A stretch of 50,073 bases of DNA from Dehalococcoidia bacterium (GTDB taxonomy: Bacteria; Chloroflexota; Dehalococcoidia; Lucifugimonadales; UBA3495), in contig JAKUQE010000001.1 of NCBI GenBank assembly GCA_022450395.1, positions 1-50,073 on the forward strand, written 5' to 3'. Position 1 is the stretch's first letter. Each line of letters begins with the position of its first letter. The notes beneath the pieces were generated by a model that was not told the origin of the DNA, made no database searches, and saw nothing but the letters and a program-made list of their open reading frames with translations. Of the stretch, positions 1-50,073 are shown piece after piece. The translations under genes and the position numbers were made by a program.

Positions 1-171
1 CAACGCCGCTACCACAAGGCCCTAAGCAACGTGACCCCTGATGACGTCCTGAACGGAAGACGAGAAGAGATCCTGATCAAGAGAAGGGAGGTGAAAGCTC
101 AGACCTTAGCCCAACGCAAACGCTACAACCGCCTGCTCCGGGAGTCCCAGAACGCCGCCATTTCCCCTTGA
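1..171 (+). CDS. IS3-family transposase, C-terminal end (cut by window edge)
   Basis: The reading frame is open from base 1 and stops at TGA 169-171. It encodes about 56 residues beginning QRRYHKALSNVTPDDV and continuing with a Lys/Arg-rich tail (GRREEILIKRRE). This is the characteristic extreme C-terminus of the rve integrase domain of IS3-type transposases, where the 'RYHxALxNVTPxDV' segment follows the last catalytic Glu. The catalytic DDE residues lie outside the window. Transcription runs toward the recombinase module. The family is recognised from the motif; the IS name and whether the upstream part is intact cannot be judged. Confidence 0.8.
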   Translation, partial: QRRYHKALSNVTPDDVLNGRREEILIKRREVKAQTLAQRKRYNRLLRESQNAAISP

Positions 172-214
172 TCTCCCCTTAACAAAAGTGTCCCACTTTT
201 GCTGGTTGCCAACA
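172..214 (+). mobile_element. Probable right end of the IS element (terminal inverted-repeat region)
   Basis: Just after the transposase stop there is an 8-bp inverted repeat, CAAAAGTG (183-190) and CACTTTTG (194-201), then GCTGGTTGCCAACA. Read on the minus strand this is TGTTGGCAACCAGCAAAAGTG, and TG-starting ends with AAAAGTGG-type sequence are common in IS3-family elements. The left end is outside the window, so the inverted-repeat pair and target duplication cannot be verified. Confidence 0.4.
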
Positions 215-364
215 CCTACAAAGCAAGGGAACTACCTGGGACAACGCAGATATGGAGACAGCGCGCAGGGCCATTAAAGACCTCGATGATCTTCTTCGAC
301 CCGGGTAGCGTGGTCTTCCCCACCTCCCGATACCCATATTTCGTTGGCCTCCGAGATTAGACCC

Positions 365-664
365 ATGGGCATCGATGTGCGAACGCGGAAGTTGGCCTAT
401 GTGACCTATCGGACGGAGAAATGGGCAACAATCCCGGAGAACGCTACTCAGGGCCTCAGCCGGTATACAACAAGCGTAGTAGTGGGTGACCGGGCCACCG
501 GGTGGCGAGGCCCGAATCCGATTATTCGTAGCCTGCGCGCGGCCTATCTCGTGGCTACCGATGCCCAGGACAGCCCAGGCGGTGTTGAATGGGCCGATGG
601 GGGCAGGGCATCGTCGCTCCGTCCGGCACCGGTATTCTCCGAAAGCGATATAAACAGCCATTAA
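365..664 (+). CDS. Hypothetical ORF followed directly by a hairpin
   Basis: Open frame of 99 codons from ATG 365 to TAA 662-664 (the ORF track extends it to 344). The start MGIDVRTRKLAYVTY loosely recalls the first strand of an RNase H-fold (GIDxGTxKxAY), but no later catalytic acidic motif is clear and the second half looks low in order. The best support that something ends here is a perfect 9-bp hairpin that begins one base after the stop. A minus-strand ORF (179-805) overlaps it completely and has no recognisable content. I do not recognise the family; it may be a fragment left by the mobile element. Confidence 0.25.
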   Translation: MGIDVRTRKLAYVTYRTEKWATIPENATQGLSRYTTSVVVGDRATGWRGPNPIIRSLRAAYLVATDAQDSPGGVEWADGGRASSLRPAPVFSESDINSH

Positions 665-691
665 AAGCCCCGGTAATATCAGCCGGGGCTT
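665..691 (+). terminator. Hairpin after the ORF ending at 664
   Basis: Perfect 9-bp stem AAGCCCCGG (665-673) and CCGGGGCTT (683-691) with a 9-nt loop. The following bases (cccattt) give only a weak T stretch, so termination is plausible but not certain. It would insulate the recombinase promoter from upstream reading. Confidence 0.45.
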
Positions 692-832
692 CCCATTTCG
701 AACGCAGTGTAGAACGCTGAGTCTGGTTAGCACACAACCCATATGTGGTGTATAAGGGCCACCTAGCCGGTGCGGCCCCCGGCCAGAGGGGCCCTTTGGT
801 GCCATGACGACCGTGCCTAGCTACACAAAAGG

Positions 833-861
833 TTGATATACTGTTAACAGTAGAATATAAT
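833..861 (+). promoter_or_regulatory. Near-consensus sigma-70 promoter with palindromic operator in the spacer
   Basis: TTGATA (833-838), a 17-bp spacer and TATAAT (856-861). The spacer holds a perfect 14-bp palindrome TACTGTTAACAGTA (839-852) between the two promoter hexamers, where a bound repressor would block RNA polymerase. The start ATG at 868 lies only 6 bp past the -10 box, which puts the predicted transcription start on or next to the start codon, so the message is probably leaderless. The small DNA-binding protein encoded directly downstream is the natural candidate for the operator ligand. Confidence 0.75.
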
Positions 862-867
862 TGCAAG

Positions 868-1032
868 ATGGTTAAGGGCGGCTGGACCAAGAATACCAAG
901 GTAGCAGCGGTTAGGCTGGACCTTCCCGTATATGAGCGGCTGATTGAAGCGGCCCGGCGTGAGGGGCTTAACCTCAACGATTACCTTAAGGCCATGGTCC
1001 AAGAGCGTCTTACAACGGAGGCCGAGTTATGA
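868..1032 (+). CDS. Small ribbon-helix-helix-like DNA-binding protein (54 aa)
   Basis: This gene is too short for the ORF track. ATG 868 to TGA 1030-1032 gives 54 residues. After a basic N-terminus comes a strand-like segment VAAVRLDLPVYERLIEAARR, then a turn and a second helix (EGLNLNDYLKAMVQERL). Strand, helix, turn, helix with a 'xxRLDLPxxxxxxL' opening is the ribbon-helix-helix (Arc/MetJ/CopG) pattern. Its stop overlaps the recombinase start in ATGA, so the two are translationally coupled. It probably represses its own promoter at the 839-852 palindrome and so controls recombinase levels, or acts as a recombination directionality factor. Fold and role are inferred from pattern and position. 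Confidence 0.6.
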   Translation: MVKGGWTKNTKVAAVRLDLPVYERLIEAARREGLNLNDYLKAMVQERLTTEAEL

Positions 1033-2610
1033 GGGAAAAAACCGCAGCGATATGGTGGCGGGTATCCACCGACGACCAACGGGAAATCAGCCCGGACACC
1101 CAGATTGGCGAGGCCCTGGCCCTGGCCGAGCAAGAGGGCTACAGCGTCCCTCCGGAGAACGTTATCGGCACCGACTGGAGCAGTCTTTCGGTGTGGGACA
1201 GTCCTACTATGGGCCAGATCAAGGCCTTGGTACAGGGCCGGGCCATAACCGCTATTTTCATGTACGACGCCGACCGTGGGCCTGCCAAACCGGCCAACCG
1301 GCTGATGTTCCGGGCACTCTGCGAAGAGAACGGCGTGGCTGTCCGATGCTGTCACGGTGAGATAGCCGGCGGAGAAATGGGCGAGCTGATGGAGTTCATT
1401 TCCGCCTGGAGTAAGGAAAAACAGGTCCGCCGTGCCCAGCAAGGAGCGAAGGATGGGTTACGGGACCGGGCCAAGAAAAGGGGCCTACCTACTAATGGGA
1501 TTGCCCCACTGGGCTACCATTTCCGCTACCAAGACCTCAACGGCAAGAAGATACCCGTATGGAACCGGATACCGACTACCCGGTGGCGCAAATGATATGG
1601 CGGCTGGCCCTGGAGGGTTGCCCCATGGGCCGGATAAGCCTGGAGCTATCCGCCCAGGGCATACCGGCACCGAAGGGTGGTGCCTACTGGAATCCCAGCA
1701 CTATAGCCCGCATACTCAAGAACCCCGTCTACGGTGGCCGCTATTACTCACTCCGCGAGACAGCAAAAACCCCTGTTCAGCGGCGCAAGGTGGACTCCTA
1801 CAGGTCGTCGGCCCAACCACTCCCCTTCGACGCTTGGCATTGGCTGGAGAACTTCCCTATTATGTCCCCCGTAGTATCTTGGGCCGAGTGGGAAACGGTG
1901 CAACGGCGGCTGTCCCAGAACAAGGCCGATGCCACCCGAAACGCCAAGCGCACCTACTGGCTTCGGGGAATGGTGTCTGCTCCGAAGACGGCAGGCGTCT
2001 GGTAGGCCACTTCAGCAAGGGCATCTACCGTTACGAATGCCCCGGCAAGCGAGGGAAGATCGGCGTTCCCAAGTGTGGGTGTCCGAACCTCCTTGGACCA
2101 GAGCTTGAGGGCCGGGTGTGGACCGAGGTTGCCGATTTCCTCGGAAACCCTGATATCTTCCAGGCCGAAATGGACCGGCGAGTGCATGGTCAAGAAGGCC
2201 AAGGGGCTGAGGCCGAGCGTAAGATTGCGGACCTTAATCGCCGCCTCGCCGACGTTGACCGCCGGGAGACCGAGTTGGTGGCCCTACGGTTGCGGGATGC
2301 GGTCTCTGAGGTAGCTCTGGACCGCAACGCCGCCCTGTTACGGGTCGAGCGGACTCACCTGACCGAGGAAATGGAGCGGCAGCGGGAAACCATGTCCACC
2401 CTGGAGCAAGGACAGGCCGCCGTCGCATCCTTGAAAGCCCTGAGAGAGCATATGTATCACCGGCTGGACTCCGCGACCCCGGAGGACCGCCGCACTGTCC
2501 TGGAGGCCCTGGAGACTCGCGTGACGGTCGGAGTTGGTGGAGTCTTGGAGGTCTCGATTGGCATCCCCCAGGGGGTGGCCGATTGTGTCCAGCGGACCCA
2601 GGGCCAGTAG
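1029..2610 (+). pseudogene. Large serine recombinase (integrase), two frameshifts
   Basis: Site-specific recombinase of the large serine family. Frame 1 (1029-~1570) carries the resolvase catalytic domain with RVSTDDQ (nucleophile Ser), YDADRG, and the SKEKQVRRAQQGAKDG helix. The second frame (~1559-1970) carries the Recombinase domain (SAQGIPAPKGGAYWNPSTIARILKNP is split by nothing but follows the first break). The third (~1970-2610) carries the zinc-ribbon region (CSEDGRR, YRYECPG, KCGC) and a long coiled-coil C-terminus. Homology continues across both breaks near 1565 and 1968, and each needs one missing base restored. Total length of about 526 codons is normal for the family. It is either a dead integrase or a gene with two sequencing deletions. 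Its stop lies inside sequence shared with the neighbouring truncated ATPase gene. Confidence 0.85.
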
Positions 2611-2840
2611 GGCGGCGCCCCCTCCCCCTCGTAGCACCAGCCCCAGAGGACCAGGGCCCCTCGCTGCTCGGCGTAGACCGCAAGCTCCTGCGCAATGCGT
2701 GTTTTGCCAACTCCCGGCTCGCCGGCAAGCATGACGATTCGGCCCTGGCCGGACATAGAATCATCGAGGGCTGCGGTAAGCTCGGCCATCTGCTGACGGC
2801 GGCCGATGAAACGACTGCCGTGGGAAAGAGACTGCGACAT
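2592..2840 (-). pseudogene. N-terminal fragment of a LuxR/cyclase-type AAA ATPase, cut by the recombinase element
   Basis: Start MSQSLSHGSRFIGRRQQMAEL at ATG 2840, then the Walker A motif LAGEPGVGKTRIAQEL, then the family signature CYEGEGAPPYWPWVR. All of these are typical of the first 80 residues of large regulatory ATPases (1000 aa or more) fused to LuxR, adenylate cyclase or TPR parts. After PYWPWVR (about 2592) the frame simply reads the antisense of the recombinase, so the rest of the gene is missing. The break sits exactly where the recombinase gene ends, which marks it as a probable attachment-site junction. The missing part should lie at the other end of the inserted element, outside the window. 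Confidence 0.8.
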
Positions 2841-2846
2841 GCGGCC

Positions 2847-2875
2847 AGTATAGCCTCGTCGTCTGCGGGGTTCCA
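2847..2875 (-). promoter_or_regulatory. Promoter of the truncated ATPase gene, probably leaderless
   Basis: On the minus strand TGGAAC (2875-2870), 17 bp, TATACT (2852-2847), with the ATG at 2840 only 6 bp further. The -35 hexamer matches poorly and the -10 well. The spacing repeats the leaderless layout of the 833-868 promoter. Confidence 0.4.
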
Positions 2876-3200
2876 GGGCCAGGCTGATGTCGGGTGCTTG
2901 CTTAGCTTGAAGGATTCGGAGGTAGGTTAACGTGGTGGCACAACCGTCGTTACGACATTTGAGGGGCTCTCCGGCTCCTCCCGATACCACCAATACTTAG
3001 ATTCTCATCTAGCTCAGCAATGCTCAGGATGCACTTTATCACTTGAAACGGAGGCTTGTCACCACCAAGCACGCACACTATTGTTTCATAGTGTCATGAA
3101 CCCCGAACACCGATTAAGATTTAGGCCCGAAGTAACCCCCACCGGGACAGCATTCCGTCCGGCAACATCCCGCTGGCCTACTCAATGCGCGGAACCACCA
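2876..3200. other. Intergenic stretch with no recognised gene
   Basis: About 325 bp between the ATPase fragment promoter and the 3' end of the molybdenum hydroxylase gene. I see no coding similarity on either strand, no tRNA and no strong hairpin. The short ORFs here are shadows of neighbours. Confidence 0.5.
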
Positions 3201-5252
3201 TCAGCCCAACCGGGGCACGATGGGCAGGTCCCGGATCCGGGTTTTGGTGGCAGCGTAGACCGCGTTGCCGATAGCGGCGGCGATGGGGACGATCCCTGGC
3301 TCGCCCGCGCCGGTGGATGGGGTTGTGGAGTCACCGGACATCACAATCTCAATCTCCGGGGTGTCGTTGATGCGCGGTACACGGTACCGGCTCAAGGCCG
3401 GGTTCAACAGCCGCCCGGAATCGAATTCCACTATTTCCCGTAGCGCGGTGCCCATGCCCATGACGATGGACCCCTCCATCTGATTGCGCACGCCTTCAGG
3501 GTTGACGACCAAACCGCAGTCGATGCCGGCCACGACTCGTTGTACTCTTAGGTTCCTTCTTCGCACGGCAACCTCCACACATTCAGCCACGAAGCTGCCT
3601 GCATCGTAACCGATGGCGACACCGATGCCCACGGAGGAATCGTTTCGGCGAGATTCCCAATCAAAGCGGTCAGCGGTCTGCCTGAGGACTCGGCTTAGGC
3701 GCGGATGGGTCAGATTCATGAGCCGAAGCTCCACGGGATCCATGTTGAGAGTGGCCGCGATCTCGTCGATATGAATCTCCCGGGCAAAATGATTCGCCGC
3801 GCAACCAAGCGACCGGTAAGAGCCGGTTCGCAGGGGCGATGCAGAATCCGCCACGGATATGCGCACGTTCGGGGTGTTGTAGGGGGTATCCGCCCCCCGC
3901 TGCCCACGTTGCGGGCGGTCGCCGGTGTGATACGCGGTGTACTCCCAGGCCACGATCTGTCCGTCGGCGTTGAATCCGCTGCGAATCTCAAAGAGCGCCG
4001 CGGGACGCACGGTGCCCCACATGAACTCTTCCGACCGGCTGTGGGCCACGCGAACCGGCCGGCCCGCTGCTTTAGCGAGGACAGCCGCTTCTTGTGCCAC
4101 CCCAACGGTGCCCTTGGTGCCAAAGGAGCCGCCGACCTCGGGAGCGATGACTCGTATCTGGTCTTGACTCATGTCCAACGCTTGAGCCAGTTCGTCCCGC
4201 ACTACAAAGGGGGCCCGGTCGCCGGACCAGACCGTTAAGTTCCCACCATCCCATGACGCAACCGCGGTGCTGGTCTCCATGGGAACATTGGCGACGTGGG
4301 GAACAAAGTAGCTGCCCTCTAAAACATGGTCCGCCTGGGCGAACCCCTCCGCCGGCGAACCTTCCTCTCGAAGAACGATCATCTCCTTGGCCTTCTCTTT
4401 CAGTGCGGCTGGGAAGTCTGAGTCGGATGGGAGGTTCTGTTCTTCTTGCCAGCGAACCCGTATAGCATCGACAGCTTGTTCGGCGGCATCTTCGCGCTCG
4501 CACACCACGCCGACGAAGTCGCCATCTCGTACCAGCATGACAAAGCCGGGCACGCGTTCGGCTCCGGCGGTATCGATCTGCTGGGGACGGGCGCCGTAAG
4601 AAGGGGCGCGCAGCACTTTACCGTGGAGCATGCCATCGACAACGATATCCTGCGAGTACTTGGCTTGGCCGGTAACCCGGTCCAGGGCATCGGTGCGAGG
4701 CGCGTCTTTGCCCATGAAAACGAAGTCCTCGGCGCGCTTGGTTGTCGTGTCTTCGGGGATAGGCAGCCGGAGGTCTTTGCCTTGCAGTAGCTCAGCGTAG
4801 GAGACTCTGCGGCTAGGCTCGCCGCTTATGAAAACGTGGCCCTCGCTAGTAGCCAGGCTGGCCTCGTCCACGGCCCAGTGCTCGGCGGCCAGAGTCACGA
4901 GCGCGCCCCTTGCCGTCGCGGCGGCCCGCCGTAGCTGGATCCCCACCGTCATCGTGGATACGCTGCCAACGGTTCCCCGGTCCCAGGGCACCAGATCGGT
5001 GTCGCCCAAAATTAGGCGAACCGAATCAAGGGGGAGGTCCAGCTCGTCGGCGATAGCTAGGGAGAACCCGCTGCGGATACCCTGGCCGTATTCAACTTTG
5101 CCCGAAAATGCGATGGCGCCGCCTTGCCGGTCCATCATCAGCAAGGTTGCCTCCGGTCCAGGGGCCTCGCGAAGTTCCAGTTCGCCCGCCCATTGGGGAG
5201 GGCCGGTGACGACGAGCGCGGCATCCTCGTGAAGTTCGCTAATGGTCGTCAT
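3201..5252 (-). CDS. Molybdopterin-binding large subunit, isoquinoline 1-oxidoreductase beta (IorB)-like
   Basis: Catalytic subunit of a xanthine-oxidase-family molybdenum hydroxylase, expected to hydroxylate an aldehyde or N-heterocycle using water. ATG 5252 overlaps the stop of the 2Fe-2S gene by one base (TAATG) with AAGGAGGAG just upstream, so I reject the longer ORF-track start at 5438; the protein is 683 aa. Order of parts is permuted as in IorB: a C-terminal-type segment (GKVEYGQGIRSGFSLAIADEL) comes first, then the a/b hammerhead (DRVTGQAKYSQDI), then the Mo domains with GGSFGTKG, GSYRSLG and the C-terminal GAGEPGIVP that supplies the catalytic Glu. IorB-type enzymes pass electrons through the 2Fe-2S subunit to an external acceptor and need no FAD subunit, which fits this two-gene operon. 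Confidence 0.85.
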   Translation of the reverse strand: MTTISELHEDAALVVTGPPQWAGELELREAPGPEATLLMMDRQGGAIAFSGKVEYGQGIRSGFSLAIADELDLPLDSVRLILGDTDLVPWDRGTVGSVSTMTVGIQLRRAAATARGALVTLAAEHWAVDEASLATSEGHVFISGEPSRRVSYAELLQGKDLRLPIPEDTTTKRAEDFVFMGKDAPRTDALDRVTGQAKYSQDIVVDGMLHGKVLRAPSYGARPQQIDTAGAERVPGFVMLVRDGDFVGVVCEREDAAEQAVDAIRVRWQEEQNLPSDSDFPAALKEKAKEMIVLREEGSPAEGFAQADHVLEGSYFVPHVANVPMETSTAVASWDGGNLTVWSGDRAPFVVRDELAQALDMSQDQIRVIAPEVGGSFGTKGTVGVAQEAAVLAKAAGRPVRVAHSRSEEFMWGTVRPAALFEIRSGFNADGQIVAWEYTAYHTGDRPQRGQRGADTPYNTPNVRISVADSASPLRTGSYRSLGCAANHFAREIHIDEIAATLNMDPVELRLMNLTHPRLSRVLRQTADRFDWESRRNDSSVGIGVAIGYDAGSFVAECVEVAVRRRNLRVQRVVAGIDCGLVVNPEGVRNQMEGSIVMGMGTALREIVEFDSGRLLNPALSRYRVPRINDTPEIEIVMSGDSTTPSTGAGEPGIVPIAAAIGNAVYAATKTRIRDLPIVPRLG

Positions 5253-5722
5253 TACTCTCCTCCTTTCTGGGCGAGCCGCTCCGCGGCTGCCTTGGCCGCC
5301 TGCAGGATACGCACGTACGTGCCACAGCGGCAGATGTTGCCGGTCAGAGCCGCTCGGATCTGCCGATCGTCGGGCTGGGGGTTGCGCGATAGCAAAGCTA
5401 CCGTACTCATGATGAATCCCGGCGTGCAGAAAGCGCACTGGAACGCCGTGTGTTCGACGAATGCCTCTTGAACCGGATGGAGATCGCCGCCCTTGGCCAG
5501 ACCTTCGATGGTGGTAATCTCACACCCGACCGCCGAATCCAATGGAGTGATACAAGAGTTCTTCGCCTCGCCGTCGATCAAGACCGTGCAGGCCCCGCAA
5601 TCTCCGTCGCCGCACCCATATTTGGTGCCGGTCAAGCCCAGGTCGTGGCGCAGGACGGCGAGTAGAGTTGTCTCCTCGTCCACGTCCACCTCGTACGATT
5701 TTCCGTTTACCAATAGTTCCAT
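5252..5722 (-). CDS. 2Fe-2S subunit of the molybdenum hydroxylase (IorA/CoxS-like)
   Basis: 156 aa. The N-terminal plant-type ferredoxin domain has YGCGDGDCGACTVLIDG and a further Cys (KNSC). The C-terminal helical domain has CAFCTPGFIMS and ICRCGTY, giving the second cluster and the pterin contact typical of the family. It carries electrons from the Mo centre in the partner encoded directly downstream with a one-base overlap. I choose ATG 5722 (MELLVNGKS) with GAGGAG nine bases upstream over the TTG at 5731 used in the ORF track. Length is normal for the family. Confidence 0.92.
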   Translation of the reverse strand: MELLVNGKSYEVDVDEETTLLAVLRHDLGLTGTKYGCGDGDCGACTVLIDGEAKNSCITPLDSAVGCEITTIEGLAKGGDLHPVQEAFVEHTAFQCAFCTPGFIMSTVALLSRNPQPDDRQIRAALTGNICRCGTYVRILQAAKAAAERLAQKGGE

Positions 5723-5894
5723 CGATAGCAACTCCTCTGTACGGGTTAAAAGCTCAGGGGAATGGGGTTACAGCCACGATAATGTTGATCGATCGACGGT
5801 AGTATAGCCTGTTCTCAACACTATCGGCTAATAAGGTTCGCCCGATCCGAAGACGTGAGCAGGACCGAACGAAGTGGGGACGATCGTTCCTCTG

Positions 5895-7250
5895 TTACTG
5901 GAACTGACGGAGTTGCTTCTGGGTGATTAAGACGACGGCCGATACGAGAAGCATCAGCCCGGCCAGGATGCCGATAGCGACTTGACCGCCGAAATATTCG
6001 GCTACCAGGGCCGCAGGCAAAACGCCCAAAGGCATGAGCCCAAAGTTCATCATGAACACGCTCCATACCCGGCCGCGGTACTGTTCCTCGGAGATTTCCA
6101 TCACCAAGGCTTGGTTCAGCGCCCTTCGGCCGGCGTCTCCCAGGCCGAGAAGAACCATGAGTCCCAAGGCAATAGCGTATACCGGGAAGATGGATACTAG
6201 CAGCAAAGCGATGCCGGTCATAAAGCTTCCCGCGATGAGCAACAGCCCCCGATGAAACCGGCCCAGTCCGGCGATAAACAGTGAGCCGATCAAGGTGCCT
6301 AATCCCATGAGGCTCACCAATAACCCCATGGCCTCCGGTCCTTTGTGGTATATGTCCACCACGAATACCGGCAGCAAGAACCTAAATGGCATGGCCAGCA
6401 TGGTCGTGGCCAATCCCAGGCATAACAAGACAAGGACCATGCGGGTACGCCGGATGTAAGAGAGTCCGTCCTTGATGTCGCCAAGCATCGTCGTTCTTTT
6501 GCCGGTGGGCTCCGCGGTGGATTTGGGGAGCAATCCAGTTAATAGCATCGCACCCACCAACATCCCGCCGATGACGTAGTACACGCCATCCGGACCTATC
6601 AGCGCGTAAAGTCCCCCCGCTAGGGCCGGCGCCATCAGCGTGGTCAAACTCATGCCGGCCGCGTTCAGGGCCATGGCGTTGCCCAGCTTCTCTTTGCCAA
6701 CCAACTGAGGGATCATGGCTTGCCGGGCCGGCATCAGCAGCGCCATGAGGGACCCATGGACTATCGACGCGCCGAGGAGGTGATACCACGTGATGCTGCC
6801 CACAGAGATGGAAATGGCGATGAACACCGCAAGTATGGCTGCGCCGCCTTGCCCAAGCTGAACGATGCGCTTGCGCTCAATCCTGTCGGCCAGTGCTCCG
6901 CCAAACAGCGCAAGGACCAATATGGGGAGCGCGGTGGCGGCGTTGACCAGCCCAAGGACAGCGGCGTTCTGGTTTGTTAAGTCGTAAACCAGGTAACCTC
7001 GGGCCATCATCTGCATCTGCATGGCCCCCATCATCACCATCATTCCAAACCAGAAGTTGCGGAACTGCGTGTTTGACAGGGAGTCGAATGTTTGTTTCCA
7101 GCCCCTCTTTGTGGCCCGGCGTGCCGGCCGGGCTGCTGTGACCGGCCCAGGAGCGGGGGGCTCTGGAACGTTCACGGTTCGGTCCGATGTCGGGGTCTCG
7201 TTCTCCACTCCGACGGTTGGCGCCTGGGTTTGGGGTCTTTCAGTCTGCAA
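5895..7250 (-). CDS. MFS transporter of the EntS-like exporter type
   Basis: 451 aa inner-membrane secondary transporter. After a polar, Pro/Thr-rich N-terminal tail of about 55 residues come twelve likely membrane helices, starting FRNFWFGMMVMMGAMQMQ. The loop GGALADRIERKRIV between helices 2 and 3 is the MFS signature, and the C-half includes RRALNQALVMEISEEQYRGR, typical of the MFS_3 group (EntS-type siderophore or drug exporters). The start codon appears to be TTG at 7250; the polar tail makes a start inside it (GTG at VENET) possible. A promoter with TTGACA lies about 190 bp upstream with operator-like dyads. The substrate cannot be inferred. Confidence 0.85.
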   Translation of the reverse strand: MQTERPQTQAPTVGVENETPTSDRTVNVPEPPAPGPVTAARPARRATKRGWKQTFDSLSNTQFRNFWFGMMVMMGAMQMQMMARGYLVYDLTNQNAAVLGLVNAATALPILVLALFGGALADRIERKRIVQLGQGGAAILAVFIAISISVGSITWYHLLGASIVHGSLMALLMPARQAMIPQLVGKEKLGNAMALNAAGMSLTTLMAPALAGGLYALIGPDGVYYVIGGMLVGAMLLTGLLPKSTAEPTGKRTTMLGDIKDGLSYIRRTRMVLVLLCLGLATTMLAMPFRFLLPVFVVDIYHKGPEAMGLLVSLMGLGTLIGSLFIAGLGRFHRGLLLIAGSFMTGIALLLVSIFPVYAIALGLMVLLGLGDAGRRALNQALVMEISEEQYRGRVWSVFMMNFGLMPLGVLPAALVAEYFGGQVAIGILAGLMLLVSAVVLITQKQLRQFQ

Positions 7251-7420
7251 GCAAAGAACGTCCTATCGAAAGGTGATGGTATCTAGATCAGTAGCGAGGA
7301 AGCCAGATTATCAAGCCGCGCCGCAGAGGGGTACTTGCTGGTGGTCCAAGTCGGCAGGAGCGTTGCTTACTCTGACGACCATGGTGACCCTCGGTTACGA
7401 TGAAGTATATCTTAAACTTA

Positions 7421-7480
7421 AATAGTAATAGCTATATAAAATACTATTCTATGATATTGTCTGTAGCGTAATCTTGTCAA
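7421..7480 (-). promoter_or_regulatory. Sigma-70 promoter with operator-like dyads for the MFS gene
   Basis: On the minus strand a perfect TTGACA (7480-7475), an 18-bp spacer and TATCAT (7456-7451), with a predicted start near 7443. Around that start lies the inverted repeat AATAGTA (7421-7427) / TACTATT (7442-7448), enclosing a second palindrome ATAGCTAT (7428-7435). The AT-rich island stands out from its surroundings. A repressor bound here would overlap the transcription start. No regulator gene lies next to it. Confidence 0.6.
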
Positions 7481-7503
7481 GGGACGTGTAGCTGTTCCAG
7501 TCT

Positions 7504-7525
7504 CGAAATCTTCCACAAGATTTCG
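7504..7525. other. Perfect 9-bp hairpin in the 7251-7793 gap
   Basis: CGAAATCTT (7504-7512), loop CCAC, AAGATTTCG (7517-7525). It lies upstream of the MFS promoter and is not followed by a T run on either strand, so it is unlikely to be a classical terminator. The rest of the 7251-7793 gap (about 540 bp) holds the MFS promoter and leader, and nothing else that I recognise. Confidence 0.4.
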
Positions 7526-7793
7526 GCTTAAATTTCTTGCAGCTACCGATCGGCGCGCGGGGTGTTCGACCTCAGAGTTAGAGTTTGAAACCATCCCACC
7601 CTCAGCGAAGCCGCCGTCGACGAATCAAACATGGATAGAGTCGAATTCTTGTAGGTGACAGCCACAACCAATTGCGTTAGACTACCACCGATTCGTAATA
7701 ATGCCTCCTGATACCGCCGTCAAGAGATCCACGTTGAACAGAGCGGCATTCAACCGGTCATCAGTAAACAACTGCACAGGAATGTATAGGAAG

Positions 7794-8618
7794 ATGGCTG
7801 ACAACACTCAGGAAACTTCGACTCCCGACTACACGATGGGATATGAAGACAGTGCTGTGGAGCGTCTCAGTCGATTTACTGCCGAGACAGACGCCGCTTA
7901 TCTGATGGCGCATCTGGAGCCAGGCATGCGGTTGCTTGATGTCGGTTGTGGTCCGGGCAACATCTCAGTTGGTCTCGCGAGTGCGGTGGCCCCCGGCGAA
8001 TTCCACGGAATCGACATGAAGGAGTCCCAGGTCGAGCTAGCGATAACGGCAGCCAACGATGGTGGACATTCCAACGCCCGCTTCCAAGTCGCCGATGCGT
8101 TATATCTCCCATTCCCGGACAACCACTTCGACGCGGTCCATTGTCACTCCTTCTTGATGCACGTCCCGGACACAATGGCTGTTCTTGCCGAGATCAAGCG
8201 CGTACTAAAAGAGGGAGGGGTTCTGGGGGCACGAGAGCCAATAGTCGAGAAATTCTTCATTGAGCCTGACATCGGCCACCTGAACAAATTCTGGGCAATA
8301 TTTTCGGCTGTGATGATTGCCAACGGCGGCCATACTGATATGGGTAAAGAGCTGCGAGCAAGATTCAGCGAAGCAGGATTCGTCAAAGTAGTAGCTACTG
8401 GGGCATTGGAAACTTGGGGTTCCCCTTCCGAGACGGCTACCTTAGCAGAGTACGTAGAGTACGTGATGAGAGGAACCGTCGATGACCAGGCGATCGCCCA
8501 TGGGATCACGACTAAGGATGAAATCGATGCGTTACAGGAAGCCATGGAGGTGTGGAAGGAAGATCCCGGCGCTTTCGCCGCTTTCTCCTGGGGTGAGTGC
8601 CTAGGCCGTAAACCTTAG
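7794..8618 (+). CDS. Class I SAM-dependent methyltransferase (UbiE/Methyltransf_11-like)
   Basis: About 274 aa from MADNTQETS (ATG 7794); in-frame ATGs at 7782 and 7701 are also possible and none has a clear ribosome site. Motif I is LLDVGCGPGNISVGLA, the acidic residue after strand 2 is in FHGIDMKESQ, and the motif-II region is VADALYLPFPDNHFDAVHCHSFLMHV, followed by EIKRVLKEGGVLGARE. This is a soluble small-molecule methyltransferase. The C-terminal 100 residues form a cap domain and do not reveal the substrate. It stands alone between divergent and convergent neighbours. Confidence 0.85.
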   Translation: MADNTQETSTPDYTMGYEDSAVERLSRFTAETDAAYLMAHLEPGMRLLDVGCGPGNISVGLASAVAPGEFHGIDMKESQVELAITAANDGGHSNARFQVADALYLPFPDNHFDAVHCHSFLMHVPDTMAVLAEIKRVLKEGGVLGAREPIVEKFFIEPDIGHLNKFWAIFSAVMIANGGHTDMGKELRARFSEAGFVKVVATGALETWGSPSETATLAEYVEYVMRGTVDDQAIAHGITTKDEIDALQEAMEVWKEDPGAFAAFSWGECLGRKP

Positions 8619-8685
8619 CCCTTTGTGCCTCGAATAAGTCGGGCTTTCTTGCGATCAGGCTCCGGGCGAGTAGGCCGGGAGGACT

Positions 8686-9069
8686 TTACTGCTGACCGCG
8701 AAGTTCAAAACTGCACTCTAGAGAGAACTGGCCTTCTCTGCCGCTCATATTCGTCAACTTGCATCTGATGGTCCCGGCAGCCTGGACATCCAAAATCACT
8801 TTTTCCGGCTCCGAGCCGCCGTCAACCGTTGTGCCGTAAAGGAATACCCACTCGCTGTCTTCCAGCCTAAAGAACTCCAACTTCTTTCGGGTAGATCTTC
8901 CACCTAACCCAGCAGGGTCCTCTAACCCATTCGTCGAAGTCTCAGGAAGCGATGTGGTAACGATTATCTTTCCTGGGCCGTTGGCCTGGACTACCTGCTC
9001 CAAATGGTCGCTCATCATGTCAGCGGCGCCAGGATCTGGGAATGGCAGCAGATATCCACTGACGCTCAT
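8686..9069 (-). CDS. Conserved-looking hypothetical protein (127 aa)
   Basis: ATG 9069 is 31 bp downstream of the stop of the molybdenum hydroxylase gene on the same strand, so the two are probably co-transcribed. The sequence is a compact, mostly beta pattern (KIIVTTSLPET, EWVFLYGTTVDGG, KVILDVQAAGTIRCKL, FSLECSFELRG) with no membrane segment or signal peptide. I do not recognise the family. A small beta-sandwich accessory or binding protein would fit, but that is only a structural guess. Confidence 0.55.
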   Translation of the reverse strand: MSVSGYLLPFPDPGAADMMSDHLEQVVQANGPGKIIVTTSLPETSTNGLEDPAGLGGRSTRKKLEFFRLEDSEWVFLYGTTVDGGSEPEKVILDVQAAGTIRCKLTNMSGREGQFSLECSFELRGQQ

Positions 9070-9100
9070 CTTAGGCCGCCTAATGGGAACAGTGGCGAGG

Positions 9101-11335
9101 TCACTTTTTATTCAGCGCGGCCAGCACTTTCTCCGACGTGATGGGCAGGTCTAGAATCCGAACCCCCACGGCGTCGAATATGGCGTTAGCGATTGCCGGC
9201 GCCACCGGTGGCAGGGGTTGCTCTCCGATGGTTTTCGCCCCAAAGGGGCCATTGCCCCCGGGGGAATCTACCAGAACCGTTACCAGTTCAGGTATGTCCT
9301 GGATATTTGGCGTCTTCACGTCGCCCATGCTGAGGGTCGAGATATGTCCTTCCTCGGACAGCAATTCCTCCATCAGGGCAAACCCCACCCCTTGGATCAC
9401 CGCCCCGTCGATCTGTCCTTGATGCGTGATCGGGTTGTGGATAGTTCCTACATCGTGAGCCGTCACGAATTTTCGCAGCTTTACCTCTCCGGTCTCCGGG
9501 TCTACGGTGACCTCGGCCACCTGGGCGCAGAAGCAAGTCACGTCCGGCTCTTTGGACTCCGTGGTCTTGGAGAATGAGATGTGCTCTCCGGTGGCGGCGA
9601 CGACTTTGGAGGCCAACTCCTGTATCGAAACTCCACGTTCAGCGTCGCCCTCAACGAAAACTCGGCCTCCCCGGAACTTGATCCGTTCTTCGGGCCAGCC
9701 GTAGAACTCGGCAGCCATGAGAGTGAGGTGGTTGCGGACACCTTCGGCGGCTCCCAGGGCAGCGCCGGTCCCGCCTACGCTGCTGCCGCTTCCAGACCCG
9801 CTGTCGGTGGGCCCGCCGTCCGTGTCCATCTGAACCGCCCTCACATCCTCCACCGGGATGCCCAAGTCCTCCGCCACGACCTGCCGGCCGACGGTGTGAA
9901 TACCCGTGCCCGTTTCCGGCACCAACGTGTGGTAGATTACTTGGGCATTCTCGTCCATCGTCACCTTCGCCGAGTAGACGCTTTGTCCCTGGGGGCGTTG
10001 GCCCAAGGATATGCCCCGCCCAACATATGGCCCTGGTTTTGGAGAACCCCAATCGGCAGCCTCGGCAACCGCCTTCAATGTCTCCTCTCCCCGCACGTTG
10101 TTGTAATGGGCTCCGGTAGCACACATCTGGCCATCACGAACCACATTCTTAAGCCGCAATTCGTACGGGTCTATGCCCATCTCCCGGGCAATCATGTCAG
10201 TATGAGATTCCACCGCGAACGCCACCTGGGGCTGTCCCGGCGCCCGATAGGAACCGCAGGGCACGTTGTTGGTGTAGATCATATAGCTGTCGATCTTAAA
10301 ATTAGGTATGTGGTACTGTCCCCCGGCAGCATCGCGGCTGCCTGCCAGACCGGGACGGCCTCTGAAGCCGCAGTATGCTCCCCCGTTGTACACTACCCGG
10401 CTTTCCCGCGCCACGAATGTTCCGTCGTTCTTTACGCCGGTCTTGATGGTGATCACGGACGGATGTCTTGGGTTGCCGGCCACCAGCTCTTCGATATAAC
10501 TCATAATCATCTTTACCGGCCGGCCGCTGCTCCGGGACAGGAAATAGGCCAACGGCACGTTCATCGCCGGGGACTTTCCACCAAAGTCGCCGCCGATACC
10601 ACATGGGTTGACTAGGATCTGGCCCTCGGATAATCCCAGCGCGTCAGCCAACTGTCTTCTCAAGGTGTAGGGAACTTTGTTGTTCGCCCAGACCTGGACA
10701 CGCCCGGCATCGTCGATGTCCACCACGCAAGAATAGGGTTCCATGTAACCTTGGTGTACCCATGTGGTGGAAAAGGTATGTTCGAAGATCTGGTCCGACT
10801 CACTGAATCCCTGTTCCATGTCCCCGCTGGACCATGTTGAATGGTTCACGATATTGCCCTGGGGCTGGACGGGACCCGAGGAACTCTCGAAAGTGGGCGA
10901 GCCGGCGTGCACCAGGGGCGCTCCGGGTTCCATGGCTTCAACAGGGTCGAATACAGCGGGCAGAGGCTCATATTCTACGTCGATCATTAGGAGGGCTTCT
11001 TCCGCTAGGTCGGGGTCGTCGGCTGCCACGGCCGCTACCTTCTCTCCCACGAATCGAACCTCATCCTCGGCTAGCAGCGGTACGTCGCGCACGCTCCTTC
11101 CGATCCGCATGCCCAGGGTGTCTTGACCCGTGATGACGGCGTGGACGCCCGGCATCGCCAGTGCCTTCGATGCGTCGATCTTGACTAATTTGGCGTGAGG
11201 AAAGGGACTTCTCAACACCTTGCCCCAGATCATTCCGGGCAACGTAACGTCGGCGGAGTATTGAAAATTGCCCGACACTTTATCGGGACCTTCCTGCCTG
11301 GTAACCGGTTTTCCCACGACTTCATATGTCGTCAT
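9101..11335 (-). CDS. Xanthine dehydrogenase-family molybdopterin-binding subunit
   Basis: 744 aa, normal family length, ATG 11335. The N-terminal a/b hammerhead is GPDKVSGNFQYSADVTLPGM; the first Mo domain has GGDFGGKSP and the substrate-loop motif GSYRAPGQPQ. The long loop SGSGSGSSVGGTG and the C-terminal KTIGEQPLPPVAPAIANAI give the cofactor contacts and the catalytic Glu. It hydroxylates aldehydes or heterocycles. No 2Fe-2S or FAD partner is adjacent, so it must borrow one, possibly the product of 5252-5722, or its partners lie elsewhere. A small unknown gene follows 31 bp downstream. Confidence 0.9.
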   Translation of the reverse strand: MTTYEVVGKPVTRQEGPDKVSGNFQYSADVTLPGMIWGKVLRSPFPHAKLVKIDASKALAMPGVHAVITGQDTLGMRIGRSVRDVPLLAEDEVRFVGEKVAAVAADDPDLAEEALLMIDVEYEPLPAVFDPVEAMEPGAPLVHAGSPTFESSSGPVQPQGNIVNHSTWSSGDMEQGFSESDQIFEHTFSTTWVHQGYMEPYSCVVDIDDAGRVQVWANNKVPYTLRRQLADALGLSEGQILVNPCGIGGDFGGKSPAMNVPLAYFLSRSSGRPVKMIMSYIEELVAGNPRHPSVITIKTGVKNDGTFVARESRVVYNGGAYCGFRGRPGLAGSRDAAGGQYHIPNFKIDSYMIYTNNVPCGSYRAPGQPQVAFAVESHTDMIAREMGIDPYELRLKNVVRDGQMCATGAHYNNVRGEETLKAVAEAADWGSPKPGPYVGRGISLGQRPQGQSVYSAKVTMDENAQVIYHTLVPETGTGIHTVGRQVVAEDLGIPVEDVRAVQMDTDGGPTDSGSGSGSSVGGTGAALGAAEGVRNHLTLMAAEFYGWPEERIKFRGGRVFVEGDAERGVSIQELASKVVAATGEHISFSKTTESKEPDVTCFCAQVAEVTVDPETGEVKLRKFVTAHDVGTIHNPITHQGQIDGAVIQGVGFALMEELLSEEGHISTLSMGDVKTPNIQDIPELVTVLVDSPGGNGPFGAKTIGEQPLPPVAPAIANAIFDAVGVRILDLPITSEKVLAALNKK

Positions 11336-11485
11336 CTCGCAACTTCCTCGCCATTGAGCTTTGCCCCAGTATAGCAGTAGGGGCCGAGGCCGTCACAATG
11401 CCCCCGGAGACGTGTTTGCCGCGGCGTCTTTCGGTGGGTATCATTGCTGTTGTCTAAGATAGGTTCCCCCGAGGAGAAGCAGGTA

Positions 11486-12160
11486 GTGGTAGAGAAAAAG
11501 GGTACAGCGTTGTTGATGGTCTTCGTTGACATCGACTCCGAGCACGACGCGGACTTTAACGCCTGGTATAACGATGAGCATATCGGTGATCTGCTGAAGT
11601 TCCCAGGTTTTTTGAACGCCGCCAGATATCAGGCACTGAAGGGCGGTCCCCGCTATTTGGCTATGTACGAACTGGAGTCGGTGGGAGCACTTCAATCCGA
11701 GGAATACTTGGATTTCCGCCGCAATCCTTCGGAGTGGACCCAACGAATCGCGCTTTCGACCAAGGGTCGTAACCTTTCCCGTATCGTCTGTACCCAGATC
11801 TATCCCAAAGAGAACGACTCCCACGTGCTGGGCCGGGGCATGGCTCCGGCCATCCAGGTAGGCCGGATGGAGGTCCCCGCGGAGATCGAGGCCAAGTACA
11901 ACGAGTATTACGACAATGTACGGACGCCGGCCAACTTGGAACTTTCAGGGTGCATCGCTGTCCGCCGTTACCACGCGGTGGAAGGTGGCCCCAAGTATAC
12001 GACGGTGTACGAATTTGAACATGAGACCGTGCCCGAGAGTCAGGCTTGGCGGACCCGTAGCGCCCAGGACGGGATGCACGATTACATCGGCGGCACCTAC
12101 GGCCACGCACCGGGGTCGCCTGGGGTCTACCGCCGCATATTTCCAAGTAGGACTTTCTAA
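11486..12160 (+). CDS. Two-domain dimeric alpha/beta-barrel (EthD/DUF4286-like) protein
   Basis: The sequence shows two similar halves. The first has FNAWYNDEHIGDLLKFPGF and GGPRYLAMYELES; the second has NEYYDNVRTPANLELSGC and GGPKYTTVYEFEHE. This ferredoxin-like repeat ending in 'GGPxYxxxYExE' is typical of EthD-like stress-response or monooxygenase-fold proteins that accompany degradation gene sets. I place the start at GTG 11486 because GAGGAG lies nine bases upstream; the ORF-track TTG at 11444 would add 14 unsupported residues. Divergent from the Mo hydroxylase gene at 11335. The enzyme activity is unknown. Confidence 0.65.
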   Translation: MVEKKGTALLMVFVDIDSEHDADFNAWYNDEHIGDLLKFPGFLNAARYQALKGGPRYLAMYELESVGALQSEEYLDFRRNPSEWTQRIALSTKGRNLSRIVCTQIYPKENDSHVLGRGMAPAIQVGRMEVPAEIEAKYNEYYDNVRTPANLELSGCIAVRRYHAVEGGPKYTTVYEFEHETVPESQAWRTRSAQDGMHDYIGGTYGHAPGSPGVYRRIFPSRTF

Positions 12161-12206
12161 AAAGGTGCAAACTAGTACATCATCCAGTTAACCGTGATGG
12201 ATGCAA

Positions 12207-12328
12207 CTCACCCCCATCCCTTCGTCCTTCCACCGAAGGATCAGGGCAGGCTCTAACCTTCCCCCGTCGAGGCGGAAGGGATTTGTCCTCGCCCCCGTTA
12301 CGAGGGAGAGTTAGAGAGGGAGGGCTGG
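12207..12328. repeat. Intergenic GC-rich dyad repeat
   Basis: A run of imperfect inverted repeats, including CCTTCCACCGAAGG, CCTTCCCCCGTCGAGGCGGAAGGG and CTCGCCCCCGTTACGAGGGAGAG. The text pattern 'ctctaaccttcccccgtcgaggcggaaggg' looks like a dispersed palindromic element of the kind found between genes in many genomes. Only one copy is present in this window, so repeat status is inferred. Confidence 0.45.
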
Positions 12329-12395
12329 TCCATGCATCAAAATCATCTAGAAACAGTACTAGGTCTAATAAATAATCTATGGAGGTAGTCAGCCC

Positions 12396-13295
12396 ATGAC
12401 GACTGTAGGGAGCGGAGAATACACCTACGAATTGATTGAAAGTTGGGCCAAGTTGCCCGCGGGTGAAACCTTTGGCATGGTGAGCGCCGTGGCAACCGAT
12501 TCTCAGGACCGGGTATACGCCTTTCAGCGAAAAGATCCGCCGATAGTGGTTTTTAACCGCGACGGTAGTTACGTGGGTTCATGGGGACTGGGCGCGATCA
12601 CCAATCCCCACGGAATATTCATCAAAGACGACATCGTTTACGTGACCGATCGCGAGGACTCGGTTTGCCTGCGGTTTACGTTGGACGGCAAGCCTTTGCA
12701 AGTCATTGGAGAGCGGGGCGTTCACTCGGACACCGGCTGCGAAGTGCCAGGCACATTGGTACCCAGGGCTGCCGGTCCCTTCAACTATCCGGCGGAGTTG
12801 GTGCCCTCGCCGTGGGGTGACATGTACGTGGCTGACGGATACCGGAACGCCCGGGTACACCGGTTCGCGGCCAACGGTCAACTCAAGGCGTCTTGGGGAG
12901 AACCCGGTAAAGGCGGCGCGAACCAGTTCCACTTGGTCCATAGCATGATGGTCGGCGCTGACGATCTGCTGTACGTCTGTGACCGGGAGAATAACCGCAT
13001 TCAGATCTTCGACCGGGATGGAGAATTCGTTGGAATGTGGACCGATCTGCTGAGACCGATGGACATCTCTCAGAGTCCGGATGGTGTCTTCTGTATCAGC
13101 GAAGGCGGCAACGACGCCCGTCAGGGTCACACCACCGACACCGACTCGCGGATCAGCCTGATGAATAAAGAAGGTACTCTGTTGGCCCGATGGATAATTC
13201 GAGGTGGCCACGGCAGTTGGATAGACGCCAACGGAGACATCTACGTGGGCGTGCCGGATGGTGTAGGAGTTGATAAGTTCGTGCGCCAAGGTTAA
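12396..13295 (+). CDS. NHL-repeat beta-propeller protein (SMP-30/peptidylglycine lyase-like)
   Basis: 299 aa, ATG 12396 with GGAGG eleven bases upstream. Repeated blades of about 45 residues end in the NHL pattern: DRVYAFQRKDPPIVVFNRDG, DIVYVTDREDSVCLRFTLDG, DMYVADGYRNARVHRFAANG, DLLYVCDRENNRIQIFDRDG. It has no signal peptide, so a cytoplasmic place is likely. Relatives include SMP-30 gluconolactonase-type hydrolases and peptidyl-alpha-hydroxyglycine lyases, and the 'ADGYRNARVHRF' blade resembles the latter. The true reaction is unknown. Confidence 0.75.
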   Translation: MTTVGSGEYTYELIESWAKLPAGETFGMVSAVATDSQDRVYAFQRKDPPIVVFNRDGSYVGSWGLGAITNPHGIFIKDDIVYVTDREDSVCLRFTLDGKPLQVIGERGVHSDTGCEVPGTLVPRAAGPFNYPAELVPSPWGDMYVADGYRNARVHRFAANGQLKASWGEPGKGGANQFHLVHSMMVGADDLLYVCDRENNRIQIFDRDGEFVGMWTDLLRPMDISQSPDGVFCISEGGNDARQGHTTDTDSRISLMNKEGTLLARWIIRGGHGSWIDANGDIYVGVPDGVGVDKFVRQG

Positions 13296-13339
13296 TCGAT
13301 CATAAATCAATATCGTAGACCGTTGAACGGATCAATCGC

Positions 13340-14497
13340 ATGAGCCAAACCCTATTGATCGAGGACCAGCAAAGCTGGGACCGCGCCGCTGTGGCGTTGG
13401 CGTCGGAGCCTTTGCTGGCCTTGGACACCGAATCCAACAGCTTGTACGCCTACCAAGAGCAGGTTTGCCTGATCCAGATCTCGGCTGGTGAGGACATTTT
13501 CCTGCTGGACCCATTGGCCGTCACCGACCTGTCCGCCTTGGGAAGTCTGTTGGCCAACCCTTCGATAACCATAGTTGCCCATGGCTCCGACTACGACGTG
13601 CGGTGCCTGCATCGGGACTACGGGTTTACGGTTAGGTCCCTTTTCGACACTGAGTTGGCGGCGAGATTCCTGGGGCTACCCAGGACGAACCTGTCCTCGG
13701 TGCTCGAGGGCATCCTGGGAGTGGGCATCCCCAAAAGCCGGGCTTTACAAACCTCGGATTGGGGCCGCCGGCCTTTGAGCCAACCAGCGATGGATTACGC
13801 GGCGGGTGACGTGCAGTACCTGCCGAAATTGGCCGGTGATCTGCAGGGGCGTCTGGCAACACTTCGGCGTCTGGATTGGGTTACGGAGGAATGTCAAAGG
13901 CTGGAACGGGTCCGCCAGTCGCCTCCCGATCCGCCGGAGACGGCGATGCTGCGCGTCAAGGGGAGCAGCCGGTTAGGCCCCCGTGACCTGGCGGTGCTTA
14001 AAGAGCTATTCCTCTTTCGGGAGGAGGAGGCGAGGCGGATGGACTGTCCGCCCTTCCGGGTGTTGACCAACGAGGCGTTGCTCACCCTGGCCGGCTCACC
14101 GGATCTGGACCTTCATCAGGTCCGCGGCCTACCCGGCGGGATAGCGAGACGTTCGGGAGGCCTGATCCGGGAAGCGATACAGCGAGGAAAATCCGGGCCT
14201 GAATTGCTTCGGCCGGCGCGGGCCAGGGACAATCCCTGGGGACCAGAATCTAATGCCAGGTTGCGATCGCTCAAAGGATGGAGGACGCGGCAGGGAGCTT
14301 CGCTGGACTTGGATCCGGCGTTGATCTGGCCCGCCGCCAGCCTGGAGCGTTTGGCCCTTCACTGGAATGGATCGGCTGCCCAATATCTAGACGGTGGAGC
14401 GCACGAGGTGCGTGATTGGCAACGCCGGGAGTTTTCTCAAGAACTCCAAACAGCCCTGGTTCAAGCCTATGAAGCGGAAGATGGCGGTTCGGCTTAA
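13340..14497 (+). CDS. rnd: Ribonuclease D-like 3'-5' exonuclease
   Basis: 385 aa. The N-terminal DEDDy exonuclease domain shows Exo I as LALDTES (D29, E31), Exo II as HGSDYD (D86) and Exo III as YAAGDVQYL (Y153, D157), all catalytic residues present. An HRDC region follows (LKELFLFREEEARRMDCPPFRVL, DLHQVRGLPGGIARRSGG) and then a less conserved tail. RNase D trims tRNA and other structured RNA 3' ends in the cytoplasm. The start ATG 13340 has no obvious ribosome site. It lies 44 bp after the NHL gene and could be read with it. Confidence 0.88.
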   Translation: MSQTLLIEDQQSWDRAAVALASEPLLALDTESNSLYAYQEQVCLIQISAGEDIFLLDPLAVTDLSALGSLLANPSITIVAHGSDYDVRCLHRDYGFTVRSLFDTELAARFLGLPRTNLSSVLEGILGVGIPKSRALQTSDWGRRPLSQPAMDYAAGDVQYLPKLAGDLQGRLATLRRLDWVTEECQRLERVRQSPPDPPETAMLRVKGSSRLGPRDLAVLKELFLFREEEARRMDCPPFRVLTNEALLTLAGSPDLDLHQVRGLPGGIARRSGGLIREAIQRGKSGPELLRPARARDNPWGPESNARLRSLKGWRTRQGASLDLDPALIWPAASLERLALHWNGSAAQYLDGGAHEVRDWQRREFSQELQTALVQAYEAEDGGSA

Positions 14498-14750
14498 TCC
14501 CCTGACTCACTTTCGCTCTGAGGCTGCTCAGCCGCCGAGGACGGTCATCCTCACGCGGGGCTGGCGCTCATTGCTGGCTTACTAAACCCAGATTAAAGAA
14601 TAGCTGTTTGTCCTCGGTATCTGTTTGCTTGATCTTTGGCAGATATCAGCGGACACAACTGATGTAGTGGAAGGGTGCGTTTGAGAGTTCGCAGAGAACG
14701 CTCTTTGAAATAATCCTGATCGGGCAACCGGCAAAGTAAGGTGGTATTTC
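14498..14750. other. Intergenic region without recognised content
   Basis: About 250 bp between the RNase D gene and the flavin monooxygenase gene. I see no gene and no convincing promoter. The AAGGTGG at its end is the likely ribosome site of the next gene. Confidence 0.4.
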
Positions 14751-15761
14751 ATGAAATTCGGAATCTACAGTTCCATCGCCAACCCGCCTCTCGGAGAGGA
14801 CCTGCCCAGATGCGTGGACGAAGTTATAGAAGAGGCACGCTTGGCCGAGCAAGCCGGATTCGACTCGTGCTTTTTTGGGGAACATCATCAGGACAGGGAT
14901 GGGTTCCTCCCGTCGCCGTTGATCGTATGTACCGCCGTGGCGGCTTCCACCACCACATTAAGGGTGGGCACATCGGTGATTCTGTTGCCTTTGCACGATC
15001 CCGTCCGCCTGGCCGAAGATGTGGTCACCTTGGACATCATCTCTAAGGGCCGGATCACCGTTGGGGTTGGCTTGGGCTACCAACCGGCCGATTTTCAGGC
15101 GTTCGGCATCACGATGTCGGACCGGGTAGAACTGTTTGAGGAAAAGATCGAGATTCTGCGCAACTGCTGGTCGGGCCAGGAATTCTCGTATGAAGGCAAA
15201 CACCACAGCATTAAAAACCTAAGGGTACGGCCGGACACGGTGCAAACACCCCATCCTCCCCTTTGGATCGGCGGAGGGGCGCCGGTGAGCGCGCGGCGAG
15301 CCGGTACTTTGGGGGACGCGTTTGTTTCCACGCCCAGCACCACGCTGCAAAACACTTGCCGGTTGATAGACCAGTACCGCCGGTCAGCCGAAGCCGCGGG
15401 CAAAAAGCCGGAAGTCGTCATCATGCGGGACGCCTGGGTGGCGGGCTCCAGAAAGGAAGCGGAAGAGGTTTACGGCCCTGAAGTTCTGGCGGCGTACCGG
15501 TACTATTGGCAGAATGGGCTATCCGAATTCAAGTCCATAAAAGATGAATCCGAATTGACCCTCGATCGAATCGCCAAAGACCGTTTGATCCTAGGTGACC
15601 CAGAAGAATGCCTGACTGAATTTCAAAGATGGCAGGAAGCGACCGGCGCCGAGACCTGTCTGCTGCGGCTGAGGCACGCCCATTCGGGAGGACCGTCCCA
15701 CGGCCAGATCATGAAAACCATAGACCTGATCGGAGATCGAATAATCCCGTATTGCGATTAA
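14751..15761 (+). CDS. Luciferase-like (LLM) flavin-dependent monooxygenase
   Basis: 336 aa. Bacterial-luciferase TIM-barrel family: reduced FMN or F420 plus O2 (or hydride transfer) on an unknown substrate. Family features are the start MKFGIYSSI, the catalytic-type FGEHHQDRDGFLPSP, the VILLPLHDPVRLAEDVVTLD helix, GRITVGVGLGYQP and PPLWIGGGA. AAGGTGG precedes ATG 14751. Two more LLM genes lie at 22298 and 40850 with clearly different sequences, so this is not a recent copy. It ends at the shared hairpin at 15821. Confidence 0.88.
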   Translation: MKFGIYSSIANPPLGEDLPRCVDEVIEEARLAEQAGFDSCFFGEHHQDRDGFLPSPLIVCTAVAASTTTLRVGTSVILLPLHDPVRLAEDVVTLDIISKGRITVGVGLGYQPADFQAFGITMSDRVELFEEKIEILRNCWSGQEFSYEGKHHSIKNLRVRPDTVQTPHPPLWIGGGAPVSARRAGTLGDAFVSTPSTTLQNTCRLIDQYRRSAEAAGKKPEVVIMRDAWVAGSRKEAEEVYGPEVLAAYRYYWQNGLSEFKSIKDESELTLDRIAKDRLILGDPEECLTEFQRWQEATGAETCLLRLRHAHSGGPSHGQIMKTIDLIGDRIIPYCD

Positions 15762-15820
15762 TGGGACAGATGGGAGTCTCGGCGGAATGCTACGGCTCTC
15801 AGCCGCGGAACAGGCATGGC

Positions 15821-15846
15821 AGAAGCCCCGGTTTACCGGGGCTTCT
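15821..15846. terminator. Bidirectional terminator-like hairpin between convergent genes
   Basis: Perfect 11-bp stem AGAAGCCCCGG (15821-15831) and CCGGGGCTTCT (15836-15846) with a TTTA loop. It lies between the plus-strand LLM gene and the 3' end of the long minus-strand gene block, so it probably ends both. No long T run follows. Confidence 0.7.
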
Positions 15847-15921
15847 GTCTATCATGCTGCCTAGAGTATGGTTCGTCTGCCCTAGACGCGGGTTTGGGAC
15901 TGTTGGTGGTTGTCGGGGTCT

Positions 15922-16872
15922 TTAACTGATCTGCTTGGCGATGAAATCCGTAACCACCTTTACAAACTCATCTACCTCCGAGCCTGCCTCCCTAGCCCAG
16001 CCGTGGCCCTTTCCTTGGAAGGGTACTAGGTGGGCCTTGCCCCCGGAGCCGTTGTAGGCGGCGACAAATCTCTCGGACGCTTCGATCGGCATTACGTCGT
16101 CTTCCGTTCCGTGCATGACCAATGCCGGGGGTAATGTCAGCTTCTCCCCCCGGTTGATGATATTCAAGGGAGTGGATTCGTGCATCGCTTCGTCGCCCTG
16201 GAAGAACATGTGATGCTTTTCCAGCAACTCTGTTTTGCCTGCGGCCTTGGCGATCTCGTACCTGAGGTACGGTTCAATGACCGGCCAACATGAGATCATC
16301 CAGGCCAATCTGGCGTCGTCCGGGGACGAACCTTCCAGGGGAAGGGCCGAATATCTGGGATCATCGATGCGCATGGCGGCCAGGGGGAGGGTGTGTCCGC
16401 CGCTTGAGTAGCCGATCCCGCCCACTGCATCCGAGTCACCGTTGAAATCGCCGGCATGGGCTTTGACCCAACGGACGCCATAATGAATGTCCTGGATCTG
16501 TATGGGGTATGGAAAGCCGGCCCCCACCCGCTGGCCGATGGAAGCCACAACCAGTCCGGTGGCGGCCAATGGCTTGCTGGTGGATGCGTAATCGGTGTGG
16601 TCTTTGTCGGTCCAGGCCCCACCATGGATGCTCAAAAGCATGGGGAAAGGGCCAGGGCCTTCGGGCTGGTAGATCCGGACCTGACGGGTTACGCCGCCGA
16701 CGTTGAGGTACTCCAGGTCATGTTCTCGTACTTCGTAGGAAGCCGAAGGGTCGTACCTATATGCCTTTTTGGCAGTCAAAGGGCTATCTCCTCGTAAGAT
16801 CTGTACTTCCCGGATCAATCTGGTTTCCCGAATCTGTGCCGCATCGGGTTGACGCAAACCATAAGACGGCAT
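15922..16872 (-). CDS. Alpha/beta hydrolase (HSL/BD-FAE-like esterase)
   Basis: 316 aa, ATG 16872. Oxyanion motif SIHGGAWTD, nucleophile elbow GIGYSSGGH, acid in VMHGTEDDVMP and catalytic His in GKGHGWARE form a complete serine-hydrolase triad. The first 60 residues form an N-terminal arm without signal peptide, so the protein is cytoplasmic. It is the last gene of the minus-strand block, 58 bp after the VOC gene, and probably hydrolyses an ester or lactone product of the oxidative steps upstream. The substrate is inferred only from context. Confidence 0.85.
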   Translation of the reverse strand: MPSYGLRQPDAAQIRETRLIREVQILRGDSPLTAKKAYRYDPSASYEVREHDLEYLNVGGVTRQVRIYQPEGPGPFPMLLSIHGGAWTDKDHTDYASTSKPLAATGLVVASIGQRVGAGFPYPIQIQDIHYGVRWVKAHAGDFNGDSDAVGGIGYSSGGHTLPLAAMRIDDPRYSALPLEGSSPDDARLAWMISCWPVIEPYLRYEIAKAAGKTELLEKHHMFFQGDEAMHESTPLNIINRGEKLTLPPALVMHGTEDDVMPIEASERFVAAYNGSGGKAHLVPFQGKGHGWAREAGSEVDEFVKVVTDFIAKQIS

Positions 16873-16930
16873 CTTGAGTGCGTCGATCTCAATAAAAGGC
16901 CGGAATCACTTCCTTAAATCCACGCAACTA

Positions 16931-17326
16931 TTACGCGGTCATCACTTCCAAAAGATGGCCGTTGAGCTCGCGAAAATATAGGGCCTTGCCCCCGCGGCGG
17001 TCCCCAACCTTACCGTCGGTGTCAGTGGTGGGCCCGCTGCCGTACACCAGGCCTTTGGCCTTTACCCGCTCGAAGATACCGTCGAACTCCTCATCCGAGA
17101 CGTGGAAGGCGTAATGATGGCTTTCCAGCTTTTCCGGCACGAAGTGGAGGATGTCACGGGTGTGTTCGTCGTCGGCGAAGTCGATAGTCAGGTTCTCGTC
17201 GATGGGCACCTGGGCGAAGTGCCCCTCGACCGGCTTGACCTCGAGACCGAAGATCTCGGCGAAGAGCTGGGCTGAGGCGAGCTTATCCTTGGACGGAACG
17301 ATAACGTGGTCTAACTTGATCGCCAT
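16931..17326 (-). CDS. VOC-superfamily protein (glyoxalase/extradiol dioxygenase fold)
   Basis: 131 aa from ATG 17326, chosen because GGGAGG lies just upstream; the ORF-track start at 17500 has no support. The two beta-alpha-beta-beta-beta modules carry likely metal ligands in LDHVIVPSKD (His), SHHYAFHVSD (His) and HLLEVMTA (Glu). Single VOC-domain proteins of this size include glyoxalases, epimerases and small dioxygenases; the sequence does not separate them. It follows the Mo hydroxylase gene by 47 bp. Confidence 0.8.
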   Translation of the reverse strand: MAIKLDHVIVPSKDKLASAQLFAEIFGLEVKPVEGHFAQVPIDENLTIDFADDEHTRDILHFVPEKLESHHYAFHVSDEEFDGIFERVKAKGLVYGSGPTTDTDGKVGDRRGGKALYFRELNGHLLEVMTA

Positions 17327-17373
17327 GAGGAGCCTCCCTTTAGCCTGAATCGATGAATGCTGATTATTTGACC

Positions 17374-19677
17374 CTACGTCCCGTTCTTGGCCCAAAGAGC
17401 TTCCAGAACGTTGCCTGGAGACATGGGCAGTACGTCCATGCGGACGCCGATGGCGTTGTGGATGGCGTTGGCCATAGCGGCCATGGGAGGCACGATGCAT
17501 ACTTCACCCACTCCCCGTATCCCGAACGGATGGCCCGGATTCGCGATCTCCACGATCACCGTGTCGATCATCGGCAGATCCAAACTGGTGGGCATGCGAT
17601 AGTCCAAAAAGGACGAGTTGTCCATAACACCCGACTTGTTGTAGACGTACTCTTCGTTAAGGGCCCAACCGATGCCCTGAACTACTCCACCCTGGATCTG
17701 CCCTTCCACGTAACTGGGATGAATCGCCTTTCCCACGTCCTGTAGAGCAGTGTAACGGAGGACAGCAACCTTGCCGGTTTCGGGGTCAACTTCCACGTCC
17801 ACGATGTGCACGGCGAAGGAGTTACCCACGCCCGCCGGGTTCACGTTGCCCCGGCCCACCACCGGACCACCGGTGCCGATCAGCCGGCCCGCAAGCTGTT
17901 TGAAAGTCAGTTTCAGCTCCGAGTCGGACTTGTGGGAAGCCACGCCATCGGTGTACTCCACGTCGTCGGGACTGACGTCCCATATACGCGCGGCCCTCTG
18001 AATGAGTTGCTGTTTGATATCGGTCGCCGCTTCATAGCAAGCCCAGCCGGATTTGAAGGTCGCGCCGCTGCCGGCGCTCAAGGATGTGTACCCTACGGAG
18101 TCAGTGTCGCCGATGGTCGGATGGACGTCCTCGGCGGGAAGTCCCAGGACCTCGGCCACTTGCATAGCCATGGACGCCCGGCTTCCGCCGATGTCCGGCG
18201 AACCTTCAATCAGGCTCACGGTTCCGTCGGCATTGACACTGGCGGTGGCGCAAGCCGGCCCGGTTCCGTTGAACCAGAACCCGGCGGCGATGCCCCGACC
18301 CCGGTTCGGGCCCTCCAGGGGAGCCTTGTAGTGCTCGGTATCCATAGCTGCCGCCAATGTTTCCAGATAGCCCACTTTCTGTAACACCGGGCCGGGGATG
18401 CGGCGGCTCCCTTCTTTGGAAGCGTTCTTCGTCCGGAATTCCAGCGGGTCCATCCCTAGCTTTTCGCAGATCTCGTCGATGACCGATTCGGCGGCGAAGG
18501 CGGCAGCGGGCACGCCGGGGGCGCGGTAGGCGGCGGCTTTGGGTTTGTTGACCACCACGTCGTATCCTTCGATCCTCCCGTTGGCGACGTTGTATGGCGT
18601 CATGACGCACTGGCAAGCCTGGTTGATGGGAGACCCGGGGAACCCGCCGGCTTCGTACATCATGGTGATGTCAGCGGCGGTAATCATCCCTTCTTTGTTG
18701 GCCCCAATCTTCACTCTGATGTAACTGCCTGAGGTCGGTCCCGTCGCTTCGAACACTTCCGCGCGGCTCATGGAGACCTTCACCGGGCGGCCGGTTTTCT
18801 TGGAAAGCACTGCGGCCACCGGCTCTAGATAGATGACCGTTTTGCCCCCGAATCCTCCGCCGATCTCCATGGGAATCACTTTGATCTGGGAGACCGGGAC
18901 GCCCAGAACCAAGCCCGTAAGGTCTCGTATCTGGAAGTGGCCTTGGCTGCTGCACCAGATGGTCAATTTGCCGTCTTCTCCCCACATAGCGGTTGCGGAG
19001 TGGGGCTCGATGTAACCCTGGTGCACGGTGGCGGTACGGAATTCCCGCTCCACGACTATGTCGGCATCTTTGAACCCCTGTTCGGTGTCTCCCAACTCGA
19101 AGAAGAAGTGGTTGGAGATGTTGGTGGCTTTTTCTGTATCGTCGTCGTCGCGCAGCCCGCCGGGACGGATGTTGGCGTTTTCTAGGTTGGCCAACCGCTC
19201 GTGCAATATCGGGGCATCATCCTTCATGGCTTCCAACACGTCGGTAACGCCCGGCAGCACTTCGTAGTCCACGTCTATGAGAGAGATTGCGTGTTCGGCC
19301 AGATGGAGGCTGGTCGCCGCGATGGCGGCTACCGCGTGCCCCTTGTACAGGGCTTTTTCGCTGGCCAAGCAATTGTTGCTTATCCACTTGGGGTTGGCCA
19401 TGGCGCCTTCGCCCAAGTCGGCTATTCTCCCCCTGGGCTGGGAAAAATCCGCGGCGGTGACCACGGCCTCGACGCCCGTCAGAGCCAAGGCCCGGCTGGC
19501 GTCGATGGACTTGATTCGGGCGTGAGCGTGGGGACTGCGTAGAATCTTACCGTGGAGCAGTCTGGGAAGAGTGATGTCCGCGCTGTAACGCGCCCGCCCG
19601 GTTACTTTGTCGTTGCCGTCGTGGCGTATGGGCCTCGTGCCCACCACGTTGAATTCCTGGTTGGAAAGTACCACCAT
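17374..19677 (-). CDS. Xanthine dehydrogenase-family molybdopterin-binding subunit
   Basis: About 767 aa. I choose ATG 19677 with AAGAGG eight bases upstream over GTG 19686. The hammerhead domain is GNDKVTGRARYSADITLPRL. Mo-cofactor motifs are GGGFGGKTV and AAYRAPGVPAAAF; the C-terminus has RGVGEVCIVPPMAAMANAI with the catalytic Glu. The architecture is standard (not permuted like 3201-5252). As with 9101-11335, no iron-sulfur or FAD subunit is next to it. Inside the catabolic gene block it would make the first hydroxylation of an aldehyde or N-heteroaromatic. Confidence 0.9.
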   Translation of the reverse strand: MVVLSNQEFNVVGTRPIRHDGNDKVTGRARYSADITLPRLLHGKILRSPHAHARIKSIDASRALALTGVEAVVTAADFSQPRGRIADLGEGAMANPKWISNNCLASEKALYKGHAVAAIAATSLHLAEHAISLIDVDYEVLPGVTDVLEAMKDDAPILHERLANLENANIRPGGLRDDDDTEKATNISNHFFFELGDTEQGFKDADIVVEREFRTATVHQGYIEPHSATAMWGEDGKLTIWCSSQGHFQIRDLTGLVLGVPVSQIKVIPMEIGGGFGGKTVIYLEPVAAVLSKKTGRPVKVSMSRAEVFEATGPTSGSYIRVKIGANKEGMITAADITMMYEAGGFPGSPINQACQCVMTPYNVANGRIEGYDVVVNKPKAAAYRAPGVPAAAFAAESVIDEICEKLGMDPLEFRTKNASKEGSRRIPGPVLQKVGYLETLAAAMDTEHYKAPLEGPNRGRGIAAGFWFNGTGPACATASVNADGTVSLIEGSPDIGGSRASMAMQVAEVLGLPAEDVHPTIGDTDSVGYTSLSAGSGATFKSGWACYEAATDIKQQLIQRAARIWDVSPDDVEYTDGVASHKSDSELKLTFKQLAGRLIGTGGPVVGRGNVNPAGVGNSFAVHIVDVEVDPETGKVAVLRYTALQDVGKAIHPSYVEGQIQGGVVQGIGWALNEEYVYNKSGVMDNSSFLDYRMPTSLDLPMIDTVIVEIANPGHPFGIRGVGEVCIVPPMAAMANAIHNAIGVRMDVLPMSPGNVLEALWAKNGT

Positions 19678-19795
19678 ATCCTTCACCTCTTACGGGAGTA
19701 ATATTTTCTGGGACCTAGAGATTCGACTCAGGCCGAGCCTGAAAAACCGTTTTGGCGGCTTTGACCGCCCATTTACCTCAGAAATCGAGCTAGTT

Positions 19796-20947
19796 CTAGC
19801 TGTCCGTTGAATCAGGAGGCTGATAATCCGGGTCGATGTACGCTTCCTCGGGCATCAGACTAGTTTTTCCTTTTTTGGCCAGCTCTTCCTCGAACCGCTG
19901 CCGGATAGAGGGGTCCTCGTCTGGAAACTCGATCTGGTCACGGAGCCTATCCTCGATCTTTTCCGCCCAACCCTCGAACTGCACCGGCGGATGAAACGCC
20001 AGGTACCGGGCCGATCCTTCCCCGACGTTGAAGTGTTGGTGGAACCAACGGTTTGGCGGCACGAACAGGCTTGCCTCTTGCCACGGGAATACTATCTGCT
20101 CCTTCCCCTCCTCCCACATTATGGAATACCCCTCCCCATCCGGGATCACGATGACGAAAGCCGGCCCGTGCCGGTGGGCTTTTTTGTAGGTGCGTTCGCC
20201 GAAGACCGACATGTGGGCGGCCATCTCTGAACCGGGAAATTGAACGTAGACCGCCCTGGTACCGATGCCTCGCATGGTATGCGCGGCGAGCTTATCCCAC
20301 GCCCGCATGTCTGGGAAGAAGTTGCCGAACCAGATGTCCCTGACGCCCCAAGTGAGCTTGGCATCAGGAATCTGGGCGGCGATGGCCGCGGAGTAAAACT
20401 CCTGCTCGCCCGTGTTGAGGCGATCGGCCACTTCGTCTGACTTAGTGAAATAGAACTCTGGGTCAGCCAGAGTGGCCATAACCAGAGGAAGGCAGTTGTA
20501 GTGCAAGAGCCGTGCCGGCCGATCACCTTGTACGTTGGTGAACTGATGAGTATGCCCTCGTGGGATGAGGAACATACTGTGCTTCTGCCACTCGAAGGTT
20601 TTCTTGGGGCCGCTTCCCGCTATCGTGGTAAGTCCTCTGCCCTCAACGACGTACACTACTTCGTCAAGAGCAAAAGTCATCGCCGGGAGTGTTTTGCCCG
20701 GAGGGATCTCGGTTACCCGAATCTCCGACATTCCTTCCGACCCCATCATTTCAAGAAAAGCCGCGTTGCACTCGCGCTCCGGCCACCAGCCCAACTCTAT
20801 GGTCCGCAGGTCCTCGATGAAATATCCTTTATGGATCGGAATACCGATGGATGACATCCATCGCCGGTAGGGCCAAGGACGCGATCTAACGTAGTTGGAC
20901 GCTATATCGGCAATGGCCGCCGGGATGGTCTCTTGTGTTTCTACCAT
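19796..20947 (-). CDS. Bicupin protein (gentisate dioxygenase-like fold)
   Basis: 383 aa, ATG 20947 preceded by an AGGAAC-type site. There are two cupin barrels. The first has LDEVVYVVEGRGLTTI and PRGHTHQFTN; the second has KKAHRHGPAFVIVIPDGEGYS and PPNRWFHQHFNVG, with several His in metal-binding positions (GHTHQF, AHRHGP, FHQHF). Bicupins of this layout include gentisate/salicylate-type ring-cleaving dioxygenases and ligand-binding proteins. The retained His sets favour a metal enzyme. Neighbours (LigB-like protein, Mo hydroxylase) support aromatic ring metabolism, but the substrate is not known. Confidence 0.72.
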   Translation of the reverse strand: MVETQETIPAAIADIASNYVRSRPWPYRRWMSSIGIPIHKGYFIEDLRTIELGWWPERECNAAFLEMMGSEGMSEIRVTEIPPGKTLPAMTFALDEVVYVVEGRGLTTIAGSGPKKTFEWQKHSMFLIPRGHTHQFTNVQGDRPARLLHYNCLPLVMATLADPEFYFTKSDEVADRLNTGEQEFYSAAIAAQIPDAKLTWGVRDIWFGNFFPDMRAWDKLAAHTMRGIGTRAVYVQFPGSEMAAHMSVFGERTYKKAHRHGPAFVIVIPDGEGYSIMWEEGKEQIVFPWQEASLFVPPNRWFHQHFNVGEGSARYLAFHPPVQFEGWAEKIEDRLRDQIEFPDEDPSIRQRFEEELAKKGKTSLMPEEAYIDPDYQPPDSTDS

Positions 20948-21071
20948 CAGCCCTGTTCCTCTCTCTATCTTGCCTATACCTGGCTCGGCGGAGTTCCTTC
21001 ACTGGCAGTCAGATCGGTTGACATAAAGCAATCAGAAAATCAGTGTTAACGGTCCTAATCGTGGGTGGGTG

Positions 21072-22136
21072 TTACATCCAGCGGGCGAACGCCCAGCCGC
21101 CCCCGGTGCCGGCGGGGCTGCGGTACACGGGAACATAGTCCAGAATCTCCATATCCAGGTGCTCAGTAGCTCCGGAGGCGACTATCCAATTTCGAATCTC
21201 AGAGGCCGCCGAGTTGAGCCGGTGGCGCGGCAGGTTGTAGAGCTGTTCCGGGTCCTTCTCTTGCATCCCTTTGAGCGCCATTTGGTCCAACTCTTCGTCC
21301 ACCACAAAGTGGCTCAAGCCGCCTGACGCGATAACGGCAACCCGCTTGCCGGTGTCCCAGGACTCGATGGCCCCTCGCAGGGCGCGGCCGATGTTGAATG
21401 CCCGCTTGGTGGTGGGCTGGTTGGGCGGGTAGATGTTCTGGAACAGGGGCACGATGGGTATGGGGCTGTTGTTCATGATTCGTTTGATGACGAAGGAGAA
21501 CCCGTGGGGCATGGTAAAGGGTCTTGGAGGGGTTTCTTTGACGAAGCTACTCTCCCCGCCGTGTACCGAAGGATACAGTCTGGCTACTGAACCGCCATAG
21601 TCCGCTCGGAACCGGCGGAACTGAGCGACGTCAACTTCTGCCTCCATCATGTACTCGATGATGTGACGGCCCAGGCCTGAATCTACCGGTACATCCATTT
21701 CCACGTCGCCCCAGCCCGCGGCCAGCGCCTGGGCTATGGGGGAATCAGATCCTTCTCTGTTGTACGGCATCAGAGGATAGTTATCGCCCCAAAATATGGA
21801 GTACGTGGGCATGTTATCTTCGAACAGAAGCTCATCTTGGTCGTCGCTGATGATAACCGCCACGTCGGGAGCGGCCTCTTCTAAAGTCTGGGTTAACGTT
21901 GCGATGGCTTTCTGGATAGCCTTGTGCTTGGCTTCGAACTTCTCTAGGGAAATGTGCTTAGGAATGTTGGGGTCGGCGCGCTCCAGTAGCTCCTCGTAGG
22001 AACACAACTCGCCATCGGGCACTGAAACCAGCTCAGGATTGTTCTTGTCCGCTTCTCCCATCAGATGCCAGTATTGAGGGTCCAAGCTTAGCATCGGAGT
22101 GTGTGAAGTGCCCAAACCTAGCACTAATTCCGCCAT
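21072..22136 (-). CDS. LigB-superfamily (class III extradiol dioxygenase-like) protein
   Basis: 354 aa. The start MAELVLGLGTSHTPML places His12 where LigB of protocatechuate 4,5-dioxygenase has its first iron ligand. SGGLSHFVVDEELD corresponds to the LigB segment with the catalytic His and the Glu ligand. NIYPPNQPTTKR matches the conserved core strand. The second iron-ligand His of LigB lies in a 'YNDH' strand, and here the aligned segment reads ISDDQDEL, with Gln instead of His (from memory of the LigB sequence). The protein is therefore either a subfamily with altered metal binding or not a ring-cleaver. It sits between the bicupin and LLM genes. Confidence 0.8.
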   Translation of the reverse strand: MAELVLGLGTSHTPMLSLDPQYWHLMGEADKNNPELVSVPDGELCSYEELLERADPNIPKHISLEKFEAKHKAIQKAIATLTQTLEEAAPDVAVIISDDQDELLFEDNMPTYSIFWGDNYPLMPYNREGSDSPIAQALAAGWGDVEMDVPVDSGLGRHIIEYMMEAEVDVAQFRRFRADYGGSVARLYPSVHGGESSFVKETPPRPFTMPHGFSFVIKRIMNNSPIPIVPLFQNIYPPNQPTTKRAFNIGRALRGAIESWDTGKRVAVIASGGLSHFVVDEELDQMALKGMQEKDPEQLYNLPRHRLNSAASEIRNWIVASGATEHLDMEILDYVPVYRSPAGTGGGWAFARWM

Positions 22137-22297
22137 GTTTCAGCCTCCCGTACAGACCGCTGTATTTCAGCCATGATTCCTTAAGGCGGACGATTTCCAC
22201 ATCGTGGCGTCTGGTCCCTTGCAGTTTACCAGTAACGGCGCTGGGTGCGAAGGGCTGGCAGCGTCAATCTATATCCCAAAGGAACGTATTGCAAGGC

Positions 22298-23314
22298 TCA
22301 TTTGAAAGCCGGCATCACTTTTTCGGTCAGAAGCCGCATGGAGTTAAGCACTAACTCTTGAGGTATCTGGCCGCCGAAGTTCAAGTCGAGCAGAAAGCCG
22401 GTTACCCCCATCCGGTCCCGAAACTCTCCCAGCCGGTCAATCATCTCTTCGGGAGAGCCGTACGCCATCCGGGTCTCTCTCACCTCGTCGTAGTGTTCAT
22501 GATCGTATTTCGCCCGAGCCGCTCGTTGTTCATCACCCGCCTCTCCGTACTCCCGCATCAACCGGCGGAAGTCGTGAAGGGTGCTTTCCTTAGGCTCATC
22601 GTGGGCAAGTTGGGACGTTTCTCCCACGTAGGCCGGGATGCGCACCAGGGCTTGGGGATCTCCGGGGTGACCTGCTTCTACCCAGGCCTTTCGGTAGGCT
22701 TTTAGGGGCTCCTCAAACCAGTTTCCCATGAACCACAGCAGGAGGGGGAGTCCCCGCTTGCCCAGCGCCGGAATACCCTCAGCCGCCGCGGTGGCTACCC
22801 AGATGGGCGGATGGGGTTGCTGGACCGGCTTCGGAGCTACGATGACGTCGTGAAAGCTATGGAACTTTCCTTCGTAAGAGAAAGTCTCGTTGTTGAAAGC
22901 CTCTAGAATGATGTCTAACGACTCGTCGAACCGGGCCCGGCTTTCCGAGTAAGGGATGTTGTAGCCGTTGTAGAATTTTGTTATCCCGCTGCGCCCCACG
23001 CCGAAATCGAACCGTCCCTGACTGATCTGGTCCAGCATGCAGGCCTCTTCCGCCGACCGAAGAGGGTTGCTCAGCGGCAAAACCTGAACCGCCAAGCCGA
23101 TGCGCATCCGCTTGGTGCGCATGGCGATGGCGCTGGCCATCAGCATCGGAGACGGGAGGATGGAGGCCCATGGCCGAAAATGCTGTTCCACCATCCAGAC
23201 CGAATCCATGCCCAGAGCTTCCGCTTGGTCTACCTGCTCAAAGGTGTCGGCGAAGGCCTGGGCGTGGCTTTTCCCTTCTTTTACGTAGCATTCAGTCAAG
23301 AATCCGAAATTCAT
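22298..23314 (-). CDS. Luciferase-like (LLM) flavin-dependent monooxygenase
   Basis: 338 aa, ATG 23314. The TIM-barrel luciferase family is shown by SVWMVEQHFRPWASILPSP, IGLAVQVLPLSNPLRSAEE, GRFDFGVGRSG and PHPPIWVATAAAEG. The 'EQH' replaces the 'EHH' of the other two LLM proteins. It lies 64 bp downstream of the first MetE-like gene and is probably in one transcript with it. It is a likely oxygenation or C-N/C-S bond-cleaving step of the block; reduced flavin must come from an unlinked reductase, none being encoded nearby. Confidence 0.88.
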   Translation of the reverse strand: MNFGFLTECYVKEGKSHAQAFADTFEQVDQAEALGMDSVWMVEQHFRPWASILPSPMLMASAIAMRTKRMRIGLAVQVLPLSNPLRSAEEACMLDQISQGRFDFGVGRSGITKFYNGYNIPYSESRARFDESLDIILEAFNNETFSYEGKFHSFHDVIVAPKPVQQPHPPIWVATAAAEGIPALGKRGLPLLLWFMGNWFEEPLKAYRKAWVEAGHPGDPQALVRIPAYVGETSQLAHDEPKESTLHDFRRLMREYGEAGDEQRAARAKYDHEHYDEVRETRMAYGSPEEMIDRLGEFRDRMGVTGFLLDLNFGGQIPQELVLNSMRLLTEKVMPAFK

Positions 23315-23378
23315 TATCGAAATCTCCGAATCTGGATCGAAGACCAGAAAGAGTTGGTCTTCGGCCGGGTTAGGGTGC

Positions 23379-24557
23379 TTAGGGCCAGAGTTGTTCGCTG
23401 GCGATCCGGGCTCCTTCCGCCATCGATCTCATTTTGGCCCAGGCGATTTCCGGGTAGACCCGGTTTCCGTAACCGCAGTCCGTGCCCGCTATGACGTTCT
23501 CCCGCCCCATGATCCTGGCATAGGTCAGGATGCGGTCGGCCACCAACTCCGGCGGCTCTATCGTTGTTGTTTTATGGGCGACGACACCGGGGATGAATAT
23601 CTTGCCGTCGGGCAATTTCACATCCTCCCAAAGCTTCCAGTCCAACTGATGGCGAACGTCCGCGGCTTCTATCGAATACGCCCCGGCATTCACCTTGAGA
23701 AACAGGTCAATGACATTCTTAAGGGGAAGGTCGGTTGTATGGGGAGAATGCTGGCTTCCCCAGCACATATGGAAGCGAACCTGGTCTTCTGGAACGTTCG
23801 TTAGGGCATAGTTCGTGGCCTCAACGCGCATCTCAACATGTTTCCGGTAACCTTCTATGCTCAAGGGAGGGTTGGGAAAGCCATATCTGGTCACCATCGA
23901 AGGATCATCTATCTGGAGGACGAATCCGGCCTCAACTACTGCTTCATACTCACCCTTGAAAAAGTCAGCCAGTGCGTGGAAAAACTCCTCCTCCGTCTGG
24001 TAATACTCGTTCCACAGGAAGTGGGACAACCAGCCGGGACTGAGTACTGGGAAGAAAAAATCTTCTAAATCGGCACCGGCAGCAGAGATGCCTGCCTTCA
24101 CAACTTCGATCTCGTGCTTGATAGTTCCTTGTCCCAGATACTCCAAGGGGCCGGTAACCGCTTCGCGCTGCGTGGCAGGTTGGAAGGTAACTCCGGGCAT
24201 CGGGGTGTTGCCAATGGCATCGTAAACCGCGAAGAATTCCCTGAATTCGGGCATACACCTTTCCGGCTGGTTGGTGAGTATCCACGCCGGCTTGTCGACG
24301 GTTACCGGAATCAATTCAACTCCAGTCGTGCGGCCATCGTAGTACCGTTGGTCGCGAGTCTTCCAGAACTCACCGTCGCTGTGGATGTCATTTTTCAGCT
24401 CTACTTGCTTGCTCACCATCTCCGTCACGCCGAATCTCACCAACTCATCATGCTTCCCTTGGTCACCGGTTCGGGCTGCGATGATTTCTTCCATGTTGCT
24501 GGGATTGGGCAGTCTGCCCGCGTGGGTCGTAAGGATTCTATCGGTACTGCGCTTCAT
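23379..24557 (-). CDS. MetE C-terminal-domain-like zinc methyltransferase (paralog 1)
   Basis: 392 aa, ATG 24557. Stand-alone catalytic domain of cobalamin-independent methionine synthase. The start is MKRSTDRILTTHAGRLPNP. Zinc ligands are visible in order as RFHMCWG (His and Cys), SIEAADVRH (Glu) and AGTDCGYG (Cys). The N-terminal half of true MetE, which holds the polyglutamyl folate, is absent, so it may use another methyl donor or acceptor thiol. It is very similar to the next gene, including the intergenic region, so a recent tandem duplication is likely. First of four such genes in a row on this strand. Confidence 0.85.
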   Translation of the reverse strand: MKRSTDRILTTHAGRLPNPSNMEEIIAARTGDQGKHDELVRFGVTEMVSKQVELKNDIHSDGEFWKTRDQRYYDGRTTGVELIPVTVDKPAWILTNQPERCMPEFREFFAVYDAIGNTPMPGVTFQPATQREAVTGPLEYLGQGTIKHEIEVVKAGISAAGADLEDFFFPVLSPGWLSHFLWNEYYQTEEEFFHALADFFKGEYEAVVEAGFVLQIDDPSMVTRYGFPNPPLSIEGYRKHVEMRVEATNYALTNVPEDQVRFHMCWGSQHSPHTTDLPLKNVIDLFLKVNAGAYSIEAADVRHQLDWKLWEDVKLPDGKIFIPGVVAHKTTTIEPPELVADRILTYARIMGRENVIAGTDCGYGNRVYPEIAWAKMRSMAEGARIASEQLWP

Positions 24558-24623
24558 GTTCCTGACTCCTTGATCCTCTGGCCGGCCTGATGGCCTGGAT
24601 GCGAAAAAGGGAATTGATTCGCC

Positions 24624-25807
24624 TTAACCCCACAACTGTTTCGAGGCAATCTGGGCGCCTTCCGCCATCGACCTCATTTTGGCCCAAGCTATATCCGGGT
24701 AGACCCGGTTTCCGTAACCGCAGTCCGTGCCCGCTATGATGTTCTCCCGCCCCATGATCCTGGCATAGGTCATAATCCGGTCGGCCACCAACTCCGGCGG
24801 TTCTATCGTTGTTGTCTTATGGGCGATGACACCGGGGATGAATATCTTGCCATCGGGCAGTTTCACATCCTCCCAAAGCTTCCAGTCCAATTGATGGCGC
24901 ACGTCCGCCGCTTCGATGGAATAGGCTTGGGCATTGACCTTTAGTAATAGATCTATGACATGCTGGAGTGGGATGTCGGTGGTATGAGGCGTGTGCCAGC
25001 TTCCCCAACAAGTGTGATAGCGGACCTTGTCTTCCGGGATATTGCTGAGGGCGTAATTCGTCGCTTCGATCCGCAATTGGGCGTGCTTCCGGAACTCTTC
25101 CACGCTGATGGGCGGGTCGAACAGGCCGAACTTGTCACACAGTCCCGGATCGTCGATCTGAAGAATGAATCCGGCGTCAACCACCGCCTCATAATCTCCC
25201 TTGAAGAAATCCGCCATGGCATAGACATACTCTTCTTCCGTTGTGTAGAACTCATTCCACAAAAAGTGCCCCAGCCAGCCCGGTCCTAAGATTGGGAAAA
25301 AGCAATCATCTACATCAGCCCCGGCAGCCGCTATCCCAGCTTTGACCACTTCGATCTCGTGCTTGATCGCCCCTTGTCCCCGGTATTCCATGGCGCCGGT
25401 GATAACTCCCCGCTCCGTTTGGGGTGGGACGGTGACGCCCGGCATTGTGGAATGTTTCCGTTGGCGTTGTACACCTCGTAGAACTCCCGAAACTCGGGCA
25501 TGCGCCGTTCCTGCTGAAAAGAAACGATTGATGGGGGCTGACCGGCGGTCACCGGCTTCATCTCGATGCCCGTCGAACGGCTGTTGTAGTAGATCCGGTC
25601 GCGGGCCTTCCAAAACTCGCCGTCGCTGTGAAGGTCGTTTTTCAGGTCGATCTGCTTTCGCACCAATTCGGTGATGCCAGCCGTCACTAATGCGTCGAAC
25701 TTTTCTTGGTCTCCGCCGGCGCGAGCTTCCATGATTTCGGCGATGTTGGCAGGATTGGGCAGCCTACCCGCATGGGTTGTAAGGATTCTATCGGTACTGC
25801 GCTTCAT
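24624..25807 (-). pseudogene. MetE-like zinc methyltransferase (paralog 2), one frameshift
   Basis: The ORF track splits this gene into 25331-25807 (N-terminal 120 residues, MKRSTDRILTTHAGRLPNP) and 24624-25613. The frames join near 25447 at VYNANGNIP / MPGVTVPPQ, matching GNTPMPGVT of paralog 1. One base is missing (or two extra). The zinc ligands YHTCWG, SIEAADVRH and AGTDCGYG are intact in the second part. Apart from the break it is close to paralog 1 over its full length. It may be a true pseudogene or an assembly indel. Confidence 0.8.
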
Positions 25808-25867
25808 GCTGCTGACTCCTTAATCCTCGCGGGCCGGTTCGATGACGTGAACGGGTGCTGTGTAGTA

Positions 25868-27031
25868 TTAACCCCATAGCTGTTTCGTGGCGATCTGGGC
25901 TCCTTCGGCCAAGGCATGAAACTTGGCCCAGCAGATCTTGGGGTGGCCCACCCTGGTTCCCAGTCCGCAGTCCGTCCCGGCGATGACATTTTCGCGCCCC
26001 ACCAGCCCGGCGTATTTCACGATGCGCTCAGCTACCAGCTCCGGATGTTCGATAAAATCGGTGGCGTGGCCCACCACGCCTGGTATAAGCACCGTCCCTT
26101 CAGGCAGTTTAACATCCTCGAATACCCGCCATTCGTGCTCGTGCCTCGGGTTTGAAGCTTCGATGGAGTACCCCCCGACCTGAACCTTCAATATCAGGTC
26201 TACGATGTCCCGCAGGGGGATGTCGTACAGGTGAGGACCGTGGTAGCTACCCCAGCACACGTGGAGGCGCATCCGGCCGGCCGGCAACCCACGGAGGGCA
26301 TGGTTGAGGGCGTCCACCCTTAGCTCCGCGTACTTGCGGTATTCGGCGACATTCAGGTTGTTGTGGATCTGCCAGCCGTCTCCCAGGTCCGGATCGTCGA
26401 TCTGCAGCAAGAAGCCGGAATCGACGATCGCCTTGTACTCTTCATGCATGACATCGGCGATGGCGAAGAGGAACGACTCGTCGTCGGGATAGTGTTCGTT
26501 CTGCAGCCAATGCTCGATGGTTCCCGGCGCGATGGCCGGTAAGAAGCTCTCTTCCACGGCGACCCCTTGGAGGGCCGGTTTGAAATTTCCTATGTCCGAC
26601 TGCACCGACGCTTGGCCGGTGTAGGACAGGGGGCTGATGCAGGAAACCAACATCCGCGCCAAGCCCGTGGGTCGCTGGCGTCCTCCGGGAAAACCGGTGG
26701 TCTCGTCGAAGTACCCGGGAAACTCCGAAACGTCGCGTCCGGCTATTCGCGACGCGTAGGCCCGGGAAGGCCGCGTCTCCAGCCCACCCATGCGTTCTTG
26801 TACATAGTCGGAGAAGCCCGTTTTACTCAGCTCTCCGTCGTTGACGATGTCGATCCCGGAGTCAACTTGCTGCTTTACGATGTCCGCGACGCCGCTCTGC
26901 AGCCGCCTAGCCAGGTCCACCTCGTCGTAGGGCTGTCCGGCGCTTTTCGCGCCGACGATCTCCCTGAGGCCCTCGGGCCGGGGCAAGCTGCCGGCATGAG
27001 TGGTGAGAATCCGGTCCGTGCTACGTTTCAT
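25868..27031 (-). CDS. MetE-like zinc methyltransferase (paralog 3)
   Basis: 387 aa, ATG 27031. Same family as its neighbours but more divergent: MKRSTDRILTTHAGSLPRP, RLHVCWGSYHGPH (zinc His and Cys), SIEASNPRHEHEW (Glu) and AGTDCGLG (Cys). The central part (RPTGLARMLVSCISPLSYTGQ) differs strongly from paralogs 1 and 2, suggesting a different methyl substrate. The gap to the upstream paralog 4 is 47 bp and to paralog 2 is 60 bp, so the four are likely one operon. Confidence 0.85.
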   Translation of the reverse strand: MKRSTDRILTTHAGSLPRPEGLREIVGAKSAGQPYDEVDLARRLQSGVADIVKQQVDSGIDIVNDGELSKTGFSDYVQERMGGLETRPSRAYASRIAGRDVSEFPGYFDETTGFPGGRQRPTGLARMLVSCISPLSYTGQASVQSDIGNFKPALQGVAVEESFLPAIAPGTIEHWLQNEHYPDDESFLFAIADVMHEEYKAIVDSGFLLQIDDPDLGDGWQIHNNLNVAEYRKYAELRVDALNHALRGLPAGRMRLHVCWGSYHGPHLYDIPLRDIVDLILKVQVGGYSIEASNPRHEHEWRVFEDVKLPEGTVLIPGVVGHATDFIEHPELVAERIVKYAGLVGRENVIAGTDCGLGTRVGHPKICWAKFHALAEGAQIATKQLWG

Positions 27032-27078
27032 GCACCTTTCTCCCTGATGTTAGACGTGTGCTTGAGTTCTATCTGTGA

Positions 27079-28218
27079 CTAACCCCATAGTTGTTCGGTG
27101 GCCAATCGAGCGCCTTCGGCCATGGCGCGGAATTTTGCCCAGACAATCTCAGGCTCCACCTGATAGTTGGTCCGGGCGAAGGTGCCGAACCCGCAGTCGG
27201 ACCCGGCGATGACGTTCTCTTTACCCACCAATTCGGCGTAGCGGACGATGCGTTGGGCTACCAGTTTGGGATGCTCGATGTAGTTGGTGGTGGAGTCCAG
27301 CACACCGGGGATGATGATCTTGCCGTCGGGAAGCTTGACGTTCTTGAACACCTCCCATTCGTGCTCGTGGCGCGGATTTGCCCCTTCGAAAGAGAAAGCT
27401 TGAGGACGGGCTTTAAGTACGGCGCCGAGGATTTCCTCAATGGGGATGTCCCGATGGTGGGGTCCTTCGTAGTTGCCCCAACACAGGTGCATCCTGACTG
27501 CTTCAGGCGGTATGTCCGACAACGCATGATTAAGAACCTCAATGTTGGCCTCGGCGATCTTCACGAAATCCTGGTTGCTGATCTCCGGAAACATCAAGTG
27601 GCGGGCCATCGCCAAGTCCGGGCAGTCCACCTGAAGCAGAAAGCCAGCTTGGTGGATAGCGTTATACTCTTCTTTCATCACGTCGGCCAACCGCGCCAGG
27701 TAGGCTTCCCGGGTCGGGAAGTACCGATTCAGCAAGAAATGGGCTATGACCCCGGGCGACGCCGCGGTCATGAATGCTTCCGCTGGGGGAGATGCCGACA
27801 CGGCAGCTTTGAAATTGGCGATGTCTCTTTGCACCGCCTCCCGGTCTTTCCAGTCGATGGGACCGTCACAGGCGGGACGGGACACCGTAGACGGACGTGG
27901 TAGACGGGCGATGGCCTCTGGAAAGTCGGCCCAATCCGACCGGGCGGTTGCCGAGCCTTCGCCCTCAAACCCGGTCAGCCGGTGCCTGACGTAGGTTGAG
28001 TATCCTACTTTGCCCTGTTCGCCGTCGCTGACCACGTCCACCCCGGAGTCAACCTGTATCTTGACCACCTTGGAAACCGATTCCCGGACGAGGCTTTCAA
28101 ACTTCCCTTGGTCGGGCAACTCACCCTTGTCGAATTCCTCCAGCATGGCCGACAGGTCCATCGGCCGGGGCAGACTGCCGGTATGAGTGGTGAGAATGCG
28201 ATCGATGCTGCGTTTCAT
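27079..28218 (-). CDS. MetE-like zinc methyltransferase (paralog 4), first gene of the minus block
   Basis: 379 aa from ATG 28218 (MKRSIDRILTTHTGSLPRP), with TTGGAG upstream; the ORF-track start at 28329 is rejected because homology begins at this Met. Zinc ligands are RMHLCWGNYEGPHH, SFEGANPRHEHEW and AGSDCGFG. It most resembles paralog 3 in the catalytic region. It is the promoter-proximal gene of the minus-strand block and divergent from a fifth family member at 28395. Confidence 0.85.
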   Translation of the reverse strand: MKRSIDRILTTHTGSLPRPMDLSAMLEEFDKGELPDQGKFESLVRESVSKVVKIQVDSGVDVVSDGEQGKVGYSTYVRHRLTGFEGEGSATARSDWADFPEAIARLPRPSTVSRPACDGPIDWKDREAVQRDIANFKAAVSASPPAEAFMTAASPGVIAHFLLNRYFPTREAYLARLADVMKEEYNAIHQAGFLLQVDCPDLAMARHLMFPEISNQDFVKIAEANIEVLNHALSDIPPEAVRMHLCWGNYEGPHHRDIPIEEILGAVLKARPQAFSFEGANPRHEHEWEVFKNVKLPDGKIIIPGVLDSTTNYIEHPKLVAQRIVRYAELVGKENVIAGSDCGFGTFARTNYQVEPEIVWAKFRAMAEGARLATEQLWG

Positions 28219-28309
28219 AGTCGTACTCCAAGGAGAAGGCTTCGCCGTCTGATCCAGTTGAGCGCAGATTGTACCACGGCTGGTTTTCCGGGTCTCTGGA
28301 TGGTCGCCG

Positions 28310-28339
28310 TTGACACTATCAAGCGCCAAAAACTAACAT
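28310..28339 (+). promoter_or_regulatory. Sigma-70-like promoter of the divergent MetE-like gene
   Basis: TTGACA (28310-28315), 18-bp spacer, TAACAT (28334-28339), with the ATG at 28395 and CAGGAGG just before it. The 176-bp gap between 28218 and 28395 should also hold the promoter of the minus-strand block. I see a TACAAT on the minus strand at 28273-28268 but no convincing -35 for it. Confidence 0.5.
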
Positions 28340-28394
28340 TGACCATCGTGAGCCCGCGAGGCTTAGACCCACCTATAAACCAGGAGGACTCGCC

Positions 28395-29486
28395 ATGCCG
28401 CCAGCCTTTCGCGCCGACCAAGTGGGCAGCTTGTTGCGCCCGGAAAAACTGCTGGACGCACGTGCGCTCCACCAAAGAGCCCAGCTGGACCGGGATGGAT
28501 TAACTCGAGCCGAAGACGAGGCTATTCTCCAGGTCCTGGAGATGCAGCGTCAGGTGGGGATGGATGTCTTCACCGACGGTGAGTACCGGCGTACCGAGTT
28601 CCGCAGCGTTTTCGCCGACGCGGTTGGGGGCATGGTGGAGATCGCTCCGGCGGAGCAAGCGGACCCGCCCCTTGGCGGGGTTAATCCGGTCAAGTTGATA
28701 GGAGACAAAGTAGAAAGGCTCCGGCGGCTAACGGCTCACGAGTCAGGCTTCTTGAACCAACATGCGGAAGCCCCGATCAAGATTACCTTGCCGTCGGTCA
28801 GCCAGATCGTGAGTTCATTCTACCGGCGCGGGGTAGGCGAAACGGCGTATCCGGATACCGCGGCCTTGTATCCGGACATCATAGCTATACTGCGCCAAGA
28901 GATAGAGGACCTGGTGACTGAAGGTGTCTCTTACATCCAGATCGACGCACCCCGCTACACCTATTTTGTGGACGAGCGTTGGCGGCAGCGGTTCAGGGAT
29001 CAGGGTGAAGACCCTGATCTGATCATAGATAAGTGGATCGATGCGGACAATGCTTCGATATCCGGAATCAAATTACAGGGGACGACCCTAGCGATGCACC
29101 TTTGCCGGGGTAATAACCGGGGTGCTTGGTTTGGCGAGGGTGACTACTCCCCTATAGCCGAGAAGATTTTCAACGGCATAAACATCGATCGATTTCTCCT
29201 GGAATTCGACAGCGATCGCTCCGGAGGATTCGAGCCCTTAAGGTATGTACCCAGAGATAAGACGGTAGTGCTGGGATTGATAACCACTAAAACCGGACCT
29301 CCGGAAGAGATCGACGAACTGCTCCGCCGCATAGAACAAGCGTCACACTACTTTCCCATGGAGAATCTGTCCATCAGCCCCCAGTGCGGCTTCGCCACCT
29401 TCTTCGAAGGCAACCCCCTGTCGTGGCAGCAGCAACGCCGCAAGCTGGAACTGGTGGTGGAGACGGCGCGGCGGGCGTGGGGATAA
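28395..29486 (+). CDS. MetE-like zinc methyltransferase (paralog 5, divergent type)
   Basis: 363 aa, ATG 28395 behind a strong CAGGAGG. The start FRADQVGSLLRPEKLLDAR and the segment MQRQVGMDVFTDGEYRRTEF are typical of the group often annotated 5-methyltetrahydropteroyltriglutamate-homocysteine methyltransferase. Zinc ligands are AMHLCRGNN, LLEFDSDRSG and SPQCGF. It is clearly a separate subgroup from the four minus-strand paralogs (a YxxID-type core, YIQIDAPRYTYF). It may be the housekeeping-like or acceptor-side partner of the block. The methyl donor is unknown. Confidence 0.85.
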   Translation: MPPAFRADQVGSLLRPEKLLDARALHQRAQLDRDGLTRAEDEAILQVLEMQRQVGMDVFTDGEYRRTEFRSVFADAVGGMVEIAPAEQADPPLGGVNPVKLIGDKVERLRRLTAHESGFLNQHAEAPIKITLPSVSQIVSSFYRRGVGETAYPDTAALYPDIIAILRQEIEDLVTEGVSYIQIDAPRYTYFVDERWRQRFRDQGEDPDLIIDKWIDADNASISGIKLQGTTLAMHLCRGNNRGAWFGEGDYSPIAEKIFNGINIDRFLLEFDSDRSGGFEPLRYVPRDKTVVLGLITTKTGPPEEIDELLRRIEQASHYFPMENLSISPQCGFATFFEGNPLSWQQQRRKLELVVETARRAWG

Positions 29487-29597
29487 CCGGTTGTTTCGGA
29501 GACAGACCCAGTTCGCAAAGCCGAGCTTGGCTTATCGAACTAGATGAGCCGCCTTAGAGGCCGCCAGGTCTTGGAGCGATTGAGAAACAAGGCCCGG

Positions 29598-29652
29598 GGC
29601 TCGACATGCTCACCACGAACGTAAGAAGACAGGCTCGTCCCGAGCCTGTCTT
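29598..29652. terminator. Dyad repeat with 12-bp hairpin between convergent genes
   Basis: The element GCTCGACATGCTCACCACGAACG (from about 29599) resembles the better-preserved repeat at 34687. It is followed by a perfect 12-bp stem AAGACAGGCTCG (29626-29637) / CGAGCCTGTCTT (29641-29652) with a TCC loop. Position between the 3' ends of 28395-29486 (+) and 29695-30468 (-) suggests two-way termination. Confidence 0.65.
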
Positions 29653-29694
29653 AGGACTCGTCTAACCCGCTTCAAGCGATTTGAGATATCGGGC

Positions 29695-30468
29695 CTACAT
29701 CACCGAATAGCCACCGTCCACGGTGATCACGGCTCCGGTCACGTAGTCCGAGGCGCGGCTGGATAGGAATACTACCGTGCCTTGCAGCTCCTCCGGCTCT
29801 CCCCAACGCCCGTAGGGGATGCGGCGGCTGATCAGGTCGTACCGGTCCGGCTGGGTTGCCGGCACCGCGGCCGTCAGATCGGTCATGAACCAGCCGGGCA
29901 ATATCGCGTTGGACTGGATGTTGTCCTTGGCCCAAGCAACGGCCAGGCTCTTGGAAAGCTGCACCAGACCTCCCTTGCTGGAGGAATAGGGGGCCCCGCT
30001 GCCGCCGCCCCCGAACAGGGAAAACATGGAGCCGATGTTGATTATCTTTCCGCCGCCCTGGCTTTTCATGTGGGGGTAAACGGCCTTGGCGGCTAGAAAG
30101 CCGGCCCGTAGGTTCACGTCCATCACCTGGTCCCACTCGTCCGCCGCTAGGTCCTGGGGTTCCTTGCGCAAGGTCATGCCGGCGTTGTTCACCAGGATAT
30201 CCACCCGTCCATAGACTTCGATGGTTTGAGCCACCATGTTGCCGATATCGGCTTCCTGGCTAACATCGGTGTTCACGCCGGTGGCTTTTACCCCCAATGC
30301 TTGGATCTGGCTCAGCGCCTCCGACGTCTTGTCAGTGTTGCGGGCGGCCACGACAATGTTTGCGCCCGCGCCGGCCAGCCCCAGGGCCATGGCCAAGCCC
30401 AATCCACCGTTGCCGCCGGTGACGATGGCCACTTTGCCGCTTAGGTCAAATAAGTCCGATGGTTTCAT
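29695..30468 (-). CDS. Short-chain dehydrogenase/reductase (SDR)
   Basis: 257 aa, ATG 30468. NAD(P) binding motif VTGGNGGLGLAMA, the NNAG motif in ILVNNAGMTL, the catalytic Ser in NIGSMFSLFG and YSSSKGG supply the Ser-Tyr-Lys set. The C-terminus DYVTGAVITVDGGYSVM is classical. The overall sequence resembles gluconate 5-dehydrogenase/KduD-type SDRs. It is a cytoplasmic alcohol or sugar-acid oxidoreductase. Single gene, with a hairpin downstream and a decayed GNAT fragment upstream. Confidence 0.9.
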   Translation of the reverse strand: MKPSDLFDLSGKVAIVTGGNGGLGLAMALGLAGAGANIVVAARNTDKTSEALSQIQALGVKATGVNTDVSQEADIGNMVAQTIEVYGRVDILVNNAGMTLRKEPQDLAADEWDQVMDVNLRAGFLAAKAVYPHMKSQGGGKIINIGSMFSLFGGGGSGAPYSSSKGGLVQLSKSLAVAWAKDNIQSNAILPGWFMTDLTAAVPATQPDRYDLISRRIPYGRWGEPEELQGTVVFLSSRASDYVTGAVITVDGGYSVM

Positions 30469-30527
30469 ATCAACCTCTGGATCCGGGTCAGGATATGTCC
30501 AGCGCGTATTGTGACATTGGGAGACTC

Positions 30528-30680
30528 TTAGATGTCTCGAAAATATCTACTCATGCTTTCGTGAAGCTGGTAGCCGGCCGCGTTCCAAAATCCGGTGGCC
30601 CAGGGATGGTCCTTTTCCACCAGGGCGGTGATTCGGTGGCAGCCTTGCTCCCCCATCCATTTCTCGGCGGCGTCAGCCTT
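30528..30680 (-). pseudogene. C-terminal fossil of a GNAT acetyltransferase
   Basis: Not in the ORF track. The minus strand reads KADAAEKWMGEQGCHRITAL, then VEKDHPWATGFWNAAGYQL and ends MSRYFRDI with TAA at 30530-30528. The 'VEKDHPWAxGFWxAxGY' block is the conserved acetyl-CoA-side C-terminus of GNAT N-acetyltransferases. The N-terminal two thirds are missing because the lipoprotein gene ends exactly where homology begins. About 50 residues remain without a start codon, so this is a remnant. Confidence 0.7.
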
Positions 30681-33359
30681 AGGGTTGTCGCAGATTATAT
30701 ATGAACTCCAGGTCGCCGATTCTAATTCTCACCTTGTTTTCACGGGCGTTGACTTCTCCCAGCATGGCGTTGGCTTGTTGCAGTGTGGCGGAGTTTCTGA
30801 AACCGGTGTTGATGCCCTGCACCAGGAGACTTTCCAAGTCGCCGATCTCGCCGAGCATATCGTTGGCCTCGTTCTGATTGGGCTGAGCTCGCCGCTCCTT
30901 CACCACGTCAGTTCTGAAGGCATTACCCAGGGAGTTGATCCCGGCGATCATGGCGTTGGCTTGATCGAGCTTGGCGGAATCGTTGGTCTGGGCAAATTCC
31001 AGCTCAATGGTTAGCCACTGGATGTACTTTTTCAGGTAGGTTGTACCCTGAAGTTGCAGGGTTTGCAACCGGGAGGGCGGTGTGAAAGTGTCCATCTGAC
31101 TCAGCAGCGATTCAGAGTCGGATACGAGACCTTCAGCGGTAGCGATCCGTTGGGATGAAGAGCCTGTGCTCTGAATGGATTCCGAGCGGCGGGAGGAGAT
31201 TCCATCTACCTCGGTGATGATGCCGGTCAGGAGATGCAGATATACTTCCTCCCGTTGCTGCTCAAGCTCCAGAGTCAGAAATTGGATGTATCGGTCCAGG
31301 AAGGCAAGCTCCTGAAGTTGAAGCGCGTTCAGGCTTGGTGGCGGTGGAGCGTCTAGTAATCGCCCCACCAACGTTTCAGCGTCTGCCACCAAGCCCTGTT
31401 TGGCCGTCACTCGCTGCCCGGCAGGCGCTCCACCCTGAATGTCCTCGGCCCTGAGCCGGGAGATCGAGTCTATCGAGCTGATGATGTTTCCGAGAAATAC
31501 CAGGTATTCCTGGTCCAACAGGTGCTCTAATTCAAGGGCGAGCAACCTGACGAACCGTTCCATGAAGCGTATGGCATCATCCTGCAGAGGCTGCAATTCC
31601 GGCGGTGGGGACAGGTTTCCTATTCGGGTCAGTAGACCCTCGGCGTCGGCGGACAGGCTTCTCTTGGTTACCACCCGTTCCGCAGGCGTGGCGCCACTCG
31701 CCAGATCCATGGACCTGCGGTCTCCGATGGACGCTTTGGCTGACATGATTTCGTTGAGGCCTCGGATGTATTCGGCGATTCGAGTTCGCTCCGGATCTTC
31801 CCAACTCTTCAACCATAGGGTGAATTGCTGCTCAAAAGCCAGGTATTCGACCCCAACGATCTCGGAAAAAACCTCGGACAAAGTAGCGCCTTGTCCCATC
31901 CGCGTCATCATGTCTATCGGGGTGGATGTTCCGTAGGTTTCGGCAAGGTATCGCACCGCCATGTGTGACTGGGCGTATTGCAGGTCGATTCGGTCTTCTT
32001 CGGTTTGGCTGTTCCAGGCGTCTTGATCTTCCAGGTTGGTCAGGGCTAACAGGTTGCCCGAGCGGGCGGCGTTTTTGGCTATACCGGCACTGCGGTACAA
32101 CGGGTGTTTGGTGGCGTTAGCCCGCTTTCCGGAGACGTTGATAAGGTACTCGTAGTACGTGGCGGTGCCTTCGTTAAGCCACGATGGCAAGTCCACCGGG
32201 CCGACTGTTTCGGAAAGAGCCAAGTGAACATATTCGTGGGTAAGCAAACGCTGGATGCCGGTGAGCAGAGAGTCGGTGTGCATGTAAATACCCGAGTCTT
32301 CACCGGCGATGCGGTAGTATCCATCGGCAAAACCCAACGTCGACCCGGCGCTCTCGCTTACCTGTTTTAGAAGCTCCAGATCGGCTACCAGGTAGATGGT
32401 TGGGGTCTGGTCGCTCTGAAGACCAGAAAGGCGGCGTAGACTATCGGTCACCAGCTTCAGGTGGTCTTGAAGGTCAACGGTAAGGGCTCCGGGCACGTCG
32501 CCGGTGTAATAGGTGTTTGACCGTGGACCTTGGTAAAGACGAAATTCGAGGCCTAAGGTCTTGGAGCCGATGGGCGTCAGGGTTAGCTGGTTCACCGGAT
32601 AGGTCAATGTCGTGGCCGTGTCTTCTTGGGTCACCCGGACCGTCCATGCCCCCGGCCGGTCTCTGGTGCCGACGCGGCGCCAACTGGCGCGGCCCTGGGC
32701 ATCGGCGTACAAGCGGCGCTCCGTTACCGGATTATCGTTGGCATCGGTGAGATAGCTTTCGTACTCGGTGACCCACTCCGCCGGCTCCCGGATGGGTCGA
32801 AGAACTGGACCGTCACCCTTTCCCACGGGTCGAGTCCTTGTAAGGTGAAGAAGGCATCACGCCCGGAATAAGGTTCAGCCGGCTCGATGGCGAGTGAAAA
32901 TACCTGGGGCTCAAGAGTGCCGCCGGGTTCGGTTGGCGTGGGTCCTGGGCCTGCTTCCAGAGGTACACTCGTAGGAGTAGGCGTGGGAACGAGGGTTGGA
33001 ACCCGGACGTGAACGGGTGTGGCGGTGGGCATGGGTGCCGGGGTAGGCAGGGGAAGGGGAGTAGCTGGAGGCGCGAGTGTTGCCGTAGGCAGAGGGAGGG
33101 GCGTAGGGGGAGGCACAGTAGCGGCCGTGGCCTGCGGTGTGACCGTGGCTTGGGGTAGGGACGCGGCGGTGGGGTTGATCTGCGCCGGGGGGATAGGCTG
33201 GGACGTAGGCGTAGCCACCGGAGCCGGGAACGCCGTCGTTGCCGCAACGGTTGGAACAGCCTGTTGGGTAGTCGATTCAGGTGTTGCGTTTGGCTGGGAG
33301 CACCCCGTCAACGCGAAAAGCGCCACGGCGGCCAGGGCGGCGGTCAGGCCCAATCTCAA
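30679..33359 (-). pseudogene. Large lipoprotein with gluzincin (HEYVH) peptidase-like domain and helical repeats, one frameshift
   Basis: Two track ORFs (32724-33359 and 30679-32826) are one gene joined near 32800: TVQFFDP then REPAEWVTEYESYL, one C apparently lost. Parts in order: a lipoprotein signal with lipobox ALTGCSQ, a Pro/Thr-rich linker of about 120 residues that would reach away from the membrane, beta-rich domains (LAIEPAEPYSGRDAFFTL), a metallopeptidase-like domain with LLTHEYVHLAL and LPSWLNEGTATYYEY (HExxH plus downstream Glu, peptidase MA-like), and three helical repeats of about 90 residues (AETLVGRLL.., ESLLSQMD..). It is probably anchored on the outer face of the membrane. 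The upstream GNAT fossil abuts its stop. Confidence 0.75.
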
Positions 33360-33554
33360 GGCTTACTCCTGATCAGACTGAACAACCAGTGCCGCTCAGT
33401 TGGTGGGAATGAAGGCGGAGCCTATATGTGCCAGTGTATGGGGAGCCCCTTATCTATGTCAAAGACGCGGCGGGTGGTCTAGCGCCTGTGGCCCTTGGGA
33501 AGGTCCCGTGATAGGATAGGCGCGGCCGGTCCCGGAAGTTTAGGAGGAATGGCA

Positions 33555-34661
33555 ATGGCATCGGAAAAGATTCGCTTGGGAGTTATCGGAGCCAACATAA
33601 GCGTAGGATGGGCCCACCGGTCCCACCTGCCGGCGCTGCTGGCCAGTCCGGAATTCGAACTGACCGCGGTTTGCACCACGAAGCGGGAGAGTTCCGAAGA
33701 GTCGGCGGCCAAATTTGGCGCCCGCATGGCCTTCCATGACCATAACGAGATGCTCGCAAGCCCCGAGATAGACGCCGTGGCCGTCGTTGTGAGGGTGCCT
33801 AACCATTACGATTTAACCAGGGACGTATTGAACGCCGGGAAGCACGTTTACACCGAGTGGCCTTTGGGGGCCACCCTGGACGAAGCCAAGGAACTGGCTG
33901 AATTGGCCCGGTCCAAGGGACTGCAGGCCATGGTCGGGCTTCAGGCTCGGGCGGCCCCGGCCATGTTGTACATGAAGGAGTTGGTGGAGTCGGGTTACGT
34001 CGGTGAGGTGATGTCCTGCCATGTGAGCCTGATCCGCGGCGGCGTCCTGGAACGCACGTCGGGACGTACCTGGCAGCGGGACGATAGCTTGGGAGCGACG
34101 ACCCTGACCATTGCCTGCGGACATACCATTGATGCTCTCAGGTTCGTGGTGGGGGATTTCAGCGACGTTTCTACCGTCGTGTCCACCCAGGCCCCACAAT
34201 GGTATGAGACGGACACTCAACGGATGGTGGATGTTACCGCCCCGGACAACATCCTGGTCAGTGGAAAATTGGACAATGGCGGGGTGGCTTCGGTACACGT
34301 GGCCGTAGTGCCGATGAGCGACAGCGGATTGCGCATGGAAATCTACGGCCGTGAAGGGACGTTGGTGGCCGACTCGGACGACTCGCCCCAGTTGGGCGAC
34401 GTGCGGCTAAGGGGAGCCAAGACGGGTGACGCCGGCCTGCAGGACCTGGAGATTCCGTCGCGACACGTTTACGTGCTTGAGGGGATGCCCAAGGGAGCGC
34501 CCTACAACGTGGGGCAGATGTACTACCAGTTCGGCCAGGCCATCAAGTCCGGTACTCCCTGCGAACCCAACTTCGACACGGCGGTTGAGCTGCACCGGTT
34601 CCTTGACGCCATCCGTGAGTCGTCGGATCAGGGACGTCAGGCCGCGGTTCCCTCGGCTTAA
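33555..34661 (+). CDS. Gfo/Idh/MocA-family oxidoreductase
   Basis: 368 aa from ATG 33555, seven bases after AGGAGG; the track start at 33495 lacks support. The Rossmann fold starts RLGVIGANISVGWAHRSHLP, followed by AVAVVVRVPNHYDL and the family motif GKHVYTEWPLGATLDEA (Glu replaces the more common 'EKP' Lys-Pro pair). The C-terminal alpha/beta domain includes GHTIDALRFVVGDF. It is a NAD(P)-dependent sugar, inositol or related dehydrogenase. Because EKP is read as EWP here, the catalytic Lys of classical members is missing, as in biliverdin-reductase-like or galactose-related relatives. Confidence 0.85.
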   Translation: MASEKIRLGVIGANISVGWAHRSHLPALLASPEFELTAVCTTKRESSEESAAKFGARMAFHDHNEMLASPEIDAVAVVVRVPNHYDLTRDVLNAGKHVYTEWPLGATLDEAKELAELARSKGLQAMVGLQARAAPAMLYMKELVESGYVGEVMSCHVSLIRGGVLERTSGRTWQRDDSLGATTLTIACGHTIDALRFVVGDFSDVSTVVSTQAPQWYETDTQRMVDVTAPDNILVSGKLDNGGVASVHVAVVPMSDSGLRMEIYGREGTLVADSDDSPQLGDVRLRGAKTGDAGLQDLEIPSRHVYVLEGMPKGAPYNVGQMYYQFGQAIKSGTPCEPNFDTAVELHRFLDAIRESSDQGRQAAVPSA

Positions 34662-34686
34662 AGCCTATTTGAATACCCAATATTGT

Positions 34687-34745
34687 GGTTCGACAAGCTC
34701 ACCAGGAACGGGAAGAAAACCGTTCGCCCGGAGCTTGTCGAAGGG
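34687..34745. repeat. Palindromic intergenic repeat (GTTCGACAAGCTC...GAGCTTGTCGAAG)
   Basis: Perfect 12-bp inverted repeat TTCGACAAGCTC (34689-34700) / GAGCTTGTCGAA (34731-34742) with an inner dyad AACGG / CCGTT. 'GTTCGACAAGCTCACCACGAACGG' is a very common dispersed palindrome in bacterial intergenic DNA. Here it lies between convergent genes and could fold into a terminator-like structure. A degraded relative is at 29599. Confidence 0.7.
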
Positions 34746-34781
34746 CCGGGACTTCTCCTTTCCAAGTTTTCGGATAGGCAC

Positions 34782-35272
34782 CTAGTCCCGATAGATTGTC
34801 ACTGGCGTCTCCGCCGGTTCCGCCTGCTCATTGTACGGTGCCGGGTCGTCGTTCTGTCCCGAAAGTGGGTGATCACCGGGAGGATGACCTCGGCATAGAG
34901 ATGGGTCTTGCCCCTGATGTGGTAACCCAGCCATTGGGTATATGCCTGGATGCCGGTGGCCTTGGGCTGCCATTCCACCGTCCACAACGTGGTGTCGTCC
35001 GCCGATTCGAATAGATCGATACGGTCAGCCCATTTGGACTCTTGAGCCCTCATGACGCGCCGGCGCGGATGTTCGTACTCGCAACGCCAGGTGGGGTCAT
35101 CCTCGCTGGCGCCCTTGAAGATGTAGATTTCCCCTTCTTGTTCAACCAGTTCGCCGTGTTTCTCTTCTAGAGATTTCAGGTTAGCCGACCCGCCGTCGGT
35201 GTAGCCGGTGACATGTTCGTATACCTGTTCAAGGGGTCCGGTAACGGTGATCTGGAATTTGTATGTAGGCAT
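34782..35272 (-). pseudogene. SRPBCC-like hypothetical protein, frameshift near the C-terminus
   Basis: Starts MPTYKFQITVTGPLEQVYEHV at ATG 35272. The N-terminal strand followed by 'PLEQVYEHVTGY' and the later CEYEHPRRRVMRAQESKW, TLWTVEWQPKATG and an amphipathic C-terminal helix resemble polyketide-cyclase/SRPBCC folds, though not firmly. The track frame ends in a non-protein-like Arg-rich tail (RTTTRHRTMSRRNRRRRQ). The neighbouring frame continues sensibly as LSGQNDDPAPYNEQ and stops at 34782, so one base is missing near 34862. Restored length is about 163 aa. Confidence 0.6.
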
Positions 35273-35307
35273 TTGGCTCTTCGGTCACTCCCGCTAACGC
35301 TGCGTTT

Positions 35308-35445
35308 GGCCCATTTTACGCCAGTATGCGCCAGATACAATCCCCATTCCGAATCTTCCGATTCCCCGCCCAGTATGCCGCGTGGTAGAATCCGGGCGTA
35401 ACTCGGACAGGAGGTCCGGAGGCATGGAGCAGCAACTTGGATTCG
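35308..35445 (+). repeat. Duplicated promoter/start block A (first copy)
   Basis: From GGCCCATTTTACGCCAG to the first codons ATGGAGCAGCAACTTGG. It matches 37349-37510 with scattered differences; both copies keep CCAGATACAATCCCC, CGTGGTAGAATCC and the start ATGGxGCAGCAACT. It carries candidate -10 boxes TACAAT (35336) and TAGAAT (35386) and the ribosome site AGGAGG. Confidence 0.8.
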
Positions 35446-37211
35446 CCACCGCCCCGGACGGGGTCAGTATCTGCTATGCCACGGTGGGTGAAGGGCCGCC
35501 GCTGGTTAAAGCGCCCAACTGGCTCAGCCACCTGGAGTACGACTGGCGCAGCCCGGTCTGGCGGCACTGGTGGGAAGAATTGGCCCGGAACCACCGCCTC
35601 ATCAGGTTCGATCAACGGGGCATCGGATTATCGGATTGGAACGTGGAAGATATGTCCTTCGACGCTCGAGTCAGCGACTTGGAGACCGTGGTCGACGCCC
35701 TGGGCCTGGAAACGTTTGCTCTCTTGGGTATTTCTCAAGGCGGATCGGCCGCGGCCGAATACTCGGTGAGGCATCCTGAAAGAGTTAATAAGCTGATAAT
35801 CTACGGAAGTTTTGCCGTTGGGAGTTCTAGGCGCAACGAGACACCGGAGCAAACCGCAGAGAGGGAAGCTCTTATCACGCTGATGAGGGTTGGTTGGGGA
35901 AGGGAAAATCCCGCTTACCGGCAGGTTTTCGCCACCAATTTTATGCCGGATGCAACTGCCGAGGACATGGACTCGTTCAACGAGTTGCAGCGAGCGTCTG
36001 CTTCTCCGGAAAACGCGGTTAGGACAACTCGTGAGACGGCGCAGATCGACCTGAGGAACCGGATGCCCCAGATAACTGTTCCGACTCTGGTATTGCATGC
36101 TCGGGAAGACGGCCAGGTCCCCTTCGAGTTGGGACGTCAAGTGGCCGCTCTGATACCCGGAGCGCGGTTCGTCCCATTAGCCAGCAAAAACCATATTTTG
36201 CGGGAAGATGAGCCTGCATGGCCAGTTTTTCTATCCGAAGTTCGGGGTTTTCTCGGCGTCGGCGAGTCTGACGCCCAGTCTGCTGTTGCCCCCGGCCCGT
36301 CACAGCTCGCCAGCGTTTCGGTATCAACCGAGACCGGTGACGAGGCAGAAGCTCATACTCTAATCTCGGGAATGGACGAGGTGTCTCTGAGACGCTTCAG
36401 CGTGGTTCCCGGCTACTCAAAATTCGACGAGGTTACCCGCAACGTGTTGAAGGATGCCCGTCAGAAAATCGCCGAGGGCATAGGCCAACCCACGGGCAAG
36501 CGGGAAAACCACCTTTTTTGGGCGGCGCCGGGCAGCGGGAAGACCTATTTCGCGGTTCAGACCGTCGCCTCACTCCCCGGTAACGTTCGCTACCACGAGT
36601 TGAACCTGGCCAAGCTGACCGAGCCGGAATTCCTCGCCGGACTTCGTGAGATGGATGATTTCACCGACCCGTGCCTCTGCTTGATCGATGAAGTCGACGC
36701 CAAGCCCGAAGAGGTGTGGCCCTACGAAGTCTTGCTTCCGTATCTGGACGCCGCTTTGGAGCGAAAGGCCCGGTTCGTTTTCGTCATGGCGGGGAGCTCG
36801 GGCTCCAGCGTCAGCGAGATGAAACAGAGGATCGCCTCCCGGCCCAAGGGGACCGACATGCTGAGCCGCATCCCCGATGGCAACGAGTACCAGATCCCCG
36901 CCATGGGGGTGGGCGATCGGGTCCTGGTGGCGCTCAGCCAGTTCCTGCAGGCAGGGAAAGAGGCCGGCAAGGAAGTGCAGTCTGTGGAGAAGCTGGGGCT
37001 CTACTTCGTGGCCACCACACCCCGCCTGGCCAACGCCCGCCAACTGCGGGAGTTCGCGGTACGTGCGGTGGAACGCATGCCTCTTGGAGAAGACCGGATC
37101 AAGTACGATCACCTGTTCGGGGCCGGAGACCCAGAGAACAAGACCTTTTGGGCTCAATCTTCGCCGGTGGCCGGGGACCTGGCAAACCGCTATGTGGCGG
37201 TGCGGGAGTAG
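35424..37211 (+). CDS. Alpha/beta hydrolase fused to an AAA ATPase
   Basis: 595 aa from ATG 35424, with AGGAGG and GGAGG upstream. Residues 1-285 form an alpha/beta hydrolase with nucleophile elbow GISQGGSA (about 103), acid HAREDGQVP (about 226) and His in SKNHILRED (about 255). After a low-complexity linker, residues 330-595 form a P-loop ATPase: Walker A WAAPGSGKTYF (about 370) and Walker B CLCLIDEVDA (about 420), then an AAA-like helical part. In Chloroflexota such hydrolases are usually fused to cyclase or HTH domains; a fusion to this ATPase is unusual. It may couple ligand hydrolysis or sensing to ATP-driven remodelling. Function is not known. Confidence 0.8.
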   Translation: MEQQLGFATAPDGVSICYATVGEGPPLVKAPNWLSHLEYDWRSPVWRHWWEELARNHRLIRFDQRGIGLSDWNVEDMSFDARVSDLETVVDALGLETFALLGISQGGSAAAEYSVRHPERVNKLIIYGSFAVGSSRRNETPEQTAEREALITLMRVGWGRENPAYRQVFATNFMPDATAEDMDSFNELQRASASPENAVRTTRETAQIDLRNRMPQITVPTLVLHAREDGQVPFELGRQVAALIPGARFVPLASKNHILREDEPAWPVFLSEVRGFLGVGESDAQSAVAPGPSQLASVSVSTETGDEAEAHTLISGMDEVSLRRFSVVPGYSKFDEVTRNVLKDARQKIAEGIGQPTGKRENHLFWAAPGSGKTYFAVQTVASLPGNVRYHELNLAKLTEPEFLAGLREMDDFTDPCLCLIDEVDAKPEEVWPYEVLLPYLDAALERKARFVFVMAGSSGSSVSEMKQRIASRPKGTDMLSRIPDGNEYQIPAMGVGDRVLVALSQFLQAGKEAGKEVQSVEKLGLYFVATTPRLANARQLREFAVRAVERMPLGEDRIKYDHLFGAGDPENKTFWAQSSPVAGDLANRYVAVRE

Positions 37212-37225
37212 GCCGGTTCACCAGG

Positions 37226-37332
37226 CTACAGCCCGCCCAACTCCTCCACGGTTCCGTCTACGTAAAGGATACCCAGGGCGGCCAGGGCGGTTTGCCGTAT
37301 CTGAGCAGCCTGGGACCTGTCTCGAAGAGAAC
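37226..37332 (-). pseudogene. Duplicated 3' end of a halogenase gene (block B', remnant)
   Basis: This copy of the last about 105 bases of the halogenase-like gene starts exactly at its stop codon (CTACAGCCCGCCCAACTCCTCCAC) and matches 39161-39270, keeping the meaning IRQTALAALGILYVDGTVEELGGL with small changes. Nothing of the gene upstream of this end survives here, so it is a fossil. Together with block A' it marks a tandem duplication boundary. Confidence 0.85.
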
Positions 37333-37348
37333 CTATGACGCTGATCTA

Positions 37349-37510
37349 GGCCCATTTTACGCCAGGACGCGCCAGATACAATCCCCGTTCCTGAATCACC
37401 TTCGTGATTTTCGATTCTCCGTCCTGTCTCCCACGTGGTAGAATCCCGGCGTAATTCAGACAGTAGGTCCGGCTGCATGGCGCAGCAACTCGGGATCACC
37501 CCGCACCGGA
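37349..37510 (+). repeat. Duplicated promoter/start block A' (second copy)
   Basis: Copy of 35308-35445, including both candidate -10 boxes (TACAAT about 37377, TAGAAT 37439-37444) and the start ATGGCGCAGCAACTCGG at 37477. After about ten codons it turns into unrelated sequence. The hydrolase that should follow is absent. The resulting 118-codon open frame to 37833 is probably a chimera with no function. Confidence 0.8.
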
Positions 37511-37872
37511 TAGCGCCAGCAACTGCTAAGTATAGACCCCGTTATTGGATGCACGGCTGGTCAACACTTGCTAGAGTCCGATCACTTTCGGGAGTCCATT
37601 CCACGCCAGATTCCATGGTCCCACTCGGCCGGTTTGGCCGACAGGTGCAGCAATTCGACCCTGTAGAGGTAGTACTGAAGTGTGCCGCGACTAGCCGGTT
37701 CATGGATAAGGAAAACAAGACTCTGCACCAGGAGCCATTTTCGGACACCCTAGCTGGATTCCGTCGGACGCATTATGCATTGGTAACTCATAGTGGATTG
37801 GCTTCCGTAGTTCGCCTAGCAATCAGAAATTAACCTTGGGCTAGAAGAGAGTCCGCGTCCGCAAAGGACGTA
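37511..37872. other. Island left part, no convincing gene
   Basis: About 360 bp, visibly more AT-rich than the flanks. The one long frame (to TAA 37831-37833) is shared with the A' start and does not resemble a known protein. It may contain decayed 5' sequence of the following gene, since that gene is in the same frame behind the stop. Confidence 0.4.
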
Positions 37873-39134
37873 ATGGTCCTGGCTAATAATTGGAACAACG
37901 TCGAAGATCCTTTTCTGGGATCTGGGTTGATGACTCTAGTCAGAGTTGCATACGAGCATTTTCCCTACCAAGAGCAGCTAGCTGACCTGATTCCTAGGTA
38001 CCTAATGATTTTAACTAAAACGAATCCAACTGACCCCTTGCTGGACGTACAAGATACCTTCAAGAGCAAGACGGGACTCAGCATCGAAGAGTTCATGAAG
38101 ATTGGGGTCTCGTTTTATTCTGGGGCGCTTCAATACGCTTCATTTGAACGTGGCTTTATCGAAGGTACCGAGGAGGAAAAACTAAAGCCTTTGCTCACCT
38201 CTGAAAAGGTTGACGCTTTTCTTAATGCCGTCGCCGCTGACTTCCCGACGTTTCGACGCCTTTGCTTGCAGGAGGAACAGGAGGCCCCAGGAGCCGGTAA
38301 ATGGGTTTTCAATTCCTTAATAAGTAGGCCAGTCATTATCCTTCCGGACGGGCGCTTCTGTGTTCCCGTTCCCCGGTTGTTGATCCATCGGATTACTAAG
38401 GGCATCTACTATGACTTGCTGGAGGCTTATTCTACTCCTGGTGACAACCCATTTCTTGCTTGGTTCGGTCACGCTTTCGAGGAGTACGGAGGTTTCATAC
38501 TCCAAAAAGCATTGGACCAGACAACAGTCTACCCGGAGCCTGCGTACGGAAGCTCTGTAAGACATGGTCCGGACTGGACGATACTTGGGGAGGACATTGG
38601 CCTTGCCATGGAGTTTCGCTCTTCACGGGAGCCGAAGATCGTTAGGAGTACAACAGAACGGGACGAAGTAATTAACCGAGTGCGCCGAGGATTGGTTGGG
38701 ATTCTCAGGCAATTCCCGGCAAAGATTAGGGCCATTCTCGATGGCTCAGCAGGCTTACCCGCATCCGGGGTAAGTGAGCTTGTGCCCGCCGTTATTACCT
38801 TAGAATCCTGGCACCCTGAAGGGCTCACAACTGACTTAATTAGAAGAGAGTTGCAACAGGAAGGGACGGATCCTGGGCGCTTTCAGCTGATGTCGATAAG
38901 GGACTTAGAGTGGTTACTGACCTGGGCCCAAATCGAGCCTCCGGCTATTGTTCTTCGGGATAAGCTCTCCGACCCTGCCCTGGTGATATGTCTGTCAGCC
39001 AATACCTGCAAAAGCGCGCCGATGACCAGGGTTTATCATTCCCGCGGCGGATACTCAAGGATGTAGCTGATGCATTCTTTGACGAGTTCACAAGTAATGA
39101 CGACCCAGCCGTAGACAAATCAATCTTTGAATAG
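37873..39134 (+). pseudogene. PD-(D/E)XK nuclease-like hypothetical protein, frameshift near the 3' end
   Basis: ATG 37873 with AAAGGA four bases upstream; 370 residues follow in frame. The central part FGHAFEEYGGFILQKAL, then HGPDWTIL and LAMEFRSSREP gives E...PD...ExR, the layout of PD-(D/E)XK nuclease folds (Arg replacing Lys). No signal peptide. The track frame ends SAPMTRVYHSRGGYSRM, but the adjacent frame reads SVSQYLQKRADDQGLSFPRR and stops at 39134, so one base is missing near 38985. The gene differs from its neighbours in base composition and sits between duplicated blocks, so it looks imported. I do not recognise the family; a defence or mobile-element nuclease is possible. Confidence 0.6.
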
Positions 39135-39160
39135 ACTTGGATCAGGCCATCCACCTATAT

Positions 39161-40804
39161 CTACAGCCCGCCCAACTCCTCCACTGTCCCGTCTACGTAG
39201 AGAATACCCAGGGCGGCCAGGGCGGTTTGCCGGATCTGGTCGGCCTGGGACTCGTCTCCTAGAGAAATTAATCCGTCCAGCAATTGGTCCACGGTTTTCT
39301 CACCGTCGATCTGAGAAACCAAGGCGGCGATCAGCCCGCTGCATGGTGTGCCCTCGGGCTGGCTGACCGTAGTCAGGACCGTCCCCCAGACGAACTCTCC
39401 AGCGCCCAGCACCGGTTTTCGCTGGGTTAGTGTTCCAGGGGCAAGCCGGGGGATGGCGGTCATTATCGGGTCTCCGGTATCGGTTCCGGAGCGCGCTGCT
39501 TCCCATCTCACCCGCCGCCTTTCCCGCTCCGACTCCACCTGGCGAACGCTGGAGGCGAACTCTAGGGGAGCTTTACCCTGCTCCAGGACCGCCCGTTCGT
39601 AGCCTCGGGGAGGTTGGCCGGCCACTGCCTGAATAAATGCCTGACGGGGCGTAAAGTTTCCGGCGCCTTCCAGCAGGCGGCGTGCCTCCCAAAAATAAGA
39701 GTCCGACGTAAGGTTGCTGGAGTAAAACAACCGGGCCATCTCCCGGAAGTGGCTGTACTCTTTCAGGTATAGCTCATGGTAGGCGGCGGCGGCGGGCTCG
39801 GCTATCTCGGCATCTTTGAGCGCCGAAGTTACATAAGCCGCGGATAGGATGCCGGACATCAATGCCAAGTGGACGCCCGAGGAAAACAAGGGGTCCACGA
39901 AGCAGGCTGCGTCCCCCGCCAGCACGTAGCCGTCCCCGGCCACCCGTTCGCATACGTAGGACCAATCCTTAACGATGAACGGTCCGGACTCCAACTGGGC
40001 TTCCCGAAGCATTCCGGAGGTGTGCGGCGCTTGGGCCACTTGGGCTTGGAGGAATTCGCCTAGACCTCCTTTGCTGATCTCCGACTGGCCGGTGGAGCTA
40101 TCCACCACCGCTCCCACGCTGGTCCAGCCGGTGTGCAGTGGTATGCTCCAAAGCCAGCCGTTGGGATATGCCTCGATGAAGATGTTTGTCTCGTCGGGAG
40201 AAGGCAGGCGCTGCGCTCCGGAGAAATAGCCGTATACGGCCAGGTTCTGGAAGAAAGAGTCCCATTGCCGCAGGTTCAGGTCCCTGGCCAGGATGCCCGT
40301 CTGGCCGCTGGCATCCACTACGTACCGGCACCGGACCGTGGCGGTTTCGCCGGTGTCAGATCGGTATCGGACGCCGGTGGCTTTCCCACTCTCCCACAGC
40401 ACCTCCACCACCCGGTGGCCTTCTCGAACGTCCACTCCATGGGCGCGGCTGTTTTCCAGTAGCAGTTGATCGAACTGGGGACGCCAGACCTGATAGGAGT
40501 GAGGATTGCGTTGGTTGGTTTCCTTGAAGTACCAGCTCCAAGGAGCGGGGTCCGTCCCCCACACCATGGTAGCTCCCCACTTTTTCAGAAAACCGGCGGC
40601 TTCCACGGCGGGAAGCACGCCCAACTCTTCAAGCACAGGGATACTGGCCGGCAACAGCGACTCGCCGACGTGCTCCCGGGGAAATCTTTCCCTCTCTAAC
40701 AGAAGCACCCTGACTCCCTGCCGGGCCAACATGGTCGCCGACGTGCTTCCCGCCGGCCCGCCGCCAATGACCACAACTTCACATGAATGCTCAGCTGTGG
40801 TCAT
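39161..40804 (-). CDS. Flavin-dependent halogenase-like monooxygenase (tryptophan-halogenase family)
   Basis: 547 aa, ATG 40804. FAD motif VVVIGGGPAGSTSATMLARQG, ligand region EHVGESLLP, the halogenase-family signature WLWSIPL, and VLAGDAACFVDPLFSSG for FAD. GFLKKWGATM has Lys where phenolic halogenases carry theirs, but the two-motif test is not decisive; some members are plain hydroxylases. The last about 100 residues (ECQ-free, GEKTVDQLLDGLI, ALAALGILYVDGTVEEL) form an extra winged-helix-like or PqqD-like tail. Last gene of the operon with the hydrolase and LLM genes, 45 bp after the latter. Its 3' end is duplicated at 37226. Confidence 0.8.
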   Translation of the reverse strand: MTTAEHSCEVVVIGGGPAGSTSATMLARQGVRVLLLERERFPREHVGESLLPASIPVLEELGVLPAVEAAGFLKKWGATMVWGTDPAPWSWYFKETNQRNPHSYQVWRPQFDQLLLENSRAHGVDVREGHRVVEVLWESGKATGVRYRSDTGETATVRCRYVVDASGQTGILARDLNLRQWDSFFQNLAVYGYFSGAQRLPSPDETNIFIEAYPNGWLWSIPLHTGWTSVGAVVDSSTGQSEISKGGLGEFLQAQVAQAPHTSGMLREAQLESGPFIVKDWSYVCERVAGDGYVLAGDAACFVDPLFSSGVHLALMSGILSAAYVTSALKDAEIAEPAAAAYHELYLKEYSHFREMARLFYSSNLTSDSYFWEARRLLEGAGNFTPRQAFIQAVAGQPPRGYERAVLEQGKAPLEFASSVRQVESERERRRVRWEAARSGTDTGDPIMTAIPRLAPGTLTQRKPVLGAGEFVWGTVLTTVSQPEGTPCSGLIAALVSQIDGEKTVDQLLDGLISLGDESQADQIRQTALAALGILYVDGTVEELGGL

Positions 40805-40849
40805 TTAGCTTCTTCAGAATCGTTCAAGGCCCACGGGCGCCAATCTGAG

Positions 40850-42118
40850 TTATTGAGACGCCTCGTCCGGCGTTGGATCGATAGACTCGCCGGTGGCGGG
40901 GTTGACTTCGAAGGGGCCGGGTAGCTCCAGTTCCTTGGCAATCTCGCGCACCGCTGGGATGACTTCCTCTCCCATCAGGCGCAGGCTGCGCATGGCGTCG
41001 TCGTGGGTCATTGCCCCGTCGCCGTCCCAGAAAAAGATGCTGCCGGGGCGGATGTACTCCAGCACGTGGCGAATCTTGGGTATGACGGTTTTGGGCGTTC
41101 CGCAGATGATGGTGTAGTCGGCGATCTGCTGCTCGTAGGGACGGCCCAGCACACCGGCGACTCCGCCGCCACCGCCACGAGCCGCAGTGGCGACTGCCTG
41201 AGTGGGCAGAACTCTTCTCCGCGAAGTGAGGCCGGGCAGATTGACCAGCGCCGGGTTAACGGTGCCTTCGTTGCCCTCCAGGAAGGGGTTACTGGGTCCT
41301 TGAATGTACTTCCTTCCGGTCGCCTCGGCCAGTTCCTCGGTCTCGTCCACGTGGACCTTCCACAGGTATCCCAGATTTTGAGGACCTGATTCGTAGCCGT
41401 GTTCGGCGGCGGTGTCGTGGTAAAGCTGAAAGGCCTGTTTAGTGGGTGCTAGTTCCGTGGCCAGCATGATGTAGGGGATGCGCTTCTCGGCCGCCCACAT
41501 GAGGGAGTCCCTGCTAACCACGCCGGGCAGCCAGATGGGGGGATGGGGTTTCTGGTACGGTTTGGCCCAGGGATTGACGTGCCGGTAATTGTAGTGCTTG
41601 CCCTCCCAGCGGAAGGGACCGGGAGTGGTCCAGGCCTTTATGATGAACTCATGGGCTTCTTGGAACCTCTCCCAGTTGTAATGGGGTTCAATGTTGTGGG
41701 ACACGCTTTCCCGTCCGGTGCCGCGCACCCAACCGGAAACCAGCCGGCCATGGGAAATCATGTCGATCATCGACAGTTGCTCCACCAGCCACAGCGGGTC
41801 GTCCCAAATGGGAATGATGTTCCCCAGGAGAACGATCTTGGCACGTTTCGTGATTCGGGCCAGGATGGACGCCTCGACGTTCATGGCGCCGCCCATGCAG
41901 AAGGCGGTGTTGTGATGCTCGTTGAGCATCAAACCGTCGAAACCCATTTCCTCGGCGTAGATCTTCTCGTCCAAGTACCGGTTCAAAAGGCCGGCCGCCA
42001 AGATTGGATCAAACATTTCGTTGCTGACGGTAAGATCCATGATGGGTTTTCCCGTCGCCCCATAGAACCCAGTTCGTTCGTCTTGGTAAGGCCTTTCGGT
42101 GAAATAGCCTATGAACAT
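40850..42118 (-). CDS. Luciferase-like (LLM) flavin-dependent monooxygenase, long form
   Basis: 422 aa, ATG 42118. LLM family with GLMLNEHHNTAFCMGG, IVLLGNIIPIWDDPLWLVEQ, GRLVSGWVRGTGRES and PHPPIWLPGVVS. It is longer than the other two family members because of an insertion near the C-terminus (VATAARGGGGGVAGVLGRP), a Gly-rich loop after residue 300. The type often hydroxylates small hydrophobic molecules. In the operon it lies between the hydrolase (78 bp gap) and the halogenase-like enzyme (45 bp gap), suggesting they act on one compound. Confidence 0.85.
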   Translation of the reverse strand: MFIGYFTERPYQDERTGFYGATGKPIMDLTVSNEMFDPILAAGLLNRYLDEKIYAEEMGFDGLMLNEHHNTAFCMGGAMNVEASILARITKRAKIVLLGNIIPIWDDPLWLVEQLSMIDMISHGRLVSGWVRGTGRESVSHNIEPHYNWERFQEAHEFIIKAWTTPGPFRWEGKHYNYRHVNPWAKPYQKPHPPIWLPGVVSRDSLMWAAEKRIPYIMLATELAPTKQAFQLYHDTAAEHGYESGPQNLGYLWKVHVDETEELAEATGRKYIQGPSNPFLEGNEGTVNPALVNLPGLTSRRRVLPTQAVATAARGGGGGVAGVLGRPYEQQIADYTIICGTPKTVIPKIRHVLEYIRPGSIFFWDGDGAMTHDDAMRSLRLMGEEVIPAVREIAKELELPGPFEVNPATGESIDPTPDEASQ

Positions 42119-42196
42119 CTTCCTCTCCTTCCGGTCTCACCGGAGAGCCAAGTCAGCGCGATTATAACACCGCCGATTTCAGGTAGGACCGGCCGA

Positions 42197-42997
42197 TCAG
42201 GCCGCTAGAAACTCCTTGACCAACTGAAGGAATTCCTCGGTTTTCTCGATCTCCGGATGGTGGCCGCAGTTGTCTATGACGGCCAGCCTCGAACCTTTGA
42301 TATTCTCCTGATAAACCTGTCCGGCGCTCAACGGCACGATGGCATCTTCCTTGCCCCACACCACCAAAGTTGGGAGAGTTTTAAGCCGGTGCAGTAGATG
42401 GGACAGACCGGGATAGTGCATGTAGGGCCGCCAACTCATCCGGGAGGCCTCCTCCCTAGCAACTTCCCATCTCTCGACCAGTTCGGGTGTGGGCTCGTCG
42501 GGGCAGATGGTGGAGAATTCGGACGTGGCGTCCGGGTCGAGAATCCCCTTTGAGATGAACTCTTTGGCCACCACCAAGAACATGTCGAAAATCTCTCCAG
42601 TGGGAGGCCGAATGCCGGCGGGGCCCACCAGGATCATCTTTTTAAACGTTTGCGGGCTCATGGTCGCCATTTCGGCCGCCAGCCATCCTCCCAAGGAGAT
42701 GCCCATCAGGTTAACCCGGTCTAATCCCAGGTCGTCCAGCACCTCCAGATACCATCCCGCCATGTCCCGAATATTCATGATCCACTCTTGCCGCACAGTT
42801 TCGCCGAAGCCGGAGTGGGACGGGATATAGAGGGTGTAGTCTTGGGCCAGAGCCTGGTGGTAATTCAGCCAGCCGGGATGCCCCAACTCGTCGTGGAGGA
42901 TGAGCAAGGGGTCACCGTCTCCCCCCTTCACCAGTTGAACGGCGCCGCCGGCTGCTTCCACGATCTCTTCGCTCCAGATCTGAGCACTCGTGGCCAT
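42197..42997 (-). CDS. Alpha/beta hydrolase (MhpC/meta-cleavage type)
   Basis: 266 aa from ATG 42997 with AGGAGG nine bases upstream; the track start at 43183 is rejected. Compact family: LLILHDELGHPGWLNYHQ, nucleophile elbow LMGISLGGWLA, acid in VVWGKEDAIVPL and His in DNCGHHPEIEK. The spare His (GHH) leaves the catalytic one unambiguous. This type cleaves C-C bonds in meta-cleavage products or acts as a haloperoxidase-like esterase. First gene of the hydrolase-LLM-halogenase operon, divergent from the DUF3179 gene. Confidence 0.85.
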   Translation of the reverse strand: MATSAQIWSEEIVEAAGGAVQLVKGGDGDPLLILHDELGHPGWLNYHQALAQDYTLYIPSHSGFGETVRQEWIMNIRDMAGWYLEVLDDLGLDRVNLMGISLGGWLAAEMATMSPQTFKKMILVGPAGIRPPTGEIFDMFLVVAKEFISKGILDPDATSEFSTICPDEPTPELVERWEVAREEASRMSWRPYMHYPGLSHLLHRLKTLPTLVVWGKEDAIVPLSAGQVYQENIKGSRLAVIDNCGHHPEIEKTEEFLQLVKEFLAA

Positions 42998-43235
42998 ATT
43001 AGTGTTTCCTCCTGAAAGTGGGTGTTCCAACAGCCCCATTCGCTGGGGCTGCCCGGAGCGTAAAAACGCTGGTGCAGCGCCTCGCTCACCATACCAGGCA
43101 TGATAGCACGAGCGGCGTGATATTTGTGGGGAAGTAACCGAAATGTTCGACTTGAATCGATTGGTCCGATTTAAGCATCCCATGATTGACCCGGGATCAT
43201 AAAGAGACCAGGTTTGCCCAAAGAGACGTCGCCGG

Positions 43236-44630
43236 ATGGCTGGAATGATGTTAAGGGAAATATGTTGGGCGTGGCACAGGCGTGCCGGCGTGGCCCTTGC
43301 CGGCTCGGCTTTGATAATCGCGTGCGGTGGCGCCGCTCAGCCGGGTGACTCCGCCGCGACCCCGGCGGAGTCACCCGCCGCCGCCGCAACGGCTGTGCCT
43401 TTCGTTAGCACGTCATCATCCTCGGCCACAAAAGGCCCGAGCCCGGCTCCAGACACGATCTCCTCGAATCCTCAGTCACCAACAGCGCGGGCAGCCGCGG
43501 CATCTCTTCAGGACACTCCAACCGCAACTCTCCCTAAACGGGGCCGCGTGGTGATCCCGGAAGGGGATTTCCCTTTGGTCGATACCAGCCTCCATAGCGT
43601 GTCTCTGTCCGACATATTGTTTGACACCTTTGGCGGGTCGCCGCGCTTTCTGCCATTGGATAGGGCTAAAGAAGATAGGATCCTGGCTCTCCGGGACGCG
43701 ATCGTACCCATTCTCCATCCGGAATACGGGGCGGCGGGAGATCTGTCTTGGATGAAGGACGATAGCTTGGTCATGGGTTACGTCTCGGGAGAAGACGCTT
43801 ACGCTTATCCCATCAATGTGCTGAACGCCCACGAAATCGTCAACGACGTGATCAACGGCGTCCCCGTGCTCATTACTTACTGCCCTCTGTGCTTCAGCGG
43901 CGTGGTATACCAACGAGATTTGGACGGGACACTGTTGACCTTCGGCAATACCAGCGCCCTGTACCAGTCTGACTTGGTGATGTACGACCATCAAACGGGC
44001 TCTTACTGGTTCCAGGTTGCGGGAGAAGCCGTGGTTGGCGAGTTGACGGGCTCCCGCTTGAATCTATTGCCCTCTTCCACGATGACCTGGGGGGAGTGGA
44101 AGCGCTTGTACCCGCAGACCCAACTGCTGACGGGAATAGAAGGTGCGCCGACAATGTTCAACAGCAGGCGATACTCCAGGGGTTTCGGCGGAGATTATCA
44201 GGGCCGGATCAACGATGAGCAGTTCATTTTTCCGGTGGATGAAAAGAAACTGGATCGACGTTTGTCCGCCGGGGAGATAGTTTTGACGGTGGAAGTGGGC
44301 GGCGAGGTAACCGCTTTTCCCCTGGACATAATCGGAGACGGTGTTGTGAACGACCAAGTGGGCACCGAGCCGGTGGCGGTCTTTATCCGGGCCGGTGGCG
44401 GGGCCGTGGGCGCGTTCTCCCGGGTGGTCGACGGCAAAACACTGACCTTCGAGTATCGGCAGGACCGTCAAGTTTTCGTTGACCGGGAGACGTCCAGTAT
44501 CTGGGACGCGGCGGGCCGGGCTACCGGCGGTCCGATGTCCGGTGCCCAGTTAAAGCGGGTGAATACCCGCCGTGCCTTCTGGTTTTCCATCGCCATCGCC
44601 CTTCCCGGCGTTGACGTTTACACCCCCTGA
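43236..44630 (+). CDS. DUF3179 domain lipoprotein
   Basis: 464 aa. The N-terminal signal has a lipobox (GSALIIACGG), then a Ser/Thr/Pro/Ala-rich linker of about 80 residues. The DUF3179 domain follows with AYPINVLNAHEIVNDVINGV, ITYCPLCFSGVVY (paired Cys), WFQVAGEAVVGELTG and TWGEWKRLYPQT. The function of the domain is not known; the CPLC pair and His suggest a metal or redox site. ATG 43236 is the first in-frame start and lacks a strong ribosome site. The pyrophosphatase gene follows by 124 bp. Confidence 0.82.
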   Translation: MAGMMLREICWAWHRRAGVALAGSALIIACGGAAQPGDSAATPAESPAAAATAVPFVSTSSSSATKGPSPAPDTISSNPQSPTARAAAASLQDTPTATLPKRGRVVIPEGDFPLVDTSLHSVSLSDILFDTFGGSPRFLPLDRAKEDRILALRDAIVPILHPEYGAAGDLSWMKDDSLVMGYVSGEDAYAYPINVLNAHEIVNDVINGVPVLITYCPLCFSGVVYQRDLDGTLLTFGNTSALYQSDLVMYDHQTGSYWFQVAGEAVVGELTGSRLNLLPSSTMTWGEWKRLYPQTQLLTGIEGAPTMFNSRRYSRGFGGDYQGRINDEQFIFPVDEKKLDRRLSAGEIVLTVEVGGEVTAFPLDIIGDGVVNDQVGTEPVAVFIRAGGGAVGAFSRVVDGKTLTFEYRQDRQVFVDRETSSIWDAAGRATGGPMSGAQLKRVNTRRAFWFSIAIALPGVDVYTP

Positions 44631-44754
44631 CAAAGCGGATTTTGAGGCTGTCTCGTGCCCCTGGCGCCATTGGATTTTCTTGACACCCCCTAGGGATTGT
44701 GATAAGTTTCGCACGCCTAAATCCTGGGATTTTGTGGGTGTAGAGGAACGATTT

Positions 44755-46782
44755 ATGGTGCCGATAATTCTGGCAATTGTGGCGGGTGGCGTGGCTCTCC
44801 TGTTTGCTGCCTTCACCGCTATACGAGTACTCAAGGCCGACCAGGGCAACGAACAGGTACGAGCCATTGGCGACGCTATCCGTGAAGGATCCAACGCCTT
44901 TTTGCGCCGGGAATATATGGCCTTGGTCCCCTTCGTGGTCGTCGTCGCCATTGTTCTGGGCGTATTGATCGATTGGCTGACCCTGGGAGAAGTGATTCCC
45001 AAAACAGCTATATCCTACCTTGCGGGTACGATTTGCTCGGCAGTTGCCGGATTGGTGGGCATGAGCGTAGCCGTGCGGGCAAACGTGAGGACGGCAACTG
45101 CCGCGATCCAGGGTCTGAACCCGGCCTTGCGGATAGCCTTTTCCAGCGGCACGGTGATGGGCGTGACGGTGGTTGGGATCGGCCTTCTGGGTGTGACCAT
45201 CCTGTACGCCATCTTCCAGGACATCACGGTGGTGGCGGGATTCGGCTTCGGCGCCAGCTCCATAGCCCTGTTCGCCAGGGTTGGAGGGGGCATCTTCACC
45301 AAGGCCGCCGACGTGGGGACAGACCTGGTGGGCAAGATCGAGGCGGGCATACCCGAGGACGACCCCCGGAATCCTGGCGTGATCGCCGACAACGTGGGTG
45401 ACAACGTGGGCGACGTGGCCGGCATGGGCGCCGATCTATTTGAGTCCTACGTGGGTTCAATCATCGCCGCTATCGCCTTGGCGGGCGTAACTTCCTACAA
45501 TGCCGGAACCGCGATGTTGCCGCTTCTTCTCGCCGCCGCGGGCATATTGGCGGCCATCTTGGGAACCTTTGTCGTGAGAAGCGGGGAGCGTGCTGATTTT
45601 GGCCAGTTGCTTTGGGCCCTACGACGGGGAATCTTTGCCTCAGCGATACTGGTGGCGATCTTCGCCCTGATCATCGTTCTGGTGATGGATAGTCTGGAAC
45701 TGAAACTGTTCTGGATCATCCTCGTTGGCCTGGTGGCCGGATTAGTGATTGGGTTATCCACCGAATACTACACTTCTTACGACTACGCACCGGTCAGGCA
45801 GATCGCGGAGAGCACTCAAACGGGAGCCGCCACGGTCATAATCAGCGGTATCGCAATCGGGATGATCAGCACCATTATTCCGTTGATAGCGATCGCGGTG
45901 ACTATATTAGTCGCCTTCGAGCTGGCTGGCTTCTATGGAGTGGCCCTGGCAGGTGTTGGGTTGCTGTCCACCCTTGGCATCACCCTGGCCACCGACGCGT
46001 ATGGCCCGGTAGCGGATAACGCCGGGGGTATCGCCGAACAGGCCGGGTTGCCCCCGGAGGTGCGGGAGCGGACCGACGCCTTGGACGCTCTGGGCAACAC
46101 CACCGCGGCCACCGGCAAGGGGTTTGCCATCGGTTCCGCTGCTCTAACATCATTGGCGCTGCTGGCCGCGTATGCGGTGGCGGCAGGCCTCGGCGAGAGC
46201 GGAATCAATCTGCTGACCCACACCACGCTGGTTGGTCTGTTGATCGGCGCCATGCTGCCTTTCGTGTTTTCGGCCCTCACCATGAAAGCGGTGGGGAGAG
46301 CCGCGATGGCGATCGTGAACGAGGTGCGCCGCCAGTTCCGGGAAATTCCCGGGATAATGGACGGCACGGGCAAGCCCGACTACGCCCGATGCGTGGATAT
46401 CAGCACCAGTGGCGCCCTTAAAGAGATGATTGTCCCCGGATTGATGGCCGTTGTGGTACCCATCGCCACCGGCTTCATCTTGGGCCGCGAAGCTCTGGGG
46501 GGGCTGTTGATCGGCGCGGTGGGTTCCGGGTTTATGCTGGCGATAATGATGGCCACCGCCGGCGGGGCATGGGACAACGCCAAGAAGTACGTGGAGTTGG
46601 GAAACTACGGGGGAAAGGGCTCCGATGCCCACAAAGCCGCCGTCGAAGGAGATGTGGTGGGAGACCCGTTCAAGGATACCTCCGGGCCGTCCCTGAACAT
46701 ACTTCTCAAGTTGATGGCCATCGTTTCTCTGGTCTTTGCTCCGGTGTTCCTAAAGGTTACTCCCCTGATCGACCTGATATAG
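44755..46782 (+). CDS. hppA: Membrane-bound ion-translocating pyrophosphatase, K+-dependent type
   Basis: 675 aa with about 16 membrane helices. ATG 44755 with GAGG eight bases before; the track start at 44572 adds a tail overlapping the DUF3179 gene and is rejected. The pyrophosphate/Mg site is seen in GGGIFTKAADVGTDLVGKIE, DDPRNPGVIADNVGDNVGDV and later KPDYARCVDIST. GNTTAATGKGFAIGSA has Ala and Gly at the positions that are Lys and Thr in K+-independent pumps, so this is the K+-dependent class. Whether it pumps H+ or Na+ is not settled from the sequence. It uses pyrophosphate energy to build the membrane gradient. Confidence 0.95.
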   Translation: MVPIILAIVAGGVALLFAAFTAIRVLKADQGNEQVRAIGDAIREGSNAFLRREYMALVPFVVVVAIVLGVLIDWLTLGEVIPKTAISYLAGTICSAVAGLVGMSVAVRANVRTATAAIQGLNPALRIAFSSGTVMGVTVVGIGLLGVTILYAIFQDITVVAGFGFGASSIALFARVGGGIFTKAADVGTDLVGKIEAGIPEDDPRNPGVIADNVGDNVGDVAGMGADLFESYVGSIIAAIALAGVTSYNAGTAMLPLLLAAAGILAAILGTFVVRSGERADFGQLLWALRRGIFASAILVAIFALIIVLVMDSLELKLFWIILVGLVAGLVIGLSTEYYTSYDYAPVRQIAESTQTGAATVIISGIAIGMISTIIPLIAIAVTILVAFELAGFYGVALAGVGLLSTLGITLATDAYGPVADNAGGIAEQAGLPPEVRERTDALDALGNTTAATGKGFAIGSAALTSLALLAAYAVAAGLGESGINLLTHTTLVGLLIGAMLPFVFSALTMKAVGRAAMAIVNEVRRQFREIPGIMDGTGKPDYARCVDISTSGALKEMIVPGLMAVVVPIATGFILGREALGGLLIGAVGSGFMLAIMMATAGGAWDNAKKYVELGNYGGKGSDAHKAAVEGDVVGDPFKDTSGPSLNILLKLMAIVSLVFAPVFLKVTPLIDLI

Positions 46783-47153
46783 CCGGCCGACTGGAGTCTA
46801 TCCCAACATCAAGCGGCGTAGTTCGCGCCGATCACATCGGGGGTACCACGAACGGGAGAAGTTCGCTGGGTCTGGGTTGAGCGATCGCCAGCCGCACCGC
46901 CATTACTGTTGGGGATCTCGGTCCTCGATGGCAACACCTTGTTTGATAGGCTCAATATAGTGGCCTAATCCTGCTGCTCTTGGTGGAGAAGGGGGGGTGC
47001 CCCCCCAAGAACTACATTTTTCAGATAGGCTTAAAGCCACCGCAAGCGTGGCCCGGCTGATGAAAGTGGTTAACCAATCATTAGCTTCCCACTTTAGTAG
47101 CCTTAGTAGCTGAACGTGGACAAGCCAACGGCTGCGACGTAATATCACCCATC
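46783..47153. other. Intergenic region with a GGGGGGG/CCCCCCC hairpin
   Basis: About 370 bp without a recognised gene. GGGGGGG (46991-46997) and CCCCCCC (47000-47006) with a two-base centre can form a short strong hairpin followed at a distance by ATTTTT. Sequence just downstream looks like decayed coding DNA (see 47154). Confidence 0.4.
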
Positions 47154-47357
47154 ATGGTCAGCGACCGCCGCGGACTTCGGATCGAACGCCTCGTCGCCGA
47201 ATCAGAAGATGCAGTGGGCCGATAGGAATGGGATGCCGTTCGTCAGGCTGCCCAAGCTGTACTAGCCTTTGATCCTGAGAACAGTGATGCCATAGCTTAC
47301 CCAGACGCGGCCGGCCGAGCCAGCACAGGCGGACCTCATCGGATACTATCGCGGTAA
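47154..47357 (+). pseudogene. Fossil of a TPR-like segment from a regulatory ATPase/kinase
   Basis: The plus frame reads IERLVAESEDAVGR, a TAG stop, then EWDAVRQAAQAVLAFDPENS and DAIAYPDAAGRAS. The 'DWxxVRxxAQAVLAxDPxNxDAxAYLxAAxRA' helix pair is a common linker of Chloroflexota kinase, cyclase or ATPase regulators. The internal stop and the lack of flanking domains show that it is a remnant. Similar fossils lie at 49150 and 49441. Confidence 0.55.
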
Positions 47358-47381
47358 TTTCAAGATTCCGAAACGCCGGGT

Positions 47382-49114
47382 GTGACGGAAGGCTGGTATA
47401 GGTTGTCGATTCCCAGATTGCGCGCTGTTTCACGCGCCGTTTCACGCGCCGTTTCAATCGTAGGCATTTTAGCTGTTTGTGCCCTGGTGGTATCGGCTTG
47501 TGCGGTGACAGATATCAACGAAGCTCCCACTACTGAGATTCCGTCCAATGCCGCAACTACGCCCCGTTCAACCCCGACACCCCGACCGACCCCGGCCCCA
47601 ACGTCAACACAGGCCCCCAAACCTGGACTTAACCGAGACGACGCTGTGACCATAAAGTTGGGTGAAACAGTGGGATCTAGTTTCTCCATTCTCTACCCGG
47701 ACATTCACTTTTACACAGTGCAGTTAGAAGAGGGAACCACCTATACCTTCGATATTACGGACACGCTGCGTAGATCGAGCGTAAGCATCGCTGACTCCGG
47801 ATCTGAAACCCTGGCAAGGAACACCGATTCGGGCGGCAACCGCGTTTCCAAGATCGTATGGACGCCGCCAAGGAGTGATACCTATTTCGTGACGGTGATC
47901 GGCTCGTACACTAACAGATATACATTGACCATTACGGGGGGGAGACTGCCCGTGCCTCGGCGCCTGCTCAGACCACCACGCCGGACGTCTCCTCCACGGC
48001 ATCGCGGTTGGCGCCTTCAATCACCTTTGTCTCGGTGAGTGCGGGTGGTGGCCACACCTGTGGCCTCACAACCAGCGGCGCCGCCTACTGCTGGGGCGGA
48101 AACACCTACGGCCAGTTGGGCGGCGGCTCTACAAACGACGGCCAGACGACGCCGATAGCTGTCACCGGGGGGCTCATTTTCGAATCGGTGAGCGCTGGCC
48201 GTCAACACTATTGCGGGGTTACGCCCGACGGCGCCGCGTACTGCTGGGGTATCGGAGACGAAGGCCAACTCGGCAACGGCTCGAAGGACAACCAGCTGAA
48301 GCCGGTGGCCGTCTCAGGCGGGCTTACCTTCGCATCGGTGAGCCCGGGTTTTGGTCACACCTGCGGCGTCACCAACAGCGGCGCCGCCTACTGCTGGGGC
48401 GGCAATTGGGGAGGCCAACTTGGCAACGGCTCGAGGGACAGACAGACGACTCCGAGGGCAGTCTCGGGAGGGCTGGCCTTTGCCTCGGTATTCGCGAGCG
48501 GTGGCCACTCCTGCGGAGTCACGACCAGCGGAGCCACCTACTGCTGGGGTGGAAACGCCTACGGACAGATCGGCGATGGTGGCGCCTCAAGGGGTGACAA
48601 CCCGACGACGCCGGTGGCCACATCGGGCGGACTTGCTTTGGCCTCGGTGAACGGGGGTGTCAATCATACCTGCGGTGTCACAACCAGTGGCGGCGCCTAC
48701 TGCTGGGGTTGGGAGTACTCTGGCCGCCTGGGCAATGGCACGGACGATAACACCAGCCAAAGGTCGCCGGTGGCAGTCTCAGGAGGACTCACCTTTGACT
48801 CGGTGAGCCTCGGTGAGTTGCACACCTGTGGCGTCGCGACCAGCGGCGCCGCCTATTGCTGGGGATTGGGCGATGATCGGCTAGGCAGCGACTTGACGGA
48901 CTTCAAGGCGACGCCGGTCCAGGTGACCCCAGTGGCAGTCTCGGGCGGCCTTGCCTTCGCCTCGGTGAGCGCGGGTCTCAGACACACCTGCGGCCTCACA
49001 ACCAGCGGCGCCGCGTACTGCTGGGGCATTGGAGGCCAAGGCCAACTCGGCAACGGTTCTAAGAGTTCCCAGACCACGCCTGTGGCCGTCGCGGCTCCGG
49101 CCAGCGGGCAATAA
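47382..49114 (+). pseudogene. Lipoprotein with PPC domain and seven RCC1-type repeats, broken at a G7 tract
   Basis: The track shows 47382-48038 and 48008-49114. The first has a signal with lipobox VVSACAVT, a Pro/Thr linker, and a pre-peptidase C-terminal-type (PPC) beta domain (FYTVQLEEGTTYTFDITD, SDTYFVTVIGSYTNRYTLTI). The second has seven beta-propeller repeats of about 50 residues, each with a Cys pair (GHTCGLTTSGAAYCWG and variants). The frames join at a run of seven G (47936-47942); eight G restores GGETARASAPAQTTTPDVSS and one protein of about 577 aa. It is an outer-surface or envelope lipoprotein, probably a binding protein. The G-run could be a phase switch or a read error. GTG 47382 is the likely start. 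Confidence 0.75.
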
Positions 49115-49149
49115 CGCCTTACCACTAACCGGCGACAGTGGTTTCCTAA

Positions 49150-49389
49150 AATGAGAGGCCATTACGGCCCGAATCGGCCTGGACCTGCTGCGACTACGCC
49201 TACATGTTAAGAGAGCGCGATGCCGAAGGAGCCCGGACCAAGGCCATCACCCTGCCGGACGAGTCCCTGGCCATTTCCAGGGAGCTGGGTATGCGGCCCT
49301 TGATGGAGCGGGTGCTGTCTCGGCGGGGCTTAATTGATCGAGTTCCAGATGTGACTATGCGCCGTCCACTGATCCACTCACGGGCCTAA
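49150..49389 (+). pseudogene. C-terminal fossil of a regulatory ATPase/cyclase protein
   Basis: The frame reads RPESAWTCCDYAYMLRERD, then DESLAISRELGMRPLMERVL and SRRGLI. 'ESLAISxELGMRPLMERVLSRREI' is the conserved C-terminal TPR end of large Chloroflexota regulatory ATPases, the same family whose N-terminus lies at 2592-2840. No other part of such a gene precedes it. The tail after residue RV is unrelated, and stop codons lie upstream. Confidence 0.65.
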
Positions 49390-49440
49390 TGGCAGGGGAT
49401 CCCCGAGCAAATCAGCCGTGGACAAATACAGTGTCCTAAC

Positions 49441-49560
49441 GAACTGGAGCGCTCATTGGACATCGCTAAGGGGGACTGCCAGGACTGGAGTTCGCCCACA
49501 GCGGGGGCATCGTCCAGCAGGTCTTGAAACCGGGCAACGTGTGGCTTAGTGACAGCCAGC
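49441..49560 (+). pseudogene. Fossil of a Ser/Thr protein kinase catalytic loop
   Basis: The frame ELERSLDIAKGDCQ changes by one base to GLEFAHSGGIVQQVLKPGNV and WLSD. Intact kinases have GLEFAHSRGIVHRDLKPGNVWL, so the catalytic HRD has become QQV here. With the ATPase fossil just upstream this suggests the remains of a kinase-ATPase regulator. The frame change and lost catalytic residues show it is dead. Confidence 0.65.
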
Positions 49561-49601
49561 CCGGCTGTCACTATCACCCATTGGCCGCTCGATTCTTACC
49601 A

Positions 49602-50073
49602 CTATGCGATCCGCGCCCGCACCTTGGCCCACATCGCCGGCTCCATGACACTTTCAGCTGTCTGGGTCATGCGTTGGAAAACCTCGGGCGGTGCATCCGC
49701 CTTTAAGCGCTTGAGGACCACGGAAATTTCATCTGGGTTGTAACTGGCGCACATCGCGGGTAAAAATTCGCCCCTCGTGCGTCCCGGAGGAATGTCCCTG
49801 GCGATCGCCGCGCGAATTGCGATTAACTCTGAGTCGGTAAAATTGTCCCAGAGGACCTTTTGCAGCTCCGTTTCCTCACGGTACAGGTGGCCTAGATACA
49901 TCCCAACGTACGCGTTGAATCGCTCATGCAACTCTATTCCCAGCGCCACCCGTTGGGCCTCGCCGGTGTTTTTGATTCGGGTTCCCAGTTGATCGCGGAG
50001 ATCGATCAACTGTTCGTCCTCTTCATGGTCTTCGGTGAATCTGGCCGTGATGCCTGGAAGTTTTCTCTCCAGG
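49602..50073 (-). CDS. Hemerythrin-like protein (5' end outside the window)
   Basis: The frame stays open to the window edge, beyond the track start at 50009: LERKLPGITARFTEDHEEDEQL leads into it. TEDHEEDE and, further on, ELHERFNAYVGMYLGHLYREETEL give the spaced His and Glu residues of hemerythrin HHE domains (HxxxE in the last helices), which bind a di-iron site for O2 or NO sensing or storage. The C-terminal 60 residues form further helices. The stop at 49602 is preceded by MEPAMWAKVRARIA. The N-terminus is missing, so exact identity is open. Confidence 0.6.
   Translation of the reverse strand, partial: LERKLPGITARFTEDHEEDEQLIDLRDQLGTRIKNTGEAQRVALGIELHERFNAYVGMYLGHLYREETELQKVLWDNFTDSELIAIRAAIARDIPPGRTRGEFLPAMCASYNPDEISVVLKRLKADAPPEVFQRMTQTAESVMEPAMWAKVRARIA

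Follow-up and report, generated by a model that had tools for sequence, protein, structure and literature searches.

The 3' end of a large serine recombinase gene meets the 5' part of an AAA_16 / LuxR-type (LAL-like) regulator gene, in the opposite orientation, at the codons for PYWPWV. With a probability of about 0.9, we interpret this site as the right end of a mobile element that has integrated here, its large serine integrase joining a 42-bp attP to an attB made of the WPWV codons of LAL-like AAA_16 genes. The window, the whole stretch of DNA that was analysed (50,073 bp), is contig C1 in full of its source genome (G000), a draft assembly of 359 contigs that is 79% complete. The proposal of the initial annotation, that an attachment site lies inside the PYWPWV codons of a regulatory ATPase, is supported by recurrent junctions, a shared core and an intact attP. 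Features of the window are collected in Table 1.

Table 1. Features of the integrated element and of its target gene in the window.
Feature	Position	Strand	Remark
IS terminal part (transposase C-terminal coding end, terminal sequence ...TGTCCCACTTTTGCTGGTTGCCAAC)	1-214	+	inserted in element; contig breaks there
3' remnant of element gene (...KGTTWDNADMETARRAIKDLDDLLRPG, then stop)	215-306	+	cut by IS; NORP26 L067 has one unbroken frame
RHH-like (ribbon-helix-helix) 54-aa protein gene	868-1032	+	overlaps recombinase start by ATGA; kept in NORP26
Large serine recombinase (Resolvase, Recombinase, Zn ribbon)	1029-2610	+	PF00239, PF07508, PF13408 on joined frames
Inverted-repeat arm of recombined attP half-site, CCGATTGTGTCCA	2579-2591	+	perfect complement of arm at other element end; both arms in G222:C76
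Core GGACCCAGGGCCA common to attP and attB	2594-2606		13 bp; ATPase W-P-W-V codons on - strand
5' part of AAA_16 / LuxR-type (LAL-like) regulator gene	2596-2840	-	cut after PYWPWV; AAA_16 E=1.2e-16
Interval holding crossover	2596-2600		ACCCA on +, TGGGT on -; target-specific bases
Symmetry centre CA/TG	2599-2600		predicted exchange dinucleotide
Recombinase stop codon TAG, target-supplied	2608-2610	+	complement of Pro-Tyr codons CCC TAC

A regulator gene cut by a recombinase-bearing element

The ATPase gene starts with an ATG at 2840-2838, and its frame, which begins MSQSLSHG, reads MSQSLSHGSRFIGRRQQMAELTAALDD...GEPGVGKTR...GAPPYWPWVR, the recognisable stretch (MSQSLSHG...GVGKTR...) ending in EGEGAPPYWPWVR. 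The match to AAA_16 covers positions 1-71 of the 167 in the profile and all similarity is lost beyond, where the frame runs on as WTQSATPWGMPIE..., antisense to the recombinase; the earlier description of a frame recognisable up to PYWPWVR and then lost is thereby borne out. With the insertion point near residue 80 of a protein of more than 780 residues, Walker A is kept, and the rest of the nucleotide-binding domain is gone, together with the later TPR-like and LuxR-type HTH regions present in paralogs, so that this paralog is very probably dead. In intact paralogs, PYWPWVQ leads into RAYV-type sequence. The source genome holds about 20 matches to the ATPase family and nine sites that match TAYTGGCCNTGGRTNCAR exactly (0 for a reversed control pattern), in agreement with the earlier remark that the motif recurs in paralogs. 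Because PYWPWV is encoded by many sister genes, each genome offers the element a whole set of matching sites to land in, and the size of the family suggests that the loss of one paralog may be tolerable.

The recombinase is spread over three + strand frames (1029-1595, 1559-2005 and 1432-2610). Compared with the intact copy in NORP26 (G222), recorded as a Dehalococcoidia bacterium and among the close relatives of the window genome, it has a 4-base deletion at about 1559/1560 and a 1-base deletion at about 1976. The end of the frame had been placed correctly at 2610, and these two frameshifts upstream are what we add. The window copy looks inactive and, if the frameshifts are not assembly errors, the element could not move by its own enzyme. 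The motif WRVSTDDQ, read directly in the recombinase, fits an N-terminal serine-recombinase domain, and the joined frames carry the catalytic serine domain, Recombinase domain and zinc ribbon of a large serine integrase, so classed as a family member of which the window copy is frameshifted. A Pfam search found no DUF4368 in the recombinase, and IMG/VR contained neither a relative of it nor an exact match to the junction pattern. The 54-aa RHH-like protein encoded just upstream, which gave NikA-like (E=0.0037) and MatP_C (E=0.008) matches, both below the curated cut-off, is a candidate accessory, directionality or mobilization factor.

Further to the left, the element is collinear with that of NORP26 from window position 214 to 2645 (at 90%), and the IS is missing from the NORP26 element. 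The IS end (window 1-214) has 82-91% matches on seven other contigs, several of them at extreme contig ends. Pfam and PHROGs gave no match for the gene remnant at 215-306, searches of the element's small proteins and of the IS end against NCBIfam and PHROGs were likewise negative, and the few element genes seen of this incomplete element include no phage structural or packaging genes.

Reciprocal junctions and the anatomy of the attachment site

A protein search of relatives yielded six further right junctions in four other genomes of the family, and the recombinase C-terminus is fused to the same PYWPWV codons at all seven, in five genomes: the window itself, C57 and C20 of the congener G001, G006:C208, both ends of NORP26 contig NVWX01000035.1 (G222:C50), and G220:C60. 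The recombinase is full-length in G006:C208 (55% identity) and truncated in G220:C60. Since flanking genes differ among these junctions, they represent separate insertions or paralogs, and the arrangement recurs in at least five genomes at different paralogs. The case that was to speak against an attachment site, a junction without a recombinase, was not seen: every right junction comes with recombinase sequence, the copies at G220:C60 and G222:C76 being truncated. One more candidate, G000:C63, was rejected, its contig beginning about 60 bp before the site and its sequence being a 93% ortholog of the G001:C20 locus.

The window does not reach the other boundary, as the contig starts inside the IS that interrupts the element; it holds no second copy of the core, GCGGACCCAGGGCCAGTAG occurring once. 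Left junctions were first found by searching four genomes with an intact ATPase: apart from full-length genes, a few matches began exactly at the motif. Orphan 3' halves of the ATPase, each beginning at the motif behind one common element end, lie on G000:C201, G000:C60, G001:C39 and G222:C14, the first three sharing the preceding sequence ...CGATTGTGTCCA joined to CTGGCCCTGGGTCC. When 250 genomes of the same order were scanned for the left-end pattern, exact or one-mismatch matches occurred in G000, G001 and G222 only, all of which carry the recombinase, and two new loci were gained, the left junction on G222:C14 and an attP on G222:C76; two-mismatch matches in the order were treated as chance. 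Both the missing ATPase 3' part and the matching core at the other boundary, which the initial annotation had expected at the far end of the element, are thus present on other contigs and in other genomes. On G222:C76 the left end runs directly into the right end, forming an intact attP (CCGATTGTATCCACTGGCCCTGGGTCCTCTGGACACAATCGG). Since only a 72-residue remnant of the recombinase C-terminus adjoins it, this locus is not a clean free circle and may be a decayed or tandem copy.

No single contig carries both junctions of one element among the seven right and four left junctions. An empty ortholog of the window's ATPase locus was not found in a synteny comparison with eight relatives, which gave scattered gene-level matches only. 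Intact ATPase paralogs, in which the motif is uninterrupted, were used as a stand-in for the same-locus ortholog.

An assembly chimera, or a random deletion fusing the recombinase end to the ATPase start, would suit a fragmented draft (359 contigs, 79% complete) in which contigs break at these repeats, and ambiguous bases occur in loci L046 and L067. Five genomes, assembled independently of one another, nevertheless show the junction at exactly the same base and at different paralogs, and there are reciprocal junctions and an intact attP; the recurrence already refutes such an artefact, which we consider scarcely credible.

The left ends also yielded other observations. Near the left end, G000:C60 and G222:C14 have in common an alpha/beta-hydrolase segment of 0.97 kb (89%), yet their ATPase halves match no further than the core, which suggests that the segment travelled with the element as cargo. 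Beside the left element end on G222:C14, two IS ends lie back to back (GTTGGCAACCAGCAAAAGTG/CACTTTTGCTGGTTGCCAAC). The contig G006:C273 was rejected as a left junction, its upstream sequence being a different, N-formylglutamate-amidohydrolase-like frame without the arm. At this locus (L070, G006:C273:7000-9223) the ATPase 3' half from AIRSYV is fused to that frame, a different rearrangement near the same place. The short contig G000:C105 (L053) starts in the same IS as window 1-214, carries an ATPase start and upstream region that are 78-85% like window 2750-3095, and also has stretches resembling window 17461-19671 and 49239-49327.

The core was defined by aligning the seven right junctions, four left junctions, one attP and five intact attB sites. 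The element ends consist of perfect 13-bp inverted arms, CCGATTGTGTCCA/TGGACACAATCGG, flanking the core TGGCCCTGGGTCC that is shared with the gene; the arms are absent from attB, only the core being common to attP and attB. Read in gene orientation, the right junction is TAC TGG CCC TGG GTC CGC joined to TGGACACAATCGG, and the left junction is CCGATTGTGTCCA joined to C TGG CCC TGG GTC CAG. Both genes do read through the 19-base overlap described earlier, of which only 13 bp (2594-2606) form the core that attP and attB have in common. Symmetry holds for 17 of 21 positions across the 42-bp attP, a level that 0 of 200,000 shuffles reached.

Among the right junctions the proline codon varies (CCC, CCG, CCT) and so must derive from the target, GTC being uniform there and GGC in the distant G006 copy, and left junctions retain the target's GTC or GTG. 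The crossover therefore falls within TGGGT, a 5-bp interval at window 2596-2600, the limit set by the left junctions being the weaker of the two as it rests on one variant copy (C60). From the symmetry of the site, the exchanged dinucleotide is predicted to be TG/CA at 2599-2600. A short attP and attB, a small core and inverted attP arms are the attachment-site features of a large serine integrase, and reciprocal attL and attR junctions are present in the hosts (seven right, four left).

On this basis the element's own large serine integrase would carry out the reaction between attP, with its 13-bp inverted arms around CTGGCCCTGGGTCCGC, and attB, the conserved TGG CCN TGG GTN stretch that encodes WPWV in LAL-like AAA_16 regulator genes, an insertion that the many paralogs presumably make tolerable. 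The integrase gene runs into its own attachment site and so takes its stop codon from the target in the integrated state, while its frame would go on for 14 residues in the joined attP. It could also be supposed that the element was placed by another enzyme, for instance through the IS (1-214) or through homologous recombination of paralogs, with the recombinase as a passenger, given that the IS is inserted nearby, that the recombinase is broken in the window and that the ATPase family is repetitive. We regard this as very unlikely, because in every copy the recombinase gene reaches the site with its 3' end, the attP layout is symmetric like that of serine-integrase sites, the collinear NORP26 element has no such IS, and sister recombinases are placed in the same way against other conserved genes (SRAP, dnaN).

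An integrase frame that runs through its own site

The recombinase closes with QRTQGQ before the stop, and these final residues are read from the core. The stop codon (TAG or TAA) comes from the target in 7/7 right junctions, where it lies opposite the Pro-Tyr codons of the ATPase, and it is TAA where the tyrosine codon is TAT, as at the NORP26 junctions. At the position of the stop, attP and the left ends read CAG TGG, and the frame stays open for 14 more codons, continuing in attP as WTQSDYRFSFTVHR to a stop and in the four left ends as the same sequence or a close variant of equal length. As 14 open codons have about an even chance of arising and are not significant alone, the 14-residue tail of the attP form is put forward as a putative extension of the protein.

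The double reading of the site might instead reflect a selected sense/antisense pair, with regulation of the ATPase by the recombinase frame, rather than an integration scar: 19 bases are read in both genes, and the stop codon depends on the target. The ATPase, however, retains nothing of its nucleotide-binding domain past Walker A and none of the domains that follow, and its 3' half is found elsewhere next to the other element end, which leaves such a pair with next to no likelihood.

The layout itself is already known from the Dehalococcoides ssrA islands, in which dsiB always overlaps attL and has its stop codon only outside the island (PMC3146451); the authors suggested that dsiB may be complete only in the circle (PMC3146451). 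Here, too, the integrase frame runs through the attachment site and its stop codon lies in target DNA. Integration could conceivably act as a switch on the integrase, the circle giving the 14-residue tail and insertion at PYWPWV swapping in a target-encoded stop, with altered activity or directionality and the same design in the sister integrases at dnaN and SRAP; we hold this to be unlikely, though less so than the alternative origins of the junction weighed above. Since the overlap of integrase and attachment site known from Dehalococcoides is shared by integrases of related bacteria that have other targets, the effect of tail loss on integration could be put to a direct test.

Sister integrases and known systems

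The PYWPWV integrases form one clade in our tree (monophyletic, 95/92), whose sister is L019 (G003:C86), a recombinase of 47% identity with a 3' end that overlaps, antisense, the VSTLVN..ND C-terminal motif of an SRAP/YedK gene. More distant recombinases, L049 (G000:C300), L021 (G035:C52) and L024 (G026:C9), have 3' ends that adjoin dnaN at its own 3' end or overlap with it there (MPMFVQW; dnaN encodes the DNA polymerase III beta subunit). These dnaN and SRAP (YedK) recombinases of the same bacterial family likewise end at a conserved protein-coding motif, and the abutting of a recombinase 3' end on such a motif is a habit wider than the PYWPWV case. Their sites lie at gene 3' ends, whereas the PYWPWV site is near residue 80 of more than 780.

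Large serine integrases with conserved coding targets include those at Mg chelatase/ATP-dependent protease and prolyl isomerase genes (Durrant et al. 2022, PMC10083194), and the present case resembles them in its three-domain recombinase, its use of one conserved codon stretch as attB and the disruption of the gene. It differs from the cases described in that article's text in its target, a multi-copy LAL-like regulator family, and in its Dehalococcoidia lineage; the word 'ATPase' is absent from the article text. As in the multi-targeting TndX-like clade with DUF4368 described there (PMC10083194), one recombinase type is found at several genes. Unlike in that clade, DUF4368 is lacking, and what provides several targets is the presence of one motif in many paralogs rather than a relaxed AT-rich specificity, all targets found belonging to one paralog family.

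The Dehalococcoides ssrA islands and their DsiB are closer in layout, being of the same class with a recombinase 3' end that overlaps the attachment site and a stop outside the island. They target tmRNA, which a repeat keeps functional, and carry a DsiA/ParB/Mom module (PMC3146451). Here, by contrast, an internal coding motif of an ATPase gene is cut, and the available upstream sequence shows only the RHH gene and the 3' remnant of an unassigned gene.

The kind of system, a site-specific large serine integrase at a conserved coding motif, is therefore known; as far as the literature searched goes, the target and the attachment-site pair are new. For an integrase from a marine lineage of which little has been cultivated, they provide a complete predicted attP/attB pair with its crossover. 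They also provide a clear case of an element that has many sites within reach because its target is a codon motif found again and again in an expanded family of regulators. Two related recombinases, L048 (G000:C268) and L025 (G031:C46), share ACCGGACCAAGGTTAGGATGGGGG or a close form of it at their 3' ends.
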